Source: Natrialba asiatica DSM 12278 (GTDB taxonomy: Archaea; Halobacteriota; Halobacteria; Halobacteriales; Natrialbaceae). From it: a DNA stretch of 59,989 nucleotides. The stretch is taken from positions 1 through 59,989 of the forward strand of contig NZ_AOIO01000014.1 of NCBI RefSeq assembly GCF_000337555.1, read 5' to 3'. The position numbers and the translations under genes are program-made. Below the pieces are notes generated by a model. It was not told the DNA's origin and did no database searches. It saw only the letters and a program-made list of their open reading frames with translations. How positions within the stretch are numbered: the first letter of the stretch is position 1; every line of letters starts with the position of its first letter. Below are positions 1-59,989 of the stretch, in pieces.

Positions 1-561
1 CTCGAAACCCATGCTCTCGAGGCCGTAAATGATGTCCCGACGCACGTCGCTCGCGAGGTCCTTCGGCGCGAGGTCGAAGTAGCCGCCCGCGTCGTTCGTC
101 GTCGTCGTCGCGCGACCCACCTCGTCCTCCTCGAACAGGAAGAACTCCGGCTCCGGCGCGGCGTTGACCGTGTACCCCATCTCCTCGGCGCGGTCGAGAG
201 CGCGCTTGAGCACGTAGCGCGGATCGCCTTCGAACGGCTTACCCGTCGAGGTGTTCACGACATCGCAGATCAGGCGAGCGGATGCGCCCTCGTCGCGATC
301 GCGCCACGGCAAGATTGCGAACGTCTCCGGATCGGGCGTCAGTCGCATGTCCGATTCCTGAATCCTGACAAACCCCTCGATCGAAGAACCGTCGAAGTAG
401 ATGCCCTCGGTAAACGCCTTCTCGGCCTGACGGGCAGGGACCGAGACGTTCTTTACCGTTCCAAGAATATCAGTAAATTGGAGACGAAGAAAGTCAATAT
501 CGTTCGCCTCGATCTCGTCGAGAACCTCCTGTTCGGCACTCGTAATGTTTCCGCTTGTCAT
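1..561 (-). CDS. glnA: glutamine synthetase, N-terminal part (gene runs off the window)
   Basis: Glutamine synthetase makes glutamine from glutamate, ammonia and ATP in the cytoplasm and is the main ammonia-assimilation enzyme. Only the first 187 codons are inside the window; the C-terminal catalytic part lies to the left. The visible protein begins [20 protein letters not shown] and carries the beta-grasp domain with the FDGSSIEGF motif, then the start of the catalytic domain (PEPEFFLF). The ATG at 559-561 is the only sensible start. It is divergent from an Lrp-type regulator, an arrangement found around haloarchaeal glnA, so control by that regulator is likely. The reading is clear despite the truncation at the window edge. 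Confidence 0.95.
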
Positions 562-640
562 CTTTCTCGTCGTGGTAGCCAAGTAACTCGCCGACTAAAA
601 CCCTACTGCTCTAAGCAAATCTTCGATCACTCCGCCGGAA

Positions 641-651
641 TTGTATATTCG
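641..651 (+). promoter_or_regulatory. TATA box of the lrp-like gene
   Basis: TTGTATATTCG lies about 40 bp before the ATG at 688, predicting transcription from about 670 and a short leader. The spacer between this gene and glnA (562-687) is AT-rich and must hold both divergent promoters and probably the Lrp operator. A TTTTAG box near 593-600 suits glnA on the minus strand. Confidence 0.55.
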
Positions 652-687
652 TAAATTTCTAAAGGCCAGGCTGAGTGGATAGACGTG

Positions 688-1149
688 ATGACGTACGAAA
701 ATCTCGATGCAAAATTAGTAAATGCCCTTCTGGGCGACGGACGTGCGAGCCTCCGCAGCCTCGCCGAAGAACTCGACGTCTCCGTGACGACCGTCTCGAA
801 CCACCTCTCGGATCTGGAGGACCAAGGCGTCATCGAGGGCTACACCCCTCGGATCGATTACGATGCGGTCGGCTACGACGTTACCGCCGTCATCCAGTTG
901 CAGGTCGAGGGGAACGCACTCCCGGACATCACGGACACGCTCCGTGACCACCGCCAGATGATCAGCGTCTACGAAGTCACCGGTGACTACGACGTGATCG
1001 CTATCGGCAAGTTCAAAGATACGGACGGCATGAACGACCAGATCAAGGAGCTACTGACGGACCCGGACATCAAAGCCTCGAACACGAGCGTCGTCCTCAA
1101 CGCCGTCTCCGAGAACGAACAGTTCGAACTCGACGTCGACCGCTCCTAA
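688..1149 (+). CDS. lrp: Lrp/AsnC family transcriptional regulator
   Basis: This 153-residue DNA-binding regulator has an N-terminal AsnC-type helix-turn-helix (about residues 5-60, with [23 protein letters not shown]) and a C-terminal RAM/ACT-like ligand domain (about 70-145, with [16 protein letters not shown]). Such proteins form octamers and sense amino acids. It is divergent from glnA, a pairing seen in other haloarchaea where Lrp is linked to glutamine synthetase control. I chose the ATG at 688 over the in-frame GTG at 685 because it gives the family's usual MTYENLD start. The target and ligand are inferred from position only. Confidence 0.9.
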
Positions 1150-1282
1150 CGGACCGCTCGGGTCACAATCGTCCGAATTGTTCGATCGGAAACTCTCGAG
1201 TTCATGATCTCCCGGATCCGACAGCTATCGGTAACAGCGTCACGGAACGGCCATCGTGTGCAGCTACTGTCACCGCACGGGA

Positions 1283-2452
1283 TCACGCGTAGTTCACGAC
1301 CCAGTAGCCGCCATAGATGACGAGCAGTACCACGCCGCCGAGACGGGTTATGCGGCCGCGCGCCAGCATACCCGTCACGATGACCAGACAGACCAGAAAG
1401 ACCGGCCAGTGGACGGTCATCACGGCACCCGTCGTGTCCACCGGGTGAAGGGCGGCGATGAGTCCCGCGTTTGCGGTCACGTAGAAGACCGTGCTCCCGA
1501 CGATGTTCCCGACCGCGAGTTCGGGACGGCGTCGCCGGACCGGTTCGACGGTGAGTGCGAGCTCTTCGATCGAGGCGACGAAACTCAGGACCGTCGCGCC
1601 GAAGGCGAGTTCGGAGACGCCGAACGCGACGAAGATGGCTTCGGCGCTGAGGACGGTGAGCAGCGAGCCGGCAGTCAGACCGACGGTCGCGACGACGGCG
1701 ACGCCGAGGGCGAACGCGCCGCTGCGGTCGTCGAGGTTCGGGACGAGGATGAACTCGTCGAGATCGAAGTCTCTCTTGTCGTGTGCCTCGCCCGGTTCCG
1801 ACTGCTCGTCGTCGGTCGCCGGTGGTCGATCATCGGTAGCGTCCTGGGGTGCGGGAGGGTGACTGTCCGCTTCGTTGCCGGAGCCGTCGTACTCGACGGG
1901 CGTCTCGCGGTCGGCCGATTCCGTCGGTGGGGTTCGGTCGTTCGATTCGTCCGTGGAAGTGATGACGCCCTCGAGATCGTCTGCGAGCAGGTACGTCGTC
2001 TCGGATCGTCGCTCGTACCAGTAGATGCCGACCAGCAACGGGACGAACAACACCGTTAACGCGACGCCGTCGATTCGATCGATCGTTCCGCCGAGCGAGA
2101 ACACGAACGCCGGGAGCGGAGCGAGAATAAGGAGCGCCAGATAGACGGTCGGAACGTCCATGCGGAACGGGACGAGCAGCCCGGCGATACCGACGGCGAC
2201 GGCGAGGACGAACAGCGCCTCACCGAAGACGGTTCCGAGCGCGAGATCGGGCAGGGAGACCGCGGCCGCCGTAACGCCGAGAACGCCGTTTTCGAGGTCG
2301 ACGCCGGCGAGGACGACCGCGAGGAAGAACCCCGAGACGCCGAGTGAGACCGCACTCCGGGCGACGGCGTCGATGAACACCTCGACGGAGTAGATGACCG
2401 TCACCACCCCGAGAAGGAACAGACCGAGGAAGGCTGCTTCCTGGGCGACCAT
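1283..2452 (-). CDS. sodium/calcium exchanger-like membrane protein (first of a tandem pair)
   Basis: This 389-residue membrane protein has about ten hydrophobic helices in two halves. The halves are separated by a long acidic hydrophilic loop (about residues 155-235, rich in Asp, Glu, Ser and Pro) that should be cytoplasmic. Each half has a CaCA-type alpha repeat; the second reads FVASIEELALTVEP followed by PELAVGNIVGSTVFY. The canonical GTSLPE core is altered, so the transported ion is uncertain. It lies directly downstream of a second, related gene on the same strand (2584-3681), suggesting co-expression or a heteromeric partner. The family call is good; the Na+/Ca2+ specificity is a guess. 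Confidence 0.8.
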   Translation of the reverse strand: MVAQEAAFLGLFLLGVVTVIYSVEVFIDAVARSAVSLGVSGFFLAVVLAGVDLENGVLGVTAAAVSLPDLALGTVFGEALFVLAVAVGIAGLLVPFRMDVPTVYLALLILAPLPAFVFSLGGTIDRIDGVALTVLFVPLLVGIYWYERRSETTYLLADDLEGVITSTDESNDRTPPTESADRETPVEYDGSGNEADSHPPAPQDATDDRPPATDDEQSEPGEAHDKRDFDLDEFILVPNLDDRSGAFALGVAVVATVGLTAGSLLTVLSAEAIFVAFGVSELAFGATVLSFVASIEELALTVEPVRRRRPELAVGNIVGSTVFYVTANAGLIAALHPVDTTGAVMTVHWPVFLVCLVIVTGMLARGRITRLGGVVLLVIYGGYWVVNYA

Positions 2453-2508
2453 ACGCGTCTAGACGTGGGGAGACACTTAATTCGAAACGCCGACTCGAGA
2501 GCGTCGAC

Positions 2509-2542
2509 CTGCGAGCCGATCGGTTACACGCTGCGAGCCGAT
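2509..2542. repeat. 12-bp direct repeat CTGCGAGCCGAT, two copies 22 bp apart
   Basis: Copies sit at 2509-2520 and 2531-2542 in the spacer between the two exchanger genes, followed by TTCGAGACG at 2543 and again at 2562. It may be a tandem binding site upstream of the 1283-2452 gene or a slippage product. Confidence 0.6.
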
Positions 2543-2556
2543 TCGAGACGGTACAA

Positions 2557-2582
2557 GACGTTTCGAGACGACGCGAAACGTC
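2557..2582 (-). terminator. perfect 9-bp inverted repeat just after the upstream exchanger gene
   Basis: GACGTTTCG and CGAAACGTC are separated by 8 bp and end 1 bp from the stop codon of the 2584-3681 gene. On the minus strand this makes a 3' hairpin directly after the stop. There is no long U tract, so it may stabilise the 3' end or attenuate read-through into the next gene and not act as a classical terminator. Confidence 0.45.
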
Positions 2583-2583
2583 C

Positions 2584-3681
2584 TTAGCCCGGAGCCGGAA
2601 TCCCGCCGAAGACGAGCAGCGCGACGATCCAGTAGGCGCCATAAAGGCCGACGAGCGTGTAGCCGTGCCACCGCCGGAGTCGCCCGGTCGAGACGAAATA
2701 CGCGGCAAGTCCGGTCATCGCTATCACCGCCGGGAGGTGAAAGACGATCACGGCGCGCGGGATCACCACGTCGCCGACGAACATGATGACGCCGACGTTC
2801 GCCGTCACGGAGAAGATTACGCTCCCGACGATGTGACCGATCCCGATCTCCGGAATGCCCCGTCGGACCGGCTCGATCGTCAACAGAAGGTTCTCGAACG
2901 TCAATACCAGCGTCAGGACGGTCGCACCGAACACCGTCTCCTCGATCCCCCACGCCTCGACGATCACTTCCGAACCCGTCTCGAGCAGGATCGCCCCTGC
3001 GACGATACCGACGAGCGAGACGATCGCCAGTCCGAGCCAGAACAGCCCCTCGTACGCCCGGTCGGCGACGTATCGATCCTCCGGGATTTCCTCCAGGACG
3101 GTCCTGATATTGATATCCGAAATCTTGAGTTCGTCTATGGCAACGCCACCGTCCGCTTCGATGCGCTCCGCGATCTCCGAGTCCCGAAAGACCGGCACGT
3201 CGCGCTGGAACTCTCGGTACACGATATACCCGAAGCAGACGATGAAGATGCCGACAAGCGCCACTCCGTGAACGACGGCCAGCGTCTCCACGAACAGGAA
3301 CGGGACCAGTACGAGCGGCGACACGGCGAGCAACAGCAGATAATCCCGCGGAATCTCGGCCGGGAACGGTCGATAGATCGCCGCACCGGCGAGCGTAATC
3401 CCCGTAATCGCTAGCGCAGTTCCGAGCGCCGTTCCGAGCGCCACCTGCTCGAGTTCTCCCGCACCGAACACCAGCGCGATCGCCGTGTCGTCGAACTCGA
3501 TGCCCGTAAAGACGATTGCCAGTGCGAAAATCGAGACGCCCAAGCCGAGCGCTGCGCGCGTGAGATAGCTGATGAGCTTTTCGACGCTATACGTCAGTAC
3601 GACGGCCCCCAGAAGTAGTACCACGTACGCCATCCACGCCCCCTGCGACTCGATGATCTCTTCGAGCACGGCCTCGATCAT
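2584..3681 (-). CDS. sodium/calcium exchanger-like membrane protein (second of a tandem pair)
   Basis: This is a 365-residue paralogue of the neighbouring exchanger-like protein, with the same plan: about five helices, a hydrophilic middle (about residues 155-205), then five more. The second alpha repeat reads FGATVLTLVLTFENLLLTIEP followed by PEIGIGHIVGSVIF, close in pattern to the neighbour. The first repeat carries GAGELEQVALGTALG. The acidic residues expected to bind cation are present but the GTSLPE core is not. A TATA-like AGCTATATGC at about 3705-3714 suits transcription from close to the ATG. Together the two genes probably make one transport function of unknown ion. Confidence 0.8.
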   Translation of the reverse strand: MIEAVLEEIIESQGAWMAYVVLLLGAVVLTYSVEKLISYLTRAALGLGVSIFALAIVFTGIEFDDTAIALVFGAGELEQVALGTALGTALAITGITLAGAAIYRPFPAEIPRDYLLLLAVSPLVLVPFLFVETLAVVHGVALVGIFIVCFGYIVYREFQRDVPVFRDSEIAERIEADGGVAIDELKISDINIRTVLEEIPEDRYVADRAYEGLFWLGLAIVSLVGIVAGAILLETGSEVIVEAWGIEETVFGATVLTLVLTFENLLLTIEPVRRGIPEIGIGHIVGSVIFSVTANVGVIMFVGDVVIPRAVIVFHLPAVIAMTGLAAYFVSTGRLRRWHGYTLVGLYGAYWIVALLVFGGIPAPG

Positions 3682-3722
3682 ACCCTATTCCACGACGAAA
3701 GAGCGCATATAGCTATCAGCCC

Positions 3723-3751
3723 GTATAGACGAGTTCAGTGGAATTCTATAC
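3723..3751. promoter_or_regulatory. candidate operator: 7-bp perfect inverted repeat
   Basis: GTATAGA and TCTATAC are separated by 15 bp and lie 42-70 bp upstream of the exchanger gene start at 3681, just beyond its TATA region. The position fits an activator or repressor site. The ArsR-type gene next door is the nearest candidate regulator. The spacer contains one copy of the over-represented word GAGTTCAG. Confidence 0.4.
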
Positions 3752-3816
3752 ACGGCAGTGAAACGCCGCCGAGACGAGCGGTCGCACCCTTCGATAACCT
3801 ATGGTTGTGAACTGGA

Positions 3817-4098
3817 CTAATCCGTCTCGCTGATCGGATCGGCCTGCAGGACGAACGTTCGTTCCGGCGGCGGCGCGAGTTGCAACTCCACGGCCGCCGT
3901 GAGCCGATAGTACTTCCGATTCCCCCGCATATACCAATCGACCAGTTCGGCCTCCTCTAACGTCGAGAGGTGGTGGGCCGCCGTCTTGCCGTCCATCCCG
4001 ATCACGTCCGTCAATTCCGAGACGTACTTCGGTTCCCGAGAGAGTTCCCGCAGGATCTCGAGTCGAGTGCCGTTGCCCATCGCCTCGATGAGTGACAT
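3817..4098 (-). CDS. ArsR-type winged-helix transcriptional regulator
   Basis: This is a 93-residue DNA-binding protein. The winged helix-turn-helix spans nearly the whole chain: TRLEILRELSREPKYVSEL, then the recognition region DGKTAAHHLSTLEEAELVDWY and the wing NRKYYRLT. I start it at the ATG at 4098 (MSLIEAMGNGTRLEIL). The open frame continues upstream to 4245, but that extension would overlap the divergent gene and its promoter and has an un-haloarchaeal, non-acidic composition. No metal-binding CxC motif is visible, so an inducer cannot be assigned. It is divergent from the amphi-Trp gene and downstream of the exchanger pair. Confidence 0.85.
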   Translation of the reverse strand: MSLIEAMGNGTRLEILRELSREPKYVSELTDVIGMDGKTAAHHLSTLEEAELVDWYMRGNRKYYRLTAAVELQLAPPPERTFVLQADPISETD

Positions 4099-4213
4099 AC
4101 GTTCACATTCGATGCGCGCCCACAGAAGCGTTGTGTCGGTACGGAACTCGTACTTACCGGATTTCGTGTACGTCGGTCCAGGTTTATGCCTGTCGTCGTC
4201 GTATCCCGCTCGT

Positions 4214-4516
4214 ATGAGCGACCGCGTCAACGTCCCCGACGACACCGACCACGACTCCCGAACGATTACGGACGGCTTTTTCGAACGGGAAATTCACCTG
4301 TCCCGACAGGAGACCGCCACGTTCCTTCGCGACCTCGCGGATCAACTCGAGGCAGAGACGACCGTTACCGTCGCCGGCTCGGACTGGGAAATCCCCTTCG
4401 ACTACCGCGAACCCATCGAAGTCGAAATCGAGTTCACGAAACAGCGCGAGCGCGAACTCGAAATTGAACTCGAGTTCAGCGAGGCCGAGGACGGATCGGG
4501 GTTGTCGGTTCGGTAG
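4214..4516 (+). CDS. amphi-Trp domain-containing protein
   Basis: This is a small acidic cytoplasmic protein of 100 residues. The region from about 20 to 98 (FEREIHLSRQETATFLRDLA, then GSDWEIPFDYREPIEVEIEF and a run of charged beta-strand residues) matches the haloarchaeal amphi-Trp domain, named for an amphipathic segment and a conserved tryptophan. Its biochemical role is not established. It is divergent from the ArsR-type regulator. A TATA-like TTTATGCC lies about 25 bp upstream, so the mRNA is probably leaderless. No operon partner is visible downstream; the next gene converges. Confidence 0.8.
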   Translation: MSDRVNVPDDTDHDSRTITDGFFEREIHLSRQETATFLRDLADQLEAETTVTVAGSDWEIPFDYREPIEVEIEFTKQRERELEIELEFSEAEDGSGLSVR

Positions 4517-4700
4517 TCGCAGTCCGTCTGGTTTCGCTCTGGAGCGGCCGAAGCGTTCGAAGCGAGTGCTGCAGTCAGTACTGAGTACGGACAAAAAACA
4601 CGGATGCCACGTCGGGTCCGGATACGAAGTGATCGAAACGCGGGACGAGTTCGGTTGCGAGTGTCGAGTGAGCGTAGAGTAGTGAGTGTCGCGGCCTGAA

Positions 4701-6365
4701 TTACATCATGCCGCCCATGCCGCCGCCCATACCGCCCATGCCGCCGGCACCTGGGGCACCGCCCTCGTCGTCGCCCTTGTCGGTCGAGAGGTCGCCGGCG
4801 GAGATGATGTCGTCGATTTTGAGCACGAGGTTCGCCGCTTCAGCGGCGGACGTGACCGCCTGCTCTTTGGCGTGGGCCGGCTCGACGACGCCGGTCTCGT
4901 TGGTGTTTTCGATGTCGCCCGTGAAGACGTTCAGACCGGCTTCGACGTCGCCCTCGTCGTGGGCCGCACGCAGGTCGACGAGCGTGTCGATGGAGTCCAG
5001 TCCGGCGTTCTCGGCGAGCACGCGCGGGACGAGTTCGAGCGAGTCGGCGAAGGCCTCGACGGCGAGCTGTTCGCGACCCGAGACGGAGTCGGCGTAGTCG
5101 CGCAGGCGCGAGGCGAGTTCGACTTCGATTGCGCCGCCGCCGGCCAGCACGCGGCCGTCGGAGACGGTCTGAGCGACGACGTCGAGCGCGTCGTTGACGC
5201 CGCGTTCGAGTTCGTCGACGACGTGGTCGGTCGAGCCGCGCAGCAGGAGCGTAACGCCGTGGGCGTTCTCGCCCTCGACGTAGAACAGTTCGTCTTCATC
5301 GTCGCGGGTAAGGTCTCCGTGGCCGAGGTCCGCGGCGGTCGCACTGCCGAGGTCGGAGACGATGGCCGCGTTGACGACCTCCGAGAGGAACTCGAGGTCG
5401 CTCTTTTTCGCGCGGCGGACGGCGAGGATGCCTTCCTTGGCGAGGTAGTGCTGTGCGAGGTCGTCGATTCCCTTCTGGCAGAGGACGACGTCAGCACCGA
5501 GAGCGGCGATCTGCTCGACTTTCTCCTGGAGCTGTTTCTCTTCGCGGTCGAGGAACTGCTGGAGCTGATCGGGGTCCGTGACGGAGACTTCGGTGTCGAT
5601 GTCGGTCTCTTCGACCTCGATGGGCTCGTTCAGCAGCAGGATGTCGGCGTCCTGGGCCTCGTTCGGCATGTTGTCGTGGACCGGGTCCTTGTCGACGATG
5701 CCGCCCTCGAGGAGGTCGGACTCGCCGGTACTGTGACCGGTCTGGGTCTCGATGTTCAGGAACTCGAGGTCGACGACGTTGTTGCCCTCGTCGTCCTCGA
5801 CGGTGACCTGGCGGATGGCCTCGACGATGAGTTCGGCGAGGTGCTCCTTGTTGACCTCGGTCCCCTTACCGGTCATCGAGGTTTCGGCGACCGAGCGCAG
5901 GAGGTCCTCGTCCTCGGTGTCGACTTCGGTCGCGATGTCGTTGATCTCCTCGCGAGCCTGCTCGCTCGCCATGTGGAAGCCCTTGATGATCGCCGTCGGG
6001 TGGATGTCCTGTTCGATGAGATCCTCGGCGTTCTTCAGGAGTTCACCGGCGATCGAGACGGCGGTCGTGGTGCCGTCTCCGGCCTCGTCTTCCTGCGTTT
6101 CGGCGACCTCGATGATCATCTCGGCCGTCGGGTTGTCGATGTCCATCTCCTGAAGGATGGTGACGCCGTCGTTGGTGATGGTGACCGACCCCATCGAGTC
6201 GACGAGCATCTTGTCCATCCCTTTCGGGCCGAGTGTCGATTTGACGGATTCAGCGACCGCGCGAGCGGCGCTGATGTTGTAATCCTGCGCGTCCTTGTCC
6301 TTGACGCGCTGGGAGTCCTCGCTCATGACGATCATCGGCTGTCCCTGCTGCATTCGCTGGCTCAT
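4701..6365 (-). CDS. ths: thermosome subunit (archaeal group II chaperonin)
   Basis: This 554-residue subunit belongs to the ring-shaped ATP-dependent chaperonin that folds proteins in the cytosol. Visible motifs are [10 protein letters not shown] (about 45-54), NDGVTIL (65-71) and the nucleotide-binding GDGTTT (96-101). The C-terminus ends in a Gly-Met-rich tail ([14 protein letters not shown]), typical of group II chaperonins. I start at the ATG at 6365 ([20 protein letters not shown]), matching haloarchaeal homologues. An in-frame upstream start at 6380 would add only five residues. A strong TATA box lies upstream, and heat induction is usual for the family. Which paralogue (alpha, beta or gamma) it is cannot be told here. 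Confidence 0.95.
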
Positions 6366-6391
6366 AGTCAGCCGAACCATTGATTGTGCTT

Positions 6392-6403
6392 CTACATAAA
6401 TCC
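6392..6403 (-). promoter_or_regulatory. TATA box of the thermosome gene
   Basis: On the minus strand GATTTATGTAGA lies about 30 bp before the ATG at 6365, predicting a nearly leaderless transcript. It is one of the cleanest promoter boxes in the window, as expected for an abundantly expressed heat-shock gene. Confidence 0.6.
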
Positions 6404-6560
6404 ATCGCTATCGACGGATTTCAACTGTCGAACGAGACCCACTCGCAGACGAGAAAACCACAGTAGTGCGCGCCGGTGATCGATCCACAGCGATGAACTC
6501 GTTCACGCACGAGGATGGGGCACAGAACGGAAAACGCCACCATATTTAAGTATGGCCGAG

Positions 6561-7394
6561 TCACGCTCGCGTCGATTCGACGAGCGACGGTGACTCGACA
6601 CTCGGGTCGTTAACCGCGGTTGAGACCGGATAAGCGCGCATTTCTTCGGTCGGGTAGGGCCGGAGAACGTCCGACGGGTCGTCGTCCGAAAGCCACTGCC
6701 GTTCGTCGGCCGGATCGAGAATCACGGCCATCCGGTGGTGCAGGTCCGCCACGAGTTCGTTCGGCTCGGTCGTGACGATGGTGAACGTCTCGAGCGGACC
6801 GCGTTCGGGCGCGTCAGCTGTACCGCCGCCGAACGCGTCGAGGCCGGCCTGGGTCGTCTCGCCACCCTGATCCGGCTCGCGTCGTACCCACAGTCCGGCC
6901 AGAGCGAACGGCCGGTCGTCCTCGAAGGCGACCCGGTAGGGCTGTTTGCCGTCGTCGGTCTCGGCCCATTCGTAGAAGCCGTCTGCTGGCACGAGACAGC
7001 GACCTGCAGCCGGCGTTTCGGATTCGGATTCGGAACCGGCGTCGGACCCGACTCCGGATTCCGCCGTTCCACCACCGGGAGCCCGCTGTCGGTACGCATC
7101 CCGAAAACTCGGCTTCTCGGCCACCGTCTCCGCACGCGCGTTGACGATCCCGCCGGCACCGTCGTCGGCCCACGACGGCACCAGTCCCCACTCGAAGCGC
7201 TGGATCGTCGTCGGTGCATCGCTCGTGATAACCGGCAGTTGCTGACCCGGTGCCATGTTGTACCGCGGCGCGAACGCTTCGACTTCCGATCCCGAACTCG
7301 AGTCGACCGTCGCGTCGGCCCCAGGCGCGAACCGTGCCCCGAATCGATCCTCGAGTTCATCTTGCTGGAGGGTGAGCGTATAGCGACCGCACAT
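6561..7394 (-). CDS. SOS response-associated peptidase / SRAP (YedK-HMCES) family protein
   Basis: SRAP proteins crosslink to abasic sites in single-stranded DNA and protect them. This 277-residue protein begins MCGRYTL, so Cys2 becomes the N-terminal nucleophile after removal of Met1; that fixes the start at 7394. Other conserved parts are RYNMAPGQ (44-51), IVNARAET (84-91), FYEW with the catalytic Glu at about 142, and HHRMAVIL with the active His. Between residues 103 and 130 there is a Gly/Ser/Glu low-complexity insertion encoded by repeated GGATTC units. No DNA-repair operon surrounds it. Confidence 0.9.
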   Translation of the reverse strand: MCGRYTLTLQQDELEDRFGARFAPGADATVDSSSGSEVEAFAPRYNMAPGQQLPVITSDAPTTIQRFEWGLVPSWADDGAGGIVNARAETVAEKPSFRDAYRQRAPGGGTAESGVGSDAGSESESETPAAGRCLVPADGFYEWAETDDGKQPYRVAFEDDRPFALAGLWVRREPDQGGETTQAGLDAFGGGTADAPERGPLETFTIVTTEPNELVADLHHRMAVILDPADERQWLSDDDPSDVLRPYPTEEMRAYPVSTAVNDPSVESPSLVESTRA

Positions 7395-7573
7395 ACTGTC
7401 CCCATCGCGTGGCACGGCTAAAGCGTTGTCCGCTCGCGAGCGCGATACTGTTCCGCGCGGGACAATCGCGAGCTAAAGACGGTCTTCGTTCCGCGTATGT
7501 TTCCCTTACCGTCACGAGCGCCGATCGTAGGGCCATCGTTACGATAGGGATCCTCGGCGGAGTTCGCGACAGG

Positions 7574-7705
7574 ATGACCGCAACCGAGACCGAGGGCGGC
7601 CGCTACGAAACCGTGGTCAGGCAAGACGGACTGTTCGAGATCAGAGACCGCGACGAAGCAAACTGCTGGATCGCAACGGACGCGCCCGCCGAACTCGAGC
7701 GGTGA
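7574..7705 (+). CDS. small conserved haloarchaeal protein (43 residues)
   Basis: This short ORF encodes MTATETEGGRYETVVRQDGL and continues to WIATDAPAELER. Its amino-acid use (acidic, one Trp and one Cys) is like that of real haloarchaeal proteins. It resembles small proteins of the form RYExxxRDGxxxxYDxxxxxxWI that are widespread in haloarchaea. The function is unknown. It stands alone between the SRAP gene (divergent) and a tRNA gene. The ATG at 7574 is preceded by a short perfect inverted repeat (ATCGTA ... TACGAT, about 7526-7547). It could be a chance ORF, but composition and pattern argue against that. Confidence 0.55.
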   Translation: MTATETEGGRYETVVRQDGLFEIRDRDEANCWIATDAPAELER

Positions 7706-7801
7706 GGCTTTACACCGCCGCTGCGCCACGGGTATGAGACAGGGTGCTGACGGGCAACCTCGCTCGGAGTCAAACACCCTCGCAGAGAAGATAATGGAAA
7801 G

Positions 7802-7882
7802 CGCCAGGACAGGGATTTGAACCCTGAATCCCAAAGGGAACACGCTTTCCAGGCGTGCGCCTTACCGTTCGGCCATCCTGGC
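7802..7882 (-). tRNA. tRNA-Ser (anticodon GGA)
   Basis: The minus strand folds as a class II tRNA. The acceptor arm is GCCAGGA/TCCTGGC, with discriminator G at 7802. It has a D arm (GCCGAACGGTAAGGC), an anticodon stem CACGC/GCGTG around loop CTGGAAA (anticodon GGA, reading UCC and UCU), a variable arm TTCCCTTTGGGATT, and a T arm CAGGG TTCAAAT CCCTG. No intron is visible. CCA is not encoded. Confidence 0.97.
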
Positions 7883-7909
7883 TCACTTGTCCGTAACCAC
7901 GTCCGTCGT

Positions 7910-8155
7910 TTAACTCTTACTTTTACCGTCGGACGACGATTTGGGGTCCGACCGAGCCGTCGCCCGCGCTGCGAGACGGTGCTCCAGAACGTAGGCACCG
8001 ATACCCGCCGCGGTTCCGACGCAGACGGCGATGACGACTCCTGTGCCGATCGACACCAGCGGCTCGACGACCAGGGCGTACCCCTGGAGGAGGGTCAGAA
8101 ACGCCATCGCGCCGACCGCACCCCACAGGAGGGCGGATTTGAGACGTGGGTTCAT
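7910..8155 (-). CDS. small two-helix membrane protein
   Basis: An 81-residue protein with two predicted transmembrane helices (about 9-29 and 33-55) and a basic and serine-rich cytoplasmic tail ending in SDPKSSSDGKSKS. I start at the ATG at 8155 (MNPRLKSALLWGAVGAMAFL). The frame stays open to 8194 but would overlap ridA. It follows ridA on the same strand with a 35-bp gap, so it is probably the last gene of an ilvA-ridA transcript. I do not recognise the family. Confidence 0.7.
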   Translation of the reverse strand: MNPRLKSALLWGAVGAMAFLTLLQGYALVVEPLVSIGTGVVIAVCVGTAAGIGAYVLEHRLAARATARSDPKSSSDGKSKS

Positions 8156-8190
8156 GCGCTCCACTGGAGTTGGACTGAGTCGCTGGCCGG

Positions 8191-8571
8191 TCACTCGAGC
8201 GACGCAATCGCTTCGACTTCGATCCCGACGCCCTTCGGCAGCGCGGCGACCTCGATCGCGCTCCGGGCCGGCGGCTCGTCGTCGAAATAACTCGCGTACG
8301 TTTCGTTCATCGCGTCGAACGCCTCGATGTCGTCGAGGAAGACCGTGACCTTGAGGATGTCCGAGGGAGCCGCGCCCTCGGCTTCGAGCACCGCGACGAG
8401 GTTGTCGAGCGCCTGCTCGGCCTGCGTTTCGATCGGTTCGTCGTCGAGCACGTCGCCGTCCGTGGTAAGCGGAATCTGGCCGGCCGTAAACAGCAGCGAG
8501 TCGTCGGTCGTCGCCTGGCTGTACGCGCCGACCGCGGCGGGTGCCTCGTCGGTTTCGATGATCCGTTTCAC
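8191..8571 (-). CDS. ridA: RidA family reactive enamine/imine deaminase
   Basis: RidA hydrolyses 2-aminoacrylate and 2-aminocrotonate, the reactive products of PLP-dependent Ser/Thr dehydratases, to keto acids and ammonia. The 126-residue protein shows AVGAYSQA near the N-terminus and PPARSAIEVAALP, with the substrate-binding Arg at about 103, then a Glu in VEAIA. The best start is the GTG at 8571 (MKRIIETDEAPAAVGAYSQ); no ATG is available and the upstream TTG/GTG codons would add non-conserved residues. It follows ilvA by 69 bp on the same strand, which fits exactly the enzyme that generates its substrate. Confidence 0.93.
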   Translation of the reverse strand: MKRIIETDEAPAAVGAYSQATTDDSLLFTAGQIPLTTDGDVLDDEPIETQAEQALDNLVAVLEAEGAAPSDILKVTVFLDDIEAFDAMNETYASYFDDEPPARSAIEVAALPKGVGIEVEAIASLE

Positions 8572-8640
8572 AGGCACCAACTCTCGACGATCGACCTTAA
8601 ATGCAAGCGAAACGGCTCCGCCCCGCGACGGGGTGCGTGG

Positions 8641-9852
8641 TTACGCCAGCGTATCGACCGGATAGCCGTCCTCGCGAAGCGCCTCGAGAAACGCATCGAC
8701 GTGGTCGGGACCGCGCATCTCGAGTTCGATTTCGACTTCGGTATCGCTCATCTCGACCTCACGCGAGGTGCGGTCGTGGTGGATCGCGTAGATGTTGACC
8801 TGGTACTCGGTGAAGATTTCGAGCAGTTGTTCGAGCGCGCCGGGTTGGTCCTTGAGGACGGTCCGGATCTTCAGGTAGCGACCGGTTTCGACGAGGCCGC
8901 GGACGATGACGTTGGTGAGCGTGTTGAGGTCGATGTTCCCCCCGGAGAGGACGGGGACCACGGTTTCGCCCTCGTCGTAGTCGAACTTCTCGAACAACAG
9001 GGCGGCGAGGGGGACCGCGCCAGCGCCTTCGACCAGCGTCTTCGACCGTTCGAGCAGGTAGACCGTCGCGACGGCGATTTCGGGGTCCGAAACGGTGACG
9101 ACCTCGTCGACGTGCTCTTGAATGTGGCGAAACGGCTTCTCGCCGACGCTCCGTGTTGCGATTCCGTCGGCGATCGTGTCGACGCCGTCGAGCGCGATCC
9201 GCTCGCCCTTCTCGAGCGATTTCGCCGCGCTCGAGGCGCCGTCCGCCTGGACGCCGATGACACGGGTGTCCGGCTTGCGCTCCTTGATTGCGGTCGCGAC
9301 GCCGCTGATGAGTCCGCCGCCGCCGATCGGGACGACCACGGTGTCGGGATCCGGGCAGTCCTCCAGAATCTCGAGGCCGATCGTTCCCTGGCCCGCCATC
9401 ACGAACTCGTCGTCGAAGGCGTGGACGTAGGTCCGATCCTCCTCGCGTTCGAGTTCGTGTGCGCGCTGGGCGGCCTCGTTGTAGTCGGTGCCGGCGAGGA
9501 CGACCTCGGCACCGTAGTTGCGGGTCGCCTTGACCTTCGAGATGGGGGCGTGCTCGGGCATGACGATCGTCGAATCGACGCCGGAGCGTGTCGCGGCGAG
9601 GGCGACGCCCTGGGCGTGATTCCCTGCGCTCGCGGTGACGACACCGGCGTCCTTCTCGGCGTCCGAGAGCGTCGCGACGCGGTTCGTCGCGCCGCGGATC
9701 TTGAACGAGCCAGTGCGCTGGAAGGTTTCGAGTTTCAGGTGGACTTCGGCACCGGTCATCGACGAATAGGTGTGTGAATATTCCAGCGGTGTGTGTCGGG
9801 ATGTTTCACGGACTCGGTCGAGAGCCTCGAGAACGGCAGTAAGATCGAGCAT
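8641..9852 (-). CDS. ilvA: threonine ammonia-lyase (threonine deaminase) with ACT domain
   Basis: IlvA converts threonine to 2-oxobutyrate and ammonia, the committed step to isoleucine. This 403-residue form has the PLP-binding lysine at residue 51 in TGSFKIRGA, the ASAGNHAQG motif, the phosphate-binding GGGGLISG loop, and a single C-terminal ACT-like domain (about 325-403) for amino-acid feedback. I start at the ATG at 9852 (MLDLTAVLEAL). The open frame continues to a GTG at 9978, but the extra 42 residues contain no Asp or Glu and coincide with strong palindromes, so they are more likely untranslated leader. ridA follows downstream. Confidence 0.93.
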   Translation of the reverse strand: MLDLTAVLEALDRVRETSRHTPLEYSHTYSSMTGAEVHLKLETFQRTGSFKIRGATNRVATLSDAEKDAGVVTASAGNHAQGVALAATRSGVDSTIVMPEHAPISKVKATRNYGAEVVLAGTDYNEAAQRAHELEREEDRTYVHAFDDEFVMAGQGTIGLEILEDCPDPDTVVVPIGGGGLISGVATAIKERKPDTRVIGVQADGASSAAKSLEKGERIALDGVDTIADGIATRSVGEKPFRHIQEHVDEVVTVSDPEIAVATVYLLERSKTLVEGAGAVPLAALLFEKFDYDEGETVVPVLSGGNIDLNTLTNVIVRGLVETGRYLKIRTVLKDQPGALEQLLEIFTEYQVNIYAIHHDRTSREVEMSDTEVEIELEMRGPDHVDAFLEALREDGYPVDTLA

Positions 9853-9993
9853 ATGCGTGACTATCGGGCAACTACTGTAAGACTGTCGGGGAAGACTCGA
9901 GCGGGCGGCCCACCCCCACCCCGACAGGACAGGAGCGTGTTGCCGGACCGGCAACACGACAGGGAACAGGGAATGCACGGCGTGTGACGTGCG
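9853..9993 (-). promoter_or_regulatory. structured 5' leader of ilvA (possible attenuator or riboswitch)
   Basis: A TATA box (10016-10026) predicts transcription from about 9993, leaving a leader of about 140 nt. It contains a 23-bp palindrome (9936-9958: CGTGTTGCCGG, one base, CCGGCAACACG) and a second perfect stem CTGTCGGGG/CCCCGACAG (9883-9891 with 9919-9927). The 27-nt loop of the second stem holds GGGC-C-GCCC and, on the RNA strand, the G-rich run GGGGTGGGGGTGGG. Most haloarchaeal mRNAs have almost no leader, so this is exceptional. No known riboswitch class was recognised. Confidence 0.55.
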
Positions 9994-10015
9994 AGTGTAG
10001 ACGAGAACGCAGGAA

Positions 10016-10026
10016 CCATAAAACCC
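10016..10026 (-). promoter_or_regulatory. TATA box upstream of ilvA
   Basis: GGGTTTTATGG on the minus strand is the only good TATA box in the 384-bp spacer between citrate synthase and ilvA, and it sets the leader length. The rest of the spacer (10030-10190) shows only an imperfect AGGGGTGC/GCACCTCT stem near 10119-10151. Confidence 0.5.
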
Positions 10027-10194
10027 ATCCCTCCAAAGTGAAAGTGAAATCGGCGGACGGCGTCGGGGGATCTGAGGCGTCAGACGTCCGGCGGACGACT
10101 GTCATCTACGGCTGAAAGGGGTGCGATATCTCGAACACGGTGCACCTCTCCCTCGCCGGTACGAGAGTGCAACCCGATGCGTCGGCGCTCGTCC

Positions 10195-10210
10195 CTCGTT
10201 AAAAAAGAAC
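10195..10210 (-). terminator. U-tract terminator after citrate synthase
   Basis: About 30 bp beyond the citrate synthase stop, the minus strand reads CGTTCTTTTTTAACG, a run of six T flanked by a 4-bp inverted repeat. Archaeal termination depends mainly on such U-rich tracts. Confidence 0.5.
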
Positions 10211-10236
10211 GATCGGTCGGTCGAACGCGACGCTCG

Positions 10237-11385
10237 TTATCGGTCGTCGATCGAGACGAACTCCCGTGTGTCCGGACCGGTGTAGCGGGCTCGCGGGCGG
10301 ATGAGGCGATTATCCTCCTGATATTCGAGGACGTGTGCGATCCAGCCCCCGGCACGACTCATGGCGAAGATCGGGGTGTACATGTCGATCGGGATGCCGA
10401 GCTGGTAGTAGACCGAGCCCGAATAGAAGTCGACGTTCGGGGCGATGCCCTTCTCGACTAAGCCCTTCTCCTCGGTGAGGTACTGTTCGATGGTCGTGGT
10501 GTAGTTGTACCACTTGGATTCGCCGTTTTCGGCGAGTTCTTCGCTGCGTTCTGCGAGGATCTTCGCTCGGGGGTCTTTGACGTTGTAGACGCGGTGGCCG
10601 AAGCCCGGAATCCGACGGCCTTCCTCGGTGGCTTGTTCGATCCATTCGCGGTGATCGAGGTCGCTCTCGTCGATTTCGATCAACACTTCCATGACGTCCT
10701 GATTCGCGCCGCCGTGGAGCGGTCCGGAGAGCGCACTGACGCCGCCGGTGACGGCGCTGTAGATGTCGGCCATCGTCGAACCGATCACCATCGACGTGAA
10801 GGTGGAGGCGTTCAGGCCGTGATCAGCGTGCAGGATGAGTGCCTGATCGAACGTTTCGGCGGCGATGTCGTCCGGTTGCTCGCCCGTCAGCATGTAGAGG
10901 AAGTTGGCAGCCAGTCCCAGGTCGGGGCGGGGATCGACCGGCTCGTCACCGAGGCGATAGCGTTCGAAGGCGGCGAGTGCGGTCGGGATTTTGGCGGTGA
11001 TGCGGCGTCCCTGCCGGAGCGTCGCATCGAGGTCCTCCGGATCGGCGTCCGACTCGGGTTCGGTCGCCGAGAACATCGAGACGGCAGTTCGGAGCGCGGC
11101 CATCGGCCGTTCCTCGGCGTCGGCGAGGCGCTCCATCGTCGAGAGCACGTCGTCGCTAACCGTCCGCTCCTCGGTCAGCGCATCGGTGAACGACGCGAGT
11201 TCATCCGCGTTCGGGAGGTGGCCGTGCCAGAGGAGGTAGAGGACTTCCTCGTAGGATGCGCCACGGGCGAGATCCTCGATCGTGTAGCCGCGGTAGATCA
11301 GCTGTCCCGCGTCACCGTCGATCGAGCTCAGGTCGGACTCTGCGACCAGTACGCCCTCGAGCCCTTTTTTAAGGTCGTCTGCCAT
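10237..11385 (-). CDS. gltA: citrate synthase
   Basis: Citrate synthase condenses oxaloacetate with acetyl-CoA at the entry to the TCA cycle. The protein has 382 residues, the usual length for archaeal and Gram-positive type enzymes. Active-site regions are HADHGLNAS (186-194), GPLHGGANQ with the catalytic His at about 224, and GFGHRVYNVKDPRA with the substrate-binding His at about 264. I start at the ATG at 11385 (MADDLKKGLEGVLVAESDLS). The upstream frame is open to 11577, but those residues cover the promoter. A TATA-like AATACTTTTCC lies about 26-36 bp upstream. It is monocistronic, with a U-tract after the stop. Confidence 0.96.
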   Translation of the reverse strand: MADDLKKGLEGVLVAESDLSSIDGDAGQLIYRGYTIEDLARGASYEEVLYLLWHGHLPNADELASFTDALTEERTVSDDVLSTMERLADAEERPMAALRTAVSMFSATEPESDADPEDLDATLRQGRRITAKIPTALAAFERYRLGDEPVDPRPDLGLAANFLYMLTGEQPDDIAAETFDQALILHADHGLNASTFTSMVIGSTMADIYSAVTGGVSALSGPLHGGANQDVMEVLIEIDESDLDHREWIEQATEEGRRIPGFGHRVYNVKDPRAKILAERSEELAENGESKWYNYTTTIEQYLTEEKGLVEKGIAPNVDFYSGSVYYQLGIPIDMYTPIFAMSRAGGWIAHVLEYQEDNRLIRPRARYTGPDTREFVSIDDR

Positions 11386-11542
11386 ACCCTGGAATTTCCG
11401 TCGCCCATGGAAAAGTATTATCGTTTTCTCCTTATTACCGGTCAGATCTGCTGCTATCCGGTATACTGGCCGATTTATGGCCGTTGAGACCTCCTCACAA
11501 TGGTTTGTGGGGACATACCGTGTCTGATTCGCTGCCGCGGAT

Positions 11543-11570
11543 TTCGGCCGGACGGCGGCTATCGGCCGAA
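11543..11570 (-). terminator. 3' hairpin after the VOC gene
   Basis: TTCGGCCG and CGGCCGAA (12-bp spacer) form a perfect 8-bp stem three bases beyond the stop codon of the 11574-11951 gene. Overlapping arms GATTCG/CGAATC could form an alternative stem. A second, imperfect inverted repeat (CCTCACAA TGGT TTGTGGGG) lies at about 11495-11514, upstream of the citrate synthase promoter, and could be an operator. Confidence 0.45.
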
Positions 11571-11573
11571 TCG

Positions 11574-11951
11574 TCACCGATCCAGTCGCTCGACGAGTTC
11601 GACGACGTACCCGTTCGGGTCTTCGACGAACGCGACGCGGCGGTTGATGTGGCTCATCGTCTCCGGCTCCGCCTGCACGGGCGGGTCCGCTCGTTCGAGC
11701 AGGCGTTCGAAGGTGTCGTCCGTGCTATCGACGCCGACGGCGACGTGGGCCATCGTTCCCGGGTCGATATCGGGGCCGCCCTCGGGGTCGTACTTGAACT
11801 GGAATTCCGCGTTCTCGCCGCCGATATAGACGTTTTCGACGCCGTCGTCGGTCGTGAACGACCAGTTCTCGGCCAACCCGAGTCCGTCACAGTAGAACTC
11901 GCGCGTTCGGTCGAGATCCGAGGTCCAGAGCGCCGTGTGGATAACATCCAT
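11574..11951 (-). CDS. VOC family protein, lactoylglutathione-lyase (glyoxalase I)-like
   Basis: This 125-residue protein has the paired beta-alpha-beta-beta-beta repeats of the vicinal oxygen chelate fold: IHTALWTSDLDRTREFYCDGL at the start of the first and MAHVAVGVDSTDDTFERL at the start of the second. Candidate metal ligands are His5, a Glu in AEFQF, the His of MAHVAV and the Glu in YVVELVERL, as in glyoxalase I. Haloarchaea lack glutathione, so the real thiol or substrate is unknown. The ATG at 11951 (MDVIHTALWTSDLD) is the family start; the longer open frame upstream is rejected. Confidence 0.85.
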   Translation of the reverse strand: MDVIHTALWTSDLDRTREFYCDGLGLAENWSFTTDDGVENVYIGGENAEFQFKYDPEGGPDIDPGTMAHVAVGVDSTDDTFERLLERADPPVQAEPETMSHINRRVAFVEDPNGYVVELVERLDR

Positions 11952-12085
11952 GCGTCTCGGTGATGCGTTCGAGTGGCAAAGCACTACCGACGATCGCGAC
12001 GCTACGGCAGGCGACAACGTGGGCGGCGAAAGCGGGTGCAGCCCGGTAGAGAACTCGACCGCGACGGAGCGATAGAGACGACGGA

Positions 12086-12451
12086 TTACAACTGCTGACC
12101 CAACTTCTCGCGACTAATGCGCACGCCGGTCGGCGTGATAATCATCTGGTCGTCGCCCTTGCGGACGATATCGCCGTCGACCTCCTGTGCCACCTGCCGG
12201 AGTTCGTCGACGATGTGTTCGACCGTACTATCCTCGGTTCGCAGTCGGGTGATGTCCGCAATCACGATATCGCCGTCGTAGATCGCGTCCTTGATATCGA
12301 TCGCATCAGCCTGACTGCCGACTTCCGCGATGTGAACCTGCATCGCCGCCGCGTCGGCTGAACTCGCCGAAACGTCGTCGAGATCCAGTTCGACGTAATC
12401 CTCGGCGGTCCGGGACTGGCTGCCGCCGAGAATTTTGCTCATAAGTCCCAT
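12086..12451 (-). CDS. sepF: cell division protein SepF
   Basis: In archaea SepF anchors FtsZ to the membrane at the division ring. This 121-residue protein has an N-terminal amphipathic segment (MGLMSKILGG) for membrane binding, then the SepF core (about 40-121: MQVHIAEVGSQADAIDIKD, DGDIVIADITRLR, DQMIITPTGVRIS). The length matches haloarchaeal SepF. A TATA box (AACTATACTGG, about 12473-12483) lies 25 bp upstream, so the mRNA is probably leaderless. It is not next to ftsZ here. Confidence 0.92.
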   Translation of the reverse strand: MGLMSKILGGSQSRTAEDYVELDLDDVSASSADAAAMQVHIAEVGSQADAIDIKDAIYDGDIVIADITRLRTEDSTVEHIVDELRQVAQEVDGDIVRKGDDQMIITPTGVRISREKLGQQL

Positions 12452-12527
12452 TGGCGTTACCCACCGGGGCCGCCAGTATAGTTCTTACGTCAGACGGACT
12501 CTCAGCCAACGGTGATTGTCGGGCAAT

Positions 12528-12543
12528 TTTCAACCGATTGAAA
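12528..12543. promoter_or_regulatory. 16-bp perfect palindrome upstream of sepF
   Basis: TTTCAA CCGA TTGAAA is a perfect 6-4-6 inverted repeat about 77-92 bp before the sepF start, beyond its TATA box. It looks like a dimeric regulator site; no candidate regulator is adjacent. Confidence 0.35.
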
Positions 12544-12656
12544 CGGATTGAGGACGCCGGCCGCGTGTGAACGCAGTATGCGACCGCTTTTGATAACTCG
12601 TGTCCCCGCTCGATGTCGTTCAGTGTCTGCGTCCACGAATCCTCCCTTAGACGAGC

Positions 12657-12779
12657 GAGACGCCCATCGCGGATCTCGGGGAGGCGTACGAACTCGCCGT
12701 GCAGGGCTACGGGAATCCTCTCGAGTGATACGCGAACGCCGACGAGGCGGATTCGCTGGACGAGGCGGTAGAAGGCTAA
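12657..12779 (+). pseudogene. possible decayed remnant of a small acidic protein
   Basis: In one plus frame this stretch reads ETPIADLGEAYELAVQGYGN followed by PLE, a TGA stop, then YANADEADSLDEAVEG and a TAA stop. Its acidic helical composition looks protein-coding, but a stop lies in the middle and another just upstream, and no start is present. It may be the relic of a gene or chance. The rest of the 12544-12887 spacer shows nothing recognisable. Confidence 0.25.
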
Positions 12780-12887
12780 CCCCCGGTTCGGGACACCGAT
12801 TTCATCGCGTTCCGAGTCACGAGTTCGATCGACTGTCTAGCGCGGTGACTCGGTCGTTCGCAGTGAAACGTGAAAAGGGGCGGCGAG

Positions 12888-13397
12888 TTAGTCCTGCAGC
12901 GCCCAGCGGTCGGAGTAAGCCGTTCCACAGGAACACTGCGCGTAGGCGTGGACGACATCTCCCTCGGCGTAGATGCCGCCAACGTCGTCGTTTTGCTCCT
13001 CGGCGAAAGCGAAAATGAACTGCGGGTCGTGAGTGTCGTCGGAGGCGGTAGTCTCCGCCTTTGTTTCATCGTTCGCTTCGCGGTCCGGACACCGTCCGCT
13101 CGTCAGATCGCTGTCGACGACCCCTTCGAGACTCATCGCGGACTGGGCGAACTCCATGGCTTGCTTTCCGGTCGCTGCCTGGAACGCGTTCCGGCCGCGT
13201 TCCCCGTCGACGACGAGTAGAACGCCGTTGTCGACCGCCTGGCCGAACGATTCGAGTCGGTCGTCCGAGACGTACGAGTCGGCCAGAAACAGTGCGATAT
13301 CGTCGGGCCGGTCACCGGCCAGGAACTCCTCGCGTGCGGTCGTCATGCCCATCAATTGGCTCTGGACGTGGAAAAGGCCGCTGTTGTCGGTCGACAT
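12888..13397 (-). CDS. DUF5807-like haloarchaeal protein
   Basis: This 169-residue acidic protein resembles the haloarchaeal DUF5807 family from memory. Conserved-looking parts are REEFLAGDRPDDIALFLADS, GERGRNAFQAATGKQAMEFA, FIFAFAEEQNDDVGGIYAEG and the Cys-containing HAYAQCSCGTAYSDRWALQD end. The two cysteines near the C-terminus with nearby His could bind metal. I start at the ATG at 13397 (MSTDNSGLFHVQSQ); a second ATG at 13346 (MTTAREEFLAGD) is equally plausible and closer to shorter homologues. The function is unknown. The upstream DNA holds a striking cluster of hairpins. Confidence 0.75.
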   Translation of the reverse strand: MSTDNSGLFHVQSQLMGMTTAREEFLAGDRPDDIALFLADSYVSDDRLESFGQAVDNGVLLVVDGERGRNAFQAATGKQAMEFAQSAMSLEGVVDSDLTSGRCPDREANDETKAETTASDDTHDPQFIFAFAEEQNDDVGGIYAEGDVVHAYAQCSCGTAYSDRWALQD

Positions 13398-13410
13398 GGT
13401 GTGGTGTGCA

Positions 13411-13475
13411 GTTCGAGAACCACCAGTCGGTTGAGACTGGCAGAGAAAACTCTGCAACGCAGTCACGATACTGCG
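13411..13475. other. cluster of perfect inverted repeats (possible structured RNA or multi-operator)
   Basis: Four perfect inverted repeats lie end to end: GTTC-GA-GAAC (13411-13420), CCAGTC-6-GACTGG (13423-13440), GCAGAG-AAAA-CTCTGC (13440-13455) and CGCAGT-6-ACTGCG (13458-13475). The last two contain alternating GCAG/CTGC words, so alternative pairings are possible. They sit 14-78 bp upstream of the DUF5807-like start. Confidence 0.6.
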
Positions 13476-13491
13476 ACCGTTACCGGAGAAC

Positions 13492-13514
13492 CGAACCCGA
13501 ACCCGAACCCGAAC
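13492..13514. repeat. hexanucleotide microsatellite (CGAACC)n
   Basis: Nearly four copies of CGAACC directly adjoin the hairpin cluster. The same kind of hexamer tract recurs at about 18235-18275 and inside low-complexity gene segments nearby. Confidence 0.7.
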
Positions 13515-13616
13515 TCTCGACTCACCGTTCCCGATCTGTCCGGTAGCGTACGAATGTCAATTCAGCACGAACGCTATGGCTTCCAGAGGCGCGCGGTATC
13601 GTGGCTACACTGGTTG

Positions 13617-13830
13617 TCAGTGGTAATTACTCTCTTATCGGCCATAACACTTATCAAAATAAATCTAATCTGCCTAGAATCAATACATGTAAGGTGCAGT
13701 TGGGTGAATAAGAAAACATCTCGTGAATAAAATCCCAGATAGCGTTAAATATCCACTATCGAAGACAACCAACAGTTATTATGTTAATTCACGTTTCTTG
13801 ATTTATCTGCGTTCTGTATGGTCGGTTCCC
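13617..13830. other. AT-rich intergenic island upstream of the PadR-type gene
   Basis: This stretch is far richer in A and T than the surrounding genes and has no credible gene; a 62-codon plus-strand frame at 13723 lacks haloarchaeal composition. It holds a direct repeat GTGAATAA (13704-13711 and 13723-13730) and a TATA-like GTTTATAC at about 13834. It may be a complex regulatory region or foreign DNA. From 13831 to 13944 nothing else is recognisable. Confidence 0.45.
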
Positions 13831-13944
13831 TGTCGTTTATACACCGGTAGAACCAGACCTTCACTCGGCGTGACTGGTACTCGCCGTTCTCGGCAGTGCG
13901 TGGCCGGGTGACGGGCGATACCATTCACACATGGGTGATCGTGC

Positions 13945-14442
13945 ATGCGTGAGAATACACAGAACACTGAGTCCGTCTTCGAAGCACTCTCGAAGACGGC
14001 TGCGGCCGAGACGGCAGGGGGGCAATCGCCGTCTCCCGCCGCAACCAACGGCCCACCTGACGATGTCGAGCGTGAACTCGACGACCTCCTGGCACAGGCG
14101 CTTTCAGTCTTGCCGACCGAGGACATCGAGTTCACTGACGAACTAATCAAAGAGAACCTCGATGAGATCCTGCTGGTGCTTATCACACTTCACGATGGCA
14201 CCCACGGGGACGAACTCCTGTCGGATCTGTCGCGGTACTTCGATGCGACGTTGAGCCCGGGGACGGTGTATCCGGCGTTACACGCCCTGGAGGAGGCGGG
14301 GCACCTCACATTGCAGCGGAAGGTACGGACCAAAGAGTACTCGATCGCCGAGGACGCGACCGTTCAGTCGATGATCGAAGAGACGATGATCCAACAACTG
14401 GCGTTCGGGTTGTTGCTCTCTGCGTTTCTGGCGCGGTACTGA
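13945..14442 (+). CDS. PadR-like winged-helix transcriptional regulator
   Basis: This 165-residue protein has an N-terminal low-complexity linker (1-50) and a PadR-like winged helix (about 65-140): ILLVLITLHDGTHGDELLSD, then LSPGTVYPALHALEEAGHLT with the recognition helix, and the wing VRTKEYSIAED. A hydrophobic C-terminal helix (IQQLAFGLLLSAFLARY) probably dimerises or touches the membrane. Related haloarchaeal proteins are common near gene clusters of phage or plasmid type and in stress regulation. An AT-rich island lies upstream and a convergent gene downstream. The target is unknown. Confidence 0.8.
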   Translation: MRENTQNTESVFEALSKTAAAETAGGQSPSPAATNGPPDDVERELDDLLAQALSVLPTEDIEFTDELIKENLDEILLVLITLHDGTHGDELLSDLSRYFDATLSPGTVYPALHALEEAGHLTLQRKVRTKEYSIAEDATVQSMIEETMIQQLAFGLLLSAFLARY

Positions 14443-14481
14443 GGCCCGTGATTCGTTTTCGAGTGCGCCTTTTCTCGTCCG

Positions 14482-14916
14482 CTACTCGTCGAGATCCTCC
14501 GCGATAGACGAGAGGCTCTCGCTCGGCGGTTCGTACGCGTCGTAGTACGCCGTTGCGCCGGGTTCGCGGAGCCCGTAGAGGTAGTCCGGTTCGACGATAT
14601 CGACCAGCACTGAACTGCCGGGATCGATGCTGTGGTCATCGGCCCACTCGACGAGTCGGTCGGTACCGCCGCTCGGCTCACGGGCGAGCGACGGTGTCTC
14701 GTAAATGCCGGTAACGATGAGGGTGTCGTCGACTAACGCGCGCTCGATACGGGCGAACAGTTCGTCACCGTCGAGGACGATTCTGACGACTTCGTCCGCT
14801 GTGAACGCGTCCCGTTCATCGGCGGGAAGCTCCAGTTGGACGCCCGTTGCGGTCTCCGTACACGTCGACCGAACCGTCTGTACTGACGGGTGGTCGCTCG
14901 CAATTCGATCTGCCAT
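14482..14916 (-). CDS. conserved haloarchaeal protein of unknown function
   Basis: This 144-residue acidic protein begins MADRIASDHPSVQTVRSTCT. It alternates short strands and helices (GVQLELPADERDAFTADEVV, VLDGDELFARIERALVDDTL, VLVDIVEPDYLYGLREPGAT) and ends in SLSSIAEDLDE. It has no signal peptide or membrane segment. It lies 25 bp downstream of the eS6 gene on the same strand, so the two are probably co-transcribed, hinting at a role near translation, but no domain was recognised. The ATG at 14916 is chosen; the frame upstream runs through eS6 out of phase with any coding sense. Confidence 0.75.
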   Translation of the reverse strand: MADRIASDHPSVQTVRSTCTETATGVQLELPADERDAFTADEVVRIVLDGDELFARIERALVDDTLIVTGIYETPSLAREPSGGTDRLVEWADDHSIDPGSSVLVDIVEPDYLYGLREPGATAYYDAYEPPSESLSSIAEDLDE

Positions 14917-14941
14917 TGGCGGAAAAATTGTCGGCGGGTCG

Positions 14942-15337
14942 TTACTCGTCGGCGTCGTCGCCGAGGAGGTCGTCGATGTCGGTGCTGCCGCGGCCGACGA
15001 TTGCGGCATTGATCTGCGCGACGGCGTCCGAAACTTCGCTACCGCGGACGGTAATCCGACGACGTTCACCGTCGCGGGACGGACGGAAACCGGTCTGTCG
15101 GTCCTCCATCAGGACTTCCGTCAGGTTCGCACCGGCAACCTCCCCGTTGAGCGGTCTCCCGGCGTCGTCCGAGCCGCCCGTGATTTCGAGCGTGTAGCCG
15201 TCGAGGCCGACGGCGGTGCCGTCGACTTCCTCGCCGATGGCCTTCCCGACGAATCGGTTTGCGTCCTGTTCCGCTGCCTCGAGCTGGTAGGACGACCCGG
15301 AGTCGGGGTCGCCAACGACAACAGTGAAACTTGCCAT
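14942..15337 (-). CDS. rps6e: small ribosomal subunit protein eS6
   Basis: eS6 is an archaeal/eukaryotic protein of the 30S subunit. The 131-residue chain starts [20 protein letters not shown] and shows the typical [14 protein letters not shown] region, the strand [14 protein letters not shown] (the family's GGsDkxGfPm region) and [20 protein letters not shown]. The length matches archaeal eS6. The start at 15337 is preceded by a TATA-like TGTTTTTGAG about 27 bp upstream, so the mRNA should be leaderless. A conserved gene of unknown function follows. Confidence 0.93.
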
Positions 15338-15417
15338 GCACGGGAAAAAACGGTCAGTGCTCAAAAACACATCGAAACATGAGCCACATCGCGTCGGGAC
15401 GGCGGTAATCGAACCCG

Positions 15418-15477
15418 CGTGAGCGAGCGGACTCGACGGCACCGCGCCGCCGACCGGAAACCGCTGGCTCGCTCACG
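15418..15477. other. 60-bp three-way-junction-like palindrome
   Basis: CGTGAGCGAGC (15418-15428) and GCTCGCTCACG (15467-15477) form a perfect 11-bp stem. The 38-nt interior can fold into CGGC-ACCGC-GCCG and CGG-AAA-CCG hairpins. No gene overlaps it; it lies between the divergent eS6 gene and the 92-residue gene (spacer 15338-15603). It could be a small structured RNA, a leader element or a cruciform. Confidence 0.5.
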
Positions 15478-15603
15478 GACGGGTCACGCAGCGATTCCCC
15501 ACACAGAACCGTCGACACAACACGATCCGCGGCCAGAGATCAACGATCACGGCAAACGCCGGTCGCAACCAAGACGTAGGTGTCTCGAACCCCTATACTG
15601 CCC

Positions 15604-15882
15604 ATGCAACTCGATCCGGACCGACTCGAAAATCGCCTTCACGACGAGTTCAGCGCGACGGAACCACAGGTTCGGATCGTCGTCCGCCAGGCGGTCGATC
15701 TCGCGGAAGCGGGCCAGTACGAGGCTGACGTTGGCGCAGCGGTAACTGCTGGCCTCGTCGTAGCTGAACTCGGTGATGCGCCGTCGGGGACGGTCCCCGA
15801 GCGATGGAACTGGTGGATGGGCTCGCTCGAACTCGCCTTTGGCGGCTACGAACGGTTCAGTATTCAGCGGTATCGAACGTGA
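15604..15882 (+). CDS. conserved haloarchaeal protein of unknown function (92 residues)
   Basis: A short soluble protein starting MQLDPDRLENRLHDEFSATE, mostly helical, with a conserved-looking aromatic end ERWNWWMGSLELAFGGYERF. The pattern (helical N-terminal half, WNWW motif near the end) looks like a family that recurs in haloarchaea, but I cannot name it. The ATG at 15604 is preceded by a CTATACTG box too close to act as its own promoter, so transcription probably starts further upstream. A TetR-type regulator follows on the same strand, but with its own TATA box. Confidence 0.65.
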   Translation: MQLDPDRLENRLHDEFSATEPQVRIVVRQAVDLAEAGQYEADVGAAVTAGLVVAELGDAPSGTVPERWNWWMGSLELAFGGYERFSIQRYRT

Positions 15883-15934
15883 CAGTGGTGGGGAACGAAA
15901 CGCCTTTTATGCGTTCCTGACCAAAGGGTCAGTA

Positions 15935-16753
15935 GTGACCGAGACCGACGTTCGTGACGCGATCATGACCGCAACTTACGAGGCGCTGTGTGAGCACGGC
16001 TACACCGATCTCACGGCCCAGCACATCGCCGATAGGACGGACAAGAGCAAGTCCCTGCTGTTCTATCACTACGACTCGAAGGAGGATCTCATTGCCGACT
16101 TTATCGGCTACCTGACCGAGTGGTTCGACGAACGCGTCACCCAGACGACAGGCCAACCGCCCGTCGATCGGCTAGCGATGATCGTCGACTGGTTCCTCTA
16201 CGGGTCGCCCGACGCCGACAACGAACGCCGGTCATTTCACACGGCGATGCTCGAACTTCGGACCCAGGCGCCGCACAACGAGCAGTATCTGGAGCAACTC
16301 CGCCGGAGTGACGACCATCTTCGAGAGACGATCGAGGAAATCCTCGCGGACGGAATCGAGGCGGGACAGTTCGTCGACCACGATACGGAGGAGATGGCGC
16401 TGTTATTGATCGCAACCCTCGACGGCGCACGAATTCGGCAACTCACGCTCGACCGTGATCGGTATCTCGACCAGGTGCGTGCCAGCACCGTCACGCGGCT
16501 CTTTGCAGACGTTCTGGCGCCCGACATCGAGTTCCCGTCCAAACTGTCTCGCGACGATATCTCTCCCGCTCACGTCTCCGTCGAGCCCGCTTCAGAGAGC
16601 GAGCGAGAGACTGAAAACGAAACGGAAGCCGAGGGCGAGGGCAGTGATGGGGGCGAGACGACGGTCGAGAGCGAGAGTGAGAGTGAAAACAATGCCGGCG
16701 ACACCGCCAGCGGCCAAGAGACGAACCCCGACACTAGTGATCCGACGGAATGA
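15935..16753 (+). CDS. TetR/AcrR family transcriptional regulator with acidic tail
   Basis: This 272-residue regulator has an N-terminal TetR helix-turn-helix (about 5-50, with LTAQHIADRTDKSKSLLFYH followed by YDSKEDLI) and an all-helical ligand and dimer domain to about residue 200. The last 55 residues are a low-complexity tail of Glu, Ser and Thr encoded by GAGAGC/GAGAGT repeats. I start at the GTG at 15935 (MTETDVRDAIMTATYEALCE). A TATA box CTTTTATGCG about 25 bp upstream supports a leaderless message from there. An ATG at 15965 would cut into the HTH. The following gene lies 44 bp downstream and may be co-transcribed. Confidence 0.85.
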   Translation: MTETDVRDAIMTATYEALCEHGYTDLTAQHIADRTDKSKSLLFYHYDSKEDLIADFIGYLTEWFDERVTQTTGQPPVDRLAMIVDWFLYGSPDADNERRSFHTAMLELRTQAPHNEQYLEQLRRSDDHLRETIEEILADGIEAGQFVDHDTEEMALLLIATLDGARIRQLTLDRDRYLDQVRASTVTRLFADVLAPDIEFPSKLSRDDISPAHVSVEPASESERETENETEAEGEGSDGGETTVESESESENNAGDTASGQETNPDTSDPTE

Positions 16754-16797
16754 CCGACGGCAGACCAACCCACTAGCCACCACGTACCCAGTAAGCT

Positions 16798-18213
16798 ATG
16801 AGCGACCACCCCTCCACAGACGAGCCGACTCGGACCTCTGACGACCCGCTTTCCGACCTTTCCTCCCCGATGCGGGGCGTCGTAGCCGATGCAGTACCAC
16901 CGCACGAGCGCTCGCTTCCCGTTACGCTCTGTCACCTCGCCGCTGAACTCGGCTCTTCGTCTCCCACCGATCCCGTTCTCGAGTCGGTGACGACCGCCGT
17001 CTCGCTCTTTGAAGGGTACGTCCGACTCAGGCTCGAACTGCTGGCTGGTGACCGCTATGCGGGCGACCGGTCTCGCGATACTGCCATCCTCGCGAGTGAC
17101 TACCTCCACGCTGGCGCGTACGAAGCGATCGCTGACGCCCCGATTCCCGACGCTCGGACGCTCGATCTCTACCGAACGCTTACGTCCGCCTCGACGACGC
17201 TCTCCCGACAACTACTGACGCTCGTCGACTCGACCGAGTCCCCCCAATCGACACGGGCGGGAGACCGTCTGCGAGAGCCGAAGTCGGCCGAGAACGCTAC
17301 GGTCGCTCTCGATCGACAGACAGCAGTGCCACACTCCAGTTCACGGTCTGGTGTCCACTCACCCTCCCACGGGGACCACTCCGACCGATCACAGCAGCCG
17401 TCCTCTCACGCCCACACTCAGACGGATCGCACACCGTCTCCGTCCTCGCGGTCACGTTCCGACGCCACCAGGCTGTCCGCGCATCCGATACCCACCCTCG
17501 CCGCAACCGCTGCTGAACTCGGTGCCACCGCCGTCGGGGCAACGGAGGAGACGAGAGCTGCAGTGGCAACCTACAGCCGCTCGCTTCTCGCTGCGCTCAC
17601 CGCCCGCTCCATCGCAACCGACGACGAAGCCCCCCTCGAGATCGCGCTCCGTGAACTCTCGGGACGGGACGACCGTGGACGGTCAGAGTCCGCCGTCGCC
17701 GACGAGTTCACCGTCGTTTCCTACACTGAAAGGGAGAGCGCCGAGCGAGCGGGGGACGACGTGGATGGATCTGAAGCCGCGAACCGGGATCGGGATCGGG
17801 GTCGGGGTCGAGATCGAGATTTACGAGCGCTGAACTCGGGTCGCGGGACTCCCGCGTTGTCGGTCTGGCCCTCGTTGGCAGTGGTTTCGCAGTCGGTGCC
17901 GCCGGTGGGCCACTCGCCGGAGCCGGGGGCGGGGGCGGGGACAGGACCAGGATCAACGTCAGCGACTGCGCCTTCCGAAACCGATAGAGAGATGGACACC
18001 GCTGATGAACGTGGGGTGAGTACTGATGCCCTCAACCGTGCACGGCAGGCAGTCGAGACGATCACTGTCGAGGCTGCGGGGGCATCCGACGTTCGGCAGC
18101 TCCGGGACCTCCTTGACCGGGCGACACGGCTTCCATTCGAAGCAGATGGGAGTGGGAAACCGGCCGGGTCAGACGACGAGCAAGAACGGGCTGTCAGCGA
18201 TGATGCGGACTGA
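16798..18213 (+). CDS. isoprenoid-synthase-like protein with disordered insertions
   Basis: The 471-residue protein consists of helical blocks broken by long low-complexity spacers. The first block (about 25-145) contains LFEGYVRLRLELLAGDRYAG and AILASDYLHAGAYEAIADAP, which resembles polyprenyl-synthase-like proteins of haloarchaea (the GDYLHAxAY pattern). The DDxxD metal motifs needed for prenyl transfer are not visible, so it is probably not a working synthase. Other helical blocks lie at about 220-290 and 395-440. The spacers (about 147-215 and 285-395) are Ser, Asp and Arg rich and encoded by hexamer repeats such as GGGATC and GGGGGC. It follows the TetR gene on the same strand. Confidence 0.5.
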   Translation: MSDHPSTDEPTRTSDDPLSDLSSPMRGVVADAVPPHERSLPVTLCHLAAELGSSSPTDPVLESVTTAVSLFEGYVRLRLELLAGDRYAGDRSRDTAILASDYLHAGAYEAIADAPIPDARTLDLYRTLTSASTTLSRQLLTLVDSTESPQSTRAGDRLREPKSAENATVALDRQTAVPHSSSRSGVHSPSHGDHSDRSQQPSSHAHTQTDRTPSPSSRSRSDATRLSAHPIPTLAATAAELGATAVGATEETRAAVATYSRSLLAALTARSIATDDEAPLEIALRELSGRDDRGRSESAVADEFTVVSYTERESAERAGDDVDGSEAANRDRDRGRGRDRDLRALNSGRGTPALSVWPSLAVVSQSVPPVGHSPEPGAGAGTGPGSTSATAPSETDREMDTADERGVSTDALNRARQAVETITVEAAGASDVRQLRDLLDRATRLPFEADGSGKPAGSDDEQERAVSDDAD

Positions 18214-18357
18214 CCGCGCCGACGAAAAACCGGTGTCGAAACCGAACCCGAAACCGAATTCGAACTCGGACTCGAGATCGGCGACTGAACTCGCCAGCAA
18301 TCACGGCAGACGAGACTGACTGCGACGGGAACCACACCGATACCACTACCACTACCG

Positions 18358-18702
18358 ATGTCACAGATTCAGCTCCAACCGTCCAATCGGCCACGCTGGC
18401 CCGCATACCTGCTGTCCGCATTTATCGCCGGCCTCGGACACTGGTATCTGGGCTACTGGAAACGCGGTGCGAGTTGGTTCGGGCTCTACGTGCTCGCGCT
18501 TGCGTTCCTGAGCGCACGGACGGTTTCCGGTGCGTTCGAACCCGGTGACCCCTTCGTCGTTACCGCGTTGCAGTTCGATGCCGTGACCTACACCGACGTT
18601 GCAGTCCCGCTCGCCGTGTTACTGGTCTGCCTTCTCGACGTCTATCTGCTCGGCCTCGCGACGGCCCGATCGTCCGAGGACCCGACGACGTCTAACTCGT
18701 AG
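18358..18702 (+). CDS. small TM2-like membrane protein
   Basis: This 114-residue protein has about three hydrophobic helices. The first part, PAYLLSAFIAGLGHWYLGYW, is the TM2-like pattern (a membrane helix with a GxGHxYLG turn and a following KRG). The last part carries PLAVLLVCLLDVYLLGLATA. The function is unknown; such proteins are often small membrane accessory factors. The spacer before it (18214-18357) contains a hexamer tract (AAACCGAACCCG-like), one CTGAACTC word and ACCACT repeats, but no gene. Confidence 0.7.
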   Translation: MSQIQLQPSNRPRWPAYLLSAFIAGLGHWYLGYWKRGASWFGLYVLALAFLSARTVSGAFEPGDPFVVTALQFDAVTYTDVAVPLAVLLVCLLDVYLLGLATARSSEDPTTSNS

Positions 18703-18817
18703 CTGCATGCTGTGATCGGGACGAACTCGACTACCGGTCGACGCGGACAGGGTGAGGTAGCGCCCGAATTGGGACTAACCGACGGTATCAAACGGCCTGA
18801 ATCGCTAGCTGTCCGCA

Positions 18818-20059
18818 ATGAATATTCGGTTCCTGGGCGGTGCAGGGGAAGTCGGCCGGAGTGCGGTTCTGGTTAACGACCGTCTCCTGCTCGACTACGG
18901 GATAAAATCGGGGAACCAGCCGCAGTTCCCGGGCGACGTCGACCCGGAAGCGGTCGTGGCGAGCCACGGCCACCTCGACCACGTGGGAACGATCCCGTCG
19001 CTGCTGAGCGGCAGCGCCCGGCCGCCGATCCACTGGACGCCGCCGACGCGCGAGCTCGCACTAACCCTCGCGCGGGACACGTTGAAACTGCACGGGGGCA
19101 CTCTCCAGTGTCCGTTCACCGAGACGGACGTCCAGCGTGTGACGCAGGTCTCGAAGACCCACGGCTATCGCGAGCCGTTCGAGGCCGCTGGCCACGAGGT
19201 GACGTTTTTCGACGCCGGTCACATCCCCGGCTCGGCACACGTGCTTGTTGACGACGGGGAGACCCGACTACTCTATACGGGCGATTTCCACACTGACGAC
19301 CAGCAGTTAGTGTCCGCCACGACCGCCCGCCCCGACGCCGACGTGGTGGTCTGTGAGAGCACCTATTCCGACGTCGAACACGCGGAACGATCGACGGTCG
19401 AAAACCGGTTCGTCGAAAGCGTCGAGCGGACACTCTGGGAGGGCGGCACCGTCGTGATCCCCGCGTTCGCTATCGGACGCACCCAGGAGATGCTGCTGCT
19501 CTGCGAGCGACACGATATCCCCTGCTACGTGGATGGAATGGGAAAACGAATCACGGAAATGCTGCAGCACCACCCAACGTTCGTCCGCGACGCAGACGCG
19601 CTTCAGCGGGCGAAATCTCACGCTCGGTTCGTCACCGGGCGGGACGGCCAACGGAAGCGTATCGCGGAGCAGAACACGGCGATCATAACCACCAGTGGGA
19701 TGCTCCACGGCGGCCCCGCGATGACCTACGTCCCGGCGATCCGCTCGAATCCCGTCAACAAGATCGCCATGACCGGCTACCAAGTCGAGGGAACGCCCGG
19801 CCGCGACCTGCTCGACACGGGCAGTGCCGAGATCGACGGCCGGCGGATGCCCGTCAGCGCCCGGGTCCAACAGTTCGACTTCTCCGCCCACGCCGACCGA
19901 ACGGGGCTCCTCGAGTTCATCGAGTCCTATCGGGACGAGACGATCCTCGTGAATCACGGCGACCGCTGTGGGGACTTCGCGGCGGAGCTCCGTGCCGACG
20001 GCTTCGACGCGAGCGCTCCCGAACGCGGGGATCGCTGGTCCGACGCCGCCTACCGATAA
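18818..20059 (+). CDS. beta-CASP metallo-beta-lactamase-fold ribonuclease (CPSF-like)
   Basis: This 413-residue protein is a two-zinc hydrolase of the beta-CASP group, which cuts or trims RNA. The MBL motif HGHLDH lies at about residues 51-56, further ligands are in DAGHIPGSAH and YTGDFH, and the beta-CASP cap region is around VVIPAFAIGRTQEMLLLCER. The late motifs TTSGMLHGGPAM and DFSAHAD are typical of archaeal CPSF/RNase J relatives. No N-terminal KH domains are present, so it matches the shorter aCPSF2-like form. Its end overlaps by 10 bp a broken nuclease gene on the other strand. Confidence 0.9.
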   Translation: MNIRFLGGAGEVGRSAVLVNDRLLLDYGIKSGNQPQFPGDVDPEAVVASHGHLDHVGTIPSLLSGSARPPIHWTPPTRELALTLARDTLKLHGGTLQCPFTETDVQRVTQVSKTHGYREPFEAAGHEVTFFDAGHIPGSAHVLVDDGETRLLYTGDFHTDDQQLVSATTARPDADVVVCESTYSDVEHAERSTVENRFVESVERTLWEGGTVVIPAFAIGRTQEMLLLCERHDIPCYVDGMGKRITEMLQHHPTFVRDADALQRAKSHARFVTGRDGQRKRIAEQNTAIITTSGMLHGGPAMTYVPAIRSNPVNKIAMTGYQVEGTPGRDLLDTGSAEIDGRRMPVSARVQQFDFSAHADRTGLLEFIESYRDETILVNHGDRCGDFAAELRADGFDASAPERGDRWSDAAYR

Positions 20060-20232
20060 CGAACCGGGCCCGCGCGGTGAATCACCCGGCCGTCGACAAC
20101 CTCCATCAGAATGTCCCGTCCTTCGTCCGCCGTCCGTGCTGACTGGCTGACGTTCTCGTAGCCGCGGTGACGGAACACGTCGACCATCAGATCCTCGAAT
20201 TCGTAGCCGGAGAGGTCGTCAAGTAGTGTCAT
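20050..20232 (-). pseudogene. truncated Mrr-type restriction endonuclease domain
   Basis: The 60 residues MTLLDDLSGYEFEDLMVDVF through RTADEGRDILMEV match the N-terminal half of the Mrr-cat nuclease fold found in haloarchaeal proteins of 150-300 residues. The first active-site Asp (DEGRD) is present, but the chain ends just where the E-x-K part should begin, with an unrelated tail (VIHRAGPVRYR). The end overlaps the convergent ribonuclease gene. It is most simply a gene cut by deletion. The spacer to 20386 shows nothing else apart from one CTGAACTC word. Confidence 0.6.
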
Positions 20233-20386
20233 CGCAGATAGCGAGTCTTTCCGCGGCGGTGCCGACAGTCTTTCGGCCGCGACCGTCGGTCATCACGATA
20301 GGACGCTGAACTCGGCCGGTTGTCGTCCGCTCGTCGGCCGCCCGTAAGGTGTAGCCTTTTCCCCGCGGGCGAGGTACGCACGACAA

Positions 20387-21088
20387 ATGAGTTCCGTCGA
20401 AACCCCACACGAGACGGCGCGGGGATTCGGCCTTTCGGGCCGAGAGGTGCGCGTCATCGGCGGTGCGAGCGTGCTAATGGCGATCAACGTCGCGTTGATG
20501 TACGCCTTCGTGGCGACGCCGCTCGCGGTCGTCAACGACTACCTGTTCGGCATCGCGCCGATTCTCGGCGTGGTCGTCTACGGCGCGGCGATCACGGGCG
20601 GCCAGCTCGTCGCGGAACGAGGCGTCACCAACGGCGACACGGGAATCGCGTTCGTCGGAATGGTCCTCCTGCAACTCGCGTTCGGCGTCTTCGGCGCCGG
20701 CGTCCTCTCGATCGCCCCTGCAGACGTACAACTTCAGGTTCTCGGGCTGACGGCGCTCGTCGTCGCCGTCGTGACGGCGCTGATCTCCGGGTACGTCTAC
20801 GCGCGCAGTGCCACGTTCGAACACTGGGGACGGTTCGCCAACTTCGCGTTCCTCGGCGGCATCGGCGCCATCGCGATCGGAAGTTTCGTCCTTCCGGAAT
20901 TGCTGCTCGTCGGCTTCGTGCTGGTGTTCCTGGGCTTTCTGCTTCGACTCGGCTACGAGATTTGGCAAGTCAGAGACAACCGGAACGCCTCGATCGGCTT
21001 GCAGACGATCGGCGTCTACATCGCCGTCGCCGGCGTTTTCGTCCACGTGCTCCAGCTCGTGTTGCGGTACGTGCTCTCCCAGGAGTAG
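20387..21088 (+). CDS. seven-helix membrane protein, Bax inhibitor-1-like
   Basis: This 233-residue integral membrane protein has about seven helices and a soluble N-terminus of 22 residues. The spacing of helices and the ending (YEIWQVRDNRNASIGLQTIG, then VFVHVLQLVLRYVLSQE) resemble the Bax inhibitor-1/YccA family, in which a DTQ-like loop precedes a last helix pair. The family forms pH-sensitive calcium leak channels in bacteria. The match is by pattern and not strong. The open frame also codes in two other phases, but only this one is hydrophobic throughout. It is convergent with the DHH gene. Confidence 0.65.
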   Translation: MSSVETPHETARGFGLSGREVRVIGGASVLMAINVALMYAFVATPLAVVNDYLFGIAPILGVVVYGAAITGGQLVAERGVTNGDTGIAFVGMVLLQLAFGVFGAGVLSIAPADVQLQVLGLTALVVAVVTALISGYVYARSATFEHWGRFANFAFLGGIGAIAIGSFVLPELLLVGFVLVFLGFLLRLGYEIWQVRDNRNASIGLQTIGVYIAVAGVFVHVLQLVLRYVLSQE

Positions 21089-21106
21089 CGGGTCGCCGAG
21101 TTCACC

Positions 21107-22357
21107 CTATTCGTCGTCGGAATCGTCGTCGCTTTCACCGTCATCCGTCGCGACGACAGTCCGGAACGCATCGAGGATCACCTGTTTCGTCACCGCACCG
21201 CGAGACGTCCAGTGGGTCGCGTAATCGAGCATGTCGTCGTAGATATCGGGCTTACAGCCCGCCGCCTTCGGGTGGCCGCCGCCGTTTACCTTCCCCGCAA
21301 CCTCGTGGCAGCGGTCGAACTCGTCCGTGCCGCGGATCGACGCGGAGCCGGCGGGCTTGACGATCACCGACGCGTCGGCTCCGTCCTCGCGCATCGCCTC
21401 GGCCACCTCGTTCTGCGAACACCGACCGTAGGTGATCCCGACCGTGTAGCCGCCGATCTCGCGGAACTCGGCCCGCCCGAGCGCCTGCTCGATGAGCTGT
21501 TCCTTTTCGACCCGCCGCTCCGCGATGAACGCCGTGACCCACTCGGGCAGGTCGACGCCGTACTCGCGGACGACCTCGACGTACTCCGCGGGATCGGTCC
21601 AGTAGGCGTAATCCGCCAGATCGTCGCTGCGCGGGTCCTCGCGGAGCCAGAGGTCGTGGTCCCGCGTCACCGCCGCGAGTTCTTCGTACATCTGGTCGAA
21701 CTCGAACTCGAGCGAGCGGTAGACGACGTCTGCACTACACTCCTCGTCGGAGTCGCCGACGACGAGTTCAGCGCCGGCCTCCCGCACGGCCGCGGCCACG
21801 TCGTCGTCCCACTGGTGGTGGTCGTACCAGGCGACGCTGCCGGCGGTTTCGAGCGCGGCGTCGAGTTCGTCGGCGACGTACTCGTAGCGGTCGGGACAGA
21901 GGTCGCAGACGAAGAGATCGATGCCGTCGTCGCCGAACTGGGCGACGCGGGCGAGTGCGTCCTCGACGTTGTGGGGGCTGGCGGGGACGAGCGCGACGGA
22001 GTGTGGTGTTGGCTCGGGTTCCTCGAGGGGTTCGTCGGCGTCCCCGGCGGTGAGTGCGATGCTTTCTTCGTCGGCGTCGTCGACCGCGTCCGCGACCTGG
22101 CCGTCGTCATCCGTCCCGGCGTCCGGTTCCGGGACGGCCTGCACGTCGTCGTAGGCTTCTCGAATCAGCGCGACGCAGGCGAGGCCGTCGGCGTCGGGGT
22201 CCGCGATAACGGCGGCGTCGGCTCCCTCGAGTACGGCTTCGATCTGTTCGTCTTCGATGTCCTCCTCGAGTTCGTCGGGGAGGAAGAAGCCGGTGCCGGG
22301 CAGGACCGACTTGCGGGCGAGCGGGAGGTCGCCGCTGTCGATGAGTTCGTCGTACAT
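21107..22357 (-). CDS. DHH/DHHA1 phosphoesterase (RecJ-like nuclease family)
   Basis: This 416-residue protein has an N-terminal DHH domain with DPDADG (residues 53-58) and WYDHHQWDD as manganese-binding motifs, and a C-terminal DHHA1 domain with GGGHPKAAG, the substrate loop. A very acidic insertion (about 75-120) follows the first motif. Such archaeal proteins act as single-strand nucleases or phosphodiesterases in DNA replication and repair. I start at the ATG at 22357 (MYDELIDSGDLPLARKSVLP); the open frame upstream to 22675 is basic and is a shadow. The substrate is inferred from the family only. Confidence 0.88.
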   Translation of the reverse strand: MYDELIDSGDLPLARKSVLPGTGFFLPDELEEDIEDEQIEAVLEGADAAVIADPDADGLACVALIREAYDDVQAVPEPDAGTDDDGQVADAVDDADEESIALTAGDADEPLEEPEPTPHSVALVPASPHNVEDALARVAQFGDDGIDLFVCDLCPDRYEYVADELDAALETAGSVAWYDHHQWDDDVAAAVREAGAELVVGDSDEECSADVVYRSLEFEFDQMYEELAAVTRDHDLWLREDPRSDDLADYAYWTDPAEYVEVVREYGVDLPEWVTAFIAERRVEKEQLIEQALGRAEFREIGGYTVGITYGRCSQNEVAEAMREDGADASVIVKPAGSASIRGTDEFDRCHEVAGKVNGGGHPKAAGCKPDIYDDMLDYATHWTSRGAVTKQVILDAFRTVVATDDGESDDDSDDE

Positions 22358-22476
22358 GGCGAATAGTCGGATGTGGAGGGGGAAGTACTCGCTGGTCTCC
22401 GGTAGCCTGTCGGGATCTGAACGCGTGGACGAACCGTGACGGATACCGTGGCCGGTCCGGATCTCGTCGCACTCGT

Positions 22477-22947
22477 TCAGACGGGGGTCGCCGACTCGTC
22501 CGCATCCGCGTTCGACTGTCGCATGGATTCGAGCTGTCGCACCGTCAGCACCGGGACGGGGGAGGTGCGGACGATTCGTTCGGCGACGCTGCCGAGCAAC
22601 AGTCGGTTCTCGCCGTGGCGACCGCGCGTACCGGTCGCGACGACGTCGGCATCGACCTCGCGGGCGTATTCGCAAATTTCGACTGCCGGGCGTCCCTTCC
22701 GAGTTGCAGTCGTGATCGCGCGGTCTGCGTGGTTCTCGACGGTCGCGAGCGCGGCGTCGGCGGTCGTCTCCAGCGCAGTCCGGAGTTCGTCCCGGAGTTG
22801 CTGCGGGGAGGCGTCGACTTCGCTGGCATCGACGACCGAGAGTGCGTGGACTTCGGCGTCGAACCGGTCTGCGAGGTCGAGCGCAACGTCGACGGCCCGC
22901 GTGACGCTGTCGGAGCCGTCCGTAGCGACGACGACGGTATCGAACAT
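22477..22947 (-). CDS. universal stress protein (UspA family)
   Basis: A 156-residue single-domain Usp protein. It begins MFDTVVVATDGSDSVTRAVD and has the ATP-binding signature GTRGRHGENRLLLGSVAERI, so it should bind ATP and dimerise. The C-terminal extension QSNADADESATP is disordered. The start at 22947 is the family start; the upstream frame has the wrong composition. It is one of three Usp genes within 4 kb around an amino-acid permease. Its role in stress or transport control is inferred. Confidence 0.9.
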   Translation of the reverse strand: MFDTVVVATDGSDSVTRAVDVALDLADRFDAEVHALSVVDASEVDASPQQLRDELRTALETTADAALATVENHADRAITTATRKGRPAVEICEYAREVDADVVATGTRGRHGENRLLLGSVAERIVRTSPVPVLTVRQLESMRQSNADADESATPV

Positions 22948-23020
22948 GGGCGATGGTTGGACGGCGGCTGGTATAAATTCACGGCCCCCGAACAATTCTC
23001 CGTTCGCACCCCCTGCGGCG

Positions 23021-23566
23021 TCACTCGGCGGTATCGCCGTCGAGTTCGGCGTCGGTGAGCGCGTTCACGAGCGTCTCGTACTCGAAGTCGTTGACCGCCA
23101 GCGGCTCGTCTTTGAGCGTCGTGATGACGAACTTCGAACTCGTGCGGCGGATCTCGTCGATGGCCTCGTAATCGGCGACGAGCGACTCGACCATCTGCCG
23201 ATTCGGGACGTGGGCGATGACGACGAAATCAGTCTCGCCCATCGTGAAGTAGACCTGGTTGACGCCTTCGATGGCGGTGAGTTTCTCGCCGACCGTCTGG
23301 TGATAGCCCTCGTCGAAGGTCGCCCAGATTTCGGAGACGAGCGTGATCGACAGCCCCAGTTTCTCGAGGTTCATGTCGTAGCGGTCGTTCTCGAGCACGC
23401 CGGCCTCTTGCAACTGATCGAGTCGGTAGTGGACCGTCGATTTCGGAATGCCCGTCTCCTGGTGGATCTTGTCGGGGCTGGTGACGCCCGTCGATGCGAC
23501 AGCCTTGAGGATTCGAACGTCCTTTTCGTCGAGGTCGACCGTATCGCGTCCTGTGTCATCGCTCAT
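23021..23566 (-). CDS. Lrp/AsnC family transcriptional regulator
   Basis: This 181-residue regulator has an AsnC helix-turn-helix (about 12-60: DEKDVRILKAVASTGVTSPD, then GIPKSTVHYRLDQLQEAG) and a ligand-binding domain (about 70-160) with GVNQVYFTMGETDFVVIAHV. It is divergent from an amino-acid permease gene, with 243 bp between them. That spacer contains a 17-bp inverted repeat, a good candidate operator. Autoregulation and control of the permease in response to an amino acid are likely. Confidence 0.9.
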   Translation of the reverse strand: MSDDTGRDTVDLDEKDVRILKAVASTGVTSPDKIHQETGIPKSTVHYRLDQLQEAGVLENDRYDMNLEKLGLSITLVSEIWATFDEGYHQTVGEKLTAIEGVNQVYFTMGETDFVVIAHVPNRQMVESLVADYEAIDEIRRTSSKFVITTLKDEPLAVNDFEYETLVNALTDAELDGDTAE

Positions 23567-23702
23567 TGTGGGTTCCTCCCGTGTCCGTCCTCCTGCGGCG
23601 GGACGACACTGGTCTCTCTCTACTCTGTCTGCGCAACTGCTGTAATTGTTTCTCTCGCCGGCACTGACCGCAGAACGAGTTCACTCCCCGGTAGATCGAA
23701 TT

Positions 23703-23719
23703 GACAAATTTTGATTGTC
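23703..23719. promoter_or_regulatory. candidate Lrp operator
   Basis: GACAA-7-TTGTC is an inverted repeat in an AT-rich tract of the spacer between the Lrp-type gene and the permease. The AT-rich core and the position about 90 bp before the permease fit an Lrp/AsnC binding site. The permease TATA box is CATTTTATGC at about 23777-23787, some 25 bp before its ATG. Confidence 0.45.
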
Positions 23720-23809
23720 TATAATCCATTACTCATATAGAATATAGAACGATGTCTAATAACACCAGTAGCGATAGCATTTTATGCAATTGTTCTGATT
23801 AGCACGTGT

Positions 23810-25219
23810 ATGTCAGACACTACCGAGACCGGACTTGCACGCACGCTGTCCAAACGGGATACGTTAGTCCTCGCGTTCGGAGCCATGATCGGGTGGGGGT
23901 GGATCATCCTCTCGGGCACGTGGATCGACCAGGGCGGCCCCCTCGGCGCGATCATCGCCTTCGTCATCGGCGGCTTCATGGTCGGCGTCGTCGCCATCCT
24001 CTACGGTGAACTCGCCTCCGCGATGCCGCTCGTCGGCGGCGAACACGTCTACAGTTTACGTGCGCTCGGACCGCTCGGGGCGTTCGTCTGTACGTGGGCG
24101 ATCGTCTTCGGCTACGTTACCGTCGTCGCCTTCGAAGCCGTCGCCCTGCCCTCCGCGATGGCCTTCCTCGTCCCCGGCTTCGACGCGATCGAACTCTGGT
24201 CGGTCGCCGGCGACCCCGTCTACGGCACCTGGATTCTCGTCGGCGTCCTCGGCACCGTCTTCATCACGGCCCTGAACTACGTCGGCATCCGCCCCGCAGT
24301 CCAGTTCCAGATCGTCATGACCCTCGTGATCGCGCTCGCCGGTGCCGTCCTCATCGCCGGCGCGATCGGCAACGGCTCTCCCTCCCCCGACCCCGCGCTC
24401 ACCGCCGGCACCGCCGGCATCTTCGCCGTCGTCCTCCAGACGCCGTTCATGTTCGTCGGCTTCGACGTGATCCCCCAATCGGCCGAAGAAGCCGACGTTT
24501 CCCCGCGCTCGCTCGGCCTCCTCGTCATCGCCGCCGTCGGCCTGGCGACGCTGTTTTACATCGCCGTCATCTGGGGCGCTAGCCGCAGTCTCTCCGGCGC
24601 TGAACTCGTCGACAGTTCGCTCCCGGCCGCCGAAGCGATGGCCGCACTGTTCGACAGTCAGACGATCGGACAGCTCATGGCGCTCGCCGGCGTTGCGGGC
24701 ATCCTCACCAGCTGGAACGCCTTCATCATCGGCGGCAGCCGCGCCATCTTCGCGCTCGCCGAGAGCGGAATGCTCCCGAAACCGTTCGCGAAGATCCACC
24801 CCGAGTACAACACGCCGAGTAACGCGATCCTCTTCATCGGCGGCCTCTCCGCGCTCGCGCCGCTGTTCGGCGAGCAGATGCTCACCTGGGTCGTCAACGC
24901 CGGCGGGCTCGGTATCGTCGTCGCCTGGCTCCTCGTCGCCGTCTCCTTCCTCGTTCTGCGCTTCCGGGAACCCGACATGAACCGCCCGTATAAGGTCCCG
25001 GGCGGCATGGCCGTCGGGCTCCTCGGACTGGGACTGACCGTCTTCTTCGTCTACCTCTACTTACCCGGCGGTCAATCCGCGCTGCTGTGGCCCTACGAGT
25101 GGGCGATCGTCCTGCTCTGGTGCGTACTCGGGGCCGCCTTCTACGCCGTTTCCGAAGGCCACTCCGAGGAACACGAGCAGGCCGCACTCGATCGCATCGA
25201 GCAGTTGCAAGACGGCTGA
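23810..25219 (+). CDS. APC superfamily amino-acid permease
   Basis: This 469-residue transporter has twelve predicted helices. The first helix has the unwound APC motif FGAMIGWGWIILSGTWI, and helix 6 carries FMFVGFDVIPQSAEEADVSP, typical of amino-acid/polyamine/cation symporters. It should bring amino acids in, driven by a cation gradient. Upstream is a divergent Lrp-type regulator; 78 bp downstream is a Usp gene, a common partner of haloarchaeal APC transporters. The TATA box predicts a leaderless mRNA. The exact substrate cannot be read from the sequence. Confidence 0.92.
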   Translation: MSDTTETGLARTLSKRDTLVLAFGAMIGWGWIILSGTWIDQGGPLGAIIAFVIGGFMVGVVAILYGELASAMPLVGGEHVYSLRALGPLGAFVCTWAIVFGYVTVVAFEAVALPSAMAFLVPGFDAIELWSVAGDPVYGTWILVGVLGTVFITALNYVGIRPAVQFQIVMTLVIALAGAVLIAGAIGNGSPSPDPALTAGTAGIFAVVLQTPFMFVGFDVIPQSAEEADVSPRSLGLLVIAAVGLATLFYIAVIWGASRSLSGAELVDSSLPAAEAMAALFDSQTIGQLMALAGVAGILTSWNAFIIGGSRAIFALAESGMLPKPFAKIHPEYNTPSNAILFIGGLSALAPLFGEQMLTWVVNAGGLGIVVAWLLVAVSFLVLRFREPDMNRPYKVPGGMAVGLLGLGLTVFFVYLYLPGGQSALLWPYEWAIVLLWCVLGAAFYAVSEGHSEEHEQAALDRIEQLQDG

Positions 25220-25297
25220 TCGCCCGCCGAGCGAATCGGTTCTACCAGCCTGCCACCGGGCCGAGCCTTTTTGTCGACTGCGCGCACATCTCCCCGC

Positions 25298-25759
25298 ATG
25301 GACGACAGCGAGCCGTTTGCCGTCGATACCGTTCTCGCTCCCGTCGACGGCAGCGACGAATCCGCGACCACCGCCGAGTACGCCGTCGCCATCGCAAACC
25401 GCTACGACGCCTCCGTCCACGTCCTGTACATCCTCGGACGAGGTGTTATCCGTGGAATGGACGTCGGTACCGTCGACGAAACGGAGGTCGCAGACAGCAG
25501 CCGGGGCTTTCTCGAAGACATCCAGTCGATCGCCGCCGATGGCGACGTCCCCCTCTCGACATCGATCGACGACGGCTTCTCACAGACGCGGAAGACGCGA
25601 CACCCGGGGAACGTCGTTCTCGATACCGCAGACGATATCGACGCCGACTTCATCGTCCTGCCGCGCGAACCCGTGACCGACACCGCGTCCGCCGAAGTGC
25701 TCGAAAAAGTCGCCGAGTACGTCCTCTCCTACGCGAGCCAGCCGGTGCTCTCCGTCTGA
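25298..25759 (+). CDS. universal stress protein (UspA family) downstream of the permease
   Basis: A 153-residue Usp-fold protein beginning MDDSEPFAVDTVLAPVDGSD. It lacks the GxxGx9G(S/T) ATP signature; the matching region reads IVLPREPVTDTASAEVLEKV, so it may not bind ATP. It sits 78 bp after the permease on the same strand and is probably co-transcribed, acting as a regulator of the transporter as in other transporter-Usp pairs. The ATG at 25298 is chosen over an in-frame upstream codon at 25271 because it is close to a CCTTTTTG promoter-like box. Confidence 0.85.
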   Translation: MDDSEPFAVDTVLAPVDGSDESATTAEYAVAIANRYDASVHVLYILGRGVIRGMDVGTVDETEVADSSRGFLEDIQSIAADGDVPLSTSIDDGFSQTRKTRHPGNVVLDTADDIDADFIVLPREPVTDTASAEVLEKVAEYVLSYASQPVLSV

Positions 25760-25779
25760 GTCGCGCTTTCTACGAGGGC

Positions 25780-26367
25780 TTACCCGCTCCCGTCCCCGTC
25801 CTCGCCCTCTAGCACGATCGCCATCTCCTGCTCGAAACTCTCCGATCCCGTCGCCTCGAATCCGACCCGCTCGTAGAGCGCAATCGCCGGATTATTCCAG
25901 CGCTCGACGGTCAACCAGACTCGCTCGATACCGACATCGCTCGCGTGCCCGAGCAAATGTTCCAAGAGTTGCGTCCCGATCCCCGCCCGCTGGTACGCCT
26001 GCAGGACGAAAATCGCGAGTTCCCATTCGATCTCGTTTCGCTCCTCGATCGCCGCCGGTTCGTCCACGTCCGGCACGAGCGTCGCGTGGGCAATGACGGT
26101 CCCGTCGTGTCGCGCAATCACGTTGACGCTCTCCTCGGCGATCGTCTCGAGCCAGTCACGAATCCGCTTTTCTCCTGTCGGCGGAATCCCCTGCGCTCGA
26201 TCGCTCGGATCGAACTCGTCGTACATCACGACGACGTCCTCGAGTTCGGCCGTCAGATCGTCGGCGGCCCGGACCTCGATGGTTCGCCCCTCTCGATCGT
26301 CGATCGTCGTCGGTGGCGACGGAAACGGTCCCGAGCGGTCGTCGGGGTAGATTCGCGTCGGAGTCAT
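25780..26367 (-). CDS. GNAT family N-acetyltransferase
   Basis: A 195-residue acetyl-CoA-dependent acyltransferase. The GNAT core spans about 30-180. Motif A is ELAIFVLQAYQRAGIGTQLL with the QRxGIG CoA-phosphate loop, followed by RVWLTVERWNNPAIALYERV and the GF end of motif B. The substrate is unknown. It begins 2 bp after the stop of a Usp gene on the same strand, so the two form an operon. I start at the ATG at 26367 (MTPTRIYPDDRSGPF). Confidence 0.88.
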   Translation of the reverse strand: MTPTRIYPDDRSGPFPSPPTTIDDREGRTIEVRAADDLTAELEDVVVMYDEFDPSDRAQGIPPTGEKRIRDWLETIAEESVNVIARHDGTVIAHATLVPDVDEPAAIEERNEIEWELAIFVLQAYQRAGIGTQLLEHLLGHASDVGIERVWLTVERWNNPAIALYERVGFEATGSESFEQEMAIVLEGEDGDGSG

Positions 26368-26369
26368 CG

Positions 26370-26738
26370 TTATCGCACCAGTTTGACCGTCGTCGGCGAG
26401 TTCAGCAGGACGAACTCGGTGATCGGGCCGAGTTGGATTTTTCCCATCGGGCTGAGCGTGCCGCCGCCGATGGCGAGTTGGTCGAACTCGCCCTGTTCGG
26501 CGTAGTCGACGAGGGCGCTGCCGGGGTCGCCTTCGAGTCGGACGAGCTCGGCGTCGATGTCGGCCTCGGTGAGCAGCGTGTCGGCCTGTTCGTACATTTC
26601 GTCCTGACTGCGTTTGGCCTCGGGTTTCTCGAGGACGGCGACGGTGAGGTCGTCGCCGACGGTCTGCGTTCGGTCGATGGTCTGGCGGAGCGTTTTGATC
26701 GATTCGTCGCTGCCGCCGAGTCCCACGAGTACGTTCAT
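26370..26738 (-). CDS. universal stress protein (UspA family)
   Basis: A short 122-residue Usp protein: MNVLVGLGGSDESIKTLRQT at the start and GGGTLSPMGKIQLGPITEFV at the end, a form of the ATP-binding loop. It is the first gene of a two-gene operon with a GNAT acetyltransferase 2 bp downstream. Usp-acetyltransferase pairing suggests acetylation-linked stress control, but that is inference. A GGCATAACG box about 34 bp upstream may be its promoter. It is divergent from the AAA ATPase. Confidence 0.85.
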   Translation of the reverse strand: MNVLVGLGGSDESIKTLRQTIDRTQTVGDDLTVAVLEKPEAKRSQDEMYEQADTLLTEADIDAELVRLEGDPGSALVDYAEQGEFDQLAIGGGTLSPMGKIQLGPITEFVLLNSPTTVKLVR

Positions 26739-26981
26739 ACGGATGGGTGTGGGCCGGGGGACGAAAGTCGTTATGCCGGGATCGCGGTCCGAGAGCGGAA
26801 AGGCGGTACGGCGATATGGCTGTCGCGAGGTCGTTTCCCGCCGAGCGGTAGCGCCCCACGCCGCGACGAGAGAGTTCGGTGGCGTTTTTCGGAAAGTCTC
26901 TGATGGGGACTGTCGTGTGCCCGGGTACGTGACGATTGCGTGACGACGCTGTTAAGAGCGTGTGGTGAATACGATGACCGA

Positions 26982-28460
26982 ATGAGTAATGCGGCGCTCG
27001 ATGTCGTGGAGTTTCTGCTCACGACGAGCGTGTATTCGGACGACAGGACGCTTGACGAGAACGATCTTCCGCCGTCGTTCCGCCGGGTATTCTGGACCGG
27101 TGGCGTCGATGAGAGCGGTGACGGCGAGGAGAGCGGCGACGATGATACCGGCGGCGCTGGCGCGAGCGGGAGTGCAAACGCCGGTCGCCGCCACGCCGGG
27201 ATTCGTCGACCGCTCTCGACGACGAATAGTACCGCGCGAGAGGCGACGGGCGTCGACCGACCGTGGGATGCCGTCTCCGAGTTGATGTTCACCGAGCGCG
27301 ACGAGTTCTCCGGCTCGATTTCGCTCACCCAGCAGGAGATGGCCGAATCGTGGTTCGCAGAGCGCGTCGATACGGAACGATTACGAGAGAACCCGACGCT
27401 GGCGAAGCACTTCGAGGATCACGAGGCGTTCGATGGCGAGGTGAGCCACGAGGCGGCTCGCGAGCAGAACCGTCCGATTCAGGCGGATCGGGTCTGGATC
27501 GACAGCCTGCTCGAGGAGTACTTCGACGACGAGGACGACGAGGACATGCTCGACCTCGTCGACGTTCGCGCGCCCGAAGAGGTCGACGTGACGCTCGACG
27601 ACCTGGTCCTCACGGGGGATCAGGAGGCCGAAATCGACAAGATTTCGAAGGCGATCGAACACCGGGATTACCTCGCCGAGATCGGCCTTCGAGAGATCGG
27701 CAAGTTGCTGTTCGTCGGCCCGCCGGGGACTGGCAAGACCTCGACCGCGCAGGCGCTGGCGCGGGATATGGACCTGCCGTTCGTCGAGGTCAAACTCTCG
27801 ATGATCACGTCCCAGTACCTGGGCGAGACGGCCAAAAACGTCGACAAGACCTTCGAGGTAGCAAAGCGCCTCTCCCCCTGTATTCTGTTCATCGACGAGT
27901 TCGATTTCGTGGCCAAAACTCGACGCAGCGACGAGCACGCGGCGCTCAAGCGTGCGGTCAACACGTTGCTCAAGAGCATCGACAACATTTCGCTGATCGA
28001 GGACGACGTGTTGCTGATCGGGGCGACGAATCACCCGGATCAGTTAGACGATGCGGCCTGGCGGCGCTTCGACGAGATCATCAACTTCCCGAAGCCGGAC
28101 TACGGCATGCGAGCGGACATTTTGCAGGTCATCACGCGCACGATGGACATCGAGGAGTTCGATCCGCAACTCATCGCCGAGTCGACGCAGGGGCTGACCG
28201 GCAGCGACCTCCGGATGGTGCTTCGCGAGGCGGTGCTCGAGGCGTTGACCGAGGATCGGACGACGCTGACCCAGGAGGACCTGCTCAACGCGGTCGAGGA
28301 GTTCGAAGAGCGAGACAACCTGAAGAACATGGACATGATCGAGGGCGACCACGACGCGCTCGTCGCGGGTGGCGATATCGGGAAGGCGAGTGATGGTGGG
28401 CACGATCACGATCATGATCACGACCACGACGATCACGACGATCACGACCACGACCACTAA
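26982..28460 (+). CDS. AAA+ ATPase with His/Asp-rich C-terminal tail
   Basis: This 492-residue protein has a variable N-terminal region (1-200, with a Gly/Asp/Ser linker at about 38-65) and one AAA+ module. Walker A is GPPGTGKTS with Lys252, Walker B is CILFIDEFD, sensor 1 is LIGATNHPDQLD, and an arginine-finger region follows at AAWRRFDE. It is of the CDC48/FtsH-like AAA class and probably hexameric. The last 20 residues are almost only His and Asp (HDHDHDHDHDDHD-type), a likely divalent-metal-binding tail. I start at the ATG at 26982, 25 bp after the GTTAAGAGC box. The client or process is unknown. Confidence 0.88.
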   Translation: MSNAALDVVEFLLTTSVYSDDRTLDENDLPPSFRRVFWTGGVDESGDGEESGDDDTGGAGASGSANAGRRHAGIRRPLSTTNSTAREATGVDRPWDAVSELMFTERDEFSGSISLTQQEMAESWFAERVDTERLRENPTLAKHFEDHEAFDGEVSHEAAREQNRPIQADRVWIDSLLEEYFDDEDDEDMLDLVDVRAPEEVDVTLDDLVLTGDQEAEIDKISKAIEHRDYLAEIGLREIGKLLFVGPPGTGKTSTAQALARDMDLPFVEVKLSMITSQYLGETAKNVDKTFEVAKRLSPCILFIDEFDFVAKTRRSDEHAALKRAVNTLLKSIDNISLIEDDVLLIGATNHPDQLDDAAWRRFDEIINFPKPDYGMRADILQVITRTMDIEEFDPQLIAESTQGLTGSDLRMVLREAVLEALTEDRTTLTQEDLLNAVEEFEERDNLKNMDMIEGDHDALVAGGDIGKASDGGHDHDHDHDHDDHDDHDHDH

Positions 28461-28554
28461 CCGGCCGTCGGACGCTCGTTTCGCTGACCGCGCGTGAGAG
28501 TCGCCGATGGCTGCGGGGAACAGCCTTTATGCGATGGCTTCGAATGTGCAGGCG

Positions 28555-29040
28555 ATGACCGATGATGGGTTGCCTTTCGAGACCGCCGAGACTGCTCAGA
28601 CTGCGCAAACGTCCCGGACTACCCAGACTGCCCAACGGACACCGGCCGGACAAGACACGCAGCCCGGGAAACCCGCACGAACCGACGGTCCGATCGAAAC
28701 TATCGCCGCCCGTGTTCGAACCGAGTTCAGCGAGTCGATTCGCCGTCTCATCGCGTTCGGTCCCGCCGTCCACGGCGACGGTGCCCTCCGGACGGAAGCC
28801 GATTTGCTCGCCGTTATCGAGGACGCCGACGTGGCGACAGGAGCCAACGAGGAGACGGACTGCGAGCGCGCACTCACCGAACTCGCACACGACGTCGCGC
28901 TCGAACGCGGTATCGTCCTCACGGTACACGTTCTGCCGGTCGAACGGTTCGAAGCGAACGCCGACCATCCGTTCATCGAACAGGCCATCGCGGAGGGGAC
29001 CGAGTTCACCTCGCCGACTCCGGAGGACAACGAGCGGTAA
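28555..29040 (+). CDS. nucleotidyltransferase-fold protein, probably inactive
   Basis: This 161-residue protein has a low-complexity Thr/Gln/Pro N-terminus (1-45, encoded by CAGACTGC repeats) and a domain of the MNT nucleotidyltransferase type: RVRTEFSESIRRLIAFGPAV then HGDGALRTEADLLAVIEDAD. In active enzymes the loop is GSRARG...DxD; here it is GPAVHG with only one acidic residue, so catalysis is doubtful. It may be a regulatory or vestigial member. A CTTTATGCG TATA box about 25 bp before the ATG at 28555 favours that start over 28507. Confidence 0.6.
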   Translation: MTDDGLPFETAETAQTAQTSRTTQTAQRTPAGQDTQPGKPARTDGPIETIAARVRTEFSESIRRLIAFGPAVHGDGALRTEADLLAVIEDADVATGANEETDCERALTELAHDVALERGIVLTVHVLPVERFEANADHPFIEQAIAEGTEFTSPTPEDNER

Positions 29041-29142
29041 CTCGCCGCATTGCCTCGGTGTTTGCAGTCTCGCCGCGCTCTCGGGGACAAGCACACGCAC
29101 AACAACAACAACAACACTCGTTCCACTCGAGGGAGACGACTG

Positions 29143-29967
29143 ATGCGCGTAACCCTCCTCGGAACCGGCGATACCACCGGCACGCCGACCGTTGGCTGTG
29201 ACTGTGATACGTGCGAGGCCGCCCGAGAGCGCGGCGTCGAGCGAACCCGCTTTTCGGTCCACGTCGAGAACGAGCGCACCGGCGAGGCGCTGCTCGTCGA
29301 TTTTAGCCCCGACTTTCGCTACCAGTTCCTTCGCGAGTCCGTTCCGCTCCCCGACGCCGCCATCATCACTCACATCCACTTCGACCACCTCGACGGTCTC
29401 GGCAACGTCTTTCGCGTACTCGATGAACTCGACGTGTACGCGGCAAACGAGACGGACCCGCAGACGGGCGAGAGCGTCGCGGAAACGGTGGCCGACGACT
29501 ACGACTATCTCGATCCCATCACGGTCGTTCCGACGACGCCGCTCGAACCCGTCCGGATCTGCGGGTTCGACGTGACGCTCGTTCCGGTGGACCATCCCCC
29601 GTTGAGGTGTTACGGACTCGCCATCGAAGATCCGGAGACCGGTGCGAAACTAGCGCTGTCTGGAGATACGAGTTACGCCGTTCCCGACCGTTCGCGCGAG
29701 GTGCTCGCCGAACCGGACTTGCTCCTCGCGGACGCCATCGTCCCTGCGGCGCTCTGCGACGCACATCCGATCGGTGGCAGACACGAGGACGACGACGGCG
29801 TACCCCGCACGTTCGGGACGAAACACATGACCCGCGAGGGGGCACTGGCGCTCGCCGACGAACTGAGCGCGACACGGACCCGCCTGGTCCACCTCGCCCA
29901 TTTCTATCCGGCAGCCGAGGCCTTCGAGGAGCCGCTGGCGCTTGACGGCGAAATCTACACGCTGTAA
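29143..29967 (+). CDS. PhnP-like metallo-beta-lactamase-fold hydrolase
   Basis: This 274-residue protein starts MRVTLLGTGDTTGTPTVGCD and contains the CDCDTCEAARERG cysteine cluster that binds a structural zinc in PhnP-like phosphodiesterases. It also has the catalytic THIHFDHLDG motif, VDHPPL, SGDTSY and HLAHFYP ligands. It probably cleaves a cyclic phosphodiester; the substrate in archaea is unknown. The ATG at 29143 follows an intergenic (CAA)n tract at about 29098-29115. No operon partner is obvious. Confidence 0.88.
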   Translation: MRVTLLGTGDTTGTPTVGCDCDTCEAARERGVERTRFSVHVENERTGEALLVDFSPDFRYQFLRESVPLPDAAIITHIHFDHLDGLGNVFRVLDELDVYAANETDPQTGESVAETVADDYDYLDPITVVPTTPLEPVRICGFDVTLVPVDHPPLRCYGLAIEDPETGAKLALSGDTSYAVPDRSREVLAEPDLLLADAIVPAALCDAHPIGGRHEDDDGVPRTFGTKHMTREGALALADELSATRTRLVHLAHFYPAAEAFEEPLALDGEIYTL

Positions 29968-30030
29968 CGCTTGCTGATCGTGAATTCGTTCCAGACAGCA
30001 TGGTGGGGCGGCCGGTAACGTGACGCAAGC

Positions 30031-30041
30031 GAGATATTAAT
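30031..30041 (+). promoter_or_regulatory. TATA box of the kaiC-like gene
   Basis: GATATTAATAG lies about 30 bp before the ATG at 30068, so the transcript should be nearly leaderless. This favours 30068 over the in-frame codon at 30044. Confidence 0.5.
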
Positions 30042-30067
30042 AGTTGCTAAGCGCATTCAACGCTCAC

Positions 30068-31540
30068 ATGGACCATCGTGTTACCCCATTGAGTAGCGGG
30101 GTCGCTGGACTCGACGATATCCTTCACGGCGGGTTCGTTCCTGGCCGCATGTATCTCGTTCACGGCCAACCCGGCACCGGGAAGACGCTCCTCGGAATGC
30201 ACTTTCTTCAAGAGGGACTGACCACCGACGAAACGGTGCTTTTCATTCACGGGGAAGAGTCACAAGACGAGATCCGCATGAACGGCGACGCGGTCGATAT
30301 CGATGTCTCCGGCGCGGAGTTTCTCGATCTGGGCCCCGACTCCGAGTTCTTCACCGAAGACTACTCCTACGACCTGGTCGATCCGAGCGACATCGAGCAG
30401 GATCGCTACACGCAGGACATCCACGAGGCAATCCGTGAGATCGATCCCGATCGGGTTGTCGTCGATCCGATCACACAGCTCCGGTACGTCGAAGCCAACG
30501 ACTACCAGTTCCGAAAGCGCATTCTCGCGTTTATGCGCTTTCTCAAACAGCGCGAGATAACCGTTCTCACGACTGCAACCCCCTCGACGGAACAGGAGTA
30601 CGATACCGAAATTCGCTCGCTCAGCGACGGCATCATCGAACTCACGCGCGGCGACGGCGGCCGCCGAATCAAGGTCGCAAAACACCGGGCGCTCGGGCAG
30701 CGAAAGGGCGACCACGCGATGGAAATCCGCGAAAACGGGCTCGAAGTGTTCCCGCAACTGGCCCCGGATCGGTACGAACATCCCCTCGAATCGAACCAAC
30801 TCGAGTTCGGTATCCCCGGTCTCAACGAACTCTCCGGCGGCGGATTCGACCAGCGTACCGCGACGTTCATCAGCGGTCCGACCGGTGCCGGGAAGACCTC
30901 GACCGGCACGCAGTTGCTTACGCAGGCGGCTGCGAACGAGCTGAAATCAGCCGTCTATCTCTTCGAAGAGGATATCGAGACGTACGAACACCGCTCGGAG
31001 TCGATCGGGATGCCGGTCGCCAAGATGCGCGATGACGGCCTCCTTTCGGTGACCGAAATCGAGCCGCGAACGCTTTCGAGCGAGGAGTTCGCCCATACGG
31101 TCAAAGACGAGATCGACGAGCGGGGAACCGATATCGTGATGATCGACGGCCTCAACGGCTATACGACCTCGATTCAAGGGAACGAGGAAAAACTGGTCAG
31201 AAAGCTCCACGCGCTGACCCGGTACCTGAAAAACCGCGGCATAACGGTGTTGGTGACGAACGAAATCTCGGAGATCACCGGCATCTCGAACGCGACGAGC
31301 AACAACCTGAGCTACGTCGCGGACAATCTCCTGTTCCTGAGCTACGTCGAAATGGACGGCAGTCTCCAGAAAGTCGTCGGGATCCTGAAGAAACGCTCCG
31401 GCAACTTCGAGCCCAACCTCCGCGAGTTCGAAATCACGTCCGAGGGGATTCGCGTCGGCAATCCGCTGACCGGACTTCACGGCATTCTTCAGGGCGCTCC
31501 CCGAACCGGCGGACCGACGGATCTCGATCGATACGAATGA
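30068..31540 (+). CDS. kaiC: KaiC-family double RecA-like ATPase
   Basis: This 490-residue protein has two tandem RecA-like domains, as in the circadian ATPase KaiC. Walker A motifs are GQPGTGKT (33-40) and GPTGAGKTS with Lys276. Both catalytic Glu pairs are present (HGEESQDE and FEEDIETY). In the second domain the region aligned with the KaiC phosphorylation pair Ser431-Thr432 reads LSYVAD, giving Ser415-Tyr416, so one of the two sites may persist. No kaiA or kaiB is nearby. A histidine kinase gene follows 88 bp downstream, suggesting a signalling pair. It starts at the ATG at 30068. Confidence 0.92.
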   Translation: MDHRVTPLSSGVAGLDDILHGGFVPGRMYLVHGQPGTGKTLLGMHFLQEGLTTDETVLFIHGEESQDEIRMNGDAVDIDVSGAEFLDLGPDSEFFTEDYSYDLVDPSDIEQDRYTQDIHEAIREIDPDRVVVDPITQLRYVEANDYQFRKRILAFMRFLKQREITVLTTATPSTEQEYDTEIRSLSDGIIELTRGDGGRRIKVAKHRALGQRKGDHAMEIRENGLEVFPQLAPDRYEHPLESNQLEFGIPGLNELSGGGFDQRTATFISGPTGAGKTSTGTQLLTQAAANELKSAVYLFEEDIETYEHRSESIGMPVAKMRDDGLLSVTEIEPRTLSSEEFAHTVKDEIDERGTDIVMIDGLNGYTTSIQGNEEKLVRKLHALTRYLKNRGITVLVTNEISEITGISNATSNNLSYVADNLLFLSYVEMDGSLQKVVGILKKRSGNFEPNLREFEITSEGIRVGNPLTGLHGILQGAPRTGGPTDLDRYE

Positions 31541-31628
31541 CACGACGACAGGAACTCGCCCGCGATTGCGGTCGCAGTCGGACGTTGTCCAGTCGTGTGT
31601 GTGCAGTCTCTCACACCAGTGATCGTGC

Positions 31629-32747
31629 ATGACGCTGAGCCCGCACGATCAGCAACCGACAACGAGCACGGTCCAGTTGCTCATCGAAGAGACGGGCAAC
31701 CGCGCCGCGCTCCGGAAACTCCTCGAGGATCACTACGAGATCCGCGCGACGCAGTCGATCGGCAAGGCCGATCTCTATCTCGTCGACGACCACACGTTTC
31801 CCGAGTACCACACCGCCCTCCAGAAGCGCGTCGACCGAAGCGATCCCGTCTTCTGTCCCGTCGTCCTCATCCGTCGAGCCGACAGGAATCCCCACGTTAC
31901 GCTGCCGGACCTCCACGAGCGCGATCCGCCCTACCTCGTCGACGACATCGTCGACGCACCGATCGACCGGGCGCTGCTCGTGCGCCGACTGAACTCGTTG
32001 CTCGTCCGTCGCGAGCAGTCGAAGGATCTTCTCCATTACATCTCACAACTCGAGGCTTCGAACCAGTCGCTCGAGCAGTTCGCCTACGCAGCCTCCCACG
32101 ACCTGCAGGAACCGCTGCGGATGGTCTCGAGTTACCTCCAGCTTATCGAACAACGCTACGGGGACACGTTCGACGAGGACGGCGAGGAGTTCCTCGAGTT
32201 CGCCATCGACGGCGCGGATCGCATGCGGAGCATGATCGACGCCTTGCTCGAGTACTCGCGGATCGATACGGAGGGGGATCCGCTGACGCCGACCGAACTG
32301 GACGGCGTCCTCGCGGACGTCCGCCAGGACCTCCGAATGATGATAGACGAGCACGAGGCCAGTATCGAAGCCGGGTCGCTGCCTCGGGTGCAAGGCGATG
32401 CCGATCAGTTGCGGCAACTGTTTCAGAATTTGCTATCGAACGCGATCGAGTACAGTGGCGAGGAGCGCCCGGAGATCACGATTACCGTCGAGAAGAACGA
32501 GGAGGAGTCGGAATGGAAACTTTCCGTTCACGACGAGGGGATCGGAATCGATCCGGACGATCAGGAGCGGATCTTCGAGGTGTTCCAGCGGCTCCACAGC
32601 CACGAGGAGCGCTCCGGTACCGGCATCGGACTCGCCCTCTGTAAGCGTATCGTCGAGCGACACGACGGGCGCATCTGGGTCGAATCCGAACTCGACGAGG
32701 GAGCGACGTTCTCCTTTACGCTTCCGGCGGTGACCGACTCCTCGTGA
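31629..32747 (+). CDS. soluble sensor histidine kinase
   Basis: This 372-residue cytoplasmic kinase has an N-terminal receiver-like domain (about 15-125) without a clear phospho-acceptor Asp environment, a short coiled region, a HisKA dimer domain with the phospho-acceptor His157 in AASHDLQEPLRM, and a HATPase domain: N box LLSNAIEYSG, G1 HDEGIGIDPDDQERIFEVFQ and G2 GTGIGLALCKRI. No membrane helix is present, so the signal is internal. It directly follows the KaiC-family gene on the same strand and may phosphorylate, or be gated by, that protein. No response regulator is adjacent. Confidence 0.92.
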   Translation: MTLSPHDQQPTTSTVQLLIEETGNRAALRKLLEDHYEIRATQSIGKADLYLVDDHTFPEYHTALQKRVDRSDPVFCPVVLIRRADRNPHVTLPDLHERDPPYLVDDIVDAPIDRALLVRRLNSLLVRREQSKDLLHYISQLEASNQSLEQFAYAASHDLQEPLRMVSSYLQLIEQRYGDTFDEDGEEFLEFAIDGADRMRSMIDALLEYSRIDTEGDPLTPTELDGVLADVRQDLRMMIDEHEASIEAGSLPRVQGDADQLRQLFQNLLSNAIEYSGEERPEITITVEKNEEESEWKLSVHDEGIGIDPDDQERIFEVFQRLHSHEERSGTGIGLALCKRIVERHDGRIWVESELDEGATFSFTLPAVTDSS

Positions 32748-32892
32748 AGGCCGTCGGCAGTGACACCGTCGCTGAACTCGCTCTGTTGCCGTTCCGGGCT
32801 CATCGCTCCCGCAGTCTTTCCGTTCGCTGTTACGCCTTCGATTCGACGTCAATCCCGACACGACTTTCACCCTTACGTCCGTAGGCCACGTC

Positions 32893-34191
32893 ATGAGCGA
32901 CGACGCACAGGCCGAAGCCGGCACGGCCGAAGGGCAAGGTCCCGTCGAAATCTCCGAGGACCTCGCCCGCCATCTCGACAACAAGCGCGACGAACTCTTC
33001 GAGAAGTTCGAGATCCGCGACGAGTTCCCGTCGGCGGTGCTCGACGAGGCCGAGGCCAGAACCGAGGACGTTCAGGCCGAAATTTCCGACGAGATCGACG
33101 AGCGGGCGGATTTACGCGATCTGACGACCTGGACGACGGACCCGATCGACGCCCAGGACTTCGACGACGCGATCTCGATCGAAGAACGCGAGGACGAGTA
33201 CGTCCTCTGGGTGCACATCGCGGACGTGACCCACTACGTCCACCCCGAATCGGCGATGTGGGAGGAGGCCGTCGAACGCAGCAACACGGTCTATTTGCCC
33301 GGCTACACGATCCACATGCTGCCGCCGGTGCTCGCCGAAACCGTTTGCTCGCTCGTGCCCAACGAGGAGCGACTCGCCCACACCGTCGAGATGCACCTGG
33401 ACAAGGAGCATCTGGGCTACGAGAACATCGAGATCTACAAGTCCGTCATCGAGTCGGACGAACGGCTCACTTACTCCCAGGCCGAGAACCGTCTCGACGA
33501 CCCCGACGCCCCGTTGCACGAGGAAAACACGCTCGTCCACGAACTCGCCGATCGGATGCACGAACAGCGCAAGGAAGACGGCTCGCTGGTACTCAACCCC
33601 TCCCGCGACCGGGCCCACACGATCATCGAAGAGTGCATGCTGAAGGCCAACAAGGCCGTGACGCACACGCTGATGTGGGACCGCGGCGTCGAGGCGATGT
33701 ACCGCGTCCACCCACAGCCAAGCCCTGACGAGTGGTCCGAAGCCCTCCGCGAGATCCAGGATCTGGACGGCGTCTCGATTCCCGGCGACACCTGGGACGA
33801 CCCTCGGAAAGCGGTCAACGCCACCCTAGAGGAAGCGCCCGGCCGCCAGCTCGACAAGATCCAGTGGGCCGTGATGAAGGTCATGCCCCGCGCGAAGTAC
33901 ATGAACGACCCCTTCGGCGGCCACCACGCGCTGAATTTCGAAATCTACGGCCACTTCACCAGTCCCATCCGCCGCCTCTCGGACCTGATCAACCACTGGA
34001 TCGTCTACCAGAACGACGTGCCCGAGAACCTGATCGAACTCTGCGACCGCGCGAGCGACAAGCAAAAGGACGCCGAACAGTGCGAGCGCGAGTACAAACA
34101 GTTCCTCCAAGAAGTCGGCCTCGATCCGATGGCGGTCAACAATCGCGGTGTCGAAGTTGTGGACGAGAGCGAGGCCGAGAAGACGCTGTAA
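32893..34191 (+). CDS. rnr: RNase II/R (RNB domain) exoribonuclease, short archaeal form
   Basis: This 432-residue protein is essentially one RNB catalytic domain for 3'-5' exonucleolytic RNA decay. The magnesium site is DPIDAQDFDDA (residues 83-93). Further conserved parts are VTHYVHPES, MLPPVLAETVCSLVPNEERL, EECMLKANKAV and GHFTSPIRRLSDLINHW. It lacks the cold-shock and S1 domains that bacterial RNase R uses to grip RNA, so partners may supply binding. Haloarchaea lack an exosome, and this enzyme is thought to be their main exonuclease. The ATG at 32893 (MSDDAQAEAGTAEG) is a typical acidic start. Confidence 0.93.
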   Translation: MSDDAQAEAGTAEGQGPVEISEDLARHLDNKRDELFEKFEIRDEFPSAVLDEAEARTEDVQAEISDEIDERADLRDLTTWTTDPIDAQDFDDAISIEEREDEYVLWVHIADVTHYVHPESAMWEEAVERSNTVYLPGYTIHMLPPVLAETVCSLVPNEERLAHTVEMHLDKEHLGYENIEIYKSVIESDERLTYSQAENRLDDPDAPLHEENTLVHELADRMHEQRKEDGSLVLNPSRDRAHTIIEECMLKANKAVTHTLMWDRGVEAMYRVHPQPSPDEWSEALREIQDLDGVSIPGDTWDDPRKAVNATLEEAPGRQLDKIQWAVMKVMPRAKYMNDPFGGHHALNFEIYGHFTSPIRRLSDLINHWIVYQNDVPENLIELCDRASDKQKDAEQCEREYKQFLQEVGLDPMAVNNRGVEVVDESEAEKTL

Positions 34192-34231
34192 TCCGAACTC
34201 GAGTCAGTTTTGCGATCGATCATCGCCGAGT

Positions 34232-34801
34232 TCACAGCCGTTTCTCGTAGGTGAACTCCTCGAGTTCACCGGTTCCGTCGACGTTAACCAGATCCGATGC
34301 GTGCGTTTCCACTCGCTCGAATCCCGCGGACTCGTAGAACGAGATGCCGATCTCGTTGTTCGCGAGGACGCTCAGGCGAAGGCGATCACAGTGCGGGCGC
34401 ACGTCGGCTTCGATGCGCCCTATCAGGGCCGTGCCCGCACCGTCTCCCCAGACGGACGGTCGCACGTACAGTCGACTCAGATACGCGGTCGACCGCTCGT
34501 CCGGGAGGATGCCGGCGTGAGCGAACCCGACGGCGGTGTCCCCCGATCGTTCGTCACCGGTACCGATATCGGCGCCAGTGTCGGTGTCGTCCGGTACGGC
34601 CACTAGAAACGATACGTCCTCCCGATCGCCCGCGTCCGCGATCGACTCCTCGAGTCCGTCGAGTGCGTACCAGTCGTCGATCATCGTCGTCACCTGCGAC
34701 GGGCCGAGGAACTCGTCGTAGGCGGCGTGCCAACTCTCGCGGGCGATCTCGCGAACGGCCGGTGCCAGTTCGGGTGTCGCTCGGCGAACCGTCCAGTCCA
34801 T
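34232..34801 (-). CDS. GNAT family N-acetyltransferase
   Basis: A 189-residue acetyltransferase starting MDWTVRRATPELAPAVREIA. The CoA-binding motif A is YLSRLYVRPSVWGDGAGTAL, then LRLSVLANNEIGISFYESAG, the usual GNAT core. An acidic Asp/Gly/Thr insertion lies at about 73-92. The substrate is unknown. It is monocistronic, convergent with the ribonuclease gene, with an AT-rich promoter (TTATATTAG at about 34818-34826). Confidence 0.88.
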   Translation of the reverse strand: MDWTVRRATPELAPAVREIARESWHAAYDEFLGPSQVTTMIDDWYALDGLEESIADAGDREDVSFLVAVPDDTDTGADIGTGDERSGDTAVGFAHAGILPDERSTAYLSRLYVRPSVWGDGAGTALIGRIEADVRPHCDRLRLSVLANNEIGISFYESAGFERVETHASDLVNVDGTGELEEFTYEKRL

Positions 34802-34894
34802 ACGCCTACCCGTATCTAATATAACAAAAATATTGACCCGCTGGCGACGGCCCGCTTTGGGGCCGGCGAATTACCGACCCCGTCGTCGCAGCGG

Positions 34895-36085
34895 TTAGCT
34901 CCGAACTCGTGCGGCGACGCCGACGAGCACGGCGACCAGACCGGTGACGACGCCGAATCCGGGCAGGCTGTCGTCGCCCGCTTCGTCGTCACCGTCGCTG
35001 CCGCTGCCGTCCTCGTCGGCGCTCCGGATCGTCAGTTCTCGTTCGGAGAAGTGATCGACCGCGATGAGCACGTCGGCGGCGGCCGAAGCGTCGCTCGACT
35101 GGGTCACCATGTACCGCGGCTCCTCGCCGATCCCACCCTCGAGTTCGCTGTAGGAGGACGCTTTCGCGGCGGCCTCGCCGTCGACGGTTACGGAGAGATC
35201 GGCGGCGCTCTCGCCGGCCGCGAGCGCGGCCTCGGAGAGACTGGTGATGACGACGGTACCTTCGCCGTGAGCGCGTTCGGCGGTCAGTTCGATGCGATCG
35301 CTCGCGTCGGTCGCGGTGTCGACCGCGATGTCCTGGCCGTACGTCGCAACGTCGGCGACCCGCTCGCCGTCGCGTTCGTCGGCGTAGACTTCGGCGGTTG
35401 CGACGCCCTCGGCGATCAATCGTTCCTGCGCCTCGGCCTCGTCGGTGCGTTCGCCGTCCGCGTACGAGCGGAAGACGAGCGTCGAGTCGCTCTCGAGGTC
35501 GGCCGTGACGGTGCCCTGCTCGGCGACAGTCACGTTACCGTCGCCGACGACGATGAGCGCGCCGGTCCGATCGTCGGTCTCGACGAGGACACGAGCGTCG
35601 CTTTCCTGCGCCGCCTCGGCGTTGCTCTCACCCGAGAGATTCAGCACGACGGACTGGGACTCCTCGCCGGCGTCGACGGTCAGAATGCCTCGGTCGGTGT
35701 CGTGTGCGGTGAGCGAGGCTGAACTCTCCGTGGCGATCTCGGCGCGCGTCTCGCTCCGAACGTCGAGGTCGATGCCGATCCCCTCGAGATCGACGGCTGC
35801 GGATAGGTCAGCGCCGGCGCTACCGCTTGTGCCGTCCTCGGCGTCGTTTCGGGAAGCGACAGTGACGTTTTCGAAGACCTGCTCGCCGTCGACACGGTAG
35901 TCGACGACCGAATCGGCCGCAGTCTCGAACTCGACGTGTGTGCCCGTATAGGCGTCCGCGTTTGCTTGACCGCGGGCAAGGTTTGCGTTCGATTCGTCGG
36001 AAGCCGATGCGCCTCCAGCGACGGCGGTCGCAGGAAAGGACGCGACGACGAGAACCGCGAGTACGACGGCACTGAGTCGATTCAT
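34895..36085 (-). CDS. secreted PGF-CTERM surface protein
   Basis: This 396-residue protein has an N-terminal Sec signal peptide (LSAVVLAVLVVASFPATAVA, cleavage after about residue 24). It then has an Asp/Glu/Ala-rich beta-strand body, an acidic Gly/Ser linker and a C-terminal PGF-CTERM signal: PGFGVVTGLVAVLVGVAA followed by basic RVRS. Archaeosortase A should cut there and attach the protein to the membrane lipid on the outer face. Several NxS/T sites allow N-glycosylation. The function of the body is unknown. A TATA-like CGTTTTTACC lies about 27 bp upstream. The spacer beyond (36086-36353) shows no other feature. Confidence 0.88.
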   Translation of the reverse strand: MNRLSAVVLAVLVVASFPATAVAGGASASDESNANLARGQANADAYTGTHVEFETAADSVVDYRVDGEQVFENVTVASRNDAEDGTSGSAGADLSAAVDLEGIGIDLDVRSETRAEIATESSASLTAHDTDRGILTVDAGEESQSVVLNLSGESNAEAAQESDARVLVETDDRTGALIVVGDGNVTVAEQGTVTADLESDSTLVFRSYADGERTDEAEAQERLIAEGVATAEVYADERDGERVADVATYGQDIAVDTATDASDRIELTAERAHGEGTVVITSLSEAALAAGESAADLSVTVDGEAAAKASSYSELEGGIGEEPRYMVTQSSDASAAADVLIAVDHFSERELTIRSADEDGSGSDGDDEAGDDSLPGFGVVTGLVAVLVGVAARVRS

Positions 36086-36353
36086 CGTAACCAACCGGTG
36101 AGTGCGGGGGTAAAAACGGCTTGTGGCAGAACCGTCCAATTGTGTTCGTGTCTCTCTCCCGTAGTCCGGCGACACGGAACCAGCGAACGAGTTCGGGAGA
36201 AAGACGGGTTTCGCTCGAACGCCCGCGGCGGTCGCCCCGCTCGGAGCCGTCCACTGTAGTAACCACCGAAGCGATTTCCACACCGATCGCACACTCCTCG
36301 TGCGTCGTGCGATCCGGTGTCGACGTGCAGTGGCCGTCAGTGGCTACCAGAGC

Positions 36354-37307
36354 TCATCGAGAGATATCCTGCCCGTGTTCGGAGACGACCGCTTCGACCT
36401 CTTCCGCGGTGACGAGCGCGGCGTCGCCCGGAATCGTCCGCTTGAGTGCCGCCGTTGCGGCCGCGTACTCGAGTGCCGTCGGCACGTCGTCCCCGTCGAG
36501 TCGGCGGGCGATGAACGCGCCGGTGAACGCATCGCCGGTCCCGATCGCGTCGACGGTGTCGGTCTCGTAGGCGTCGTGGTCGTGGACGACGCTGTCGTGC
36601 CAGGCGATCGCCCCCTCGTCACCGCGGGTGACGACGACCGTCGTGAAGTCGTACTGCGAGCCGAGTTTGTGCGCCAACTGTCGCGGATCGCCCTCGAATC
36701 CGAGGACGGTTCGGGCGTCTCGGGCCGCGATCACGAGGATGTCGATGCCCGGAAACAGCTTCGTCATCGTTCCCTCGGCCTCCTCGGGCGACCAGAGCTT
36801 GCGCCGGTAGTTGAAGTCCACGGCGGTCGTCGTCCCGCCCTGTCTCGCCGCCTTGAGCAGGTTCGCCGTCGCATCCCGCAGGGACGAGGAGAGGGCGGGC
36901 GTAATCCCGCTCGTAAAGAAGACCTGCGCGTCCTGGATTCGGTCCAGATCGAACTCGTGGGCCGAGGCGGTCGTGATGGCGCTGTCCGCGCGGTCGTAGA
37001 CGACGTTCGTCCCGCGCGGGGAGCCGCCTTGCTCGACGTAGTAGGTCCCCTGTCTCCCGCGGTGGCTCCAGACGACGTCCGTGTCGATGCCGTGCTGTCT
37101 GAGTTCGCCGACGGCACGTCGACCGAGCGGCGTCTCCGGAACCTTCGACAGCCAGGTCGCGGGCGTTCCGAGTCGCTGGGCGGTGATCGCGACGTTGCTC
37201 TCTGCGCCGCCGGCGTGAACCTCGAGTTCCCTCGCGTTTTCGAGTCGTTGCTTGCCGGGCGGGGAGAGCCGGAGCATCGTCTCGCCGAAGGTGACGAGTT
37301 CACTCAC
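36354..37307 (-). CDS. kdgK: PfkB family sugar kinase, probably 2-keto-3-deoxygluconate kinase
   Basis: This 317-residue PfkB/ribokinase-type kinase probably phosphorylates 2-keto-3-deoxygluconate in the semi-phosphorylative Entner-Doudoroff pathway. It starts [20 protein letters not shown], has the substrate loop [15 protein letters not shown], and the C-terminal PfkB signature [20 protein letters not shown] with the catalytic Asp in GTGDAF. The start is the GTG at 37307, preceded by a Shine-Dalgarno-like GGAGG 8 bp upstream. The upstream open frame to 37523 is a shadow. An overlapping 15-codon ORF precedes it. KDG versus another keto-sugar is inferred by similarity to haloarchaeal KDG kinases. 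Confidence 0.85.
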
Positions 37308-37351
37308 GGCTCGGCCCTCCAGAACTGGTCGAAACCGTCTGTGGCTACCAT
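37304..37351 (-). CDS. 15-codon leader ORF overlapping the kdgK start
   Basis: An ATG at 37351 opens [15 protein letters not shown], whose TGA overlaps the GTG start of kdgK in a GTGA quartet. A TATA box about 25 bp upstream would place the transcript start at this ATG, so it should be translated as a leaderless ORF and couple to kdgK. The GGAGG for kdgK lies within it. It may be a genuine leader peptide or an accidental ORF that serves only for coupling. Confidence 0.45.
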
Positions 37352-37371
37352 GTCGGGACAATCGAACGCTC

Positions 37372-37382
37372 CCGGTATAAGT
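37372..37382 (-). promoter_or_regulatory. TATA box upstream of kdgK
   Basis: ACTTATACCGG on the minus strand is centred about 26 bp before the ATG of the leader ORF at 37351 and about 70 bp before the kdgK GTG. Confidence 0.5.
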
Positions 37383-37416
37383 TGTTCCGGTGTCACGTGG
37401 CCGCGTGACAGCGCGC

Positions 37417-38505
37417 TCAGGTGTCTGCGTCCGCTTCGGGTGCGACTGGGTCGACCGCGATGACGACCGCGTCGTTCTCGGGGCGCTTCTCGACCGGAAC
37501 GCCGAACGATTCGAGGAGGGCACAACTCGTCTCGACGTGGTCGGTGGCGGCGGGAACGCGAACGCGCCCGCCGGCTATCGAGAGAAAGACGAGCAACTGG
37601 TCCGCCATGTGTCGGTCGACGGGGGCCGTGCCGTCGAGAAACCGGTTCGCAGCGTCCGCCGCGTTCTCGCCGACGCGCTCGGCCGGCACGCCGCGCTCGC
37701 CGAGAGCGCCGAACCCGGCGAGCGCACCCCCGCTCTCCTCGCTGTCCCGCTCGCCGTCGTCGATCCGAAGCACAAGCACGACCGCCGATCCGGGAGAGTC
37801 GCTGGCCGCCGTCGTCTCGGATCGCTCGACGAGTTCGCAGTCGCGCGCGTCGAGTCGCTCGAGTGCGCCTTCGGCCTGCCGATGCGCGACGTTTCGATCC
37901 GACAGCGCGGCGGCTTCCGTCGAGTGCACGCGGATCGCGGTCGGCCGTGTACGATCGGTCAACTCGATCGGTTCGAGCGTCGAGGGCGCGAGACGGAGCG
38001 TCGCTCGCCCGCCGCCGTCCGGGTAGAAGCCGCGTCGACTCCACTCGCAGGCCGCCGCGAGGCCGAACTGCCGGAGCAGCGGGAGCTTCACGCGCCGAAA
38101 ATAGTCGAGCGGCGGCGACCACGCCACGTCCGTCCCGCCGGTTGCCGTCAGCGACAGCGGCGACTCGAGTTCGGTCGCGAGCGGGAGGACGGCATCGAAC
38201 AGCAGCGCCACGCTGCCGGCGGTACCGATGTCGACGGCGTAGTCGCCGCCTGCGAGTCGCGCTCTGCCCGGGCTGAACTCGACCGTCTCCGCGCCGAGTT
38301 CGGCACCCGACACGTCGGCAGACGCGAGTTCGGCGAGCGTTTCGAGGACCGCCAGGTGCTGGTGTCGAAGCCCGGGCGTCGAGCGGTCGCCGCGAACGTT
38401 CGTGATGCGAACGGGCTCGTGCTCGAGAACCGCCAGTGTGAGCGCGGTTCGCAGGAATTGACCACCGGCGTTCGCGCCGTCGAGTTCGCGGACCACGTCA
38501 GCCAC
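37417..38505 (-). CDS. rtcA: RNA 3'-terminal phosphate cyclase
   Basis: RtcA converts RNA 3'-phosphate ends to 2',3'-cyclic phosphates using ATP. The 362-residue protein shows the N-terminal [20 protein letters not shown] motif, [20 protein letters not shown], and [17 protein letters not shown], all typical of the cyclase fold, and the C-terminal [15 protein letters not shown] region. The expected catalytic His lies in the C-terminal half ([13 protein letters not shown]). Its start overlaps the end of mutL by 8 bp, so both are on one transcript. An RNA-end enzyme tied to mismatch repair is probably a historical linkage. Confidence 0.92.
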
Positions 38506-40732
38506 CGTGGCCCGGGTAGTCCCGCTCGAATCGGTCCTCGATTTCGCCCTCGTCGAACTGGACGATCACCGGCCGCCCGTGCGGGCAGGCGTAGGGGTTC
38601 TCGCAGTCGTCGAGTTCGGCGAGCAGGTCGACGACCGAGCCCTCGGTCAGCGAGGTGTTGCCCGTGATCGACGGGTAACACGCCAGGTCGCCGAGGAACT
38701 CGTCGGCCAGCGCGTCGACCGTCTCGGCACCCGCCTCGCGGTCGCCCTCGACGAACGAGGCGAGCACGTCCCGGAACCGATCCGGGTCCAGCGTCTCCTC
38801 GAACACCGCGGGAACGGTGGTCACGGCGACCGTGCGGTCGTCGACCCGGTCGGCGTAGAACCCGAGTTGCGCGAGCGCGTCGCGATAGGCCGCGAACGCC
38901 TCGGCCTCGGCCGCGGTCAGTTCGAGTTCGACCGGCGAGGCGAGCGCCTGGGCGGACGGGTCCTCGGCGACGGCCGCTTGCAGGCGCTCGTAGTTCACCC
39001 GCTCGTCGGCGGCGTGCTGGTCGATCAGCACCAGGCCGTCGTCGGTCTCACAGACGAGGTAGGTGTCGCTGTACTGCCCGAGCACCCGCAGCGGCGGAAG
39101 CGAACTGAACTCGTGGTCGTCGCCCGCACCCGTCGCGGCGTCGCCCGCGAGCGTCCGTTGTTCGGTCGCGGCGTCGAACTTGCGTTCGGGATCGAGCGCT
39201 CGTCGGCCGTGCGCTGGGCCCCCCGCATCGGCGTCGGAATCGGTCCGCGCCGGGGACGCGTTCGAGTTCTGCCGTGCCGACGCGTTCGAATCCGGTCCCG
39301 CGGTCGACGGTGTTCCTGCCGCGTCGGCCGACGCGGGACTGCCGTCATCCGGCTTCCGCCCCGGCTTTTGCCCCGCCGCGCGGTCGGCGGAATCGGTTTC
39401 CGCCGATCCCCGAGCGCCCGCCGAATCAGCTTCTCGCCGTTCGGCCGCTGACTCGAAGCCGCCCCGTTCGGTGTCGTCGGGCGCGGTCCCCGTCGGCGTC
39501 GCCTCGGTCCGGCTCTCGGAATCGTCGGGTGCGGATCCACCGCTTGACTCGCTCCCAGTCGCGCTGTCGTCGCTAGCTGAACTCGGATCCGGTTCCCGCC
39601 CGCCTTTCTCCCGCTCGGGCGTTTGCCGGTCGGGCGTCACTCGCGCCTCGCTCGGCGCGGATCGGCCACGCGGTGCCCGCGAGCGCAGCAGGCCGTGATC
39701 GAGCAGCGCGCTCTCGACCGCCGCATCGACCTGCCGGCGGACCGCATCGTCGTCGTCGAAGCGCACCTCGCGCTTTCGGGGGTGAACGTTCACGTCGACG
39801 GCCTCGCCGGGGGCGTCGTGAAAGAGGACGACGAACGGGTACCGATCGCTACCCAGTTGCGTCCCGTAGGCCCCCATGATCCCCTCGCGGACCGCATCCG
39901 CCGTGACGGCGCGGTCGTTGACGTACGTCGCGAGGTACTCCCGACTCGCGCGGTTGGTCTCGGGATGCGAGACGAGCCCGGAGACCCCCTCCAGCGGTCC
40001 CGGCGGGAGTTCGTCGCCCTCGGCTTCGACGGGGATCATCGCGGCGGCGACCTCGCGCCCGTAGACGGCGAGGACGGCCGCCTGGAGGTCGCCCTGCCCC
40101 GTCGTCGAGAAGACCTCGCGGCCGTCGTGGGTCAGCGAGACGGCCACGTCCGGGTTGGCGAGCGCGTAGCGCGTGACGATCCGGTTGACGTGGGCGAACT
40201 CGGTCGCGGTCGTCTTGAGGAACTTCCGGCGGGCGGGCGTGTTGTAGAACAGGTCCGCGACTTCGACGGTCGTTCCCGTCGGACAACCCGCGGGTTCGAC
40301 CGACTCGACGTCGCCGCCCTCGTAGACGAGTTCAGTGCCGGCGTCGTCACCGTCCTGCGGGCGCGACCGGATGGTGAGCCGCGAGACGGAGCCGATGGTG
40401 TGGAGGGCCTCGCCGCGGAAGCCGAGGGTGGTGACGCCGGATTCGATGTCGCCGAGCCCGTCGATCTTGCTGGTCGTGTGTTCTCGGACGGCCGCCCGAA
40501 CGTCGGCCTCGGACATGCCGCGGCCGTCGTCGGCGACGCGGACGAGTTCGGTGCCGCCGGCGTCGACGGTCACGTCGATGGTCGAGGCGTCGGCGTCCAG
40601 GCTGTTCTCGACGAGTTCTTTGACGGCGCTTGCGGGCCGCTCGACGACCTCGCCGGCGGCGATGCGGGCGACGGTATCGTCGTCGAGCCGGCGGATGTCC
40701 GTCTCGTCTCGTGGCGGTTGTGTGTCGCTCAT
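38498..40732 (-). CDS. mutL: DNA mismatch repair protein MutL
   Basis: MutL is the ATP-driven matchmaker of mismatch repair. This 744-residue protein has an N-terminal GHKL ATPase (KELVENSLDA with Glu39 and Asn43, DDGRGM at 68-73, TLGFRGEAL at 102-110). A long disordered linker follows (about 345-535, rich in Ser, Asp, Glu, Ala and Pro), then a C-terminal domain with the endonuclease metal motif DQHAADERVNYE (from Asp571) and CPHGRP. It is therefore an endonuclease-type MutL, as in organisms without MutH. rtcA overlaps its end; mutS is 2 kb upstream on the same strand. Confidence 0.96.
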   Translation of the reverse strand: MSDTQPPRDETDIRRLDDDTVARIAAGEVVERPASAVKELVENSLDADASTIDVTVDAGGTELVRVADDGRGMSEADVRAAVREHTTSKIDGLGDIESGVTTLGFRGEALHTIGSVSRLTIRSRPQDGDDAGTELVYEGGDVESVEPAGCPTGTTVEVADLFYNTPARRKFLKTTATEFAHVNRIVTRYALANPDVAVSLTHDGREVFSTTGQGDLQAAVLAVYGREVAAAMIPVEAEGDELPPGPLEGVSGLVSHPETNRASREYLATYVNDRAVTADAVREGIMGAYGTQLGSDRYPFVVLFHDAPGEAVDVNVHPRKREVRFDDDDAVRRQVDAAVESALLDHGLLRSRAPRGRSAPSEARVTPDRQTPEREKGGREPDPSSASDDSATGSESSGGSAPDDSESRTEATPTGTAPDDTERGGFESAAERREADSAGARGSAETDSADRAAGQKPGRKPDDGSPASADAAGTPSTAGPDSNASARQNSNASPARTDSDADAGGPAHGRRALDPERKFDAATEQRTLAGDAATGAGDDHEFSSLPPLRVLGQYSDTYLVCETDDGLVLIDQHAADERVNYERLQAAVAEDPSAQALASPVELELTAAEAEAFAAYRDALAQLGFYADRVDDRTVAVTTVPAVFEETLDPDRFRDVLASFVEGDREAGAETVDALADEFLGDLACYPSITGNTSLTEGSVVDLLAELDDCENPYACPHGRPVIVQFDEGEIEDRFERDYPGHGG

Positions 40733-40897
40733 GGTGATGGATGGGGTGGTGATGGTGATTCCCGAACGCGGAACGACCCCGAGCGGCGTCGTGAACTCGT
40801 CGGTCGCCCCGTCGTTCCGATCGGTCGGTGTACAGTACCTACTGGTGCTCGAGGGTGGTCAGAATTGCGGTTCCGCACCCCCGACGAACGACGAAAG

Positions 40898-41818
40898 TCA
40901 GACGAGATCCTCGCTCCCCTCCGCGCGCAGCGACAGCAGCTCCTCGAGGCTGTTCTCGATCGCCGTCCGGCCCGCCGGCGGCACCTCGACCAGCGGCGGG
41001 CGAACCGTGTCCGTCGGAATCACCCCGCGGACGGTAAGCGCCGTCTTCGTCGCCGGCGCGAACCCGTACTCGCCGCAGGCGTCGAACAGGCGAGACACGG
41101 CCGCCTGCAACTCGCCGCCGCGCTCGTCGTCGGCCCGTTCTACCACTTCGGCGTAGACCGAAGGAACGACGTTCGCGAGCGCGTTCACCCCGCCGTCGGC
41201 CCCCGTCCGAAGCGCCGGGACGAGCAACGCATCGTAGCCCTGCACCACGCGGAACTCCGCTGGCGTCCGCCGTATCGCATCGCGGACGAACTCGAGGTCG
41301 CCGCTCGAGTCCTTCAGTCCGATCACGTCCTCGCGGGCCGCCAGCGCTTCGATCGTCTCCGGCGCGAGTCCCCGACCGGTACAGGACGGGATGTTGTACA
41401 ACAGCAGCGGCAGCGGCGACTCGTCGGCGACGGCCTCGAAGAACCGTCGATTGCCCGCCGGGTCGTTCGCGGCGTGGAAGTACGGCGGCGTGACGACCGC
41501 CGCGTCCGCGCCGACCGCGGCGGCGTCATCGATCGCCGCGACGGCTTCGGCAACGCTCGTCGCGGCCGTCCCCGCGAGAACGGGGACCTCGCCGCCGGCA
41601 TGGTCGACCGCGAGTTCAGTTACGCGTCGGCGTTCGGCCGGGGAGAGACTCGCGAACTCGCCCGTCGTTCCGCAAGGGAAGATTCCGTCGATACCGCCGT
41701 CAACGGTGAACTCGACGAGGTCGCCGAACGCGTCGCCGTCGACGTCGCCGCTTTCGTCGAACGGCGTCACGAGCGGACAGGTGATTCCGGACAGCGCTGC
41801 AGTGAGGGTAGTTGGCAT
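40898..41818 (-). CDS. DapA/KDG-aldolase family (beta/alpha)8 lyase
   Basis: This 306-residue class I aldolase forms a Schiff base through Lys169 in VIGLKDSSGD, with Tyr141 in YNIP and the GTTGE loop at 50-54. The family includes dihydrodipicolinate synthase and KDG/KDPG aldolase. The GTTGEFASLS loop and the KDG-kinase-like gene 3.6 kb away on the same strand point to KDG/KDPG cleavage to pyruvate and glyceraldehyde (3-phosphate). DapA function cannot be excluded. It stands between mutL and an SDR gene. The 165-bp spacer to mutL holds only Pro/Ser-poor CCATCACC repeats. Confidence 0.85.
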   Translation of the reverse strand: MPTTLTAALSGITCPLVTPFDESGDVDGDAFGDLVEFTVDGGIDGIFPCGTTGEFASLSPAERRRVTELAVDHAGGEVPVLAGTAATSVAEAVAAIDDAAAVGADAAVVTPPYFHAANDPAGNRRFFEAVADESPLPLLLYNIPSCTGRGLAPETIEALAAREDVIGLKDSSGDLEFVRDAIRRTPAEFRVVQGYDALLVPALRTGADGGVNALANVVPSVYAEVVERADDERGGELQAAVSRLFDACGEYGFAPATKTALTVRGVIPTDTVRPPLVEVPPAGRTAIENSLEELLSLRAEGSEDLV

Positions 41819-41899
41819 ACCCTGTCTTCCGGGGCTGTCGACAAAACGTCTTGTGTCGGTGCAAGCGCGGAAGTCGACCGCGGGCGGTCTCGAAGCGGC

Positions 41900-42700
41900 C
41901 TACTCCAGTCCGAGGTCCTGCGACATCGAGTTCCCGGCGCGTGGAACGCCCTTCGCGGTGAGCGTCTCGCCGGTGATGAACGACGCGGCCGGACTGACGA
42001 GGAACTGGACGGCGTCCGCGATTTCCTCGGCGTGGCCGATCCGGCGCTCGGTCTTCTCGCGCGAGGGCATGTCCTCGCTTTGAATGCCGAGCGTCTCGGC
42101 GACGCCGGGCGTCTGAATCAATCCCGGTGCGATGCAGTTGACGCGGATGCCGTCGCCGGCCCACTCGGTCGCCAGCGTCTCCGTCAACCGGATGACCGCC
42201 GCCTTCGAGGCCCCGTAGTGGCTCTCGCCCGGTGCGGCGTGCTGGCCGTTGACCGACGAGAGGTTGACGATCGACCCGCCGTCGCCCTCGCGCATGACCT
42301 CGCCGGCCAGTTGGGTGCAGTGGACGGTACTGTGGAGGTTGAGGTCGACGATGGTCTTCCACCCGTTCTCCGAGATGTCCTCGAAGTTCGCGACGAACTC
42401 GCCGCCGGCGTTGTTGACGAGTACGTCGATGTCGCCGAACGCTTCGACGGTTTCGTCGACGAACGACTGGACCTGCTCGCGCTCGCGGACGTTGCACTCG
42501 ACGGCGAGGGCCTCTCCCGGCACGTCCTCGGCCTCGTTGATGTCCTCCGCGACCGGTCCGACGCGGTCGATCGAGCGCGAGCAGATCGCGACGTTCGCCC
42601 CGCTCGCGGCGAGCGTCTCAGCGATCGATTTCCCGATTCCCTGACTCGCACCCGTGACGATGGCGGTCTCGCCCGCGATGTCGTAGTCTGGTTCGTGCAT
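41900..42700 (-). CDS. short-chain dehydrogenase/reductase (SDR)
   Basis: This 266-residue NAD(P)-dependent oxidoreductase has the Rossmann motif TGASQGIG (16-23), NNAG (96-99) and the catalytic Ser148/149, Tyr162 and Lys166 (YGASK). The C-terminal IAPGLIQTPG region is also typical. The substrate is not clear; the neighbouring aldolase-like gene suggests a sugar or sugar acid, for example a dehydrogenase feeding the 2-keto-3-deoxy acid. It is 81 bp upstream of the aldolase-like gene on the same strand and could share its transcript. Confidence 0.9.
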   Translation of the reverse strand: MHEPDYDIAGETAIVTGASQGIGKSIAETLAASGANVAICSRSIDRVGPVAEDINEAEDVPGEALAVECNVREREQVQSFVDETVEAFGDIDVLVNNAGGEFVANFEDISENGWKTIVDLNLHSTVHCTQLAGEVMREGDGGSIVNLSSVNGQHAAPGESHYGASKAAVIRLTETLATEWAGDGIRVNCIAPGLIQTPGVAETLGIQSEDMPSREKTERRIGHAEEIADAVQFLVSPAASFITGETLTAKGVPRAGNSMSQDLGLE

Positions 42701-42800
42701 CGTGCTACTGGATGCCGCAGCCGCCTATAGAGTTACCGATGGAAACGTATCCGATAGAAAACCGTACAATGGATGGATTTGTGCGCCCTCCCGTCGAGCA

Positions 42801-45545
42801 TCACTCAGATAGTTTTTCCTGCCACTCCTGAACCTTCGTGATCAGTTCGACCGGCGGCGTCGCGTTCACGTCGAGTTCTTCGAGGTCGTCGAGGACGGCT
42901 TCGGTCTCGGGGTCGATGTCGTCGGACTCTGCGGTATCGGTCGGCGCGCCGTCGGAGGCCTCGGACGAGGATCGCGAACCGCCGGCTCGCTCACTTCCGG
43001 AGGACCGATGGTCTTCTGCCGTTTGACCCGTGGTACTCGTCTCACCACCGTCGGCGTTCGCCGGGCCGCGGAACTGCCCGCTGCCGACGTCGAACACCGT
43101 CTGGACCGGCTCGCCGGCGTCGCCGCCTTTGGCTTCGATGGCCTTCTCCTCGCGGAGACGCGTGAGAACGTCCCGTGCGCGGTCGACGACGGGACCGGGA
43201 ACGCCGGCGAGGTCGGCGACGTGGATGCCGTAGGATCTGTCCGTGGGGCCGTCACGCACGGCTCGTAAGAAGGTTACGTCGCCGTCGCGCTCATCCGCGG
43301 CGACGTGGACGTTGGCAACCCGCGGGAGGTTCTCCGCGAGGCCGGTGAGTTCGTGGTAGTGTGTCGCAAATAGCGTCTTGGCTGCGACCTCGTTGTGCAG
43401 GTACTCGGTGGCCGCCCAGGCGATCGAGATGCCGTCGTAGGTCGCGGTTCCGCGCCCGACCTCGTCCAGGACGACGAGCGATTCCTCGGTCGCCGTATGG
43501 AGGATGTTCGAGAGTTCGCTCATCTCGACCATGAACGTCGAGCGGCCCTGTGCGAGTTCGTCGAGCGCGCCGACGCGGGTGAAGATGCCGTCGACGAGAC
43601 CGATCTCGGCTTCCTTCGCCGGGACGAAGCTCCCGATCTGGGCGAGCAGGACGATGCAGGCGACCTGTCGCATGTACGTCGACTTCCCGGACATATTGGG
43701 GCCGGTGACCACGAGGAAGCCCCGGTCCTCGCCGTCCAGCCGAACATCGTTCGGGACGAACTCGGTGGTCTGTTCGACGACGGGATGGCGGCCCTGATCG
43801 ATGTCGAGCGCGTCGCCGCGGTGCAGACCGGGCTTGACCCACCGGTTCTCCGCGGCGTGGGTCGCGAGACTCGCCAGCGCGTCGACCGCCGCGAGGGCGC
43901 GGCCGACGTCCTGTAAGAGTTCAGCTCGCTCGGCTACGTCGTCGCGAAGCGCTTCGAAGAGGTCGTACTCGAGTTCGCCGCGTTGCTCCTCGAGCCGGAG
44001 GATCTCGCGTTCTTTTTCCTCCAGGTCGTCGGTGGTGAACCGCTTCGAGTTCTTGAGGGTCTTGACCTGCTCGTAGTGGTCGGGGACGCCGTCGGCGGCG
44101 GATTTGCCGACCTGGATGTAGTAGCCGTCGGTCTTGTTCCGGTCGACGGTCACGTGCGAGAGGCCGTGCTGGCGCTTCTCGCGTTCGTCGAGCGTGTCGA
44201 GCCACTGCTTTACCTCCTCGTGGCGGTCGATGACCTCGTCTAAGTCGTCGTCGTAGCCGTACTGGAGGAGTTCGCCTTGGGTTACCGTCGAAGGTGGGTC
44301 GTCGGCGATGGCGTCTTCGAGCGCTTCCCGAAGGTCCGCTGCGGCGGCGCGGTCCGGCCGGTCGATGATGCCGGCCAGCGGCGAGTCCGCGAGATTCGGC
44401 GTCGAGTCGATGGTCTCCGCGAGCGCCGGGAGCACGGCGAGGGTTTCTCGAACCGCGAGGAGGTCCCGCGCGTCCGCGCTGCCGTGGGTCGCCTTCGACG
44501 CCAGGCGCGCGAGGTCGTAGGCCTCGTCGAGGGTATCCTGGATCTCGTCGCGTTCGAGCGCCGCCGACGAGAGCGCCGCGACGCTCTCCTGGCGTTGCTC
44601 CAGCGTCTCGAGCGCGCGACGCGGGCGCTGGAGCCACTCCTTCAACAGCCGGCCGCCGGCGCTGGTTTCGGTGTGGTCGATCGTCGCGAACAGCGAGCCC
44701 TCGCGCTCGCCCTGCATGGTTTCGGTGAGCTCGAGGTTGCGCTGAGTCGTCGCGTCGAGGGTGACGTGATCGTCGCCGTGGTGGGCCTGAATGCGCGTCA
44801 TCGACGCGAGCACGCCGGCCCCGGTCTCCTCGACGTAGGCGAGAATCGCACCCGCGGCGGCCGTCGCTTCGGGGCCGACCGACAGGCGCTCGACGGTCTC
44901 GCGGCCGAACTGCTCGCGAACGGCGTGTGCGGCGCGCTTCGGGGCGAAGGCCTCCGTCTCGTGAAGCGTCAGCGCCGCGTCGATGCGCTCGCGGACCGTC
45001 CCCAACAGGTCGTCGTCCGTCCGGCTGTCGGGGCCGGGCAGCACCTCGACGGGATCGAACCGGTAGAGTTCGGTCAGCGCGGCGTCGGTGTCCGCGGCCT
45101 CGGCGACGAGAAAGCGCCCCGTCGTCACGTCGGCGAAGGCGAGGCCGTAGCGCGGATCGGAGCCGGAGCCGCCGTCGACCACCGCCGCGAGGTACTGCGC
45201 GTCGGCGTCGCTCGTCTCGAGCAACGTCCCTGGCGTGACGACCCGCTGGATCTCGCGCGCGTGGCCCGATTCGGTTTCGTACTGGTCGGCGACGGCGACC
45301 CGGTAGCCGCGCTCGACTAAGGCCTTGAGATACGGCGTTAGATCGTCTAACGGCACGCCGGCCATCGGATAGGACGAGCCGTGCGAGGACTTCTGGGAGA
45401 CCTTGAGATCGAGTTCGTCGCTGACGGTCTCCGCGTCCTCGCCGAAGAACTCGTAGAAATCCCCACACTGCATCGCCAACAGCTCCGCGTCGGTGCCCTC
45501 CTTGAGCGAGAAGAACTCGCCGACGATGCCCGTCGCCTCTGTCAT
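42801..45545 (-). CDS. mutS: DNA mismatch repair protein MutS
   Basis: MutS binds mismatches and loops and recruits MutL. The 914-residue protein has the mismatch-binding MQCGDFYEFFGEDA motif near the N-terminus (the Phe-x-Glu wedge), a connector, lever and clamp, then the ABC-type ATPase with Walker A TGPNMSGKST (Lys621), LVVLDEVGRGTATYDG as signature and Walker B, and a His in the ATHYHELT switch. A disordered acidic insertion precedes the C-terminal helix-turn-helix (LEELDVNATPPVELITKVQE). I favour the ATG at 45545 (MTEATGIVGEFFSLKEG); 45566 is the alternative and adds seven residues. The pair with mutL is nearby. Confidence 0.96.
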   Translation of the reverse strand: MTEATGIVGEFFSLKEGTDAELLAMQCGDFYEFFGEDAETVSDELDLKVSQKSSHGSSYPMAGVPLDDLTPYLKALVERGYRVAVADQYETESGHAREIQRVVTPGTLLETSDADAQYLAAVVDGGSGSDPRYGLAFADVTTGRFLVAEAADTDAALTELYRFDPVEVLPGPDSRTDDDLLGTVRERIDAALTLHETEAFAPKRAAHAVREQFGRETVERLSVGPEATAAAGAILAYVEETGAGVLASMTRIQAHHGDDHVTLDATTQRNLELTETMQGEREGSLFATIDHTETSAGGRLLKEWLQRPRRALETLEQRQESVAALSSAALERDEIQDTLDEAYDLARLASKATHGSADARDLLAVRETLAVLPALAETIDSTPNLADSPLAGIIDRPDRAAAADLREALEDAIADDPPSTVTQGELLQYGYDDDLDEVIDRHEEVKQWLDTLDEREKRQHGLSHVTVDRNKTDGYYIQVGKSAADGVPDHYEQVKTLKNSKRFTTDDLEEKEREILRLEEQRGELEYDLFEALRDDVAERAELLQDVGRALAAVDALASLATHAAENRWVKPGLHRGDALDIDQGRHPVVEQTTEFVPNDVRLDGEDRGFLVVTGPNMSGKSTYMRQVACIVLLAQIGSFVPAKEAEIGLVDGIFTRVGALDELAQGRSTFMVEMSELSNILHTATEESLVVLDEVGRGTATYDGISIAWAATEYLHNEVAAKTLFATHYHELTGLAENLPRVANVHVAADERDGDVTFLRAVRDGPTDRSYGIHVADLAGVPGPVVDRARDVLTRLREEKAIEAKGGDAGEPVQTVFDVGSGQFRGPANADGGETSTTGQTAEDHRSSGSERAGGSRSSSEASDGAPTDTAESDDIDPETEAVLDDLEELDVNATPPVELITKVQEWQEKLSE

Positions 45546-45782
45546 ACTCGGAGCCTGGCTTTCCATCACAAAAACCCTGCGGGATCCGTAGTGGAAGTGA
45601 TCGAAACCGAACGCAGGACACCTGTCGAGTGGACGAGATCTCTTCGAGCGGAACTGACCGGAAACGCCCACCCGGGATAGCGCCCGAATCACTCCCCAAA
45701 GAATCTCGCCTCTCCTCTCTCGTCCACAACCGTGACCGCCCCTTCTAACGGTTAGTATCGTCTTTCCCAAACCAATTCATTT

Positions 45783-45795
45783 AGGAAAATATATG
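45783..45795 (+). promoter_or_regulatory. TATA box of the lipoprotein gene
   Basis: AGGAAAATATATG lies about 27 bp before the ATG at 45819, predicting a leaderless message. The spacer from mutS (45546-45782) also holds an AACCGT-14-ACGGTT inverted repeat near 45729-45754 and is otherwise featureless. Confidence 0.5.
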
Positions 45796-45818
45796 TAACA
45801 TCTACGAGTTTCACTCGT

Positions 45819-46286
45819 ATGTCCCTCCGTACGCGGCGGCAAACTCTACTGTTGATGGGCGGTGGTCTCCCTATGGTACTCGCTGGTTGTTCCGGCCGCG
45901 AGAGTTCCACAGTAGATACCCGTTTGATGCAACTTCAGGCGATCAATCATGAATCTGACGCGTATAGTCTCTCTGTTGAAATAACTGAGAGCGGTGAGGC
46001 GGTATACGAGAGGGCGGTCGAAATCCCGTCAGCTGCGGATGAATCGACTGGATTAGGAGACGGTAAGTGGAGCGGAGTAGCGTTTGAGGGCTATCCGACA
46101 GAGCCAGGTTCGTATATTTTACACACGTGGCGAGGTGATCAATCCAAGGAAGATGCCGTAACTCTTGATTTCGCTGCGTACGATCAGGAATGTGTTCAGG
46201 TGCGGGTATATATTGGTGATGCACGAGGAGACAGTGGAGCTGCACTCAGTATCTGGAGATCATTTGACTGTTCCACCGTCGACTGA
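45819..46286 (+). CDS. Tat-exported lipoprotein of unknown function
   Basis: A 155-residue protein with a twin-arginine lipoprotein signal: RTRRQTLLLMGGG, a hydrophobic stretch and lipobox VLAGC with Cys24. The mature part (about 130 residues) looks like a beta-sandwich of the type that begins QLQAINHESDAYSLSVEITE and ends with paired Cys (about 124 and 151). It should be folded in the cytoplasm, exported by Tat and anchored to the outer membrane face by a lipid. Codon use and base composition are more AT-rich than the neighbouring mutS, so it may be recently acquired. No neighbour explains its role. Confidence 0.82.
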   Translation: MSLRTRRQTLLLMGGGLPMVLAGCSGRESSTVDTRLMQLQAINHESDAYSLSVEITESGEAVYERAVEIPSAADESTGLGDGKWSGVAFEGYPTEPGSYILHTWRGDQSKEDAVTLDFAAYDQECVQVRVYIGDARGDSGAALSIWRSFDCSTVD

Positions 46287-46311
46287 TCTTGGGGGAACTG
46301 ACCGGCCGCTA

Positions 46312-46353
46312 CGTTCCTTCATTGACTGGGAACACGCTCTCTTCGAAGGAACG
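46312..46353. terminator. 9-bp perfect inverted repeat after the lipoprotein gene
   Basis: CGTTCCTTC and GAAGGAACG, 24 bp apart, begin 25 bp after the stop. It is a plausible 3' hairpin. The remaining spacer to 46460 is AT-rich without a gene. Confidence 0.4.
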
Positions 46354-46460
46354 AACTCGGATCGAAAAATTTCCCACTTTCAAATACGTTTTCGGTGAAA
46401 AGTTCACCGGAAAACGACCCGAACAGCCCGATCAGTACCCGAGACGGGATCGGTGTCGAG

Positions 46461-46796
46461 TTAATACAGCGACCCGCCGAGCGGGACATCCACATCCCGA
46501 TCCGGTTCGACCAGCACCGGGAACTCGTCCTCGTCGGGGACGCCGACGGTCAGCGCCTCGGATTTGAACCCCGCGATCCGCACCGAGCCCAAGTTCGTCG
46601 CACACAGCACCCGCCGGCCCTCGAGTTCGGACGGCTCGTAGTGGTGATCGAGTTGTGCTGCGGACTGAATCTCGCCGTGGTCCTCGCCGAGGGTGATCCA
46701 CAGTTTGGTCATCTTCGGTTTGTTCGCCTCGGGGAACGGTTCGGCCTCCAGTACCTCGCCGACACGAATCTCGACGTCGAATGGACTCTCGACCAT
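46461..46796 (-). CDS. tRNA-binding domain protein (CsaA-like)
   Basis: This 111-residue protein is a single OB-fold tRNA-binding domain like bacterial CsaA and the C-terminus of methionyl-tRNA synthetase. It reads FDVEIRVGEVLEAEPFPEAN, then KMTKLWITLGED, GRRVLCATNLGSVRIAGFKS and the strand VLVEPDRDVDVPLGG. CsaA-type proteins act as chaperones or bind tRNA as dimers. It is on the minus strand alone, downstream of the LLM gene by 84 bp, and might be the end of the thiD-LLM transcript. Confidence 0.88.
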   Translation of the reverse strand: MVESPFDVEIRVGEVLEAEPFPEANKPKMTKLWITLGEDHGEIQSAAQLDHHYEPSELEGRRVLCATNLGSVRIAGFKSEALTVGVPDEDEFPVLVEPDRDVDVPLGGSLY

Positions 46797-46880
46797 GCGC
46801 AGTGCTATCGTCCGCCCGGAGAATGAGCGTTCGGTTTCCGGTAGTCTTGCGGACCGCAGCGAGGCGTCCGGACCGCGGAC

Positions 46881-47879
46881 TCACGCGAGCAGTTCGTCGG
46901 CCAGCAGCGACAGGCTCTCGTCCTCGGCGGCCGCCGCGTCCGGCACCGCCAGCATGACCGTCTCGATTCCGGCGTCGACGTACGCATCGAGGCGCTCGCG
47001 GATCTCCGCCGGCGTCCCCGTCGGTGCCGTCTCGACGTAGCCGGAGAGGAAGAACTCCCGGGGCTCGCTCGGCTCGTCAGGGAGGAACTCGTCCGCGAAC
47101 GCTGTTCGCTTGCGTTCCGCATCCGCAGTCGTCTCGCCGACGAAGACGAACAGTTCGGCGGACTTGCGGATCTCGTCGTACCGCGCGTCGTCCTCGCAAT
47201 GGCCTCGCAGTACGTCGAGTTTCTCCCGAAATCCCTCGGGCGAGAGGGTCCCGAAGTTCCAGCCGTCGGCCAGCTCGGCCGTGTACCGGAGGGTGAACTC
47301 CTCGCCGCCGCCCCCGATCCAGATCGGCGGGTGCGGGTCCTGAACCGGCCGCGGCTCGCAGAACGCGCCCTCGAGTTCGATATCGAGATGCTCGCCCTCG
47401 TGGCTGTAGCGCTCCGCGGTCCACAGCCCCCGTAGAATCTCGACCGTCTCGGCGAGCCGCCGGAGCCGCTCTGCCGGCGGCTCCCTGAACTCGTAGCCGA
47501 ACCGGTCGTACTCGTCACCGTACCAGCCCCCGCCCAGGCCGAGGTCGAGTCGGCCGTCGCTGATCCGGTCGACCGTCGCCGCCATCTTCGCCAGCAGCGC
47601 GGGCTGCCGGTAGGACTGGCTCGTGACGAGCGTGCCGACGCGGATTCGCTCGGTCGCCTCGGCGACGGCGCTGAGCGTCGTCCAGCACTCGTGGGCCCCG
47701 CGACGCGGGTCGCCGATCCACGACTGGAAGTGGTCCTCGAGCCAGACCGCGTCGTAGCCGAGCGATTCGGCCCGAATCGCCGTCTCGCGGACCGCGTCGA
47801 TCTCGGTCCCGTACTGGGGGAGGATAACGCCGACGTCGAGTTCGGTCGCCGTCTCGACCGCGGCGCCGGGTGCGCTCAT
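46881..47879 (-). CDS. LLM class flavin/F420-dependent oxidoreductase
   Basis: This 332-residue (beta/alpha)8 protein belongs to the luciferase-like monooxygenase family that uses FMN or, in archaea, coenzyme F420. It reads VGVILPQYGTEIDAVRETAI, then AVWLEDHFQSW, RIRVGTLVTSQSYRQPALLA and GRLDLGLGGGWYGDEYDRFG, the family's core motifs. The substrate is unknown. The ATG at 47879 overlaps the end of thiD by 4 bp (ATGA), so the two are translationally coupled. Its position next to thiamine synthesis suggests a role in pyrimidine or thiazole salvage, but that is inference. Confidence 0.9.
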   Translation of the reverse strand: MSAPGAAVETATELDVGVILPQYGTEIDAVRETAIRAESLGYDAVWLEDHFQSWIGDPRRGAHECWTTLSAVAEATERIRVGTLVTSQSYRQPALLAKMAATVDRISDGRLDLGLGGGWYGDEYDRFGYEFREPPAERLRRLAETVEILRGLWTAERYSHEGEHLDIELEGAFCEPRPVQDPHPPIWIGGGGEEFTLRYTAELADGWNFGTLSPEGFREKLDVLRGHCEDDARYDEIRKSAELFVFVGETTADAERKRTAFADEFLPDEPSEPREFFLSGYVETAPTGTPAEIRERLDAYVDAGIETVMLAVPDAAAAEDESLSLLADELLA

Positions 47880-49231
47880 CGGCGCACCTCCGAACCGAGC
47901 GTGACGACGCGCTCGGCGAGGGTCGCGGGATCGTCCGCGAGCAGTTTCGTCACCGCCTCCTTGCCGACCGCCCCGCGGTCGATCACGGCCGCCGGCGGTT
48001 CCTCTCGGTCGCCGAACGCCTGCCGCGCGCCCCACCCCATCGTCTCGCCCTCCTCGTCGGCCGTCGGCTCGTCGGCGCGGTCGTACTCGGCGCGCTCCCA
48101 GCCGAGTTCGTCGAGCGCCGCCTCCACGTCCGCGCCGAACCGGCAGTTGACGGCGAACCGGAGGTCGGGGCTGAACTCGCGGGCGGCGAGGAGAAAGCGG
48201 GCGACGTGGCTCGATGCGCCGAACCGAACGCCGCGGTTGGGCTGGATTCCCGACAGCGTGCGCGTGATTCGGCCCTCGACGGCGGCCGTCTCGTCGACCG
48301 CTTCGGCGTAGGGGGTCGCCCCGACGACGTTCATCCCGACCTCCGGGACGAGTTCGGAGACGGAGGCGTCGACGAGTCGGTCGACGATGGTTTGCACTTC
48401 CTCGCTCGTCGCCTCCCGGGCGGCCGCGTTTCGCAATTCGACGGCGTGGTTGACCGCTCCGTCGCCCTCTCCGACGTCGTAGGCGTAGCGCACCGCCCGA
48501 ACGAGAAAATCGGTCGAGCCGCCGACGGCCGTCTCGAGGTCGTCCCCCGTCGCCAGGCGGGCTGCGATCGCCGCCGACAGCGCACAGCCGGAGCCGTGGG
48601 TCGCCGTCGTGTCGATGCGCGGGTGTTCGAACGTCGTGGTGCCCGCGTCGGTGACGAGCACGTCTCGAACAGTCTCGCCGGGAACGTGTCCGCCCTTGAC
48701 GAGCGCCGCGTCGACGCCGAGTTCGCGAATCCTCTCGCCGGCCTCGCGGGCGCTCTCCTCGCCCGTCACCGCGATGTCCGTCAGCACCTCGGCTTCGTCC
48801 GCGTTCGGCGTCGCGAGCGTCGCTTCCGATAAGAGGTCCTCGTAGGCCCGTTCGGCCTCGGGTTCGAGTAACCGATCCCCCGAGGTCGCGACCATCACGG
48901 GGTCGACGACCAGCGGGAACGCGAACGAACTCGCGCGCTCGGCGACGGTCTCGACGAGTTCGGTCGTCGCGAGCATGCCCGTTTTCGCGGCACCGACGTC
49001 GAAGTCGCCGGCGACCGCCCCGATCTGGGCGTCGACCTCCTCGGCGGGGAGGGCGAACGAGCGCTCGACGCCGCGGGTGTGCTGGGCGGTGACGGCGGTG
49101 ATCGCCGACGTGCCGAAGACGCCGTGGGCGGTCATCGTCGCGAGGTCGGCCTGGATGCCGGCCCCGCCGCCGGAGTCGCTGCCCGCGATCGTCAGCGCGA
49201 CGGGGCGACCGTCGGGTGCTGGAGTTCTCAT
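47876..49231 (-). CDS. thiD: ThiD-ThiN: HMP(-P) kinase fused to thiamine-phosphate synthase
   Basis: This 451-residue bifunctional protein makes thiamine monophosphate. Residues 1-265 are the ThiD kinase ([39 protein letters not shown], and the [16 protein letters not shown] anion hole), which phosphorylates hydroxymethylpyrimidine. Residues 285-451 form a ThiN domain ([40 protein letters not shown]), the archaeal thiamine-phosphate synthase. The TATA box TTTGTATAACC about 20 bp before the ATG at 49231 implies a leaderless message, leaving no room for a TPP riboswitch. The LLM gene overlaps by 4 bp. Confidence 0.95.
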
Positions 49232-49245
49232 AGCCGGGGGTATTC

Positions 49246-49256
49246 GCTGGTTATAC
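49246..49256 (-). promoter_or_regulatory. TATA box of thiD
   Basis: On the minus strand TTTGTATAACC sits about 20-26 bp before the ATG at 49231. It is the only good TATA box in the spacer to the AIR-synthase-like gene. Confidence 0.5.
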
Positions 49257-49360
49257 AAATCGATAGTGGTCCGAAACCCGGCCGGATCGATGAACTCGGT
49301 GGACGGATGGAGTGAGACGTCATCGGTCGGCTCGACGACTCGGAAGCGGTTCAGTCTGTG

Positions 49361-50368
49361 CTACTCACTTGCAAGCTCCGCGTAGGCCGCCCACGACGGA
49401 TCGGTGCGCGGATGCGCGAGTCGTTCGCCATCGACCGCGACCCCGGTCCCCGATTCGACGCGGCCGATGTCCGCGACGACGGTCCCTCGGTCTTCGAGCG
49501 CCGTTCGCACCGCGTCGACGCCGTCCGGGTCGACCGCGACGACGAGCGAGCCGCAGCTGGTCATCGCCCAGGGATCGAGTTCGAGGAGTTCGCAGACCTC
49601 GGAGACGCCGGGGCGCACCGGCACCGCCTCCCGGTCGACCACGAATCGGGCGTCGGCACCCGCCGCCATCTCGTTCAGCGCGCCCGCGAGCCCGCCCTCG
49701 GTCACGTCGTGCATCGCGGTGACCGGTCCCGCCGCGGCCGCCGTAAGCGCGTCCCTGACCGCGTAGACCTCGTCAAGGCGGTCCCGCGCGTCGGCGATCA
49801 CCTTCTCTGGGAGATCCAACTGGTCGCCGAAGAGGGTGCTGAGGAGGCCGACCGCCTCCACGGCCGGTCCGGTCGTCAGGAGGAGCCGATCGCCGACGCG
49901 CGCGCCGTCGGGACGGACGACCGCGTCGTGCTCGCCGACGCCCATCGCGGTCGCCGCGCCGACCCACGGGTGAGACGGGTCGGAGTACCGGGCCGTGTGC
50001 CCCGTCACGACGCTCACGCCCAGGTCGAGACACTCCTCATGGATCGTCTCCCAGACGGTCGCGAACTCGTCGTCGGCCATCGTCTCGGGGAGGGTGAAAC
50101 AGATCGAGAGGTGCGACGGCGCGACGCCGCTGACGGCCACGTCCGCGAGCACGAGATCGAGCGCGAACCGGGCCGCGCGCTCGAAGCCGAGCGCCGGCGG
50201 GATCGAGAGCGGGTCCGTCGCCGTGACGAGCGCCCGTCCACCCACGTCCAGCACGCCGAAATCGACGCCGTGAGTCGGCCCGATCACGACATCGTCCCGA
50301 GACGCACCCAGGTTCGGCGCGATCCGTTGCTCGAAGAACTCGCGGTCGATTTTCCCGAGGTCGGTCAT
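49361..50368 (-). CDS. AIR synthase-like (PurM/HypE/ThiL superfamily) protein
   Basis: This 335-residue protein has the two-domain PurM-like fold: an N-terminal ATP-binding half ([40 protein letters not shown] with a magnesium Asp) and a C-terminal half ([40 protein letters not shown]). It resembles archaeal HypE-like and AIR-synthase-like proteins. It lacks the C-terminal Cys of real HypE, and no hydrogenase genes are present. Closeness to thiDN raises a thiamine-phosphate-kinase (ThiL) role as an alternative. I start at the ATG at 50368. Confidence 0.75.
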
Positions 50369-50578
50369 ACGCAAACCAGCCGGCCGACCGGCCTTCAGCG
50401 TACTGATCGCCGACGTGCACGCCCGCCCCGGACGAGTTCTCGCTGCCGACGCGAACCGTTTCCGTTCGTCCACGAGTCCGACACGCGGCGTAACCACCGA
50501 CGGTTCACTCGCGCCGAACAGGAAACCGCAACCGGTTTCTGCAAACAGTGAAACCGATCCCCGCCAAAGAGCGTGTGA

Positions 50579-51688
50579 ATGGCGTACTCGCTCCCGTCGC
50601 CGACTCGGTCCGACCTCGAGTTCTCGACCAGCGAACTCTCGGGTGCGCTAGGTGATTCGGTTACCGTTCTGCCGCTGCTGGTCGCCCTCGCCGCAACGAC
50701 GACCGTCTCGCTGCCCCACGTGCTCGTCGGGTTCGGCGTCTTCCAGATCGTCTGGGGGCTGTACTACGGCTTGCCGCTCTCCGTCGAGCCGATGAAAGCG
50801 CTGATCGGACTCGCGATCGTCGGGTCGCTTTCCTACGCCGAACTCGCGGCGGCCGGGCTGCTCGCCGGCGTCGTCCTGCTCGGCGTCGGTTCGCTCGGCT
50901 TCGTCGGCCGCCTCCAGCGCGTCGTCGGCGAACCCGTGATCCGCGGCGTCCAACTCGCCGTCGCCCTGCTCCTGTTCGAGGCCGCCGTCGACCTCTCGGT
51001 CGGCGCGCCCGGCGTGGCCGCCGCCGGCCTCGCCGTCGTCGGCGCGCTCGCCCTCGCGGGCTACCGGCAGTCGAGCGTCCTCGTCGTCCTCGCGCTCGGC
51101 GGCGTCGCCGCGGTCCTCGCCGCCGGCGTTCCGACGCCCCGCGTTCCCGCAGCCGAACTCTTCCCCGCCGGTCCGCCGACGCTCTCCGCCGCGGCGATCG
51201 AGGGTACCGTCGCCCAACTCGGGATGACGGTCGGCAATGCAGCTATCGCGACCGCGCTACTCTGTGGCGACCTCTACGACCGGGACATCTCCGCCGACAG
51301 GCTCTCACAGAGTATGGGCGTCACCTGTCTCGCGGCGATCCCGTTCGGCGGCGTTCCGATGTGTCACGGCAGCGGCGGCCTCGCCGGCAAGTACGCCTTC
51401 GGCGCGCGAACCGCCGGCGCGAACGTCCTGCTCGGCCTGGGATACGTCGCCCTCGCCCTCGTCGCGACCGGCGCGCTGCTGGCCGCGTTCCCGGTCGCCC
51501 TGCTCGGCGTCTTGCTCGTCGTCGTCGCGATCGAACTCGGCCGCGCGGCGTTCGACCCGATCTCCGCCGCGGACACCCGTGCACTCTGCCTCGTCGTCGG
51601 CGTCGGGATCGTCGGCCTCGCGGCGAACGTCGGCGTCGCGTTCGTCCTCGGTGCCGTCGCGTTCTGGCTGTTGTCGCGTTACGCGTGA
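50579..51688 (+). CDS. MOT1-like molybdate/sulfate permease
   Basis: This 369-residue protein has about ten to twelve membrane helices. The motifs GVFQIVWGLYYGLPLSVEPM and GGVPMCHGSGGLAGKYAFGA match the MOT1 group, a branch related to SulP sulfate carriers that imports molybdate. It lacks a C-terminal STAS domain, which also fits MOT1. Molybdate is needed for the molybdopterin enzymes of haloarchaea. Its TGA stop is immediately followed by an 81-bp palindromic element. No mo-cofactor genes are adjacent. Confidence 0.85.
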   Translation: MAYSLPSPTRSDLEFSTSELSGALGDSVTVLPLLVALAATTTVSLPHVLVGFGVFQIVWGLYYGLPLSVEPMKALIGLAIVGSLSYAELAAAGLLAGVVLLGVGSLGFVGRLQRVVGEPVIRGVQLAVALLLFEAAVDLSVGAPGVAAAGLAVVGALALAGYRQSSVLVVLALGGVAAVLAAGVPTPRVPAAELFPAGPPTLSAAAIEGTVAQLGMTVGNAAIATALLCGDLYDRDISADRLSQSMGVTCLAAIPFGGVPMCHGSGGLAGKYAFGARTAGANVLLGLGYVALALVATGALLAAFPVALLGVLLVVVAIELGRAAFDPISAADTRALCLVVGVGIVGLAANVGVAFVLGAVAFWLLSRYA

Positions 51689-51768
51689 TACGGTCTGCTG
51701 TAACGATTTACCGGCGCAACCGCAGGACGGGCGCGGTTGCGACGGAAATGACTTACAGCAGTCCGTAT
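51688..51768 (+). repeat. 81-bp palindromic element, copy 1
   Basis: Terminal inverted repeats ATACGGTCTGCTGTAA (51688-51703) and TTACAGCAGTCCGTAT (51753-51768) match with one mismatch. Inside, CGCAACCGC and GCGGTTGCG form a second stem. The element starts on the last base of the permease stop codon TGA. A second copy of the same length and orientation relative to its upstream gene follows uvrA (59361-59441). It has no coding capacity. Confidence 0.85.
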
Positions 51769-51846
51769 GAATCGTCCCCAAACGCGGCGCGAAACCGGGC
51801 GCGAAAACCCGGGCGACTTTTCTCCCGATAGGACAAACCACCGCCG

Positions 51847-51975
51847 ATGACCACCACCTGGGGCGACCTCTTCGACCGCGGAGCGACCTACGACGTCGAC
51901 CTCGACCGGATCCGTACGACCGCCGACGAACTGGACGACCATCCGGCGTCGAGTTCGGGTGAGCGGGATGACTGA
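51847..51975 (+). CDS. 42-residue protein coupled to the PIN-like gene
   Basis: This short ORF reads MTTTWGDLFDRGATYDVDLD and continues through IRTTADELDDHPASSSGE. It is acidic and helical like haloarchaeal proteins. Its stop overlaps the start of the PIN-like gene by 8 bp, which indicates coupled translation and argues it is real. The size and position recall the antitoxin of a toxin-antitoxin pair, but no DNA-binding motif is evident. It is too short for family assignment. Confidence 0.6.
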   Translation: MTTTWGDLFDRGATYDVDLDRIRTTADELDDHPASSSGERDD

Positions 51976-52477
51976 TCCCGATCCGGACTCCGACCCCGAT
52001 CAGACATCCGCGCAGCCGAACCCCGCCCGTATCGCCGCCGATCCCGCGGTTCTCGCCGCCGATCTGCTGCTCGACGGCGACGCCCGCAGGGCGCTGGATC
52101 ACGTCCGCCGCCACTCCTGGATCGACCTCGTCGCGAGCGATCACCTGCTCGCGGCGACCGAACGCCTCGTCGCCGCCCTCGCCGACCCCGACCTCGCGGC
52201 CGACCATCGGGCGCGCCTCGAAGCCGATCGCGTTCCCGTCGACCACCCCGCCGACGATCACCCGGCGCTCGCCTCGGCCTACCGCGGCGAGGCGGCGCAC
52301 CTGCTCTCCTACGACGAGTCACTGAACTCGGCGGCCGCCGGACTCTCCATGCAGCCGCGACTCTCGCTCAGCGTGCGGACTCCCGACGCCTTCGCGACGG
52401 TGTTCGATCCCGAGAACCTCTATCCGGCGGTCGAAGGCGGTTCGTATCCGGGGCCGGACCGCGACCCGCGGGAATAA
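51968..52477 (+). CDS. PIN-domain-like protein
   Basis: A 169-residue protein with a disordered acidic start (1-18) and a PIN-like core: ARIAADPAVLAADLLLDGDA (Asp25), HSWIDLVASDHLLAATERLV, DDHPALASAYRGEAAHLLSY (Asp97, Asp98) and the DESL end with Asp116. These acidic positions are where PIN ribonucleases hold magnesium, so it may cut RNA. The C-terminal part (PDAFATVFDPENLY) is typical of haloarchaeal members. It overlaps a 42-residue upstream ORF. The function could be toxin-like or RNA processing. Confidence 0.6.
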   Translation: MTDPDPDSDPDQTSAQPNPARIAADPAVLAADLLLDGDARRALDHVRRHSWIDLVASDHLLAATERLVAALADPDLAADHRARLEADRVPVDHPADDHPALASAYRGEAAHLLSYDESLNSAAAGLSMQPRLSLSVRTPDAFATVFDPENLYPAVEGGSYPGPDRDPRE

Positions 52478-52681
52478 CAGCCATCGGTAACACGAGTTCG
52501 TCGTTCAGGGTGGGCACGAAACTGAAACCCTCGAACGGAGAAATCGGGAAGTCCGTGGGCGGAGCGATTCGAGAAGTACGCGTGCGGATCGATCGTTGGT
52601 TTCAGTAGCGCGTTCTCGGCGAGGAGTCGACGTGCGATCGAAAACAGAAACAGTATTGACAATTAGGTAAACGATCATCGT

Positions 52682-53110
52682 ATGAGCGGTCGAGTTGGGC
52701 TGTCGACGTGGTTCCCGGATCGACCCCCGACGTGGGGAGATGTCAGCATGATCGGAGTCGGCCTCGTGCTCCTCCTCACGAACGTTCCGCTTCGACGGCC
52801 ACTGTCGTGGCAGGCGGTCGGCGTCGGATTCGTCGCGGTCCTCCTCGCACTCGGACCGGGGGCCAACACGGGGCTCGCGGCGTCTCTCGGCCGGTGGTTC
52901 CGAGGGATCGGAATCGACGGCCGGATGGCCGTCATCCTGCTGTATTGTTGTGCGTTGGCCCTCCTCTTCGCATTCGTTCCGTTACGGCTGGCCTTCCTTA
53001 TGCACGCCTTTCTCGGCGGGATTCTGGCGAACACGCTGTACGCCGTCGCCTACGTGGTGTGGGCCAGAGTGGGACGTGGATGGCGGGTCGATCAGGCGGA
53101 CACTGACTGA
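52682..53110 (+). CDS. small membrane protein of unknown function
   Basis: This 142-residue protein has about four hydrophobic helices (24-37, 43-60, 82-99 and 105-125). It begins MSGRVGLSTWFPDRPPTWGD and ends GRGWRVDQADTD. No motif was recognised. A TATTGACAATTAGG stretch upstream (about 52653-52668) may hold its promoter. It is convergent with the XTPase gene. The spacer from 52478 to 52681 has no other gene. Confidence 0.65.
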   Translation: MSGRVGLSTWFPDRPPTWGDVSMIGVGLVLLLTNVPLRRPLSWQAVGVGFVAVLLALGPGANTGLAASLGRWFRGIGIDGRMAVILLYCCALALLFAFVPLRLAFLMHAFLGGILANTLYAVAYVVWARVGRGWRVDQADTD

Positions 53111-53182
53111 TGGGGACAGGTCTGAGAGAGCATTCGGGAAGGTATCGTGAAACGAGACGACGGCGCGTACACGACCGCCCGA

Positions 53183-53728
53183 CTACTGATCGGCGTACCA
53201 CGCCGTAAACGCCGCCAGCGCCCGCCCCCGATGTGAAATAGCGTTCTTCTCTTCGACGTCCATCTCGGCCAGCGTCTGCCCGTTGAACTCGAAGATCGGA
53301 TCGTAGCCGAAGCCGCCGTCCCCGCGCGGCGAGACGATGGTCCCGGCAAGCGTTCCCTCGAACGTTTCCGTCCGATCGCCGTCCGTGAACCCGAGAACCG
53401 TCTTGAACCGTGCCCTGCGGTCGTCCTCCGACTCGACGAGTCGCCAGAGGCGCTCGACGCCGACCGTGTCCTCGACGTACGCCGAGTACGGCCCCGGGAA
53501 GCCCCCGAGCGCGTCGACGAACAGCCCCGTGTCGCCGACCAGAATCGGGCCGCCGCCCTCGAGTTCAGCGAACGCTTCTTCCGCGCCGCGAATCGCGATG
53601 GCTTCGAGCGAGTCGCTCTGGATTTCCGTGTAGTCGTAGGGCACCTGCTCGACGGTGGTGATCCCCTCGAGATAGGACTGGGCCTCGCGCGCCTTCCCGT
53701 CGTTACCGGTGACGAACCGAATGGCCAT
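53183..53728 (-). CDS. rdgB: XTP/dITP diphosphatase (RdgB/HAM1 family)
   Basis: This 181-residue pyrophosphatase removes non-canonical purine nucleotides (ITP, XTP) from the pool. It starts MAIRFVTGNDGKAREAQSYL, with the SxNxxK-type motif as TGNDGK, then PILVGDTGLFVDALGGFPGP, DRTETFEGTLAGTI and GGFGYDPIFEFNGQTLAEMD, and ends with SHRGRALAAF. All catalytic motifs are intact. A TATA box (GGCTATATTCC at about 53749-53759) lies 25 bp before the ATG. In haloarchaea it is often near the KEOPS genes, as here. Confidence 0.95.
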   Translation of the reverse strand: MAIRFVTGNDGKAREAQSYLEGITTVEQVPYDYTEIQSDSLEAIAIRGAEEAFAELEGGGPILVGDTGLFVDALGGFPGPYSAYVEDTVGVERLWRLVESEDDRRARFKTVLGFTDGDRTETFEGTLAGTIVSPRGDGGFGYDPIFEFNGQTLAEMDVEEKNAISHRGRALAAFTAWYADQ

Positions 53729-53761
53729 ATTCGAGGCAGCGGTCGCCGCGGGAATATAGCC

Positions 53762-53810
53762 GTCGGTTGCGCCCGCTGCGGGTCACACTGGTGTCTGACG
53801 GGCAACCGAC
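53762..53810. other. 49-bp structured inverted repeat upstream of the XTPase promoter
   Basis: GTCGGTTGC (53762-53770) and GCAACCGAC (53802-53810) form a perfect 9-bp stem. The interior can form CCCG-CTG-CGGG and CACAC-TG-GTG hairpins. It is upstream of the TATA box, so it belongs to no XTPase mRNA. It could mark the 3' end of the DUF5808 transcript or be an operator. The rest of the spacer (53811-53968) has nothing recognised apart from GAGAACCGA repeats and one CTGAACTC. Confidence 0.4.
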
Positions 53811-53968
53811 CGCTCGAACCGACACGAGTAGACCTCGAAACGGGACGACCGTGAGAGCGAAATCGAACGCACAGACGCCCCGCTCACGAGCGGTGTGACA
53901 GTACTACCCTACCACTACATAGTCACCGGAGAACCGAGAGAACCGACGTGTGCGACTGAACTCGCCGC

Positions 53969-54250
53969 TCAGTGATCGTCGTCGACGATGACTTCGACGG
54001 GTTCGTCTTCCTGCGCTTCGGCGTCCGCGGACGACCCCTGCTCCTGTTGCCACAGCAGCGCACCGGCGACAACGACGACGATCCACGAGCGCCAGTTCGC
54101 GAGATTCAGCGTGTAGCCGACGCCGAAGGGCTTCTCGACGAGCATTCCCTCGCCCGGCTGCCAGTACGACGAGAGCATGCGACCGATGCTCGGCCGTTCG
54201 AAGTTGTACGGTACTCCGAGAATCTCACCGGAGGTCGGTTTGTCTGCCAT
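53969..54250 (-). CDS. DUF5808 domain membrane protein
   Basis: A 93-residue protein starting MADKPTSGEILGVPYNFERP. The region GVPYNFERPSIGRMLSSYWQ, then LVEKPFGVGYTLNLANWRSW, matches the DUF5808 pattern (G[VI]PYxFxxP ... FGxGxxxNxAN). One helix follows (WIVVVVAGALLWQ), then an acidic tail. It should be a small membrane-bound protein with its domain in the cytoplasm; function unknown. It follows the pyroglutamyl peptidase gene by 79 bp on the same strand. The start at 54250 is chosen; the open frame upstream is a shadow. Confidence 0.8.
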   Translation of the reverse strand: MADKPTSGEILGVPYNFERPSIGRMLSSYWQPGEGMLVEKPFGVGYTLNLANWRSWIVVVVAGALLWQQEQGSSADAEAQEDEPVEVIVDDDH

Positions 54251-54329
54251 GCCCACCAGTACGACCTCCCGTATTAAGAGTATTGTGTGCTCGCCTCGAT
54301 TATGGAAATTGGTCTCTCTCGCGCGTTGA

Positions 54330-55028
54330 TCACTCCGCCCCCGCTCGCGCACGCCCGTCAGGACGAGATACGTGCTTACAGGCCGCCTCGAGTCCCACGA
54401 GGACTCCCTCCCGCATCGTCTCGAGTGCCATACTCGGCTCGCCCTCATCGCGGGCCGCCGCCTGTTCGTGCGAGAGCGGAACGTGCACGAAGCCGGCGCC
54501 GAACTCGTGGTTCGTAGCCGCCGTCTCCGAAACGTGACGAGCGGTATACAGCAAATTGTTACAGAGATGCGTGCCGGCGTCGGTCGACAGCCTCGTCGGT
54601 ACTCCGGCGTCCCGCATTGCCGCCTTCATCGCCCGAAGCGGCAGCGTCGCAAAATACGCCCCAGGCCCGTCCGCGACCACGGGATCGTCGACCACGCGCC
54701 GCTCGTCGTTGTCCGGCACGCCGGCCGAACTCGTATCGCGGAGATTGATCCCGACGCGTTCGAGCGACAACGCGGGCCGGCCGGCGGCCAGTCCGAGCGC
54801 ACAGACGAGTTCAGGGTCGTGTTCGTCGATCGCAGCGGTGAGTTCGGCCGCCGCGCGATCGAAGACGACCGGCAGTTCGCGGCCGACGATCGTGTACGTC
54901 TCGCGGTCGAGCCCGTCGAGTCGCGTTGCCAGTTGCGAGGCGGGATTCGCGCTGAACTCGCCGAAGGGTTCGTAGCCGGTGAGCAGGACGGTGGGGTCTG
55001 CGGTGTCGGGTTCCGTGTCGGCGGTCAT
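54330..55028 (-). CDS. pcp: pyroglutamyl-peptidase I (peptidase C15)
   Basis: This 232-residue cysteine peptidase removes N-terminal pyroglutamate from peptides. The catalytic triad is visible: Glu90 in LSLERVGIN, Cys156 in AGTHLCNNLLY and His182 in GFVHVPLS. The core LLTGYEPFGEFSANPASQ is also conserved. I start at the ATG at 55028 (MTADTEPDTADPTVLLTGYE). It lies between the Kae1-Bud32 gene and DUF5808 on the same strand. The substrate range is inferred from the family. Confidence 0.93.
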   Translation of the reverse strand: MTADTEPDTADPTVLLTGYEPFGEFSANPASQLATRLDGLDRETYTIVGRELPVVFDRAAAELTAAIDEHDPELVCALGLAAGRPALSLERVGINLRDTSSAGVPDNDERRVVDDPVVADGPGAYFATLPLRAMKAAMRDAGVPTRLSTDAGTHLCNNLLYTARHVSETAATNHEFGAGFVHVPLSHEQAAARDEGEPSMALETMREGVLVGLEAACKHVSRPDGRARAGAE

Positions 55029-55157
55029 CAGTTGCGGAACTCTCGGCGTCGCCACAATAGTGCCAGGGTCTCGGCAGTCAGTTGTCGGGCCCCGGTGTCG
55101 ACCAGGCCGGCACCGGTCACGAACAGTCTCGATGCGGTCGCTCGAAGGCGGCCCAAC

Positions 55158-56864
55158 TCAGGTGTACCGTCCCCGACCCTCGACATCTCGAAGCCGTTCG
55201 AGCACCCGTTCGTCACCGACATCGCGGTATCCCTCGCGGACGGCGTCCCGAAGCGGCTCGGGGTCGTCCGCGGTGCCGACGAGACTCTGATCGAAGACGT
55301 GCAGATCCATCGCGTAGTCCTCGACGTGGTCGGTGTGATAGCCCAGTCCGAAGTCGATGAGGTACGTCCGATCCGCGTTCACCCTGACGTTTCGCGTCGT
55401 CGGATCGCCGTGGACGAATCCCGCCTCGTGCAATCGTGCGAGGTGGCGGCCGACATCGCGGACGTACGCGACCCCGCGGTCGCTACCGAGTTCGTCGCGG
55501 AGATCAGCCGCGCCGACGAACTCGAGTTCGAGTCGCGCCTCCCGCGAATCGACATCCGAGAGCACCGGCGTGGGGACGCCCTCGCGACGCGCGAGGTTCG
55601 TCAGCCGGGCCTCGAGGGTCGTCCGCTCGCGGCGGAGACGGTCGTCGAGGTTCGGGTGGCGGTACGTCTTCGGCTTGCGGCGTTTGCGCACCCGCCCCGT
55701 TGCGGGATCGAGGTCGACGAGCGCCTCGGCACCGCGGACCTGATCGTCGCGAGAAGCGCCGCGTCCGGGGGCGAGTTCGGGTTCCTCGCCCTGCTCGCGG
55801 GTCCTTCCGTCACCGCTTGCGGTTTCGAGGTCCTCGCTTCGCTCGGACCCCCCTCGCCACGTGACCGGTACCTGATCGGGGCGGAAGTTCGGATCGACCC
55901 GCGAATCCTCGAGCGCGAGCGTGTCGCCGGCCGCGTACATCTTTGCGCCGAGGACGGCGATCATCCCAGCGTTGTCCCGCAGGAATCGCGGCTCGGGCGC
56001 GTGAAAGTCGGCTCCGCGCTGCTCGCACATCGACGCGAGCATCTCGCGCAGGCGGGCGTTCTGTCCGACACCGCCGCCCAGCACGAGTTCGTCGCTGCCG
56101 GTCAGCGAGAGCGCGCGCTCTGCCACCTCGGTCAGCATGGCGAAGATGGTCTCTTGGAGCGAGTAGCAGATATCTGCGACCGCCACACCGTCGTCGTAGC
56201 GCTGCTTTGCGGCGCTCATGATCCCCGAAAACGAGAAGTCCATTCCCTTGACGACGTAGGGGAGATCGATGAACTCGCCGTCCTCCGCGGCCGCCTCGAC
56301 CTTCGGCCCGCCGGGGTGGGACCAGCCGACGTGGCGGGTGAACTTGTCGATCGCGTTGCCGACGCCGGTGTCCATCGTCTCTCCGAGGACGCGGTAGCGG
56401 CCGTTGCGGTAGGCCAGCAGGTGGGCGTTTGCGCCGCTGGCGTTGAGACACACGGGCGAGTCGAAGTCGGCGGTGTGGCGGCCGATCTCGAGGTGGGCCA
56501 CCATGTGATTCACGCCGACGAGTGGGACGCCAAGCGATTGGCTCAGCGCCCGCGCGGCCGTTCCGACGGTTCGCAGACAGGGGCCGAGCCCGGGACCGCG
56601 GGAGAAGGCGACGGCGTCGACCGGCGGCTCCGAGTCGGGGCCGTCGAACGTCTCGCGGGCATGGTCGAGTGCCCGTTCGACCACCGCCGGAATCGCGTCG
56701 TGCATGTGCTCTGCTGACTCGCGGGGATGAATCCCGCCGCTTTCCGGCTCGTAGGCGTCGGTTTCGATAAAAACGTCGTCGGTCTCGGCGTCGAAGACGG
56801 CCGCACTGGCCGCCCAGGCGGTGCCTTCGATGCCGAGTACTCGCGGGGCTGAACTCGGACTCAC
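55158..56864 (-). CDS. kae1: KEOPS Kae1-Bud32 fusion (tRNA t6A synthase with kinase)
   Basis: KEOPS adds threonylcarbamoyl to A37 of tRNAs. In this 568-residue fusion, residues 1-330 are the Kae1 ASKHA enzyme (RGPGLGPCLRTVG, metal ligands His120 and His124 in VNHMVAHLEIG, GGVGQNARLREML). A linker follows at 331-375 (low complexity). Residues 375-568 are the Bud32 kinase/ATPase (GFVHGDPTTRNVRV catalytic loop, LIDFGLG metal loop). The fusion is found in many haloarchaea. It lies 20 bp downstream of eS27 and so shares the ribosomal-protein operon. Confidence 0.96.
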   Translation of the reverse strand: MSPSSAPRVLGIEGTAWAASAAVFDAETDDVFIETDAYEPESGGIHPRESAEHMHDAIPAVVERALDHARETFDGPDSEPPVDAVAFSRGPGLGPCLRTVGTAARALSQSLGVPLVGVNHMVAHLEIGRHTADFDSPVCLNASGANAHLLAYRNGRYRVLGETMDTGVGNAIDKFTRHVGWSHPGGPKVEAAAEDGEFIDLPYVVKGMDFSFSGIMSAAKQRYDDGVAVADICYSLQETIFAMLTEVAERALSLTGSDELVLGGGVGQNARLREMLASMCEQRGADFHAPEPRFLRDNAGMIAVLGAKMYAAGDTLALEDSRVDPNFRPDQVPVTWRGGSERSEDLETASGDGRTREQGEEPELAPGRGASRDDQVRGAEALVDLDPATGRVRKRRKPKTYRHPNLDDRLRRERTTLEARLTNLARREGVPTPVLSDVDSREARLELEFVGAADLRDELGSDRGVAYVRDVGRHLARLHEAGFVHGDPTTRNVRVNADRTYLIDFGLGYHTDHVEDYAMDLHVFDQSLVGTADDPEPLRDAVREGYRDVGDERVLERLRDVEGRGRYT

Positions 56865-56883
56865 GACTCAGCGGTGCTCGTCG

Positions 56884-57018
56884 TTAGGCCCACTCGGTGT
56901 AGCCGCACTTGCCACAGTGCTTGCGGTCGCCGTGGTCGGCGAGGAAGACGTCGCCACAGCGGGGACACTGCTCGCCCTCGATGCTGCCGTCGTCGCCGTA
57001 GAGTTCGTAGCGCGCCAT
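56884..57018 (-). CDS. rps27ae: small ribosomal subunit protein eS27 (S27Ae type)
   Basis: This 44-residue zinc-ribbon protein reads [20 protein letters not shown], then [20 protein letters not shown] and ends TEWA. The two CxxC pairs (QCPRCG and HCGKCG) bind zinc. It is too short for most gene callers but is complete. Its ATG directly follows the stop of the eS24 gene (no spacing), so translation is coupled, and it is followed by Kae1-Bud32. The order eS24-eS27-Kae1 is classic for haloarchaea. Confidence 0.95.
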
Positions 57019-57339
57019 TTATGCTTCCTCCGGATCAGCGTCTGCCTCGGCCTCTTCCTCGACGCCGATCTTGTTTCGCTCGAGCATGTGTTCCTGCTCG
57101 ACGTCGCGGGCGTGGTCTGCGGTGTCGTAGACCTTGGCCTCGCCGACGGTCTTTCGCATCCCGAACTTGGTTTCGAGTTTGCGGATGACGACCTCGTCGG
57201 CGTCCTTGTTCAGTTTCGCTGCGAGGCTGTCACGAACCTGGAGTCGCTCCGGGGTTGCGTCCTCGTGGGTTAGTTCGAACGTCACGTCCGTCCGGTGCAA
57301 CATGGGGTTCTCCGATTCGGAGATGATGTCGACGTCCAT
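57019..57339 (-). CDS. rps24e: small ribosomal subunit protein eS24
   Basis: This 106-residue protein starts MDVDIISESENPMLHRTDVT and shows the typical ERLQVRDSLAAKLNKDADEV and IRKLETKFGMRKTVGEAKVY regions of archaeal eS24. The C-terminus is a highly acidic extension (VEEEAEADADPEEA). It is first in the operon with eS27 and Kae1-Bud32. A TATA-like CCTTTTAGGC at about 57377-57386 is the likely promoter, giving a short leader. Confidence 0.95.
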   Translation of the reverse strand: MDVDIISESENPMLHRTDVTFELTHEDATPERLQVRDSLAAKLNKDADEVVIRKLETKFGMRKTVGEAKVYDTADHARDVEQEHMLERNKIGVEEEAEADADPEEA

Positions 57340-57549
57340 GATATCACTCAGTTACCCTACTATCCCCGTGTAGCGCCTAAAAGGATTTCGAAGCGACCAG
57401 TGACTGCCGCTCGGCCGACCCACCCTGGATAAGGTCCTTGCAGTCGCTTTTATCGAGCACTGGGCGGCCGAGGAGACGATGGCGTTCGGTTTTCCACCTC
57501 TCGACTAGGGGGAAAGACGTGTTATCTGTCTGGTGTAACCGGGTACCGA

Positions 57550-57660
57550 ATGCCCTCCAGAAGACGCCTCCTCGGCGGAGTCGGCACAACGGCCGCGATC
57601 CTGCTGGGACCTCCGCGAGCGCTGGTGTCGCTGTTCGAACACCGGCGCAATAGCGGGCTG
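57550..57660 (+). pseudogene. relic of a Tat-exported protein (signal peptide only)
   Basis: From the ATG at 57550 the frame reads MPSRRRLLGGVGTTAAILLG, a convincing twin-arginine signal peptide. The following residues have no acidic character. With a one-base frame change the sequence continues as AGTSASAGVAVRTPAQ and stops. The mature protein is missing in all frames, so this is probably the decayed head of a gene. The remaining spacer (57340-57683) contains only the eS24 promoter. Confidence 0.35.
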
Positions 57661-57683
57661 GTCGCGGGCCGTCAAAGCCGTAG

Positions 57684-58799
57684 CTACGCTTTGACCACTG
57701 CCAGTCCCTGCGGCGTCTGGGTGGCGGCTTCCGACGGCCACTCGATGTCGACCCGCTCCCATCGGTCCCCGAAGTCAGCGGTGACGAACAGCCCTCGATT
57801 GTTTACGCCGTAGACGGTGTCGTCGTCGCCTGTCGTCGCGAAGACGGTCCGGACGACGCCGTCGCCGGTCGGAAGGTCGTGGTCGTCGAGGCGTACCCAT
57901 TCGTTCCCGCCGTCACCGTCGCCGGAACCCAGTTTTCGATAGACGTACGACTCGGCGCGGCTGGCGGTGTGGGCCGTCGACGCGCCGCTCGCGCTCGAAA
58001 CCAACACTTGGTCCGGATCGGCGGGGTTCGGGACGACGCTCCAGCAGTAGCGGTGGCCGAGCCCCTCCTGGGGATGGGCCCAGTGCTCGCCACCATCATC
58101 GCTTTCGGCGTAGCCATCGCCGGCCGCCGCGTAGAGTCGGCCCTCCCGATCGGGATGCGTCGCCAGGCTGTGATTATCCAGCCGCGAGCCGTCGGGTCGC
58201 TCGTGCCACGTCTCGCCGCCGTCGGTGCTGTAGACGAACGCGCCCGCCTCGATGCCAACGTAGAGGCGATCCGGATCGAACGGATCGACCTCGAGCCAGC
58301 GGACGTGGTGCGTGTGGGGTTGCGGCGGGAAGTACCACTCCGATTCCGACGGCAGGTCGATCAGTCCGCCGAGTTCAGTCCAGGAGTCGCCGCCGTCCCT
58401 GCTACGGTAGACGCGGCTGGGTTCGGTACCGGCGTAGAGCACGGCCGGATCGTGCGGGCTCATCGCGAGCGACATGACGGCTTCGCTCGCGAACACGTCG
58501 TCGGTTTCGAGTCGGTCGAACGTCTCGCCGCCGTCCGTGCTTCGAAAGAGACCGCGCTCGAACGTGCCGACGAACAGTCGGTCTGGCGCGTCGGGGGAGG
58601 CGGCGACGCACTGGAGTTCGTGGCCGGAGAGCCGGGCGGTCGTCGTCCGGTTGGCGTTCGTTTCTGCCACCGTTCTCTGCGTGCCCGTTTCCGACGCGGT
58701 GGCTGCGTTCGACGCGGCCGAGAGCCGTGACGAAGACTGCGCTGCAGCGTCACTCGTACAGACGAGAAGCCGATCCCGAAGGGCGATAGCGATACGCAT
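57684..58799 (-). CDS. BNR/Asp-box beta-propeller protein
   Basis: This 371-residue protein contains at least four Asp-box repeats (STDGGETF, SRDGGDSW, STDGGETW, SDDGGEHW), the signature of sialidase- and sortilin-type propellers. They are spaced about 50-60 residues apart, with LYVGIEAGAFVYS-type strands between. The start at 58799 (MRIAIALRDRLLVCTSDAAA) gives no clear signal peptide, so it may be cytoplasmic. No sialidase catalytic arginines were recognised; it probably binds something. The function is unknown. Confidence 0.85.
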   Translation of the reverse strand: MRIAIALRDRLLVCTSDAAAQSSSRLSAASNAATASETGTQRTVAETNANRTTTARLSGHELQCVAASPDAPDRLFVGTFERGLFRSTDGGETFDRLETDDVFASEAVMSLAMSPHDPAVLYAGTEPSRVYRSRDGGDSWTELGGLIDLPSESEWYFPPQPHTHHVRWLEVDPFDPDRLYVGIEAGAFVYSTDGGETWHERPDGSRLDNHSLATHPDREGRLYAAAGDGYAESDDGGEHWAHPQEGLGHRYCWSVVPNPADPDQVLVSSASGASTAHTASRAESYVYRKLGSGDGDGGNEWVRLDDHDLPTGDGVVRTVFATTGDDDTVYGVNNRGLFVTADFGDRWERVDIEWPSEAATQTPQGLAVVKA

Positions 58800-58859
58800 A
58801 CACTGTCGTAGGCGTTCGATCCTCAAACGAGTCGCGGTGCGCTCGCATGCACGACCCGG

Positions 58860-59258
58860 CTACTCGACGGTAAACAGTTCCTCGTCGAGTTGCACTCCGC
58901 CCAACCCGCACTCGAGCGCCCCGAACGCGAGAATTAGCGAGGTCCCGAGCGCGAGGCAGGCGATGAGCGCTCCCCAGACGCTCGGCGCAGTCAGCAGTTG
59001 CAGGAAGCCAACTGAACTCGCTGCGACCGACAGGACGGCCAGTCCGATTGCAGCGACTCGCGGCCAACCGACCGTCATAACGCCGAGCGCGATACGATCG
59101 CGGAGCCCGGCGACAAGCAGTGTGAGGCCGCCGAATGCGAGCCACCCGATCAGAAACAGATCGATCGTCGTCGTCGGGCCGCCGAGCGCGAACAATCCGG
59201 CGACGACCGCAAGCGTCACTACCCCGCACATACCGAGTCGCCGTCGAAGCGAGTTCAT
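58860..59258 (-). CDS. four-helix membrane protein of unknown function
   Basis: This 132-residue protein has four hydrophobic segments: VVTLAVVAGLFALGG, TIDLFLIGWLAFGGLTLLVA, AAIGLAVLSVAASSVGFLQL and ALIACLALGTSLILAFGAL. The likely start is the ATG at 59258 (MNSLRRRLGMCG); a second ATG at 59273 is possible. It ends LDEELFTVE. It lies downstream of uvrA on the same strand, separated by the 81-bp palindromic element. No family was recognised. Confidence 0.65.
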   Translation of the reverse strand: MNSLRRRLGMCGVVTLAVVAGLFALGGPTTTIDLFLIGWLAFGGLTLLVAGLRDRIALGVMTVGWPRVAAIGLAVLSVAASSVGFLQLLTAPSVWGALIACLALGTSLILAFGALECGLGGVQLDEELFTVE

Positions 59259-59360
59259 CGTAAGTATCGACATTCGACGTTCTTCATCCGTCTTTGTAGT
59301 CGACCTCGGTAATCGTTCGGATTTCGCGGCGGTGCACGAGACGGCGTAGAGCGCGGCATC

Positions 59361-59441
59361 AGACGGACTGCTAGCAGTCAGTGCCGGCACAGCTGCGCCC
59401 CGTCCTGGGTAGCGCCGGGAAATCGGTACAGCAGACCGTCT
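59361..59441 (-). repeat. 81-bp palindromic element, copy 2
   Basis: Terminal inverted repeats AGACGGACTGCT (59361-59372) and AGCAGACCGTCT (59430-59441) match with one mismatch. Read from uvrA, the first 30 bases differ from copy 1 at three positions. The element begins on the last base of the uvrA stop codon TGA. The length is again exactly 81 bp. It has no coding capacity. Confidence 0.85.
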
Positions 59442-59989
59442 CAGTCGTCATCCATCGGTGCCGAAACCGGCTCGACGCGCTCGCCGCGCGGTCCGTCGAG
59501 TTCAACGTCGGGCAACAGGTCGCGCAGGTAGTGTCCGGTGTGGGAGTCATCGAGTCGGGCCACGTCCTCGGGGGTGCCCGTGGCGACGACGTTGCCGCCG
59601 TCTTCACCGCCCTCGGGGCCGAGGTCGATGATGTGATCGGCGTTTTTCACGAGGTCGAGTTCGTGTTCGATGACGGCGACGGTGTTGCCGTTGTCGGTCA
59701 GCCGGTGGAGCACGTCGACGAGTTTGCGCTCGTCGGCCGAGTGCAGGCCGGTCGTCGGCTCGTCGAGCAGGTACAGCGTCTCCCCGGAATCCTTCTTGCC
59801 GAGTTCTTCCGCGAGCTTGATTCGCTGGGCCTCCCCGCCCGAGAGCGTCGTCGAGGGTTGGCCGAGTTTCATGTAATCAAGCCCGACGTCCTGCAGCAAT
59901 TTGAGGCGGCGGCGGATCTGGCTCGAGGACTCGAAGAACTCGTAGGCCTCCTCGACGCTCATGTCGAGCACGTCGGAGATGGTCTTGCC
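59441..59989 (-). CDS. uvrA: excinuclease ABC subunit A, C-terminal part (gene runs off the window)
   Basis: UvrA is the damage-recognising ATPase of nucleotide excision repair. Only the last 182 codons are visible; the rest lies to the right of the window. The second ABC ATPase is clear: [20 protein letters not shown] signature, [13 protein letters not shown] Walker B and D-loop, and [20 protein letters not shown] with the switch His. The tail ends [13 protein letters not shown]. Its stop codon directly joins the 81-bp palindromic element. The identification is secure despite truncation at the window edge. Confidence 0.97.

Follow-up and report, generated by a model that had tools for sequence, protein, structure and literature searches.

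Does the structured DNA just upstream of ilvA in Natrialba belong to the ilvA messenger, or is it a gene in its own right? The window that we analysed, 59,989 bases of a Natrialba genome, carries on its minus strand a citrate synthase gene (stop codon at 10237), an intergenic region, ilvA, and a gene of the RidA family (8191-8580), in that order. ilvA itself (8641-9852, minus strand; ATG at 9852, stop at 8641) encodes a threonine dehydratase with a PLP-dependent enzyme fold (Pfam PF00291, E=2.1e-88), and a weak ACT domain in its product (PF01842) falls below the Pfam cut-off. A preliminary description of this DNA had proposed that the ilvA transcript begins near 9993 and carries a leader of about 140 nt, folded around two inverted repeats, that could serve as an attenuator or riboswitch. 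Judged from comparison with related genomes, the most likely reading is that the element forms a small RNA gene independent of ilvA, here called RNA-A, lying between citrate synthase and ilvA.

Structure and distribution of RNA-A

The two repeats of the preliminary description are indeed present: an 11-1-11 palindrome (9936-9946/9948-9958) and a 9-bp stem with a 27-nt loop (9883-9891/9919-9927), both 100% complementary. The palindrome is the sole perfect inverted repeat in the window with arms of at least 11 and a loop of at most 8 (mean of 0.5 in shuffled sequences). The 9-bp stem is ordinary by itself: before de-duplication the window has 41 entries of this kind, and shuffles average 15.3. 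The interval first described makes up the 3' portion of a conserved element that extends further, and conservation is strongest upstream of that interval (about 9945-10050, minus strand); a hairpin at 9975-9992, a promoter block at 10018-10049 and a TATA-like box at 9876-9881 had been overlooked. RNA folding gave z-scores against shuffles of -2.7 for 9852-9993 and -3.0 for a 65-nt core (9930-9994).

On the strength of this core and of a match to covariance model R1 (9935-9992), we predict that RNA-A is a small non-coding RNA at 9883-9994 on the minus strand. Its start is placed at about 9994 (±3) from the distance to a TATA-like box (TTTTAT, 10018-10023, minus strand), and the earlier suggestion of a structured RNA starting near 9993 is thus borne out at the level of prediction. 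The 3' end is given as either after hairpin 2 (9936) or after hairpin 3 (9883), and no clear U-tract terminator was seen by eye, a point against our reading.

Hairpin 1 (GCACG-UCACACGC-CGUGC, 9975-9992, minus strand) has a loop, UCACACG, that is nearly invariant both in alignment A1 (27 elements) and in a profile over 177 loci; by eye, the stem letters differ in other families and the loop stays the same. Part of the invariance in the 177-locus profile is built in, because some of those loci were picked by the exact hairpin-1 pattern; the TATA box, the UV motif and the ilvA box discussed below played no part in that choice. Next comes a C-rich single-stranded linker (9959-9974, minus strand), AUUCCCUGUUCCCUGU in the window and AUUCCCUGUAUUCCCUGU in relatives, which is unpaired in the fold, contains repeated AUUCCCUGU in the alignment of 27 elements, and is a candidate pairing region.

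Hairpin 2 (9936-9958, minus strand) is the palindrome itself. The preliminary description had named covariance in related species as a check on the structure, and this hairpin does covary: in the 27 sequences of alignment A1, six of its nine pairs show two-sided changes (20 such cells, a level that none of 500 shuffles reached), accompanied by G-U intermediates, and in the same pair count slid alternatives to the structure score far worse. Hairpin 3 (9883-9927, minus strand), the 9-bp stem with its G-rich loop, is clear only in a subset of loci. It recurs as a perfect inverted repeat of at least 7 bp at the same place in 32/177 loci, with arms that vary on both sides (CTGTCGGGG/CCCCGACAG versus ACTATCGGG/CCCGATAGT).

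RNA-A is present in Natrialbaceae, Haloferacaceae and several more haloarchaeal families. A blastn search with 9850-10060 matched 37 of 61 relative genomes, most strongly over the promoter and the RNA's first ~50 nt. By blastn, 15/15 Haloferax genomes have the element. At E<=0.01, model R1 matched 129 genomes out of 392 in the order, among them 92 of 96 from the same family; R1 was drawn with helix 2 one to four columns off, and its matches rest on sequence and hairpin 1, the pair count for hairpin 2 having been made on the corrected structure, apart from R1. In family f5, 110/170 genomes have the exact hairpin-1 core, against 0 for the backward control. Among the matches listed (80 of 98), the genera with the element are Natrialba, Natrinema, Haloterrigena, Natronorubrum and Halostagnicola, as well as Haloferax, Halorubrum, Halobellus, Haloquadratum, Halobaculum and others. 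By eye, the layout of RNA-A also precedes ilvA in families f7, f8, f12, f14, f16 and f17, with a loop of the UCACAC or UCACGC type and partly different stem letters (for example GCGCG-UCACACGCUU-CGCGC in f17); it is doubtful in f6 and was not seen in f3, f10 and f11, with one genome inspected for each. Four weak covariance matches (L137, L143, L144 and L148) were rejected as RNA-A, having neither ilvA downstream nor a TATA box at the right place; three of them read as sites like those of RNA-B, described below, on the other strand.

The earlier note had recognised no known riboswitch class, and the Rfam scans agree: at gathering thresholds the window yielded only a tRNA, and a permissive scan of the region yielded only F6 at E=9.8. 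The plasmid collection returned only a chance-like match of 30 bases. In the open-access literature we found no description of RNA-A as a family and no UV-linked archaeal sRNA.

Two promoters and the relation to ilvA

Both RNA-A and ilvA appear to be preceded by promoters of their own. In 176 of 177 loci a TTTAT-like box is found at -32 to -24 relative to the RNA start (none in the control window), which places the TTTTAT of the window at a conserved distance. Ahead of ilvA, the sequence CTTACA (9876-9881, minus strand) is the predicted TATA-like box of a separate, leaderless promoter: TTA occurs at -31 to -23 of the ilvA ATG in 157/177 loci (control windows, 1 and 0), with the box about 28 nt before the ATG. 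This is a leaderless distance, and the ilvA start is therefore predicted at 9852. The span between the RNA start and the ilvA ATG ranges from 75 to 1,287 nt (median 146; 177 non-redundant loci). The upper extreme is a Haloquadratum walsbyi contig (L235), in which RNA and ilvA stand 1,287 nt apart with some 1.1 kb of extra DNA between them. Since both boxes hold their place despite the variable spacing, two start sites are indicated, the second of them leaderless, and ilvA appears to be transcribed leaderless from its own promoter.

The two genes are nevertheless close companions. Among the fetched covariance-model and blastn loci, ilvA lies downstream of the element in 107/113 (the exceptions being L045, L050, L137, L143, L144 and L148), and in a second locus set in 107/110, with all three exceptions at locus ends. 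Two genomes, G023 and G019, carry true elements away from ilvA, adjoining other genes (in G023 a thermosome-like gene, as we take it to be), and ilvA, located elsewhere in both, still has a TATA-like box.

Near-constant linkage to ilvA is not something that an independent trans-acting RNA needs, and it is a point against our reading. It could be explained if RNA-A were a small RNA with a second, cis effect on ilvA, exerted when it is transcribed or read through, whether by interference with the ilvA promoter or by way of a minor long mRNA, for instance to lessen isoleucine synthesis after damage. Such a double use would account for the kept neighbourhood and for hairpin 3 adjoining the ilvA box, but the variable spacing, the two genomes without linkage and the extra ~1.1 kb in the Haloquadratum contig speak against it, and we consider it unlikely. 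At the ilvA box position TTA is missing from 20/177 loci, so that in some species read-through may play a part. Some read-through into ilvA, or a minor cis effect on it, may occur.

A single transcript running from about 9994 into ilvA, with a fold responsive to isoleucine, threonine or some other signal, is less probable still. The near-universal linkage, the conserved structure of the RNA and the position of hairpin 3 just ahead of the ilvA promoter in 32/177 loci would all suit a leader. They are set against a separate leaderless-type promoter for ilvA, a spacing of 75-1,287 nt that leaves no conserved expression platform, a hairpin 3 that is not a perfect repeat in 145/177 loci, free-standing copies in two genomes, the empty Rfam result, and a promoter motif that belongs to a UV set and is not common to ilvA. 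Thus neither the ~140-nt leader nor the attenuator or riboswitch of the preliminary description was upheld. That description had held that a transcript start close to 9852, or a lack of structural conservation in relatives, would speak against its proposal; the structure is conserved, and 9852 is the start that we predict for ilvA.

We give very little probability to a role at the DNA level, in which a transcription factor would bind the repeats and palindromes as operators and no stable RNA would be made or needed. AUUCCCUGU-type repeats do occur at other promoters on either strand, and hairpin 1 is nearly invariant. However, hairpin 2 covaries through G-U intermediates, a complete promoter stands at a fixed distance ahead of the structure, and a small RNA has been reported beside ilvA-1 in H. 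mediterranei, according to the part of PMC5852579 used here. Finally, we can practically dismiss the idea that the region encodes either a small protein translated from a leaderless mRNA or additional N-terminal residues of IlvA: in the window no stop codon interrupts the ilvA frame as far as a GTG at 9978, and the ORF (8641-9978) has no D or E ahead of the ilvA start, as first described, but over the 177 loci no frame is conserved (RNA-to-ATG distances modulo 3 of 55/60/62), the ilvA frame is open in only 85, and none has an ATG in RNA nt 1-40, which bears out the earlier view that the region is unlikely to be protein. It is because of the two promoters, the free-standing copies and the frame that is not kept that we regard RNA-A as a separate non-coding RNA gene.

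A UV-B motif and a predicted complementary RNA

The promoter of RNA-A carries an upstream element, TTTCACTTTCA (10039-10049, minus strand), that is identical to a published UV-B motif of Halobacterium. In the parts of PMC2556686 drawn on here, this 11-bp motif is described for four UV-B induced genes of Halobacterium NRC-1 (radA1, top6B, vng17 and vng280) and for the radA promoters of further haloarchaea, and its regulator is left open. The full TTTCACTTTCAC...TTTAT pattern spans 10018-10049 in our window. With at most two mismatches, the motif lies at -62 to -40 in 172 of 175 RNA-A loci (the 177 minus two too short upstream), and a control window 400 nt upstream always has at least five mismatches and the ilvA promoter always at least three. 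From these counts it follows that RNA-A, and not ilvA, bears the damage motif.

A search of seven Natrialba genomes for TTTCACTTTCAC-spacer-TTTAT returned the radA promoter in 7/7 and the RNA-A promoter in 6/7 (backward control, 0); the copy in G002 differs by one base, and G005 has one additional site. In L422 and further loci from Natrialba, the TTTCACTTTCAC-TATA block was also noted upstream of radA. The pattern is found in 77/117 genomes of the order, at one to five promoters each (backward control, 1), and the genes behind these promoters can be taken as candidate members of a damage regulon. The RNA-A promoter suggests a DNA-damage regulon, not isoleucine control, and RNA-A is probably damage-linked. 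Upstream of this promoter, at 10078-10101, there is a further imperfect dyad, and strings like GTCAGACG/GGCGGACG stand at much the same position in relatives; it might be a second regulatory site.

In relatives of Natrialba, the linker has a possible counterpart. Its common form has the reverse complement ACAGGGAATACAGG, which was found at 14 places outside RNA-A in 111 genomes of the family (backward control, 0). Seven of these share a layout of TATA box, ~31 nt, hairpin and 14-mer, in an orientation opposite to that of RNA-A, and a model built from them (R2) matched 42/111 genomes at E<=1, with 28 loci below 1e-3 including the seven model sequences. We call this predicted RNA, found in several Natrialbaceae genera (L337, L340, L341, L343-L345, L336 and L369-L398, in the last series near position 1500), RNA-B. 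It has its own TATA box, a 5' hairpin that covaries (5/7 pairs with two-sided changes among 23 aligned sequences) and the sequence ACAGGGAAURCAGG, and is mostly divergent to a gene for an HTH_10-type regulator (divergent to a gene in 7/10 loci, the product being an HTH_10 regulator in one scanned case).

The mean predicted pairing energy of RNA-A with RNA-B in 27 genomes is -44.3 kcal/mol, against -27.6 (sd 4.6) for shuffled RNA-B, a difference that is partly built in because RNA-B loci were first picked by complementarity to RNA-A. Cognate and non-cognate pairs gave no covariation signal (means of -44.3 and -44.5 kcal/mol), since RNA-A hardly varies. RNA-B was not found in Natrialba (0/7 genomes) and is therefore no part of the window; this, like the lack of a covariation signal, tells against our reading of RNA-A. 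In the same seven genomes the linker complement has, besides RNA-A, nine scattered matches versus eight for the backward control. Taken as a predicted partner, RNA-B lends support to a pairing role for RNA-A, and it is also of interest by itself as a second predicted small RNA.

Similar sites were seen in other settings. In L346 and L348, from two genera, RNA-B-like sites lie ~100-140 nt upstream of an mcm-like gene, presumably the replicative helicase gene mcm; we rejected them as mRNA targets, since by eye a separate TATA box for mcm seems to lie downstream of the site. In L335 and L339, CCTGTATTCCCTGT stands directly upstream of a tRNA-like sequence, and the two stretches, from genomes that belong to different genera, appear to be identical.

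Proposed role and comparison with known systems

We consider it probable that RNA-A is a gene switched on by damage along with radA, that its linker pairs in trans, and that ilvA is transcribed separately and leaderless. Comparison between genomes shows the promoter layout, the RNA-type covariation, the independence from ilvA and the UV motif. After UV or other DNA damage, a regulator acting at TTTCACTTTCA would turn on radA and RNA-A together, and the promoter formed by TTTCACTTTCA and the TATA box would start a short non-coding RNA at about 9994. RNA-A would then expose its C-rich linker between two hairpins and pair in trans with G-rich sites in other RNAs; in several genera RNA-B may titrate it or act as its partner, and ilvA would be transcribed apart from the leaderless promoter just downstream. 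We infer the induction from the shared motif, and the trans pairing from the unpaired linker together with the complementary RNA-B genes of relatives. It is tempting to go further and suppose that a damage-induced RNA-A, ancestral to much of the order, acts in trans in an SOS-like response, with RNA-B, in several Natrialbaceae genera, as a dedicated antisense RNA encoded in trans, a sponge or partner that binds the linker and the hairpin-1 loop; this wider picture is speculative, and we would sooner expect it to fail than to hold. If the induction is true, the haloarchaeal UV motif would be tied to a non-coding RNA, in a compact damage-response circuit found in culturable species such as Haloferax.

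Bacterial C-rich sRNAs pair with G-rich sites, and RNA-A resembles them in having an unpaired, repeated C-rich stretch between hairpins; we claim no homology. Haloarchaeal mRNAs are mostly leaderless, and target sites would for that reason differ from bacterial ones. The UV-B genes of Halobacterium NRC-1 are alike in carrying TTTCACTTTCA ahead of the TATA box, its distance from the start being roughly equal; the four are annotated as protein genes, however, whereas RNA-A is non-coding and is not named in the parts of PMC2556686 drawn on.

A closer parallel may be HM6_V of H. mediterranei, one of 88 sRNAs, RNA-seq-supported, which Table 2 of PMC5852579 places on the minus strand (401880-401997) between HFX_0430 (ilvA-1) and HFX_0431, with a length of 117 nt. 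Like RNA-A it is intergenic and lies beside an ilvA gene. In H. mucosum, a related species with 173 nt from RNA-A to the ATG, a 117-nt RNA fits the span from the RNA-A start to the TATA box of ilvA. The suffix of its name suggests that it was found via an H. volcanii sRNA. It differs in that the part of PMC5852579 consulted lists it without a structure family, promoter motif or function. Matched by size and place only, HM6_V is probably the RNA-A of H. mediterranei.

Among the sRNAs of H. volcanii, H225.2R, hts10 and htsf359 are intergenic and conserved in more than 10 haloarchaea (PMC3956466), as RNA-A is intergenic and conserved; RNA-A may even be identical with one of the three. In the same study, 22/27 sRNAs have no homologue outside H. 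volcanii. Unlike these mostly unconserved haloarchaeal sRNAs, RNA-A, whose structure, promoter and promoter motif are all conserved, can be traced over several families of the order.

Follow-up and report, generated by a model that had tools for sequence, protein, structure and literature searches.

The window, by which is meant the whole stretch of 59,989 nucleotides analyzed here, is contig G000:C14 of a 49-contig draft genome of 4.40 Mb. It holds two copies of a short inverted-repeat element, each abutting the stop codon of a transporter gene. The relevant features, in window coordinates, are:

50579..51688, + strand: molybdate transporter gene, MFS superfamily (PF16983), host gene of copy 1
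51686..51688, + strand: left target-site duplication of copy 1, TGA in the sequence, which is the stop codon of the upstream gene
51689..51767, + strand: element copy 1, 79 bp, with terminal inverted repeats TACGGTCTGCTGTAA / TTACAGCAGTCCGTA, inner stem CCGGCGCAACCGC and core AGGACGGGCG
51768..51770, + strand: right target-site duplication of copy 1, TGA in the sequence
59359..59361, - strand: second target-site duplication of copy 2, TGA in the sequence
59362..59440, - strand: element copy 2, 79 bp, inner stem decayed
59441..59443, - strand: target-site duplication of copy 2, TGA, which is the stop codon of the gene at 59441-59989
59441..59989, - strand: 3' part of an ABC transporter ATPase gene (PF00005), host gene of copy 2, running off the window

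The preliminary description of this DNA had recorded two sequences of exactly 81 bp. Both exist, but the element proper is 79 bp, and the figure of 81 counts one base of each flanking repeat. The terminal inverted repeats, inner stem and AGGACGGG core that it listed as common to the two are indeed present in both, and each copy, read in its own orientation, has TGA on either side. Rfam matches the window at a single place, a tRNA gene at 7802-7882 (- strand).

These two copies belong to a family without an earlier name. When one of them was used as a blastn query, about 40 other places in the same genome were matched (down to E of about 1e-5), and a sequence-only profile made from 39 of these places found about 65 full-length copies in the 4.4 Mb as a whole. 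The suggestion that the two sequences are part of a dispersed family with further copies in the genome is thus borne out, and relatives contain more. The element is 76-81 bp long as a rule, is a near-palindrome with no coding capacity, and carries the terminal inverted repeats KACGGTCTGCTGT...ACAGCAGTCCGTM at its two ends. The exact end pattern TSAKACGGWCTGCTGT gave 60 matches in one relative, versus none for the reversed control. The 4.5-Mb draft genome G018 is a very active carrier, with 200 exact end matches (controls 0) and many identical elements. At E<=1e-8 the element was detected in 58 of 293 genomes of the order, of which 48 belong to the same family and 10 are scattered over three other families; within the same family it occurs in most genera tested, at 1 to at least 100 copies per genome. 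Plasmids of Natrinema, Natronorubrum, Natribaculum, Halomontanus and Natrialba also carry it, as do single plasmids of Haloarcula and Halomicrobium and a Halorubrum plasmid that was found by an end search and then read. Phage records gave no match to the element, and the one match on a viral contig is a single end without a partner. No earlier description of the family was found in Rfam or in the literature searched, subscription journals being mostly outside that search.

The flanks of the copies indicate how the family spread. Direct 3-bp repeats, TGA..TGA or TCA..TCA, surround the copies; the TSA pair is perfect in 30 copies of the window's own genome and in 74 of 96 copies from relatives (TGA/TGA or TCA/TCA). 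These triplets are not a mere extension of the stem, because an extended near-palindrome would give TGA..TCA, and the repeats are direct. Rarer triplets are duplicated as well, namely TCG..TCG in loci L119 and L055 and TAA..TAA at the tpiA stop codon of a Natrinema plasmid (L160). Genome G004 contains three letter-identical elements (L169, L170, L171) at unrelated sites, two flanked by TGA and one by TCA, and G018 contains identical or near-identical elements (L164-L167) within unrelated flanks, again with differing repeats. The earlier inference that the two window copies are not a recent duplication holds for those two, but identical recent copies are present in relatives.

Empty sites were sought by joining the flanks of eight G004 insertions and searching seven Natrialba genomes with them. 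Six of the eight flank pairs match the window's own genome as one uninterrupted piece, so that the site is empty there; one of the eight is empty in G005, and the other seven are filled in G005, with the flanks split by about 80 bp. The junctions have a single TGA where the site is empty and TGA-element-TGA where it is filled (L170 versus L222; L177 versus L252 and L253). The empty allele of L175/L250 reads TAA; the junction has diverged at three sites. Copies therefore moved after closely related species separated. Because of the direct duplications, the identical copies at different places and the empty sites, the element is recognized as recently moved, non-autonomous and of MITE type. A non-autonomous mobile element was among the possibilities raised beforehand, and the target-site duplications proposed as a check on it are present (3 bp, TSA, with one copy at empty sites). 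Pairs of elements also occur side by side, with no more than one or a few triplets between them (L198:1111-1269, L102:1419-1578, L194:1075-1232 and L167:1133-1297); these represent a second insertion at or beside the duplicated TSA of the first element.

The insertions are concentrated at the ends of genes. Among 98 non-redundant insertions with clean duplications, with genes called by a simple codon-usage caller, 62 (about 63%) lie exactly on a TGA stop codon. The expectation is 32 if any TSA of the same intergenic gap is chosen uniformly; before the filter for clean duplications, the window's own genome alone gave 36 of 59 on stops versus 15.6 expected. The insertions away from genes reveal what is being chosen. 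When oriented as TGA (the T being position 0), they have G, A and C at -3 to -1 and, among insertions not on stops, G/A, T/A and C at +3 to +5. In a strict set of 14 insertions with no open frame of >=25 codons before the TGA, C reaches 0.79 at -1 and 0.57 at +5, versus 0.28 and 0.24 in the background of other intergenic TSA sites. The target is thus a symmetric motif close to GAC-TSA-GTC. Stop codons that have no element resemble its left half: element-free TGA stops have G, A and C at frequencies of 0.52, 0.42 and 0.47 at -3 to -1, versus.26,.21 and.28 at other intergenic TSA sites. Since gene ends resemble the target motif in this way, more than half of the stop-codon excess is explained; with sites weighted by the motif, the expected number becomes 50-52. 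A residue is left (62 versus 50-52, p about 1e-5): the matrix may be imperfect, insertions elsewhere may have been purged, or there may be a genuine additional preference. The gene itself is unharmed, because duplication of the TSA regenerates its TGA stop; duplication of a stop codon by MITEs was not reported in the literature searched (subscription journals again mostly outside). There is also a mild orientation bias at stop codons: of 64 insertions there, 42 have the CGATTT arm toward the gene; away from stops the two orientations are even (19 versus 21).

The palindrome is inherited and then decays. Copy 1 of the window folds far better than its shuffles (z -8.0 as DNA and -6.1 as RNA), and an idealized young form reaches z -8.8 as DNA; young copies are near-perfect hairpins. 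Copy 2, which has lost its inner stem, folds no better than shuffled sequence (DNA z -1.1). RNAalifold returned no consensus structure for the family. Across 110 copies, pair-keeping double changes number 128 versus 113 +/- 7 in shuffles, and paired cells make up 68.3% versus 65.8 +/- 0.5%, with this small excess concentrated in the inner stem. Copy 1 and its ortholog L182 differ by substitutions that have no compensating partners. The loss of stems in old copies and the uncompensated differences between orthologs argue for simple inheritance and decay, and post-insertion selection on the structure is at most weak. The element had been called structure-conserved, with compensatory changes suggested as the check; the slight pair-keeping excess in the inner stem agrees with this, but the missing RNAalifold consensus, the stem loss in older copies and the uncompensated ortholog substitutions do not.

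One change to the hairpin recurs. About 39 of roughly 140 classifiable copies, or about a quarter, have the core CCCGTCCT instead of AGGACGGG, with no accompanying reversal of the asymmetric arms, CGATTT at the left and GTCA at the right. When about fifteen orthologous pairs were compared, the core proved to be inverted between species in four. The clearest case is a copy in the window's own genome (L010:1072-1151) compared with L097 (G005:C28:24193-24270): the site and the arms are the same, and the two share a private core, GACGATCC, that is absent from all other copies fetched and is read in opposite directions. Judged from these sequences, the hairpin core inverts in place, as opposed to arriving by a second insertion. 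Template switching during replication, or cleavage and rejoining of a cruciform, is probably responsible; an error in draft-genome assembly is possible but unlikely for a 79-bp element. The inversion is a new observation of the present analysis. Other variant forms were also seen. An element of ~70 bp on a Natronorubrum bangense plasmid (L158, about 2999-3068) shares the outer arms and has a TCA duplication, yet differs in its inner hairpin (GATCACC...GGTGATC), so that the inner stem is replaceable. A variant of about 137 bp (L259:215-352; G018:C28:436412-436554) is lengthened by additional sequence lying between its arms, and its TGA duplication is a matching one. An 8-kb Natrinema limicola locus (L118) contains three copies in 6 kb, and in one of the three the ends are changed (TGATACGGACGACTGT..ACAACAGACCGTATGA).

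The reading that we favor, with a probability of about 0.86, is that the family is a non-autonomous, MITE-type transposable element, a near-complete palindrome of 79-80 bp that is moved in trans and reaches gene ends through its target motif. The term is used for anatomy and behavior (terminal inverted repeats, a fixed 3-bp duplication, short non-coding sequence, many copies and recent mobility); descent from a named insertion sequence is outside the claim. DDE transposases make staggered target cuts, and in the proposed mechanism a transposase acting in trans would recognize the ends KACGGWCTGCTGT and cut the target symmetrically with a 3-nt stagger. Gene ends would be favored for their likeness to the motif, since a final codon followed by TGA reads RNC-TGA, often GAC-TGA. 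Insertion duplicates the 3-bp TSA target and so restores a TGA stop, and insertions at stop codons, being harmless, would escape purging. After insertion the copy would decay neutrally, with its core at times inverted between the inner arms.

The mobilizing enzyme was sought through the ends of candidate parent elements and through transposase models. Neither the six DDE_Tnp_1 loci of the window's own genome nor 30 such loci of relatives have the ends of the element; they have other ends, for example GAGGGTGTCATAGAA or GGCTCTGTTGAA, and several have 8-bp duplications. No parent transposon with the ends of the element was found among the sampled loci. About 40 stretches around seemingly unpaired ends proved to contain ordinary elements of ~80 bp and a few lone or degraded ends, and plasmid records, including single-end searches of them, gave element-sized matches only. 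A lone exact end at C11:25737 was rejected as an element; it lies inside a transporter gene and is a chance match. At L209:2276 (G004:C42:101573) a lone perfect end, TGATACGGACTGCTGTAA, is followed by unrelated sequence with no matching partner, and may be a degraded copy or the end of something else. IS5-family groups (IS427/IS1031-like) make 3-bp TNA duplications, a trait present here as TGA, TCA and one TAA. PF13340 and PF13586, which we take to be the Pfam models of the IS5-type groups with such duplications, were searched for in carrier genomes: PF13340 was found in none of 16 and PF13586 in none of 8 above the cut-off, with one sub-threshold match in G024. Descent from the IS5 family is not supported by the carriers searched. 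A more specific version of the favored reading is possible, though we consider it doubtful: the driver would be, in place of a parent insertion sequence, a resident and perhaps domesticated host transposase, of a type new for a 3-bp TSA duplication, together with evolved gene-end targeting and recurrent core inversion.

Other explanations place the specificity elsewhere. An enzyme that reads the ends of translation or transcription directly, beyond any DNA motif, would account for the residual excess of stop-codon insertions, but the insertions away from stops have the same motif, so that the motif itself accounts for most of the excess. The residue, moreover, is calculated with crude gene calling and a matrix derived from a small number of sites, and purging of harmful downstream insertions would also raise it; such direct recognition is unlikely. 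Less likely still is a REPIN-like single-stranded hairpin, moved by an HUH transposase (Y1, RAYT or IS200/IS605) to a position beside a TGA, with the second TGA being part of the element. The near-complete palindrome, the high copy number, the location 3' of genes and the lack of a DDE partner among the loci searched would suit it, as would the fact that most copies read the target TGA on one strand. However, a palindromic REPIN would have inverted ends and the repeats here are direct (TGA..TGA); they also co-vary with the target, as in the TCG and TAA cases above, and an empty site has one copy of the triplet.

The preliminary description had also raised the possibility of an RNA 3'-end element. 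As a functional terminator, stabilizer or processing hairpin held by selection at gene ends, it would explain why 62 of 98 insertions sit directly on stop codons, why young copies have a strong hairpin, and why double changes that preserve pairing are weakly in excess in the inner stem. Yet both orientations occur and about a third of the insertions are away from gene ends, old copies such as copy 2 lose their stems, copy 1 and L182 differ without compensation, the sole Rfam match in the window is the tRNA, and the window's own genome lacks the element at six of the eight G004 sites. The position at gene 3' ends is therefore real, but since the copies occur in both orientations and are placed there by insertion, it needs no RNA function, and we regard this explanation as highly improbable. 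Nothing was found in favor of the further idea of a nucleoid or topoisomerase site.

The MITE-type element shares features with several known systems. Prokaryotic and archaeal MITEs are short, non-coding and intergenic, with terminal inverted repeats, a target-site duplication and many copies (PMC10969869; Haloquadratum walsbyi, PMC3119063), all of which applies here; the nearly full-length palindrome, the preference for TGA stops and the in-place core inversion set the present element apart, and a parent transposon was not found in the sampled loci. The small mobile repeats SMR-A (about 110 bp) and SMR-B of Haloquadratum walsbyi have inverted repeats and ends that match no known transposon, and their mobilization has been called enigmatic (PMC3119063). 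The present element is likewise short, haloarchaeal and bounded by inverted repeats for which no transposon match was found in the sampled loci. SMRs, however, make no target duplications and use other mobile elements as targets (PMC3119063), whereas the present element duplicates a 3-bp TSA on insertion and has gene ends as its target. PATEs, the IS605-type derivatives of Haloquadratum, are high-copy palindromes with no transposase, as is this element, but they have neither the terminal inverted repeats nor the target duplications (PMC3119063) that are found here. REP/REPIN sequences with RAYT transposases are high-copy extragenic palindromes (PMC2817692), again like the present family; the latter differs in that its 3-bp duplication is direct and changes with the target, and an inverted tetranucleotide foot was not seen in it.

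The family illustrates how selfish DNA can fill a gene-dense genome cheaply: its motif resembles a gene end, and the 3-bp duplication restores the stop. Some culturable species contain more than 100 young copies, and sister species have empty sites, so that the choice of target is directly testable, as are effects on transcript 3' ends and the in-place inversion of the hairpin. The mobilizing enzyme is now a concrete question, in parallel with that of the small mobile repeats of Haloquadratum.
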